This document shows, in pieces, positions 1-24,112 of a stretch of 24,112 nt of DNA. Position 1 is the stretch's first letter, and each line of letters begins with the position of its first letter. Origin of the DNA: a virus; IMG/VR virus record IMGVR_UViG_3300033141_004173, positions 1-24,112 of that record. The stretch is one strand, 5' to 3'. Made by a program: the position numbers and the translations under genes. The notes under the pieces were generated by a model that saw only the letters and a program-made list of their open reading frames with translations, had not been told where the DNA came from and did not search any database.

Positions 1-14
1 TTTTTTTTTTTTTT
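1..14. repeat. Poly-T run at window edge
   Basis: Fourteen consecutive T bases open the window, just past the stop codon of the minus-strand gene that ends at 27. Read on the minus strand this is a poly-A run with no hairpin before it, so it does not look like an intrinsic terminator. It may be a real homopolymer or a contig-end artefact. Confidence 0.5.
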
Positions 15-26
15 CCAAATTGACGT

Positions 27-2210
27 TTACGCATATGCTACCTCAGTATCATATTCAGATGTATCATATATTGCCTCCGTTAATATATTCTCACTCACAT
101 CTACCTCATGTTCCTCTGGATACAAAACAATTTTAGAATCATTTGCAAATATAATTTTATACCTTACTTCCGGTGGAATAAATTTTGAACATAATTCCAG
201 TATTCTATTAAGCTCGAATTCTGGGATAGTATTATCATCCGTTCCAAATAAAATAATAATCAGAGAAGCCATCTTTTTAAGTCTTAAAAAAAACTTATTC
301 ACATCGTAGATATTCTGCACAGAAAGATCAAATGGTTTTTCCATATCTGTAAAGTTATATATGAGAGGCTCTGTTTCATTATTTGGCGTATTATATCCTA
401 TATCTACATAAAATGTATATCCTGTAGATGCTATTAGATAAATGTTAGAACTCTCGATATTATTTCTATATATTTTATAGTAATCAGCATTGTATACAGC
501 TTTCCACATTATTATATTGATTCCTTTATATCTTTCTGGCCACCATCTCCGATCTACTTCGATAGTAGTAACAGGAGTCTCTTCTCCATTATTTCTACAG
601 GCAGATATTCCATATTTATATTTCCCTCGTAATAAACCTGTCGAAGTAGCTATAAATGTATATTGAGTTTTTTGAGTATAAAATAAAGACTCATTCTGAT
701 ATATCTCGAAATGATCGAATTCAGTAACTTTCTCTTGGAAAATATTAAGAATATCTATTAAAGCTTTGTCATACGCTGCATGGTTATATGCTTTGTATAT
801 CGTACTTGCCTTCTCCATAAAGTCTTCAGCATCTTCATCTCCATGTTTATACATATTGATAAAAGGAGAATATTTATCTTCAAAAAAAGAATATCTGCAA
901 GTATCAATAGATACATCTTGAATAAGACCACTATACTCAGAATATATCTTATCATATTCCATGCCAAATATAGAAAAGAGTGTATAAATTGTTATTGGTA
1001 TAATTGTTATAGGAGCACTCTCACGTGAGAATTTTATATTATATTGATCTCGTGCTTGCATCTTTATAATAGTAGGATCTTTAGAAAAGATATGATTTAT
1101 CTCAAATTCTCCATATATACCTGTAGTTGTGGTAAAATTATATATATCATTAATAAAAATATCTACTTTGCAGTTACTTACTCCTAAATGTCCTTTAAAA
1201 TTATATGATTTGTTGTACATATATGGAATTGCGAAAGCCGATTTATTATAATAATTATCATCTATTAAAGTATTCCTCAATTCTCGCCAGTATTTATTAT
1301 GTAATATATCGTCGTCTGAATTTTCTGCTGAACGTAAATACGGATATGTTTGATCAACTTCTATAGTACGGCACATATACTTAGTATATCTACTGACTCT
1401 ATTACCTAAAGCAGCAGTATGTATACTATAGATATAAAAATGATTAGGTTCAAAGAGCATATCAACGTATATACCAGTAGTTGATGTCCCTATTAATACA
1501 GGGGAAGTGTTGTCAACAAATACGGCCAGATTATTTATACTCACTGTATCATTTGCATATACATCACTATATTCTGATAACAATGTTGTAGATAGTGGAA
1601 ACATTCCCGTAGAAGTTATTTGACCAAACCACTGGCTACGTTTAAATATATCAATTACCCATACATATTTACCCTTTACAAAACTAGAATGCATTAGATT
1701 GTTATTTGTATCTATAGTAACATTATTCAGTCGAGTAGGTTCGCTTCTATATATATTATAGTTTGTAAATGTACTGTTTCTCTTACTTGTATAATCTATA
1801 GGCGACCATGTTAAAACTACCTCATAACCATCATATAAAATAAACATATTTTCAACTGGAGAAGGATATGTATAAACGGTGACGGGATCCGAGAAATCGG
1901 AGTATTCCATAGATGTAGATATACTCTTTAGTTTAAAAAAAAGAAATCGTCCATCTAGTGTCGGATTATCTATTGTATATACAAAATATGTAATACCATT
2001 CAAATCATACGTATTATCTGCATCATCTTGTGGGTGGGTGGCATCAATACGTGTCTTTACATAAGTATACTCAATACCTGTAGAACTTATATATAGTTGA
2101 TATCCTCCTATAAGTCCTTCGGGTTTTATGAAAGTGAAAGTTATCTGTGTTTGATCATTTACCAAATCTACAGATGATATTTGTAAATTAATTACAGCTT
2201 CAATAGACAT
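27..2210 (-). CDS. Fibronectin-III-like virion protein, probably tail or baseplate
   Basis: A complete 727-residue protein that is beta-rich and lacks a signal peptide or membrane segment. Two stretches have the fibronectin type III pattern of a Trp strand followed by an IYR strand: residues 133-157 (LTW...YNIYRSE) and 566-584 (MWK...YYKIYRNN). Residues 345-390 look like another Ig-like fold. Short Ser/Thr-Gly tokens such as SSTGI, TSTGM, TTTGI and IASTG recur (around residues 43, 200, 245, 362, 522 and 595). Multi-domain FN3 proteins in phage late operons are usually tail-tip, baseplate or fibre proteins, and the position after other virion genes fits that. No clear Shine-Dalgarno precedes the ATG. 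A promoter-like site and a hairpin lie in the 68-base gap upstream. The exact virion role is not known. Confidence 0.6.
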   Translation of the reverse strand: MSIEAVINLQISSVDLVNDQTQITFTFIKPEGLIGGYQLYISSTGIEYTYVKTRIDATHPQDDADNTYDLNGITYFVYTIDNPTLDGRFLFFKLKSISTSMEYSDFSDPVTVYTYPSPVENMFILYDGYEVVLTWSPIDYTSKRNSTFTNYNIYRSEPTRLNNVTIDTNNNLMHSSFVKGKYVWVIDIFKRSQWFGQITSTGMFPLSTTLLSEYSDVYANDTVSINNLAVFVDNTSPVLIGTSTTGIYVDMLFEPNHFYIYSIHTAALGNRVSRYTKYMCRTIEVDQTYPYLRSAENSDDDILHNKYWRELRNTLIDDNYYNKSAFAIPYMYNKSYNFKGHLGVSNCKVDIFINDIYNFTTTTGIYGEFEINHIFSKDPTIIKMQARDQYNIKFSRESAPITIIPITIYTLFSIFGMEYDKIYSEYSGLIQDVSIDTCRYSFFEDKYSPFINMYKHGDEDAEDFMEKASTIYKAYNHAAYDKALIDILNIFQEKVTEFDHFEIYQNESLFYTQKTQYTFIATSTGLLRGKYKYGISACRNNGEETPVTTIEVDRRWWPERYKGINIIMWKAVYNADYYKIYRNNIESSNIYLIASTGYTFYVDIGYNTPNNETEPLIYNFTDMEKPFDLSVQNIYDVNKFFLRLKKMASLIIILFGTDDNTIPEFELNRILELCSKFIPPEVRYKIIFANDSKIVLYPEEHEVDVSENILTEAIYDTSEYDTEVAYA

Positions 2211-2226
2211 TTATAGAACCAATATT

Positions 2227-2248
2227 TATACTTTATTATTAAAGTATA
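2227..2248. repeat. Inverted repeat in 5' leader of the FN3-like gene
   Basis: A perfect 9-bp inverted repeat (TATACTTTA, 4-base loop, TAAAGTATA) lies 17 bases upstream of the ATG at 2210. No T tract follows on the minus strand, so it is more likely a leader hairpin or operator than a terminator. One arm overlaps the proposed -10 box. Confidence 0.4.
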
Positions 2249-2269
2249 TTAGAATATAGATATTGTTAA
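2243..2269 (-). promoter_or_regulatory. Candidate sigma70-like promoter for the FN3-like gene
   Basis: On the minus strand TTAACA (one mismatch to TTGACA) is followed after 15 bases by TATACT (one mismatch to TATAAT), inside the intergenic gap. The spacer is short and the region is AT-rich, so chance is possible. Confidence 0.35.
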
Positions 2270-2278
2270 GGATTTTTA

Positions 2279-3262
2279 CTATTTCTTTTTTCTACGTCTT
2301 TTGGTTCTTTTTGGTATTTCAAAGACATCTTTACGTATTATAATATCTTTACAATATGTTTGTAAACTTTGTATTAAAGGTATTTGTTCTATCTCTATTA
2401 GTATACCCCCTTCTGTTGAATTAATAATAGGATAACATCTTGTCTTTGTTAGCTTTACGAATGTATTCTTATATAATTTTAATGTCTTTGTTGTCCATAT
2501 ATGCTTCCCCCCAGGGATAGATACATCTAATTCTTTTTTTACTTCTTCCTTTTTTAACCTATTAATAGCTTTTTCCCATTCAGGGGATCCTTCTGGATCT
2601 TCCAGGTGATAAATTTTTCTATCTAAAAATCCATCACAATATGCTTTATTGTCGGTAAAAGCAAAATCATATCCTAATAATATCACAGCAGATGGTCTGA
2701 ATATATCAGCAATTTGCAACAAAGTAGCTCCTATAAAAAATCGATTGAATAAAGTTCCCCATCCCTTTGTTGGTTTTGTGAGTTTTCTTAATGTTTCTTC
2801 TTTTGGTGTATTTTTTACATCAGATTGATTATAATATATTAATCTACCTTTCCATGCTTCAATATTTATTGGATTTGATGTTGTTGCACATATCAATGTA
2901 TAAGGAGAAGTATTTATACCTATCCAAAATCTTTGGATAGATTCATGTGGATCTATATTAACAACAAAATCTGGAAAAATTTCATATTCTATTAATTTGA
3001 ATAAAACAACATCTGCACATATAATAAGACATTTATCTGTATATTCTTTCAATTGCTTTATATTTTTATCTAGTGAGGGACCTGCTACTATAAGTACAAT
3101 TGGTATATTTTGATAAGGTAATGTATTAAGTAATAAAGTTAGAGGTCGTGCACGATTGCCTGACAAATAACCTCGACTTAGATTGGTATTATAATTATCT
3201 TTCCATAATTTAATTATTGGATCATTTTTCAATATCTCTTGAATGTGCTTATTTACTAACAT
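2279..3262 (-). CDS. Maf/DUF115-like (MptE-like) glycosyltransferase
   Basis: A 327-residue protein with the layout of the DUF115/MAF_flag10 family. It has a Rossmann-type start VLIVAGPSLDKN (residues 56-67), then a CADVVLF segment (82-88), FPDFVVNIDPHES (96-108), and a late GYDFAFTDNKAYCDG (197-211). Known members include Maf enzymes, which attach nonulosonic acids to flagellin Ser/Thr, and MptE-like pyrophosphokinases. The flanking motifs fit the Maf-type group better, but the length is that of the core domain only. The C terminus is a strongly basic tail (RTKRRRKKK) that could bind nucleic acid or acidic surfaces. The gene has its own good promoter at 3292-3319 and lies directly before the FN3-like virion gene, which suggests that a phage structural protein or a host surface protein is the acceptor. 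The substrate is inferred, not seen. Confidence 0.72.
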   Translation of the reverse strand: MLVNKHIQEILKNDPIIKLWKDNYNTNLSRGYLSGNRARPLTLLLNTLPYQNIPIVLIVAGPSLDKNIKQLKEYTDKCLIICADVVLFKLIEYEIFPDFVVNIDPHESIQRFWIGINTSPYTLICATTSNPINIEAWKGRLIYYNQSDVKNTPKEETLRKLTKPTKGWGTLFNRFFIGATLLQIADIFRPSAVILLGYDFAFTDNKAYCDGFLDRKIYHLEDPEGSPEWEKAINRLKKEEVKKELDVSIPGGKHIWTTKTLKLYKNTFVKLTKTRCYPIINSTEGGILIEIEQIPLIQSLQTYCKDIIIRKDVFEIPKRTKRRRKKK

Positions 3263-3291
3263 TTATTTCACCAATTTTTGACATTTGAGAT

Positions 3292-3319
3292 ATGATAATT
3301 ATTGGGTAAGAATTGTCAA
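3292..3319 (-). promoter_or_regulatory. Sigma70-like promoter for the Maf-like gene
   Basis: Minus strand TTGACA (3314-3319), a 16-base spacer, then TATCAT (3292-3297), five of six bases of the -10 consensus. The -35 box contains the TGA stop codon of the preceding gene. The start codon at 3262 follows about 30 bases after the -10 box. This is the best promoter match in the window. Confidence 0.6.
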
Positions 3320-4236
3320 GCAGATTTTTCACTTTTCAGATATTGATAGATATTAAAAAGTCGTTTTATTAAATGTTTACGCATTTTATCAGATAGCTCA
3401 TCGAATTCGAATATATTATAAAAACTCATTAAATAATTACCGAAAAAATCATCAAAGGTTGTTGTAACTTTTTGTAGATATTTTGAATCCATTTCCATTC
3501 GTTCTAGATATTTTGTTAAGGCTGCTTGGAAACGTGCATTAAATTCAGGACCTGCATTGTAATATTTCTGAAGTTCTTCCGCATATTCTTTTTCTCTCTC
3601 TTCTTTTATATCTTTTTCCATTTTTTCTTTAATTGCTTCATCTGAAGGTGCATTTACTTTGTATAAAAAGTAATTATTTCTAGCATGATCAATCATATGA
3701 TATATTTCATGAAATAATGTTTGGGATATCGGTCGGTGATCCTGTATGAGTTGCGCAATATATTCTGGTCTACTAAGCCATTCTATAACCTTAGTTCTTT
3801 TCCACACATTATCAATGGTCTTCTCAAGAAGAGCATAACCTGCTCGGAAGTATTGCTTCTTTATAAATAAATTTATTTTATATAGATCTGTTCCTTCAAT
3901 ATACTTCAGTTCACCTTCAGGTGAATTTTCTAATGCTAAAAAACATTGAACAGATTGTAATTGAAGTGCAATCTGTGTAGGTAGCTTACTATCACCTTCA
4001 AATTTTTTCAAATAAAAAGGGTGATTTATATGAAGTGACCAATAAGGAGACATTGTAATATCTGGTGGGTATACATTTGATAATCGTAAAGCTTGAAGCA
4101 TACTCGCAACAGATCTAAGACGAATCTTTAGTCCCTCACCAGAACGTAATTGATTCATTACAGCATTATATATCTTTAAAGCCTCTTTGCGATAATGATC
4201 ATCTCGTTCTGCAAGTGCAGCATCTTTGAGAAACAT
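3316..4236 (-). CDS. HExxH-motif protein, putative zinc metallopeptidase-like
   Basis: A 306-residue soluble protein without signal peptide. Residues 176-184 read HEIYHMIDH, a canonical HExxH zinc-binding helix with a further His four residues later. The rest is mainly helical, with a very charged segment around residues 200-230 (KEKMEKDIKEEREKEY). HExxH domains occur in phage proteins related to DUF2201-type metallopeptidase-like proteins, but no other catalytic landmark was recognised, so protease activity is not established. The ATG abuts the stop of the upstream gene (TAAATG) and has AAAAGGAT about nine bases upstream, so it is translationally linked to that gene. Possible roles are processing of virion or host proteins. 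A structural protein with a chance motif is the alternative. Confidence 0.5.
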   Translation of the reverse strand: MFLKDAALAERDDHYRKEALKIYNAVMNQLRSGEGLKIRLRSVASMLQALRLSNVYPPDITMSPYWSLHINHPFYLKKFEGDSKLPTQIALQLQSVQCFLALENSPEGELKYIEGTDLYKINLFIKKQYFRAGYALLEKTIDNVWKRTKVIEWLSRPEYIAQLIQDHRPISQTLFHEIYHMIDHARNNYFLYKVNAPSDEAIKEKMEKDIKEEREKEYAEELQKYYNAGPEFNARFQAALTKYLERMEMDSKYLQKVTTTFDDFFGNYLMSFYNIFEFDELSDKMRKHLIKRLFNIYQYLKSEKSA

Positions 4237-4659
4237 TTACGTTATCCTTTTAAACTTCTTCGTACCTATAATTCGACCTTTATCATCTCTAACACCATAG
4301 TCCCATGTATCTGGAACAAGAACATCATTTCTACCTGAATCTTTTAATTGTTCCGCAACAGCAGTCGATACAATATAATATGTATTTTCTTCAGGAGGAG
4401 GTAAATTAATTACTTCTTTTGTACTAACTTCATGTACACTAAAAGGTCCAGCAGCTTCACCTTCTGTTGATTCTTGTGAAACTCTTGCTATTTTACCAGA
4501 TGGTTCTATAGTTTGAACTAGTTCACCATCTTCACTATAATAGTTTATTGGATGTGGTGTTAGATTTACAAAATCTTTTCCACCCATCATTTCTACAGAA
4601 TCGTAAATAGCATATTTAGTAAGAAGTTCGTCTAAAGAATTGATTTTTTCAAAAAACAT
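4237..4659 (-). CDS. Small LTPHPI-type conserved phage protein, function unknown
   Basis: A 140-residue protein from the ATG at 4659. An upstream in-frame GTG at 4668 is less likely because it sits inside the ribosome binding site, GAGGTGA, which is ideally spaced for 4659. Residues about 33-65 read VNLTPHPINYYSEDG followed by a PSGKIARVS segment, then a YYIVSTAVA strand and a C-terminal VRDDKGRIIGTKKF. This order (LTPHPI, PSG-x-ARV, YIVS, RD-x-GRI-xG) is familiar from small conserved proteins in many phages and plasmids, but I know of no assigned function. It lies between the glycoside hydrolase gene and the HExxH gene, nearly adjoining both. Confidence 0.6.
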   Translation of the reverse strand: MFFEKINSLDELLTKYAIYDSVEMMGGKDFVNLTPHPINYYSEDGELVQTIEPSGKIARVSQESTEGEAAGPFSVHEVSTKEVINLPPPEENTYYIVSTAVAEQLKDSGRNDVLVPDTWDYGVRDDKGRIIGTKKFKRIT

Positions 4660-4673
4660 TATTTTCACCTCAT

Positions 4674-5648
4674 CTATAAATTTTTTAAGTAATCTACAAC
4701 TTTTCTAGGCTGTAAACTGTTTGTATATACACCATAAGTATACGTTTGATTTACATCATCCATTAATTCATAGAAAAAAACACGTTGGATTAAATTACTA
4801 TTCTTTATATAATCATAAAAAGTTTTATAATATGCCTTCTGTAATGTTTCTCCTACTTCATCCGCTTCCCATCCGGTTTCAGTTAACCAGCAAATACCAT
4901 TATATTTTTTTATATAATATCCAACAGCTTTATAAGAATCTCCCATTATAGGATTACCAGTTGTAATTCTAGTAATTAATGATACAGCATCACTTTTATA
5001 ACAATGGAAACTCAAAATATCTATATATTGTTTATATTCTATGGCTTTGTCCATCCATTCGTTCCAATTATTACTATTCATAACACTTATAGCAGGTGCT
5101 ACTATACTTGCAGTAGTATCAATCTGTTTAATTACTTCAGCCGCTGGAATCAATATATTTCCAAAATAATCAGATTGGCTTCCTTTAAAAAATCGTTGTA
5201 GATTGGGCTCATTCCAAATTTCCCAGTATTTTATTTTATCCTTATATCTATTCACTACAGCAGATATAAAATTTTTCCAGTCATTTACGTCCAGAAACAT
5301 TGCTGTATGATCTCCACTATTTCCATTTGCCCACTCAGGTGTATAAGACAATACAGCAAGAATACTAATATTTTCACTATAACAATATTGTATAACATAA
5401 TCAGAAGTTGTCCAATTAAATTGATTTTTAGATGGCTCTATAGCTGGCCAATCAAAATCACATCTAACCGCAGGCATGTTTAATTCTTTTAATTTAGATA
5501 ATATATTATTATCATAAGGCAAATGTATATTTATACCATGATAAGGTACACCTATTGTATCTACTTTACTTTTATGGCAACCATCATAAAGAGAACATGA
5601 TAATGCTATACATAATATAAAGTTTGATAAAAATATTAACTTTTTCAT
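4674..5648 (-). CDS. Secreted clan-A glycoside hydrolase (GH39/PslG-like), possible lipoprotein
   Basis: A 324-residue protein starting with a signal peptide (MKKLIFLSNF..., hydrophobic to residue 17). Cys18 in IALSC could be a lipidation site, although the lipobox is imperfect. The mature part is a (beta/alpha)8-type glycosidase. WEIWNEPN at 142-149 supplies the acid/base Glu147, and WLTETGW at 254-260 supplies the nucleophile Glu257. Their spacing and context match GH39 and related clan GH-A enzymes such as the biofilm glycosidase PslG. A secreted or lipid-anchored glycosidase is unusual inside a phage virion operon, since tail depolymerases lack signal peptides. It may clear capsule or exopolysaccharide during lysis or alter the surface of the infected cell. 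The start has AGGA six bases upstream. Family assignment is by motif only. Confidence 0.8.
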   Translation of the reverse strand: MKKLIFLSNFILCIALSCSLYDGCHKSKVDTIGVPYHGINIHLPYDNNILSKLKELNMPAVRCDFDWPAIEPSKNQFNWTTSDYVIQYCYSENISILAVLSYTPEWANGNSGDHTAMFLDVNDWKNFISAVVNRYKDKIKYWEIWNEPNLQRFFKGSQSDYFGNILIPAAEVIKQIDTTASIVAPAISVMNSNNWNEWMDKAIEYKQYIDILSFHCYKSDAVSLITRITTGNPIMGDSYKAVGYYIKKYNGICWLTETGWEADEVGETLQKAYYKTFYDYIKNSNLIQRVFFYELMDDVNQTYTYGVYTNSLQPRKVVDYLKNL

Positions 5649-5656
5649 AATTTTTC

Positions 5657-6571
5657 CTATTGTATAAGAGGTAACATAGTTTGTATTAAACGAACCCAGT
5701 TTAAAGAAGATGCATTCTTATAAACATTACCATATATAAACTTATCAACTAGCATTTTATAAATACTTTGCAGAGTATTATAAAACATATCTAAAACTCC
5801 TTCTTGTTTGAGAATTTTAGAATATTGTTTTATCATTTTTAAAAACGGCTGAGACATATTATCCATAAAATAGACCATGAATGTTTTATATTGATCAAGA
5901 ATATCTACAAAGTCAACTTTAGAATTTTCAAAATCTTCTATGATACGTATTATCGTTTCTTCAATTTCTTTGTCCATATTTTCTTTTATGTATTGTATAT
6001 TGCTCTCATCTTCTCTTCTTTTTAATGTTTTGGTTGAGGGCCTCACCTTATAAGGAATATTTTCTCTTATTCTTCTAATTAAATCTTGTACTAATATATC
6101 TATACTTTTTTTTGTAGTAACCAACTGTACAATGAATTCGTATGTATGCATTATTTCAATATTCTTATGTACAATTAAATAGTTATATAACAGATATAAA
6201 GGTACTGTGATAGTAAATTTACATGTACATTCTGGAGGATCTGCATCTGAATGGAATACAGTAGTTATACCTCCTCTTGTACTCTTAAGACCACTTCCTA
6301 CACGAACTTCTATATTAATAAAAAGACGAACATCCAAATCTTCAAAATAAAACGGATTAAGTTTTATTTTATACAAAAGTTCCGAAGGATTTCTTATACC
6401 TTCTTTCAATAATATATTAATATAACTTTTGATATCAGCATTCTGAATCTCTTGTATTATCTTCGCGGATAATTTATCCGGGTTCATTATAGAAGGTTGC
6501 ATTGTTTCTTTTATATTTATAGGTGGTTTCTTTGTTAAAGAATCAATTGAATAATGGATAAGATAAGGCAT
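5657..6571 (-). CDS. Unknown protein in virion module
   Basis: A 304-residue protein from the ATG at 6571, which has a good ribosome binding site (GCAGGACAAGTT before the ATG). An in-frame ATG at 6604 would add 11 residues but lies inside a long inverted repeat and lacks comparable spacing, so I prefer 6571. There is no signal peptide or clear membrane span. The middle has a beta-rich part with GSGLKSTRGGITTVFHSDADPP, and the C-terminal half is helical and charged (roughly residues 180-300). No family was recognised. It sits eight bases before the glycoside hydrolase gene and 94 bases after the endolysin stop. A structural or tail-assembly role is plausible only by location. Confidence 0.45.
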   Translation of the reverse strand: MPYLIHYSIDSLTKKPPINIKETMQPSIMNPDKLSAKIIQEIQNADIKSYINILLKEGIRNPSELLYKIKLNPFYFEDLDVRLFINIEVRVGSGLKSTRGGITTVFHSDADPPECTCKFTITVPLYLLYNYLIVHKNIEIMHTYEFIVQLVTTKKSIDILVQDLIRRIRENIPYKVRPSTKTLKRREDESNIQYIKENMDKEIEETIIRIIEDFENSKVDFVDILDQYKTFMVYFMDNMSQPFLKMIKQYSKILKQEGVLDMFYNTLQSIYKMLVDKFIYGNVYKNASSLNWVRLIQTMLPLIQ

Positions 6572-6593
6572 AACTTGTCCTGCTCTATTAGAA

Positions 6594-6631
6594 TAGTTAA
6601 TCATATCTCTTTTAAGAGATATGATTAACTA
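6594..6631. repeat. Perfect 18-bp inverted repeat between endolysin and next gene
   Basis: Arms TAGTTAATCATATCTCTT and AAGAGATATGATTAACTA flank a 2-base TT centre, giving a near-palindrome of 38 bases. No T tract follows on either strand, so it is not a standard intrinsic terminator. It could be an RNA processing hairpin or a protein-binding operator. The alternative upstream ATG at 6604 lies inside it. Confidence 0.7.
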
Positions 6632-6665
6632 AAAGATATAAAATTTTTTTGTATTTTTAAGTTTT

Positions 6666-7361
6666 TTAAGTAGTAGATTTGAGGTTATAGTGTCTATTAC
6701 CATCAATATCACAGGTATAGTTATATTCATGTAATGCATTTCGTAAACGTAACCATTCAAAATTTCCTGGACATTCATAGCGCATATGTGAATACTTAAT
6801 CATATTATATTTATGAGATGTTATAGAATCTATGGTAGGATAACAACGTAATAAGTGGTTAAAAATTAACTTAAATAGATTTTCATATTGTGCATCTGTA
6901 TAAGGAGCTGCATTATTTTTAGCTGTATTAATCAACTCTATCCCAATTGTATGTTTATCATGTTTATCAGAATGAGAATGATATACCCAATACAATTCAT
7001 CTAGTATTTCTACAATTGTACCATCTTGTCCTATCAGATAATGGAATAATCCAATGCCTTTAAAATAACGAGGTCTTCTTTCTCCTGTCAACATCCAGTG
7101 TATCATATGTTCTATAGTATCTCCTCCAGCAGTGCCGTGTATTACAATTTCTTTAATTTTCTGTGGACTTCTTTTTCTATTTATCCACCCACGATAATAC
7201 TCAGTTCTTACACGCTTATCTATTATAATATCAACTTTATTAGAAAAATCAATATCTATAACTTGTTTGTCATCCTGAAGTTCTATTTCACCAGGAGACA
7301 TATTCTCTTTAGGTAAAGAAGAAAACAAAGAAGATATAAATTCGAATATTTTTTGCAGCAT
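6666..7361 (-). CDS. N-acetylmuramoyl-L-alanine amidase endolysin (Amidase_2)
   Basis: A 231-residue endolysin of the Amidase_2/PGRP family, which cuts the bond between N-acetylmuramic acid and L-alanine in peptidoglycan. The zinc ligands are visible: His75 in IVIHGTAG, His183 in ITSHKYN and Cys197 in YECPGNF. The FHYLIGQDG segment (106-114) and GIELIN (140-145) complete the usual family order. The first 20 residues form a short hydrophobic or amphipathic stretch (MLQKIFEFISSLFSSL), followed by a linker to about residue 55. It is too short and polar for a confident signal-anchor. GGAG lies seven bases before the ATG. It is far from the holin and spanin-like genes at 22637-23871, so the lysis functions are split across two places. 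Confidence 0.88.
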   Translation of the reverse strand: MLQKIFEFISSLFSSLPKENMSPGEIELQDDKQVIDIDFSNKVDIIIDKRVRTEYYRGWINRKRSPQKIKEIVIHGTAGGDTIEHMIHWMLTGERRPRYFKGIGLFHYLIGQDGTIVEILDELYWVYHSHSDKHDKHTIGIELINTAKNNAAPYTDAQYENLFKLIFNHLLRCYPTIDSITSHKYNMIKYSHMRYECPGNFEWLRLRNALHEYNYTCDIDGNRHYNLKSTT

Positions 7362-7377
7362 TCCATAGCTCCATTTT

Positions 7378-8130
7378 TTAATTTAGTCTTTGTTTGGCAA
7401 TTTCACAGTATTTTTCTGATATCTCACTGCCAATATATATTCTGTTTAATAACTTAGCAGCTACACATGCAGTGCCTGCACCACAGAATGGATCATATAC
7501 AATAGAATCTATCCATGAAAACATTTTTATACATCTAATAGGTAGTTCAAGTGGAAACATCGCATTGTGTCCATATTTATTCTGTTTATTTTCTGGTGGA
7601 AATTCCCACAGAGCTAATGACCAATGAATAAATTCTTCTTTAGTTAAATCTGTTTTTCCTTGTTCCATTAACTTTTTAGAATCTTTAGCAAAGACAAGGA
7701 TATGCTCAAATGGTGTTGGAAAGGATGGACATGAAGGTGACATCCAACTACCCCACGATGTCCTATTACCTACAGTTTGTTTGTGCCATATAATATGTGT
7801 TATAGGTATATAGTTCAATTCTTTCATAAATTGTATTATATCGGAACTTGTAGGTACTGCACCATTCTTTCCATCACCGATATTTATACAGACTCTACCT
7901 CCTTTTTTAAGTTTAATATATATGTTATTGAATATATGTTCTAGCCATTTTATATACTCTTGGTGATCCTTATTATCTCTATATAGATCATACGGGTTTT
8001 TATGATATTTATTATTTCCTAGATCTACATTATATGGAGGAGAGGTCACTACAAGATCTAGAAACATGTTAGGCATATTACTTAAAGTAACCAAACAATC
8101 TTCGTTGTATATTTTATTTAATTCAAACAT
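7378..8130 (-). CDS. Beta-class DNA methyltransferase, probably N4-cytosine
   Basis: A 250-residue DNA amino-methyltransferase. The catalytic motif IV TSPPYN is at residues 29-34, and the S-adenosylmethionine motif I DPFCGAGT is at 213-220. This order is that of the beta class. TSPPY is most common in N4-cytosine enzymes, whereas adenine enzymes usually carry DPPY, so m4C is the better guess, though TSPPY adenine enzymes exist. No restriction enzyme gene is adjacent, so it looks like an orphan phage methylase, perhaps protecting phage DNA against host restriction or marking it. It ends 16 bases before the endolysin gene. No strong Shine-Dalgarno is seen. Its target sequence cannot be read from the gene. 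Confidence 0.85.
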   Translation of the reverse strand: MFELNKIYNEDCLVTLSNMPNMFLDLVVTSPPYNVDLGNNKYHKNPYDLYRDNKDHQEYIKWLEHIFNNIYIKLKKGGRVCINIGDGKNGAVPTSSDIIQFMKELNYIPITHIIWHKQTVGNRTSWGSWMSPSCPSFPTPFEHILVFAKDSKKLMEQGKTDLTKEEFIHWSLALWEFPPENKQNKYGHNAMFPLELPIRCIKMFSWIDSIVYDPFCGAGTACVAAKLLNRIYIGSEISEKYCEIAKQRLN

Positions 8131-8144
8131 TTATCAATCTGAGA

Positions 8145-8609
8145 CTATTTTCTGTTATATTTATCTTTTATCCTGATTATGTCTTCTTCGTCATTATATC
8201 CAAAGGCTATATCTAAAATACGTCCTATATCTTTATTTCCTTTATAAAAAGCACGATGAACTACAAGACGCCGGAAACCGAACATATCTCCTTCGGATGC
8301 TTCTACCGTTACTAAATTCTCTTTGAGAAAATCTTCTGTGTTTCTGAAACGCTTTTCTTCATCAGTATCATCAATAATATATTGGGGAATAGGTATTTTA
8401 CTATATTCTATAGTAAAGCCATCATCCATTACTAAATAGAATTGATCTCTCTGGAAATGATATTGCATAGATAACATTTCATTTTTGTATACATATAAAA
8501 CTTTACATGTACATTGTTCATTATCTGAATATAATCCATAATATCCCCAAGGTCGATCAAACCTGAGCGCAGTAAATGGTTTTATCATATAATTATTTTC
8601 TATCTTCAT
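8145..8609 (-). CDS. Mannose-6-phosphate isomerase type II-like cupin
   Basis: A 154-residue single-domain protein matching the C-terminal cupin of ManC-type enzymes. RPWGYY is at 19-24, the core LSMQYHFQRDQFYLVMDDG at 46-64, then EASEGDMFGF and VVHRAFY (His118), and finally DEEDIIRIKDKYNR at the end, matching the usual EDDIVRL-DxYGR tail. In the family this domain interconverts mannose-6-phosphate and fructose-6-phosphate, feeding nucleotide sugar synthesis. The metal-site Glu of the typical H-x(2)-R-x-E pattern appears to be Gln56 here, so activity or metal use may differ. The nucleotidyltransferase half of ManC is absent. It sits in the accessory block with the DegT aminotransferase gene, which suggests a sugar-modification role. 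AAGGA is nine bases before the ATG. Confidence 0.75.
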   Translation of the reverse strand: MKIENNYMIKPFTALRFDRPWGYYGLYSDNEQCTCKVLYVYKNEMLSMQYHFQRDQFYLVMDDGFTIEYSKIPIPQYIIDDTDEEKRFRNTEDFLKENLVTVEASEGDMFGFRRLVVHRAFYKGNKDIGRILDIAFGYNDEEDIIRIKDKYNRK

Positions 8610-8620
8610 ACGTTTTATCC

Positions 8621-8926
8621 TTATGTTTGTGATTGTTCTGTAGATTTTTTACACCATTCTTGAAATTCTTTCCAGTTTACTTGAGTAATACCTGTAGATA
8701 TACAAAAAATAAGCCATTCTATAAAACGTATAGCTTCTGTTTCATTCCCTTCAATATGTTCTATTATATAGAGTGATCTCATATCTGGAGAAAGGCAAAT
8801 ATGTGCCTCGATATCATATCGTACTAAGGTAGATACTGCATCTGTCTGTATTTTTACAGGAATACACTTAAAATGGTATGCACCATCTAGCTTTACAGCA
8901 ACCATATCTCTATTAATATACCACAT
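8621..8926 (-). CDS. Small unknown protein (101 aa)
   Basis: A 101-residue protein with predicted mixed alpha/beta content, Trp residues near both ends and a hydrophobic segment FIEWLIFCISTGI around residues 68-80 that is too short for a certain membrane span. No family was recognised. It follows the ribbon-helix-helix gene after four bases and precedes the cupin gene by 11 bases, so it belongs to the same transcription unit. Confidence 0.5.
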   Translation of the reverse strand: MWYINRDMVAVKLDGAYHFKCIPVKIQTDAVSTLVRYDIEAHICLSPDMRSLYIIEHIEGNETEAIRFIEWLIFCISTGITQVNWKEFQEWCKKSTEQSQT

Positions 8927-8930
8927 GTTA

Positions 8931-9101
8931 TTATCTTGTCGTTTTATTAGTCTTTTTTTCTCGTTCTCTGAGAAGCATATCCCTAAAATACTCTGTTTTT
9001 GTTTTATATGTTCTCTTTAATTCTTTTTCTAGAAAAGAATATAATTCTGTGGGCAAATTAAAACCTACAAAAATATAATCACTTTTTGTTTTCTTTGCCA
9101 T
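8931..9101 (-). CDS. Ribbon-helix-helix small DNA-binding protein
   Basis: A 56-residue gene starting at the ATG at 9101 and ending in TAA at 8931-8933. The ribosome binding site AAGGATTTG lies about ten bases upstream, inside the end of the previous gene. Residues 9-48 follow the MetJ/Arc/CopG ribbon-helix-helix pattern: a short strand YIFVGFNLP, a helix ELYSFLEKELK, a turn with TKTEY, then the helix FRDMLLRERE. Such proteins bind DNA as dimers and often repress their own operon. The C terminus is basic (REKKTNKTTR). It is packed tightly between its neighbours, four bases or fewer on each side. Its operator might be in the gap at 9357-9413, but that is a guess. Confidence 0.7.
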   Translation of the reverse strand: MAKKTKSDYIFVGFNLPTELYSFLEKELKRTYKTKTEYFRDMLLREREKKTNKTTR

Positions 9102-9104
9102 ATT

Positions 9105-9353
9105 TTACAAATCCTTATCATCTTTATGATATTGCATAAGATTACATTCACCTATATAAGTAAGTATATATATTCCTCCACCAAATTTGTCGTAATATTC
9201 GATAGCTTTTGCTAGATTATCTGTAACTATATATAATTCACCATTAGGATTAAATATACTTAAGTATTTCGTACCTTTATCTGTTGATTTACTAACAGCA
9301 TTATGTAATGTATTGGTATAATGATTGAATATTATTCGATAAATTTTCAACAT
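9105..9353 (-). CDS. Small unknown protein (82 aa)
   Basis: An 82-residue protein from the ATG at 9353. A TTG codon just upstream (9356) could extend it by one residue. It has a beta-rich middle (KYLSIFNPNGELYIVTDN) and a YYDKFGGGIYILTYIGEC stretch. No family was recognised. It is the first gene after the gap following the DegT gene and overlaps nothing. The weak AGAGA site about eight bases upstream suggests modest translation. Confidence 0.5.
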   Translation of the reverse strand: MLKIYRIIFNHYTNTLHNAVSKSTDKGTKYLSIFNPNGELYIVTDNLAKAIEYYDKFGGGIYILTYIGECNLMQYHKDDKDL

Positions 9354-9383
9354 CAAAATATCTCTAGATTAAAGATAAATTTA

Positions 9384-9417
9384 ATAAAACATTGTTTTAT
9401 AAGATAAAACTTGTCAA
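9384..9417 (-). promoter_or_regulatory. Weak promoter or operator region before the 82-aa gene
   Basis: A consensus -35 box TTGACA (9412-9417, minus strand) overlaps the DegT stop codon. The only -10-like match is AACAAT after 15 bases. A 7-bp inverted repeat (ATAAAAC-ATT-GTTTTAT, 9384-9400) covers the expected -10 area and might be an operator or a weak terminator for the DegT gene. Confidence 0.3.
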
Positions 9418-10562
9418 CAACTTTTTCCGATTTTTTGACAAATTTCCATAATATTTTCTATAATATAGTTAACTTCATCTTCGGGTAGTTCTGGATAAAT
9501 AGGTAAACTTATTGTAGATTCATATATAGCTTCGGACATAGGAAATTCAGCTATATTTTTTCTGTAGTATGAAAAACGATATAAAGGGGTATAGTGAACA
9601 CTAACTGCTATTTTACGTTGACGTAATAATAATATTAATTTATCCCGCCATTCAATAGAAAAGTCCTTGAAATTTGTATTCAATTTTAGGGGATATAAAT
9701 GCCATGATGATATCTTGTGCTTATCTACTGTATAAGGTGTTATATATACAGACTGATCAAAACTTTTGTTGTACATTTCTGCTATTTTTGTTCTTTTAGT
9801 ATGCATTATATCTGCTTTGCGTAACTGTACTATACCAATAGCAGCATTAATATCAGACATATTATATTTGTAACCTAAACATACTATATCATATGACCAT
9901 GATAATCCATTTTTTCTCTTGAGTATATCTTTATCTACACCGTGTAATCTCAATTTACGTATTTTCTCTGCTATTTCTATATTATTAGTTGTTACCATCC
10001 CACCTTCGCCAGTAGTTATGGTTTTGTTTGCATAAAAACTAAAACAGGTAGCATCCCCAAACGTTCCGATTAATTTTCCATTATAGTAAGAAGGCAATGC
10101 ATGTGCTGCATCTTCTATTACAAATAATTTGTGTTTATGTGCAATTTCTATGATGTTTTCAATATCACAAGGCTGGCCACTATAATGTACAGGTATAATA
10201 GCTTTCGTTTTATTGTTAATTGCTTTTTTTATATTATCTATACTGATACAATGTGTATTGTAATCTACATCAACTATTACTGGAATAGCTCCACAATATT
10301 CTACAGCTTGTGCAGTAGCAACAAATGTCATAGCAGGTACTATAACTTCATCTCCATATCCTACTCCTACTGCCTTAAGAGCACAATGCAATGCTGCTGT
10401 ACAAGAGTTAAGAGAAATTGCATAATCAGCACCTACATATCTTGCAAAATTATTTTCAAACTCTACAGCTTTCTCACCAGAAGTCAACCAACCATTTTTT
10501 AATACTTCTACTACAGCTTCGATTTCATCATTATTTATTGATAATTTATAAAAAGGTATCAT
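9414..10562 (-). CDS. DegT/DnrJ/EryC1/StrS family sugar aminotransferase
   Basis: A full-length 382-residue PLP-dependent aminotransferase of the type that adds an amino group to keto-sugars bound to a nucleotide (as ArnB, PseC and similar enzymes do). N-terminal GWLTSGEKAVEFE (24-36) and NSCTAALHCALKA (52-64) are typical. Asp151 in VIEDAAHALPS binds the PLP ring nitrogen, and Lys180 in FYANKTITTGEGG is the Schiff-base lysine. It looks intact and likely active. The precise sugar cannot be assigned. It follows a virion gene by six bases with AGGT before the start, so it is transcribed with structural genes. Together with the cupin and Maf-like genes it points to phage-directed amino-sugar glycan modification. 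Confidence 0.9.
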   Translation of the reverse strand: MIPFYKLSINNDEIEAVVEVLKNGWLTSGEKAVEFENNFARYVGADYAISLNSCTAALHCALKAVGVGYGDEVIVPAMTFVATAQAVEYCGAIPVIVDVDYNTHCISIDNIKKAINNKTKAIIPVHYSGQPCDIENIIEIAHKHKLFVIEDAAHALPSYYNGKLIGTFGDATCFSFYANKTITTGEGGMVTTNNIEIAEKIRKLRLHGVDKDILKRKNGLSWSYDIVCLGYKYNMSDINAAIGIVQLRKADIMHTKRTKIAEMYNKSFDQSVYITPYTVDKHKISSWHLYPLKLNTNFKDFSIEWRDKLILLLRQRKIAVSVHYTPLYRFSYYRKNIAEFPMSEAIYESTISLPIYPELPEDEVNYIIENIMEICQKIGKSC

Positions 10563-10568
10563 TACTAC

Positions 10569-11492
10569 CTACATTGGAACATTTCCTCTAGCTGTGAAGC
10601 CTAAAACACTATGTAGTGCCAATTGTCCCCCCTGTGTGACATTATTCATAAGAGTTCCCCATATACCCATAGCCGCCCATGGGAAGGTTCCAACACCAGT
10701 TGGAGGAGCACAATGATTCCATTTAAATAATGCTTTTTGTTCTTTATATTCTGTTAACAAAGCATCATGCCATCCCTTAATATGAGAATGTCTTTCAAAG
10801 GAAAGTTGTAAACCACTATCTGATGTAGAAAAACTAATATCTACTTCCAAGATGCCAACTGCGATTAGACATCGTATTAATGATCCAAGACGTGTCAAAT
10901 CAAACATATCCATAGGAAATCCACCTCGTAAATATGGATTTCCTTTTTTATCTAAATCAATATCAAGATATACCGGCCAGAAATTAGTACGAGGAGGAGT
11001 ACTGTTGATTTCTACAATCGTGCCCTCAATCATTCGCATAATTTCTTTTACCGTCATTTTTTTCTCAAAGCCACCTGTAAAGGCAACAATACCGTCTTGT
11101 CCTATACCATCTGTTGATGATATACCTACTCCAGGATTAGGTAACCGTCTTCTTACGAGATCTAATCTGATTAGCACATCATCTAATATTTGATACTCAT
11201 GTAATGTCATAATTGAAAATAATCGTGGATTAAGAAGAGTATAATTGAGTATTGGTGTACTGTATGAGGGATATAAATTATTATTATTTATAGTAAATTC
11301 AACTGTTGTTGCCCCTGTAGATGTTTTGGTTGTTGTTGTTCTCCATACGACATAATCTTCCATAGTACTTATAGGAATACCTGTAGAAGTATCGTATACA
11401 ACATATGCAATTGCATCTTCGCTAGATATCTCTTCGGTTTGAAATGTAATACCGCTAGAGGTAATTTCATTTATGTCTACTAGTCGTAGCAT
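10569..11492 (-). CDS. Probable virion structural protein (307 aa)
   Basis: A 307-residue protein without signal peptide. The first 100 residues are Thr/Ser-rich and probably beta, with VYDTSTGIPIS and TKTSTGATTVEF. The middle holds VRRRLPNPGVGISSTDGIGQDG and a FWPVYLDIDLDKKGNPYLRGGFP strand set. The C terminus is Gly- and Trp-rich (GTFPWAAMGIWGTLMNNV). No family was recognised, but composition and position in the head operon after the capsid gene suggest a neck, completion or other structural protein. Its ATG overlaps the TAA of the upstream gene by one base (TAATG) and no Shine-Dalgarno is seen, so translation is probably coupled. Confidence 0.5.
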   Translation of the reverse strand: MLRLVDINEITSSGITFQTEEISSEDAIAYVVYDTSTGIPISTMEDYVVWRTTTTKTSTGATTVEFTINNNNLYPSYSTPILNYTLLNPRLFSIMTLHEYQILDDVLIRLDLVRRRLPNPGVGISSTDGIGQDGIVAFTGGFEKKMTVKEIMRMIEGTIVEINSTPPRTNFWPVYLDIDLDKKGNPYLRGGFPMDMFDLTRLGSLIRCLIAVGILEVDISFSTSDSGLQLSFERHSHIKGWHDALLTEYKEQKALFKWNHCAPPTGVGTFPWAAMGIWGTLMNNVTQGGQLALHSVLGFTARGNVPM

Positions 11493-12382
11493 TAAACTAA
11501 TTGTGCCTTTTTTTCCAACAAAGCTGCTCTGATATTATGATCATTTATTACAGCAGAATGCCCCATAATATGCTCGATCTCTTCTATAGAGAGATTCTCA
11601 TTGTATATCCATTGTATAAATTCTGGACTCTGCATAGCAGTCATAGCTTTTGCAGGATCAGGATCATTCTTTAAAGCCAATTTACCTAATTTAGCCTCCA
11701 CTACACTTCTGATTTTACCTGAAGTTGGTTGTATTGTGGATAATAATCTTTCATGAGGTAAATTCATCTCAGGACTATTCATAGATTGAACTTTAAGTTG
11801 TTGTAGTTTTTTATTCTCTTGTTCTCTAATAATATCTAATTTCCTTTTAAGTTTAAGTTGTCTTTCTCTTTCTTCAAGATATTGTTGCTCTGTTAATCTT
11901 ATTAACAGAGGATTCTGATCATATAGAGCTCTTCTTATATCTCTTGAAGCTTTAATATCATCAAGCGTTGTATATACTAGCAGATCCCTACATTCACCAA
12001 CAGGAATCATGCTCATATTATCAATATCTGATATAACAATATGTGTTCCTGAAACATTTTTAACGTAAAACGTCTCATTACCTCTACTATCCCTATATGT
12101 AGGATCTTCTACAGTAACTGCACTTTGAGGTAAGTTTCCTAATTCTTTTTCAATCTCAGCTATTCTTCTTTTTAAATCAGTTTCTTCTGTGTATGCTGGT
12201 GTTGTTACTTGACTTTGCTGAGATGGTACTTCAACCACATCAGATGATGCAACTGTATTGGTAGTCTGCTGTACCTCTACATTATCTTGATCTATAGGAT
12301 AACCCTCTGAATCCATAGTACTAATTTTCTTTCTTAATAATTCTTCTTGTTTTGGTGTTAATTGTGGATATTGGTTTGACAT
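11492..12382 (-). CDS. Glu/Gln-rich coiled-coil protein of structural operon
   Basis: A 296-residue protein from the ATG at 12382. The AAGGAG site lies nine bases before it, while it directly abuts the earlier ATG at 12391, which is therefore unlikely. The N terminus begins MSNQYPQLTPKQEELLRKK. A Gln/Thr/Ser-rich low-complexity linker follows (about 37-60), then a TFYVKNVSGTHIVISD beta segment. A long charged helix (about 155-195, with many E, R, K, Q) is likely a coiled coil. The C terminus (SIEEIEHIMGHSAVINDHNI) is helical. No family was recognised. It is the first gene of the operon that continues to the DegT gene, so it is probably a virion or assembly protein. Confidence 0.5.
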   Translation of the reverse strand: MSNQYPQLTPKQEELLRKKISTMDSEGYPIDQDNVEVQQTTNTVASSDVVEVPSQQSQVTTPAYTEETDLKRRIAEIEKELGNLPQSAVTVEDPTYRDSRGNETFYVKNVSGTHIVISDIDNMSMIPVGECRDLLVYTTLDDIKASRDIRRALYDQNPLLIRLTEQQYLEERERQLKLKRKLDIIREQENKKLQQLKVQSMNSPEMNLPHERLLSTIQPTSGKIRSVVEAKLGKLALKNDPDPAKAMTAMQSPEFIQWIYNENLSIEEIEHIMGHSAVINDHNIRAALLEKKAQLV

Positions 12383-12415
12383 AATTATCATCTCCTTTTA
12401 TTTGATTTAAAATAT

Positions 12416-12443
12416 AAAATATCTCCCTTGTTTTTCAGGTCAA
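12416..12443 (-). promoter_or_regulatory. Candidate promoter for the 12382-to-9414 operon
   Basis: Minus strand TTGACC (12438-12443), 16 bases, then TATTTT (12416-12421). The -35 box differs from consensus by one base and the -10 box by two. It lies in the divergent gap and about 35 bases before the start codon, so it would restart transcription downstream of the mobile insertion. Confidence 0.4.
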
Positions 12444-12472
12444 GCACTTTATTAAAAAAATTGATTATTTAC

Positions 12473-12505
12473 TTGACAATTCAGATTCTTCTTTCTAAAA
12501 GAAGA
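12473..12505 (+). promoter_or_regulatory. Plus-strand promoter and hairpin before the YwgA-like gene
   Basis: A consensus TTGACA (12473-12478) with TAAAAG after 17 bases (weak -10). An 8-bp inverted repeat TCTTCTTT-CTA-AAAGAAGA (12487-12505) ends one base before the ATG at 12507 and includes the -10 area and the only Shine-Dalgarno-like bases (AGAAGA). Expression may therefore be leaderless or under hairpin control. Confidence 0.35.
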
Positions 12506-12506
12506 T

Positions 12507-13010
12507 ATGCTAGCTTGCTCAAAATCCACCCAGGAAATATTAGCATTGATCTTGGCATTAAACAATAAAATTAAAGGATGGCCAAGATTCCATAAAATAA
12601 CTTATATTTTGAAAAATATGGGAATAAACTTCAAGTATAAATTCAGTTATCATTACTTTGGACCATATTCTTCTGATTTACAGCTTGAACTCGAAGAGTT
12701 GCTTGATTGTAATATAGTAGTAAAAGAAAAAATCTCTCATTCTATATTATATCGAGTATCTGATCAATATAAAGCAATTATTAATACTGATTTGTTCAAA
12801 GATAAAATAATATTACTTAATTATTTAAATTCACAAGATTTATCGATATTAGAACTAATAGCAACAATCTATTATTTAATAAACACAGGTATCAAAAACG
12901 AAAAAGTCTTGCATAGTAAATTATGCATATTAAGACCGGATCTACATCAATATGAAATAAACAAAGCATTGAGATTGAAAACACACTTATCAAAAAATTA
13001 TCATCTTTAA
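12507..13010 (+). CDS. YwgA/Panacea (DUF4065)-like protein, only plus-strand gene
   Basis: A 167-residue protein. Residues 28-60 contain RFHKITYILKNMGINFKY followed by YHYFGPYSSDLQ, the helix-turn plus YGPYS signature typical of YwgA-family and related Panacea/SocA-like proteins, which occur as antitoxins or phage-associated proteins. A second domain from about residue 100 (LNYLNSQDLSILELIATIYYL) is helical and also typical of the YwgA end. No toxin gene was recognised next to it. Its 3' end overlaps that of the convergent endonuclease gene by 21 bases, and it is the only gene on this strand, consistent with arrival as a separate cassette. A role in phage defence or counter-defence is conceivable but not shown. 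Confidence 0.55.
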   Translation: MLACSKSTQEILALILALNNKIKGWPRFHKITYILKNMGINFKYKFSYHYFGPYSSDLQLELEELLDCNIVVKEKISHSILYRVSDQYKAIINTDLFKDKIILLNYLNSQDLSILELIATIYYLINTGIKNEKVLHSKLCILRPDLHQYEINKALRLKTHLSKNYHL

Positions 13011-14669
13011 ATTTCCTGCATCAAAAATTCTCAGGTAATCATTATTCAGCATATTTTGATATTCTGACAAAGAACTATCAAATGTCTCTAGTAGATTTTT
13101 TAATTTGTGTTTCTGAAATCTAATTCTGTTGTAAAGAATGTCTGGATGTTTTTTTGAAAAATAATAGTAGTTGGGACTTGTAATGTGTTCTTTTTTAAAT
13201 CCACTCTGGTACAAACCATGTCCATTGAAATAGCGAAGATCTACAAAACTTACTAATTGAGTAGGTTGTGTTTGTTTCAAAAAGTGCTTAATTAGTCTTT
13301 GTAACCCCCCTACAACTGCGTAATTAATCTTAGTACAGAAACGAACCAATTCAAATCCACCAGTTGAAAACCTGTTTTTAGAAAATGCAGCAAGGCAGAC
13401 TAAATTTTTTTCAAAATACAAACCTAGTTTTACAGATGCTGGAGCCTTTCCTTGCAAGTGATTTTCCTCTAGAAATTTTAAATATTCTATATTATCAACA
13501 TTTTTTATTAAACATTTTCTGGCATAAATCACAGAACTTAAACCAAGATAGTTTTTTATTATAGACTTTACGATGTCTTTTTTAGATAACCACTCAGTTT
13601 CGAATATCTGAATCAACTGTATATTTCGCTCTGTAAAAAATAGATATTTTTTCTGATGATAAAATTTATCTCTGTAAAAATCACAATGCCAATAAATTCC
13701 ACAAAATTCAATTCCTAAATTATGATCTTGAATATAAACATCAATCTCATATTTATATTTGCCTTGATCATAAAACTTTTTGTTTAAATCTATTTTGTCT
13801 ATTCCAATTGAATTTAACCAATCAGCTATTTCACTCTCAAAATAGGATCTAGATCTTTTACAGTTGCAATAAATATTATGCGGATTTGTCTCTTCAGAAT
13901 AGAAAATTGTTGTACATGATTGACATTTAAATCGATCGTAATTATTTGTGTTTTGGATATAATCATCTTTTGTAAAATCAGGAATAATGTCCTTCTTTTT
14001 TAACACCTTCAAAAAATCTTTCCAGTATTTCTTCCTGTGACTCATTCTGGTTTTTTCTTTAATTGTAACAGATTGTTGAGGATAAGATGTACCGTGTCTC
14101 TCTTTATTCGTAACAACTGCTTTTCGTTTAATTTCTTCGTTTTGAAAAGCATAGGGATGTCCATATTTCTGAATATTTGTTGATTTGATTTTGTTTTGTA
14201 TCTCTGGTGATTTAAACACATTATCCACGCCATATTTTTCTTTTATGGTTTGAATAGCCTTATTTCTGATAGAAGGAACCTTCAGTACATTATCTACACC
14301 ATAATTTTTTAAACAACTTTCTCTTTGCTTACTTCGTACTTGCTGAGAACAAGCTGGTGCATTACCACCATAGCGTAGTTGATTAGTTTTCTTTCGTTCT
14401 TCAATTACATTTTTATTTCTGGAAGGATTATCAGTTCCATACTTAGTCAAATTCGTAATCTTTGTCTTTTCTTTAATTTCTTCCAACTTTGCAATATTTG
14501 TTACTCCGTATTTTTTTAGAACCGTTTTTTGCCTATTATTGGCTTTTTGCTTTTGATAAATTTCCCAGTGTTTTTCACAGACTGGATAATAAAATAATTT
14601 ATCCTTACGTCTTCCTTCCTTTAGATTCTCAGTTGAGCCGCAGTATTTGCACTTTTTTATCTTTGGCAT
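12990..14669 (-). CDS. Hef/VSR-type homing endonuclease with KYG repeats and zinc fingers
   Basis: A 559-residue mobile endonuclease. Order: an N-terminal zinc finger (CKYC at 7-10 with Cys31/His34); about seven imperfect KYG repeats (52-216, such as KYGVDNVFKSPEIQNK), which usually bind DNA; a second zinc ribbon (CQSC 249-252, CNC 268-270); and a VSR-like PD-(D/E)xK nuclease (276-370, with YEIDVYI at 307-313 and GIEFCGIYWHCD at 319-330). A C-terminal domain (about 385-545) has VVGGLQRLIKHFL and PNYYYFSKK, as in phage Hef-like enzymes. Free-standing enzymes of this group spread by cutting intron-less or insertion-less relatives. The frame is intact. It lies in the gap after the capsid terminator and interrupts an otherwise continuous head operon. 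No strong ribosome binding site is seen. Confidence 0.85.
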   Translation of the reverse strand: MPKIKKCKYCGSTENLKEGRRKDKLFYYPVCEKHWEIYQKQKANNRQKTVLKKYGVTNIAKLEEIKEKTKITNLTKYGTDNPSRNKNVIEERKKTNQLRYGGNAPACSQQVRSKQRESCLKNYGVDNVLKVPSIRNKAIQTIKEKYGVDNVFKSPEIQNKIKSTNIQKYGHPYAFQNEEIKRKAVVTNKERHGTSYPQQSVTIKEKTRMSHRKKYWKDFLKVLKKKDIIPDFTKDDYIQNTNNYDRFKCQSCTTIFYSEETNPHNIYCNCKRSRSYFESEIADWLNSIGIDKIDLNKKFYDQGKYKYEIDVYIQDHNLGIEFCGIYWHCDFYRDKFYHQKKYLFFTERNIQLIQIFETEWLSKKDIVKSIIKNYLGLSSVIYARKCLIKNVDNIEYLKFLEENHLQGKAPASVKLGLYFEKNLVCLAAFSKNRFSTGGFELVRFCTKINYAVVGGLQRLIKHFLKQTQPTQLVSFVDLRYFNGHGLYQSGFKKEHITSPNYYYFSKKHPDILYNRIRFQKHKLKNLLETFDSSLSEYQNMLNNDYLRIFDAGNLKMIIF

Positions 14670-14739
14670 TTTTCTATATCTTCGATTATTTTATTTTCAA
14701 AGTAATAAATTCAAAGATAAAAATCAAGGATATTAATAA

Positions 14740-14772
14740 AAATATCCCTCTTATATATCAAGAGGGATATTT
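14740..14772 (-). terminator. Intrinsic terminator of the capsid operon
   Basis: A perfect 13-bp stem (AAATATCCCTCTT / AAGAGGGATATTT) with a 7-base loop lies 28 bases past the capsid stop codon. On the minus strand the stem runs into ATTTTTATTAATA, so it works in the direction of the capsid gene. No T tract follows on the plus strand. Confidence 0.8.
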
Positions 14773-14799
14773 AAAGAAAATCGGATTAGCGTAGTCAGA

Positions 14800-15957
14800 T
14801 TACGCCATCCACCTAGGGATAGTAGCTCCTACTTTAGTTCCACATGCTACAGCACGACTGTTCACGACAGTCTGTCCTATAACCTCTCCAAAGAGGTAGC
14901 CGTATTGAAACTTACCAAATACAAATGAATCCGCTGGTAGCATCGTTAAACTAATTCTTATAGGCATAGCACCCAAATAAGTTCCTTCAGTTACAGCAAA
15001 GACTACACCTTCCGGGATTGATACATTTTGCTTACCTGCTTCATCAACACCTGCACTGATGTAGATATTAACTCCCCATATGTTTGCAAAAATACCAGTA
15101 AGAAGGGTATCTCTTGATGTAATAGGATCATAGTCGATTGCATTGATGTTCTTCTTGAGATCACCGAGTTCACGACGATTCATGAGGAACTTATCTACTA
15201 TAAGTCTGTGTCTTTCTACCTCTACTTGGAGATTTTCAAGAACAGTCTTATTTATAGTAGATGTAATGCTTATCCTATTATTTTCCAGATTTGATGCGTT
15301 ATATAATAGTGCCAATCCAGCTCTATCTTCTTGTAACATTATCTGGAATGTAGCCTTATCGTGGGTTCGATCTACTATATCGAACTGACGACGTGCTATC
15401 TCTAGCATACCGATTTTTGGAAATGCTGTTACCCAAAATTCGTGCGGAAAAATTCTATCACCCTTAACGACAGTTTCTATAGTCTGTCCATCATCTTGGA
15501 TTACAAGAGCTGTTACATTAACATCTTTCTCATATGAGATAATCTGTCCCTGTGCAACATCATGTGTCTTAAACACTTGACGAATAAACCCTTCATAATC
15601 CAGTCTTTCTAGAATAAGTGGTATCATTTCTGCAGCAAATTTAATGCGCTCCACTTCTTCTCCAGGAGCAAATGCTGATTCTACAATTCGCATCTTCTCT
15701 TCAGGAGAATAAAAGTTTACAGCATGACCGGTCCCTGCCTTCTGATACCTTCCTTGAATCTCTGCAAATCTTTGTTGCTGAGTAATAGCATCCTTAACAT
15801 CATATGCATTCAACTCCCCATTTGAATTGAACATATCTTCACGTGATTCTATCGCACGACCTCTAGAATCATATCCACCAGATGCCTTTGGATTCAATAA
15901 CCTCTCATCAGTGTATAAAGAGGCTACCTTTTTTCTTCCCATATTTTCTGCCCACAT
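14800..15957 (-). CDS. Major capsid protein (HK97-fold type)
   Basis: A 385-residue protein with the composition and pattern of a phage major capsid protein. It has a flexible charged N terminus (about 1-65), then a long helical segment (FAAEMIPLILERLDYEGFIRQVFKTHDV), a beta strand pair VTALVIQDDGQTIETVVKG, and a helical spine with RQFDIVDRTHDKATFQIMLQ. The C-terminal part (GVNIYISAGVDEAGK to FGKFQYGYLFGEVIGQTVVNSRAVACG) resembles the A-domain and P-loop end of HK97-like shells. It has the strongest ribosome binding site in the head operon (AAAGGAGG, seven bases before the ATG), matching a very abundant product. It is followed by an intrinsic terminator. Identification is by pattern and context, without a database match. 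Confidence 0.78.
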   Translation of the reverse strand: MWAENMGRKKVASLYTDERLLNPKASGGYDSRGRAIESREDMFNSNGELNAYDVKDAITQQQRFAEIQGRYQKAGTGHAVNFYSPEEKMRIVESAFAPGEEVERIKFAAEMIPLILERLDYEGFIRQVFKTHDVAQGQIISYEKDVNVTALVIQDDGQTIETVVKGDRIFPHEFWVTAFPKIGMLEIARRQFDIVDRTHDKATFQIMLQEDRAGLALLYNASNLENNRISITSTINKTVLENLQVEVERHRLIVDKFLMNRRELGDLKKNINAIDYDPITSRDTLLTGIFANIWGVNIYISAGVDEAGKQNVSIPEGVVFAVTEGTYLGAMPIRISLTMLPADSFVFGKFQYGYLFGEVIGQTVVNSRAVACGTKVGATIPRWMA

Positions 15958-15970
15958 AATCTAGCCTCCT

Positions 15971-16681
15971 TTATACCTGTAGTTTATATCTAAGCTCAGG
16001 ATCATCGGCAGTAGGTACCTTTGTTACCTTTCCTACTACTGACCCCCCGCCGTTTGTTGAGGTCAGATAACCATTTGCATTTGCGTACAGATTACCCATT
16101 AGGGTATACGACTTACTTGTATCATAAATCAAAGTCGCAATCTCTCCCGGATCTTCTAAAGTAGCAGCAAGACCAGAACCAGCAGTCTGATCCAAACCAG
16201 TTAGATTAGGATCCTCATACATATAAGAAATGAGAACTGTCTCATCTGCTGCTATACTTCCAGTAGTTGTTCGTGTGATTACACCATTTGTAAGATTAAC
16301 AGTATAATCAGTAGTCTCTGTATACGCGCTGCCGTTTTCGTCAGTTACTTTCACAGAACCTGATTTCAAATTAGCATGATCCAGATAAACTACTATAGAA
16401 GTATTAGGAGAATCACCAAAAGTCTGTTCCTCATCTACGATAGTCTGGTAAAAGTTGACATTCTTGTGGCAGAAAAATATACCAATAAGATTAGTATCTG
16501 ATGCGCCTGCTACTTTCAAAACAGGATTACCGCTAGAGTCTGCTTCAAGCTTTGCAACCATACCAGCAATAAAATTGGCTGTTGGATCTACTTCTCTGTA
16601 TCCTGGATTATTCAATCCACTAAGTCTACGTACAGAGTTAATCAATCCACTACGCCCTATGTCTGGAAGCAATGGTGCCAT
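15971..16681 (-). CDS. Capsid decoration-like protein
   Basis: A 236-residue beta-rich protein, low in charged residues and rich in Gly, Thr, Ser and Asn. It contains a domain of the form VTDENGSAYTETTDYTVN, a turn NGVITRTTTG, then ETVLISYMYEDP (about residues 111-160). This strand pattern is common in phage decoration and tail proteins. Gene order (just before the capsid gene, 13 bases apart) and a strong AAGGAG site seven bases from the ATG suggest a highly expressed head protein, perhaps a capsid cement protein. A tail-tube protein is less likely by position. No catalytic motif is seen. Confidence 0.6.
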   Translation of the reverse strand: MAPLLPDIGRSGLINSVRRLSGLNNPGYREVDPTANFIAGMVAKLEADSSGNPVLKVAGASDTNLIGIFFCHKNVNFYQTIVDEEQTFGDSPNTSIVVYLDHANLKSGSVKVTDENGSAYTETTDYTVNLTNGVITRTTTGSIAADETVLISYMYEDPNLTGLDQTAGSGLAATLEDPGEIATLIYDTSKSYTLMGNLYANANGYLTSTNGGGSVVGKVTKVPTADDPELRYKLQV

Positions 16682-16874
16682 ATTTTAACTCCTTTTTTTT
16701 AGATTTAGCTAGCTTTTCTTCTGCTAAGTACGGCAGTACACTATTAATTATTGAAGCAAACCAGCCATAAATTATATATACATAAGAATTACCTCTACAG
16801 GTAAAAATTGAATTACTCTCACTTAAACTTATATTGAGTTGGTCTATACTCCTTCCAACTCTTTTCAGGACTTT
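16650..16874 (-). other. Uninitiated open frame, possible frameshift extension or broken gene
   Basis: The 137-base gap between 16682 and 16818 has no conventional gene. One minus-strand frame is open for 74 codons from a TGA at 16875-16877 to a TAG at 16650-16652, overlapping both neighbours. It encodes protein-like sequence: a hydrophobic segment YVYIIYGWFASIINSVLPYL, then a charged helix EEKLAKSKKKEL. No ATG, GTG or TTG start lies in it. AGAGGT does precede an ATG eight bases later, but that ATG is one base out of frame and stops after three codons. The frame is +1 relative to the 127-residue gene. Possibilities are a +1 frameshift extension of that gene, a small gene with a one-base error, or chance. 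Confidence 0.35.
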
Positions 16875-17202
16875 TCATTTTGTCCCTATCAATCTCGTTC
16901 TCAAGATAGCGTTTTCTTCCTTTTATTTTTCCTGGAACATCGATATCTTCTTCCTCACCAAATTCTAGTGCTTCTTCTTCGCTAGCATCGATCTCATCTC
17001 TAAACTTCTTTTCTTGATGTGTTTTTGGTGTCTTAAATGATCCAGCAGTTCTAAATTTAATAAGACCCTGTTTTGGATCTATGACAATACTGGCTTCCTC
17101 AACGTCCCATATATTATTATTTTTAGCTATTCTCTCAACAAAATTAACTATACCTTGATGATCATCTTCTGTTAATATCACTGTATTACTATTTAGTTGC
17201 AT
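16819..17202 (-). CDS. Small head-operon protein sharing an N-terminal domain with its neighbour
   Basis: A 127-residue acidic protein. Residues 7-54 (TVILTEDDHQGIVNFVERIA to GLIKFRTAG) align without large gaps to residues 3-50 of the next upstream gene's product (TITLSKQEHQALSDYIEKIA to SIVRFTKVA). They share the T-x-L, HQ, (V/I)E(R/K)IA, DV and (I/V)(K/R)F positions. The C-terminal half is charged and low in complexity (DEIDASEEEALEFGEEEDID), then basic. The function is unknown. The location between scaffold-like and decoration-like genes suggests a head protein. AAAGGGG precedes the ATG. Its end overlaps the unexplained open frame at 16650-16874. Confidence 0.55.
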   Translation of the reverse strand: MQLNSNTVILTEDDHQGIVNFVERIAKNNNIWDVEEASIVIDPKQGLIKFRTAGSFKTPKTHQEKKFRDEIDASEEEALEFGEEEDIDVPGKIKGRKRYLENEIDRDKMKSPEKSWKEYRPTQYKFK

Positions 17203-17224
17203 AAAAATACCCCTTTACAATTCA

Positions 17225-17791
17225 TTAGCCTCTAATTTGCTTTGCTATATAGGTTATTAAACGTGGAAAATGGGTTGCTGGTATAAATGATAGTATCATT
17301 TGTCCTATATCCGATTGCATTGCATCATTAATACCTTGTGCTCCTTTCTGTAAATAAGGATAAGCCCATTTAGCTAAATCCTCTATTGAAACACCCGTTG
17401 CCATCATTATACCTTGAACAACCGGAAACCATAACCCCATTCCTATATATTTAGGAATTATTTTTTGTAATGCTTCTGCGGTATCTCCTCCTATACGTTT
17501 TATATCTTCCCATATATTTCCACTAAGCACATCTTTAGCAGCCTGACCAATATTCTGTGCACCTTCATAAATATCTTGACCTATCTGCTTTACACCTTCC
17601 CATGCTTTTCCAGCATAATCAGAAAGAGTATCACCAATATCAGCAACTTTTGTAAATCTAACTATACTTTGTCGAGCATCTGTAGATATTTTAATTCTAA
17701 CTACATCATCTATCCCATATGAGTCTGCAATTTTCTCAATATAATCAGATAATGCTTGATGCTCTTGTTTACTTAAAGTAATTGTTTGCAT
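17225..17791 (-). CDS. Head-operon protein with HQ/EKIA domain and amphipathic helices
   Basis: A 188-residue protein from the ATG at 17791, which has AAGGAGA seven to eight bases upstream. A longer TTG-initiated frame (17830) would overlap the previous gene and is unlikely. Residues 1-50 share a domain with the 127-residue downstream protein. Residues 54-100 are helical with AGKAWEGVKQIGQDIYEGAQNI-type heptad spacing. Residues 110-188 contain amphipathic or weakly hydrophobic helices (IGMGLWFPVVQGIMMATG and LSFIPATHFPRLITYIA) that might contact a membrane or pack in the virion. No family was recognised. It lies 13 bases after the 670-residue gene and 22 before the 127-residue gene, so it was probably made with the head proteins. 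Confidence 0.55.
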   Translation of the reverse strand: MQTITLSKQEHQALSDYIEKIADSYGIDDVVRIKISTDARQSIVRFTKVADIGDTLSDYAGKAWEGVKQIGQDIYEGAQNIGQAAKDVLSGNIWEDIKRIGGDTAEALQKIIPKYIGMGLWFPVVQGIMMATGVSIEDLAKWAYPYLQKGAQGINDAMQSDIGQMILSFIPATHFPRLITYIAKQIRG

Positions 17792-17804
17792 CACACATCT
17801 CCTT

Positions 17805-19817
17805 TTAGAAACCTCTTCGACTGCGGCCAACTTGTTGCCAAAACTTTCTATATTCTTCTCGTTTATTATCAGTGATCTGAGAACCTCTTAGAGGAATTGT
17901 ACTAGCACTCTTAATACGTCCTTCTACTGATTCTATAGTATCCACTGAAAATATCGCTTCTTTTACAAGATGATCTTTTGTGAACTTAGCAACCTTTATG
18001 AAATCATCGATAGGCTTTTCCATGAAAGTCTGAAAAGCTTCTTTCATAATAATCTTTTGGCTATCTTCATATCCATCTATAAAGGAATTATATGCAATAG
18101 CTTCCGCAGTATCTGCAGGAATACCAGCTTCAGTCATATTCTTTATAAACGCTTGCTTCAAAGGATTATCTAATAATCCTTTAAGTTGTTGTTGTGACGC
18201 AAGCTCTACTGAAAGTCTAGCCTTATCAACTGCATTTTGTATTGACCTAGCCAAATATCTAGCATCTTCTGCTGAAATTTTAGAAGATATAGCAGGGGAA
18301 ACACCTTTTCCATTGGTACTTTTACCTTCTGTAGTATAAGGTAGATCTGCCTGTCCAATTGCAGGATTAATAGTATCATTATCCTTATCTGATGCGTAAT
18401 ACTTTTTATTAGCTGCTGAATATTGTTGCTTTGCTGTAGTAGCATTCGTATTATCTACCTTTTGCTTATTTAAATCAGTAAAAGGATATAATTGGCTCTC
18501 TTTTTTACGCTCTTCTCGTAATCGAGCTAGACGTTCTTTTACTTTTTCTAAAAGATCTTTTGTATCTTGCTCTTCTTCCTCAATAGATTCATCTTTTTTA
18601 TTATCATTTTTAGTGTCATCTTCAGATAAACCAGCAGATTTTCCTATTGTAACATTCATTGCTTGCTGATCTTTCTTTTTGTTCTTTTTTTCTTTCTTTG
18701 AAGAATCCTCACGGAACTTCTTTTCCATATTCTTTAATTCTTTTTTTGCATATTTGATGATCTGTCTTGCCTTTGCAGCCACTTCTTTGCCTTCTTCCAT
18801 AAGATTAGAAGTAATTTCAAAATCTTCAGGAGCCGTCTCTTCTTCTGCATTTTCCATTTCACTTTCTACGTTGTTAAGTGCATCATCTATTTTTTTTATC
18901 CCATCTTTAACATCTTCCAAGCCATCCAACAGCATTTCTTTGTCAACATCTGTTTCCTCCTCGAGATCCATTTCCACCATTTCATCACCAAGCTCCTCAA
19001 AATCCTCAAGGCCTGCTGTATCTATATCAGTATCATCTTTTTTGGCTTTGTTATCCAGAGCAAATTTTAATGCCAAATTACCAGCATATTTCAGTTTATG
19101 GCTCTCGTAATTTGAAATAGCTTTCTTCGTATAACGAATAGCCTCAACTAATTTGCTTAATGATTTCTTTGTTGTTTCAGGAACAGCGACTAATGTTCCG
19201 TTTTTTACCATAATTTTATTACCCATATATCCCTCTCTTTTATCAAAATTTCTATTATTATGCATAATATATGCCTTTACTGGTGGTGGTAAACCACCTA
19301 ATCCACTTATTTCTCCCATTCCTTCTGGATTCTTTTTTTGTTCTATATCTTCATTTAACTTTTTTTTTAAAAATTCTACGGCTCCTTCATCATCTCCACG
19401 TTGAACCTTCTTTATAAGTTTTTTGAAAAAATCTATAGATTTCATTTTACTCTTACGAATCAGTTTTCGTAATGTTTTAAAAGACCATCCTAGATCTAAT
19501 AAATCATCTACAAGTTCAACTATATCTTTATCCAATAAGTCTTTATCTTTAATATCAATACTCAGTTTATCTGAAATATCTTCTACTAATTTATCAACAG
19601 AAGCTGTTAATGTAGCTTTCTCAGCCTCCTCCTCCGGCGATGTTGTTTTAGCAGGAGCTCCTGGCATACCAGCAGGTAAAATAGATGGACCACCTCCTAT
19701 ACCTGCTGGAGGCCCTTTTGGGGGTATAGGTGTTTTACTACCAGCTCCTCCTAAAGGAGGTAATGTTGATATTCCACCACCTACTGCTGGATCAGAATCA
19801 ATGGTAGGTCCTGCCAT
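17805..19817 (-). CDS. Large charged scaffold-like head protein (670 aa)
   Basis: A 670-residue hydrophilic protein. Residues 1-58 are a Gly/Pro-rich tail (PPKGPPAGIGGGP). Residues 62-180 are helical and charged, with short Leu-rich helices (LLDKDIVELVDDLLDLG). Residues 255-345 are strongly acidic and 350-450 Lys/Glu-rich, with long coiled-coil potential (ELKNMEKKFREDSSKKEKK and LLEKVKERLARLREERKK). The C terminus (about 520-670) is helical and ends in basic EEYRKFWQQVGRSRRGF. This composition, and its place between TerL and the capsid gene, suit a scaffold or prohead core protein. It is not a recognisable portal, and no protease motif was identified. AAGGA precedes the ATG. No similar family can be named. 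Confidence 0.5.
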   Translation of the reverse strand: MAGPTIDSDPAVGGGISTLPPLGGAGSKTPIPPKGPPAGIGGGPSILPAGMPGAPAKTTSPEEEAEKATLTASVDKLVEDISDKLSIDIKDKDLLDKDIVELVDDLLDLGWSFKTLRKLIRKSKMKSIDFFKKLIKKVQRGDDEGAVEFLKKKLNEDIEQKKNPEGMGEISGLGGLPPPVKAYIMHNNRNFDKREGYMGNKIMVKNGTLVAVPETTKKSLSKLVEAIRYTKKAISNYESHKLKYAGNLALKFALDNKAKKDDTDIDTAGLEDFEELGDEMVEMDLEEETDVDKEMLLDGLEDVKDGIKKIDDALNNVESEMENAEEETAPEDFEITSNLMEEGKEVAAKARQIIKYAKKELKNMEKKFREDSSKKEKKNKKKDQQAMNVTIGKSAGLSEDDTKNDNKKDESIEEEEQDTKDLLEKVKERLARLREERKKESQLYPFTDLNKQKVDNTNATTAKQQYSAANKKYYASDKDNDTINPAIGQADLPYTTEGKSTNGKGVSPAISSKISAEDARYLARSIQNAVDKARLSVELASQQQLKGLLDNPLKQAFIKNMTEAGIPADTAEAIAYNSFIDGYEDSQKIIMKEAFQTFMEKPIDDFIKVAKFTKDHLVKEAIFSVDTIESVEGRIKSASTIPLRGSQITDNKREEYRKFWQQVGRSRRGF

Positions 19818-19897
19818 AATTATCCTTAAAGAAATTATTACAATGTCTCAATTGTATAAATATACAAAAAATGTCTAATTTTTAAGGAATTATTATG
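19815..19897. repeat. Repeat-rich gap before the scaffold-like gene
   Basis: The 81-base gap after the 119-residue gene holds three short structures. There is a perfect 7-bp inverted repeat TTGTATA-AA-TATACAA (19852-19867). A direct repeat AATGTCT occurs at 19842-19848 and 19870-19876. An imperfect inverted repeat pairs the gene-start side CATAATTATCCTTAAA (19815-19830) with TTTAAGGAATTATTATG (19881-19897). It may be an operator or leader structure for the head operon. No convincing -35/-10 pair was found. Confidence 0.45.
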
Positions 19898-19898
19898 T

Positions 19899-20258
19899 TT
19901 AAATATCTTTATCAGATTTTAATACTATTTCTACATTAGAATCTTCAATAAAATATATATTTATGTGCCATATAGTATCTTCAATATAAAAAATATCTCC
20001 TGATTTTAATGTCTTAGATCCATCTATACTAGAAGATAATAATAGAGAAGGCTGATTGTAAGCAATTCTGATTTTACCAATACCTATATTATCTATAATA
20101 ATATAATCGAAAGAGTTCTTTATTTTTTTACCCAAATAACGTAAAGATCCATTTATAAAATCATAGCTTATATAAGAACCTGCAACATTTTCACAACTTA
20201 GCAATATAGTTGTAGGCATTGTTTCTGTTAAACTGAAATCTTGTCGTTTTCTACTCAT
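19899..20258 (-). CDS. Small beta-rich protein after TerL, unknown
   Basis: A 119-residue protein, beta-rich and without signal peptide. It begins MSRKRQDFSLTETMPTTILL and ends in NVEIVLKSDKDI, with alternating hydrophobic stretches such as YIIIDNIGIGKIRIAYN and DIFYIEDTIWHINIYFIED. No family was recognised. It starts four bases after the TerL stop codon and has no Shine-Dalgarno of its own, so it is probably translationally coupled to TerL. A small head or connector protein is plausible by position alone. Confidence 0.5.
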   Translation of the reverse strand: MSRKRQDFSLTETMPTTILLSCENVAGSYISYDFINGSLRYLGKKIKNSFDYIIIDNIGIGKIRIAYNQPSLLLSSSIDGSKTLKSGDIFYIEDTIWHINIYFIEDSNVEIVLKSDKDI

Positions 20259-20262
20259 TTTA

Positions 20263-22632
20263 TTATTTAAACTTTGTAAAATTAGGAGTTACATTAGATT
20301 CTACTATTATAGCTGACTTTCCAAAAACCGATCCTCCTCGTTTAGCAGGCCCAAAAACACCATAATGTGGATATAATTCATCCATCATATTTAAGGATCC
20401 TGCCGAATAATTTGGTGTTAATGATCTAGCTGTAGAAAACTTCTGATTTATAGGTAACATAAAATTGCCGTGTATTGAATCTCGAATACTATCTATGTAT
20501 ACACACCATACTACTCTAACTACAGCATCAGCAAGATCCTTACTATTATGTACAAATAAACCATTAGCTAATGCAAAGTTTTCAAAAACAGGTACAGTAA
20601 TATCAAATACATCTAATTTACCATTTTTCTTTTGTATAGATTTAATCTGTATATGTTTCTTATCATCATATTGCATTAATTTATCAGTTATACGCAATTC
20701 TGCGGCTTCTTTGTAGGTATTATTTGATAATAGCCATTTATGATCTAATGTACATCGTATAATAGATTTATCGGAGAAAATTATCTCTATATATTCATTT
20801 ACAGTTTTTGTTTTATGCGCATTGTAAGCTAATACAGGAATAGTATCATATTTACTATGAGCAATTACTTTGAAGAAGTTATTTTTTCCTTTTTTTGCCA
20901 AATCTTGTATTTCTGCTGTTGTTCCATCTGCCATTAGTATCTTAGTGGATCCTGCCAAGCAACCTTCTGGTGGATGATCTACCTTTTTACCTTTTATATC
21001 ATTGAGCTGACGTAATTCAGATAATAAGAGATCATTATAAGGTAATTCTACCATATTACTATATACCAAAAGTTTCATGGTCTCATACATTTTAATATCC
21101 GCTGCTATTTTTATAGTATAAACTCCTTCTGAAAACAATCGTTCAATACTTTCTGTAGAATGCCAACTATCATATGCAACCTTCGCAATATAAAAGAATG
21201 TATTAAGTTTTCGTATAACTTCTTCAACATTCTGAAAAGACACAGTTATTCTGTTTTCTTTATTAGGCACCCATGCTTCAACAAAATCAATAATTATTTT
21301 ATGTCTCATTTCTCTATTAATATTCCCATTACTATCTGGAATTTCAACCATGACTTCAGAAGCATGGCCCATTGCTACCGTAAAACTATCTTTCACAGCA
21401 CCTTGATCACAACATATGAAATATTTCTGGACTTTATTATGGGCAAGTACAGTTACATCCTTTCCAATATATTTACGTGTTTCATGTCCTACTGTAAACT
21501 CTATAAGTTTATCTTTAAATACCACAATAGGCTCCTTTTTACTATTGACACTATTATCAATACGTTCTGGTAAGTCAAAAAAAGGTCTAATGGCTGATGG
21601 TGGTATTGCCATATAGTCTCTCATATAGGTAGCATATCCTCTATCTTTCTCAACTTCAAAGCTATCTTTAGTAAAACCTCTTGGATTATCCTCTGTCTTA
21701 GGATTAGCTTCATGTGTAGCATAATGATATCCTATCATATTTGAAACTCGTTTAGGATAGCGTAATCGTAATGCTTCTATTGTGCTTAAACCACTACCTC
21801 CTCGAATCTTAGAACACATATATAATAATTGCATTCCAAAATCATTTTCGTACATAGGCGATGTTATCGTTAAAACCTTACTAAATCCTTTTAGTGTCTT
21901 TGCGGCTCTGGATGCTGTAAAATAAACAGCCTGTGCTGTTTGCCTTTCTGTTTTTGACTGTATATCCTTCTCACTAGTATTAAATCTAGACATTTCATCA
22001 AAACATACAAAAAAAGCAGTTAAGCCAGCAATGGATGAACTATTACTGTGCAAACTTAATACTTCTAGATTTTTCTCTAGAAAAGTCACAGATTGTACAT
22101 AATGTTTAAATAGCGTTTCTTTTCCTTCAGAAACTTCTCTTTCTTTGAGATATCCTATATATTTTCTCCACCAAGGTGTAGTTGTTATAATTGTTACAAA
22201 GCTAGCATAAGCAGTCTTTTGACTCTGTTTCTCTGTAGTAGCTATATATTCTGCTGACAACATTTGTCCTGGTAATTGATCTAGCTCCAATCCAGGATCA
22301 TCCATGGCTAATAGTTTATGTAATAGAAAGGATCCAATCATACCACCTAGTACTGATTTACCAGAACGCATACCTGCTACAACTACAGCCTCATCATATA
22401 TGGGTGTTTGAGTCTCTGAATCTACAGAGAATAAATCTTCTATTATAATTCGTTGTACTTTACGTAATTTATAACCTAAATAAGATTCTATATATTCAAA
22501 TGGATCATCTGTAAATTCCACTGGACACTTTATAACTTTTTTGAAACTAAAAGGCGCAATTATATCTTTATTATCATCAGGCACATAGTTTTTATCTAAA
22601 ATAAGTTCACTAAGGCTCACAATAATCACCAT
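20263..22632 (-). CDS. terL: Terminase large subunit interrupted by a mini-intein
   Basis: A 789-residue precursor of the ATP-driven packaging motor. The ATPase has Walker A GMRSGKS (87-93) and Walker B FFVCFDE (207-213). The C-terminal RNase H-like nuclease has Asp409 in FICCDQGAVKDS, Asp488 in VAYDSWHS and Asp702 in SKDLADAV, the three expected metal-binding acids. Between HPPEG (553-557) and SKDLADA (697-703) sits a 139-residue intein. Removing it joins HPPEG to SKDLADA, the conserved terminase site, and gives a 650-residue mature protein of normal size. Translation may start at the ATG at 22632 or at GTG 22620, where GGTGAT offers a better ribosome site. It lies five bases after the exported protein gene. 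No small terminase was recognised in the window. Confidence 0.92.
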   Translation of the reverse strand: MVIIVSLSELILDKNYVPDDNKDIIAPFSFKKVIKCPVEFTDDPFEYIESYLGYKLRKVQRIIIEDLFSVDSETQTPIYDEAVVVAGMRSGKSVLGGMIGSFLLHKLLAMDDPGLELDQLPGQMLSAEYIATTEKQSQKTAYASFVTIITTTPWWRKYIGYLKEREVSEGKETLFKHYVQSVTFLEKNLEVLSLHSNSSSIAGLTAFFVCFDEMSRFNTSEKDIQSKTERQTAQAVYFTASRAAKTLKGFSKVLTITSPMYENDFGMQLLYMCSKIRGGSGLSTIEALRLRYPKRVSNMIGYHYATHEANPKTEDNPRGFTKDSFEVEKDRGYATYMRDYMAIPPSAIRPFFDLPERIDNSVNSKKEPIVVFKDKLIEFTVGHETRKYIGKDVTVLAHNKVQKYFICCDQGAVKDSFTVAMGHASEVMVEIPDSNGNINREMRHKIIIDFVEAWVPNKENRITVSFQNVEEVIRKLNTFFYIAKVAYDSWHSTESIERLFSEGVYTIKIAADIKMYETMKLLVYSNMVELPYNDLLLSELRQLNDIKGKKVDHPPEGCLAGSTKILMADGTTAEIQDLAKKGKNNFFKVIAHSKYDTIPVLAYNAHKTKTVNEYIEIIFSDKSIIRCTLDHKWLLSNNTYKEAAELRITDKLMQYDDKKHIQIKSIQKKNGKLDVFDITVPVFENFALANGLFVHNSKDLADAVVRVVWCVYIDSIRDSIHGNFMLPINQKFSTARSLTPNYSAGSLNMMDELYPHYGVFGPAKRGGSVFGKSAIIVESNVTPNFTKFK
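20545..20961 (-). other. Mini-intein in terL (139 aa, no endonuclease)
   Basis: This in-frame segment encodes TerL residues 558-696. It begins CLAGSTKILMADG (block A, nucleophile Cys1). It has the block B motif TLDH (intein residues 71-74) and a block F/G end DVFDITVPVFENFALANG and LFVHN. The final Asn and the next extein residue Ser697 are the usual splicing residues, with a penultimate His. At 139 residues it is close to the minimum for a Hedgehog/intein fold and has no LAGLIDADG or HNH domain. It should therefore splice but not home by itself. Confidence 0.93.
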
Positions 22633-22636
22633 CTAT

Positions 22637-23251
22637 TCAAAAATTTAAACTTATACCAAAACCATAAACACGTTGTAGTTTGTATGAGTAACCGCTGTAC
22701 AAATGCAATGTCGTATTTTTAAAAGGTTTCGGCATTGTATATCCTATAGAAATACCACTTGATTGGATACCTATTAATATATTAAAATTAATATTATTAA
22801 AATATTTAATCTTTAAGGGATTTAGAGCAAGTAATCTTATACCTATTTTAGCATCTACTTTTGAACGAGTCTCTATCATACCGCATAAATGTAGTGATAT
22901 AGGTATATAAGTTTTTTGTTCTGATGAGGGTTCTATTTTAAATTTAACTTTATATATTATAGGTGTTGCTTTATATATAGGAATTTTGATACTTTGTATT
23001 ACTATTTGTCCATCCTTTACAGTATATGTAATAGTAGGTTTACTTTTTTTTAACGAATTCCATCGAATATGATTTATATTAATAATAGCTTTATCCTGTT
23101 TCAATCTTTTTATTAATAATTCATATTGTTTGTCTGTAAGAATTACATCTGCATATACAGTACAAGCAAAAATACAAATGCTACTTACTACTATTAATAT
23201 TTTTAGTATCTGATATTTGTTTTTGTTTTTCCAGCATTTTAATAACATCAT
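22637..23251 (-). CDS. Exported beta-rich protein, outer-spanin-like position
   Basis: A 204-residue protein from the ATG at 23251, or at 23248. It has a basic N terminus, then a hydrophobic signal (ILKILIVVSSICIFACTVYA) with a VYA-D signal peptidase I site. IFAC is a poor alternative lipobox. The mature part has a short helix (KQYELLIKRLKQD) followed by many alternating beta strands, and ends YGFGISLNF. A terminal Phe with alternating hydrophobic residues is typical of outer-membrane beta proteins. Its start overlaps the upstream membrane-protein gene by 71 bases in another frame, the arrangement of inner/outer spanin pairs such as Rz/Rz1. It is larger than usual outer spanins. A lysis role is inferred from context only. 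Confidence 0.55.
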   Translation of the reverse strand: MMLLKCWKNKNKYQILKILIVVSSICIFACTVYADVILTDKQYELLIKRLKQDKAIININHIRWNSLKKSKPTITYTVKDGQIVIQSIKIPIYKATPIIYKVKFKIEPSSEQKTYIPISLHLCGMIETRSKVDAKIGIRLLALNPLKIKYFNNINFNILIGIQSSGISIGYTMPKPFKNTTLHLYSGYSYKLQRVYGFGISLNF

Positions 23252-23528
23252 CAATACTCTGTATATCCTTTTTATAATCTACATCTGGAGAAGATACCAA
23301 TGTGGATCCTCCAGGAGATATATGCATATCTTTGTAAGAAAAATCGAATAATTTATAACGTATACCAAAGTATTTTAAAATAAGTAAAAGAAAGATAATA
23401 GTAAGAGCTATGCTTGTGATACGTATGAAGAAACCCACGCTCCATTTCAACTGTGTATTTATAAAACACAGCCATCCATCTTCTTTAATCTTAATTTTAC
23501 TTTTTAAGTACTTTATTATTTTCTTCAT
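23181..23528 (-). CDS. Single-span membrane protein, inner-spanin-like
   Basis: A 115-residue protein with a basic cytoplasmic N terminus (residues 1-28) and one membrane segment (about 29-54, WSVGFFIRITSIALTIIFLLLILKYFGI region). About 60 residues are outside, including a helix DVIKMLEKQKQ. Type II topology and the overlap with the following exported-protein gene recall an inner-membrane spanin, though the periplasmic coiled coil is shorter than usual. Its start overlaps the holin-like gene by 32 bases and has no Shine-Dalgarno, suggesting coupled translation. An accessory holin or antiholin is an alternative. Confidence 0.5.
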   Translation of the reverse strand: MKKIIKYLKSKIKIKEDGWLCFINTQLKWSVGFFIRITSIALTIIFLLLILKYFGIRYKLFDFSYKDMHISPGGSTLVSSPDVDYKKDIQSIDDVIKMLEKQKQISDTKNINSSK

Positions 23529-23871
23529 TATTTTTTGTATAGTTACCGTTCCACTTTTTTTTCAAGCTTCTGAATGTTGCCATGACTGCTGGTATTGCAC
23601 CGCAAATAGTTGCAACCATAGATGCAATAGGGCCAGCAGATCCTCGAACGGCTTCAATAAACATATGTGCTTTTTGCAGCTCAAGATCAGTATTAGCTTT
23701 CAAAATTAATTCAAATCCTGTTCTAAACTCTCCAATCATTATAAATATAGTGACAATACCTACAATTTCTAGGACATACATCCAAAGGCGTGTAGTTTTA
23801 CTAAGAATATTGTCGTCGATCCATTGGAAAAATCTACCTATCCAAGAACATTTGGTTATATTTTCTTTCAT
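23497..23871 (-). CDS. Holin-like two-span membrane protein
   Basis: A 124-residue protein with two predicted membrane helices, about residues 29-48 (LWMYVLEIVGIVTIFIMIGE) and 79-98 (GPIASMVATICGAIPAVMAT). A helical loop lies between them and the C-terminal tail is strongly basic (RSLKKKWNGN). Size, two spans and charged tail match class II phage holins, which form holes in the inner membrane at lysis. It is the first gene of an overlapping trio with spanin-like genes, upstream of TerL, a common place for lysis genes. AAAAGGAT lies about seven bases before the ATG. The endolysin itself is elsewhere, at 6666-7361. Confidence 0.6.
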   Translation of the reverse strand: MKENITKCSWIGRFFQWIDDNILSKTTRLWMYVLEIVGIVTIFIMIGEFRTGFELILKANTDLELQKAHMFIEAVRGSAGPIASMVATICGAIPAVMATFRSLKKKWNGNYTKNNEENNKVLKK

Positions 23872-23981
23872 CTTTTTATCCTTTTAATATATTCTTACTT
23901 CTTAAATAATAAAGATATATAATTGTTTTTTAAGAAAGAATTGATTTTTATTATAGATCGGTGTAGACTTTAATTTTACTA
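23872..23981 (-). promoter_or_regulatory. Gap before the lysis cassette with a possible -10 box
   Basis: This 110-base AT-rich gap has no gene. On the minus strand it contains a consensus TATAAT (23950-23955) without a good -35 box. It also has the holin ribosome binding site, AAAAGGAT, near 23878-23885. It probably holds the promoter or leader of the lysis and packaging genes, but no clear full promoter is visible. Confidence 0.3.
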
Positions 23982-24112
23982 CTACTCTTCACTATTTTTT
24001 TCTATTAAAATTCTGTGGTATTCTTCTGAGACGGGATAAAAACAAGTGGTTTCGGGATCAAAAATAAAGTATCTGAGAATATTCGTAATACCCATACGTT
24101 GCTTAAGGATAA
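23982..24112 (-). CDS. 3' end of an unknown gene
   Basis: The minus strand is open from the window edge to a TAG at 23982-23984, giving at least 43 residues that include ILKQRMGITNILRYFIFDP and end IEKNSEE. An ATG falls inside this segment, so a complete small protein of 37 residues is also possible, but the open frame continues to the edge. No family was recognised. Confidence 0.4.
   Translation of the reverse strand, partial: ILKQRMGITNILRYFIFDPETTCFYPVSEEYHRILIEKNSEE

Follow-up and report, generated by a model that had tools for sequence, protein, structure and literature searches.

In mycobacteriophages, all seven known intein insertion points in the large terminase subunit (TerL) fall in the ATPase domain (Kelley et al. 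2016, PMC5050341); these inteins occupy functional motifs of the enzyme, several of them contain endonucleases, and their splicing was shown in reporter constructs (PMC5050341). Two other phage terminase inteins, AceL-TerL and GOS-TerL, are split, with an N-terminal fragment (IntN) of 25-37 aa and a Cys at position +1 (review PMC11766414). We analysed a 24,112-nt stretch of DNA from an uncultured phage (IMG/VR record IMGVR_UViG_3300033141_004173, positions 1 to 24,112; hereafter, the window), in which TerL is interrupted by a 139-aa insert. Like the mycobacteriophage inteins, this insert lies in a functional motif of the large terminase, but in motif III of the nuclease rather than in the ATPase domain; unlike AceL-TerL and GOS-TerL, it is contained in one continuous ORF and is followed by Ser+1. 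We consider it highly probable that the insert is a class 1 mini-intein that once carried an HNH endonuclease, lost it, and was kept because an essential protein must splice.

TerL and the intein in its nuclease motif

The TerL gene of the window is a single 789-aa frame without stops that matches the terminase large subunit families phrog_17415 and phrog_9 in a profile search; the halves of the intein are not on separate genes in the window, as they would be in a split intein. A sequence search of the PDB with the TerL profile found no terminase, whereas structure comparison did: outside the intein, the AF2 model of the precursor matches the P74-26 ATPase domain, HK97 TerL and T4 gp17. The protein combines a Walker A ATPase motif with an RNase H-like nuclease that has three acids (D409, D488 and, after splicing, D560). 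The features of the enzyme, all on the minus strand, are:

20263..22632 (-): TerL precursor, 789-aa ORF with ATPase domain, nuclease domain and one intein; 650 aa once spliced
22354..22374 (-): Walker A, GMRSGKS, uninterrupted in the window; relatives L003, L004 and L005 have a second intein here, between R and S
21406..21408 (-): Asp409, first catalytic acid of the nuclease, nearly invariant in 19 TerLs; aligns with T4 D401
21169..21171 (-): Asp488, probable second catalytic acid, nearly invariant in 19 TerLs
20536..20538 (-): Asp699 (Asp560 after splicing), third catalytic acid, invariant in 19 TerLs

The nuclease triad of T4 gp17 consists of D401, E458 and D542 (PMC3012670). Judging by order alone, Asp488 is probably equivalent to E458. 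For the third acid, D560-L-A-D-A of the window's extein fits D542-L-V-M-S of gp17, and the structural alignment to gp17 (3cpe) stops at residue 718 of the model and 561 of gp17, so that D699 falls on D542 if the terminal helix is ungapped in this alignment. When extein and gp17 were aligned with MAFFT, D401 was in the right place but the end of gp17 was not; the motif and the points at which the structural alignment ends are therefore the basis for equating D699 with D542. The intein is located in nuclease motif III, two residues before the third catalytic Asp (D699 comes two residues after the border at Ser697), in agreement with the original prediction that it adjoins this residue. It is reasonable to expect that unspliced TerL would be unable to cut DNA.

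We denote the nuclease insertion point site B (G^C...HN^SKDxADA) and the Walker A insertion point site A (GMR^...^SGKS). The intein at site B has the following features:

20545..20961 (-): mini-intein, 139 aa, Cys1 to Asn139, with matches to PF14890, TIGR01445 and TIGR01443 and a Hint fold; absent from relatives L098 and L005
20959..20961 (-): Cys1, the N-terminal nucleophile, invariant in the 25 complete site-B inteins aligned (25/25)
20740..20751 (-): block B, T71-L-D-H74 (TxxH); C70, T71 and H74 invariant in 25/25
20545..20550 (-): His138-Asn139, block G, the C-terminal cleavage residues, invariant in 25/25
20542..20544 (-): Ser+1 (precursor S697), first residue of the C-extein, at which the TIGR01443 match ends; present as +1 at all 46 intein loci

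The insert comprises precursor residues 558-696 of 789, flanked by HPPEG on the N-terminal side and SKDLADA on the C-terminal side, and its excision leaves 650 aa. Pfam Intein_splicing (PF14890) scored 42.2 bits on the precursor and 46.9 bits on the insert alone (cut-off 35.8), and the borders were matched exactly by TIGR01445 (intein_Nterm, 558-632) and TIGR01443 (intein_Cterm, 674-697). The AF2 model of the insert alone is a confident Hint fold (mean pLDDT 97.5), and the intein region of the precursor model superimposes on the Npu DnaE intein with Z 19.5 and 2.1 A rmsd over 138 residues. The domain search and the alignment with intein-free TerLs that had been proposed along with the original prediction thus matched both intein and terminase, and found the insert missing in L098 and L005; the identification as a mini-intein, with its exact coordinates (20545-20961), is upheld by the Pfam and NCBIfam profiles and by the Hint-fold model.

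All the expected splicing residues (Cys1, TxxH, His-Asn and Ser+1) are present, as had been claimed, and they are those of a class 1 intein: Cys1 directly follows the N-extein, block B reads TxxH, and the C-terminal end, VFDITV...GLFVHN^S, is matched by TIGR01443. Likewise, profile searches found no HNH_3 or LAGLIDADG match in the 139 aa, which agrees with the claim that no homing endonuclease domain is left. Autocatalytic splicing is predicted from homology and from these intact residues. Given that splicing of the window's TerL is a prediction from sequence, the insert could instead be a dead, non-splicing Hint domain, similar to the bacterial intein-like ones, that stays in the mature terminase. 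This is extremely unlikely: the class 1 residues are all intact and show no variation, the +1 Ser is a conserved extein residue, and the nuclease motif of an essential enzyme would stay broken. If the insert is, as we favour, an active intein, the 789-aa TerL would be translated whole and then spliced by the class 1 route, in which an acyl shift at Cys1 would be followed by transfer to Ser+1 and cyclisation of Asn139, joining HPPEG to SKDLADA in a normal 650-aa terminase.

One further residue of the intein is invariant. Cys70 (20752-20754), immediately before the block B Thr, is found in 25/25 site-B inteins, and Npu DnaE has Ala in its place; Cys70 is a possible redox contact of Cys1.

Empty, mini, endonuclease-bearing and split forms of the site

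Relatives of the window's TerL were collected from IMG/VR, two by a search with the precursor and one more by extein alignment; L098 came from a scan for empty sites and L046 from a scan for occupied ones. The states of the two sites are:

Window: site A empty; site B mini-intein, 139 aa
L003: site A 354 aa with LAGLIDADG; site B mini-intein, 142 aa
L004 (121-kb contig): site A 356 aa with LAGLIDADG; site B 363 aa with HNH_3
L005: site A short intein, ~150 aa; site B empty
L098: sites A and B both empty, site B reading DHPISG-SKDRADA
L046: site B 430 aa, HNH class

The nuclease-domain tree places all six in a single clade with full support, and empty, HNH and mini forms all occur within the window's clade in the extein tree. 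Because its close homologues L098 and L005 are intein-free at the site, the sequence in the window is a precise in-frame insertion; the ordinary lineage-specific domain that would have refuted the original prediction is ruled out. Intein-free TerLs of isolates also align from exactly S+1 onward on the C-terminal side of the site. The window's intein is 38-40% identical to the inteins of TerLs that are themselves 57-68% identical to the window's TerL, and in the intein tree it pairs only tentatively, on long branches, with the intein of L047. This divergence could reflect either relaxed constraint after the loss of homing or a separate arrival. Intein-splicing matches were also found in three other long ORFs of the L004 contig (G002:C1 18429-19310, 46732-47880 and 50883-51575), and the phage group of L004 seems rich in inteins.

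A DNA pattern scan of IMG/VR for H-N-[S/T/C]-K-D-x-A-D-A returned 47 loci, 46 of which are inteins at exactly site B of TerL, in very different TerLs; the pattern is built on site B itself, which makes these counts uninformative beyond that context, and most IMG/VR contigs are incomplete. At the 46 loci, the C-terminus of the intein is of the type NFALxxGxFVHN, and, in ORFs that also contain the N-terminus, a DHPxxG-like motif precedes it. HNH_3 is present in 18 of the 25 distinct complete inteins, and 6 of the 25 are only 139-167 aa long; the endonuclease-free form, which the original prediction had singled out for special notice, is accordingly not peculiar. Remnants of the endonuclease insertion (deletion scars) are retained in the aligned mini-inteins of L024, L029 and L042. 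At L038, a second intein N-terminus was detected with an HMM. The uninterrupted site-B motif is commoner in IMG/VR than the occupied one, with at least 120 loci.

Mapped on the extein tree, parts of which rest on long branches, the site would have switched between empty and occupied at least 17 times; well-supported branches force 11 of these changes, and the six mini forms need six. The identities of inteins and of exteins are uncorrelated (Spearman rho 0.08; 404 of 2000 permutations as high). The relationships of inteins and exteins disagree, and horizontal spread is therefore indicated. Such sequence comparisons give the picture of a mobile element that would move between phages and repeatedly lose its endonuclease.

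Split site-B inteins were found at six loci (L023, L026, L032, L045, L048 and L055), where the N-terminal part of TerL with an IntN of ~95 aa is followed by a gap and then by a short ORF that starts with a C-terminal fragment (IntC) of ~36 aa joined to SKDxADA. At 4 of the 6 loci, the gap contains an HNH_3-matching gene; the match at L026 is below the Pfam cut-off. The splicing domains of the split loci group together in the intein tree with modest support (81/79), and their TerLs are scattered. An isolate, Streptococcus phage vB_SagM-GXN1, also has a split intein at site B; its IntN is part of a fusion with a nuclease-like region, and the following ORF holds the IntC. The GXN1 TerL is unannotated and in pieces (L191:1078-4039, PQ819873.1), and the IntC of that following ORF is joined to SKDISDS. 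The piece bearing the site-B IntN opens with the IntC of a different split intein, one located at a site in the ATPase domain. Elsewhere in GXN1 (L192:3-4859, PQ819873.1), an unannotated DNA-polymerase-like ORF of 1618 aa contains an HNH-like intein that ends in VVHQ^S, with Gln replacing the usual Asn.

Persistence of the mini-intein and the free-standing homing endonuclease

Under the reading that we prefer, the ancestral intein family would home into the most conserved nuclease motif of TerL, normally with an HNH endonuclease for mobility. In the window's phage lineage, the endonuclease would have been deleted while the splicing domain stayed, because TerL is essential and would not function properly unspliced, and because DNA is rarely deleted exactly. 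From this we infer an HNH domain in the window's own ancestor; the intein may have descended from the HNH-bearing intein in its clade, or it may have been acquired as a copy already free of HNH.

The position of the intein also lends itself to a regulatory reading, in which slow or conditional splicing would delay the headful nuclease until packaging and so protect replicating phage DNA. The insertion two residues before a catalytic Asp, the survival of mini forms without mobility in several lineages, and the invariant Cys70 beside block B, which could in principle make splicing redox-sensitive, all fit such a gate, and regulatory roles for TerL inteins in general have been suggested (Kelley 2016, PMC5050341). 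However, the close relatives L098 and L005 manage without an intein. The site also switches between HNH, mini, split and empty states, which is the pattern expected if a selfish element exploits a conserved target, and the TerL inteins tested by Kelley spliced efficiently (PMC5050341). We therefore regard the gating of packaging, which the original prediction had raised, as improbable. There is similarly little chance that motif III is a general intein hot spot at which endonuclease-free copies are retained as a post-translational safety catch on DNA cutting until splicing. The mini-intein looks like a common selfish element that has come to be without a mobility gene; its role as a switch is unproven.

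The window also encodes a free-standing homing enzyme, as the original prediction had noted:

12990..14669 (-): free-standing homing endonuclease with DUF7487 repeats, 559 aa; phrog_3339 (E 1e-113), PF24308
14800..15957 (-): major capsid protein, phrog_2522

This enzyme could be the cutter with which a mini-intein that still homes is mobilised in trans. Both elements occur in one phage, four of the six split relatives have a free-standing HNH gene between their halves, and in GXN1 the nuclease joined to the split site-B intein weakly resembles the enzyme (BLASTP E 0.011). The endonuclease gene, however, is downstream of the capsid gene and 5.9 kb from the intein, and the L004 contig has a 46% homologue in the same position, immediately downstream of the major capsid gene; the intein of L004 has its own HNH. 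This shared neighbour points to a target in the capsid region, and the simplest guess is that the enzyme cuts near the capsid gene. No copy was found in the 11.5-kb contig fragment of L003, which has the mini form, nor in ten further records, mostly fragments; the family is a large one, with phrog_3339 matches in 417 INPHARED records. The tie between the two elements that had been suggested is weakened by these findings: as L004 pairs the same capsid-side homologue with an HNH intein, a special partnership with the mini-intein is unlikely, the free-standing enzyme is probably not part of the intein system, and we assign only a small probability to mobility in trans.

The end of the endonuclease gene is overlapped by one of the few plus-strand genes of the window (12507-13010, +), which encodes a protein of 167 aa that weakly matches part of the DarG antitoxin. 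Elsewhere in the window, a PseC-like sugar aminotransferase (9414-10562) and an MptE-like protein (2279-3262) are encoded, suggesting genes for nonulosonic-acid-type glycans in this phage.

Comparison with known systems

The inteins closest to that of the window are the other site-B inteins of IMG/VR (L004/L022, L046, L020, L025, L027 and others), which share its insertion point and Hint blocks; most of them are 205-430 aa long with HNH_3, whereas the window's intein has none. The Npu DnaE and Ssp DnaB inteins, whose structures have been solved, belong to other host proteins and share the Hint fold (Z about 19 across 136-138 residues); Npu DnaE occurs in nature as a split intein. No description of site B was found in the part of the literature on split inteins and phage homing genes that was covered, and a prior description is possible. 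Given that an interrupted TerL can be missed or truncated, annotators should be warned. The site-B series is a compact natural set for studying intein spread, the loss of mobility and splitting, and with an isolate, GXN1, that has the same site, splicing in an actual infection becomes testable.

Among crAss-like phages, inteins in TerL have also been described (Nat Commun 2021, PMC7886860), and that of cr118_1 is likewise in the nuclease domain. Unlike the window's, it is of LAGLIDADG type by sequence, interrupts nuclease motif I (YIAG^C...HN^CDPYDHD) and has Cys+1; in the cr118_1 TerL (L010:2019-5189, MT774379.1), it lies just before the first nuclease Asp. The TerL of ctRVW222 (L007:1555-3426, MW202478.1), annotated as a plain large terminase, contains a mini-intein of ~130 aa in nuclease motif III, with an insertion point that differs from site B, being about three residues further on (NDH^C...VHN^CMDAMRY). 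Taken together, these comparisons indicate that inteins in TerL are already known and that insertions in the nuclease domain exist elsewhere, in motif I (cr118_1) and motif III (ctRVW222), and that site B is one exact position in the nuclease active centre that, in many distant TerLs, is HNH-bearing, endonuclease-free, split or empty.
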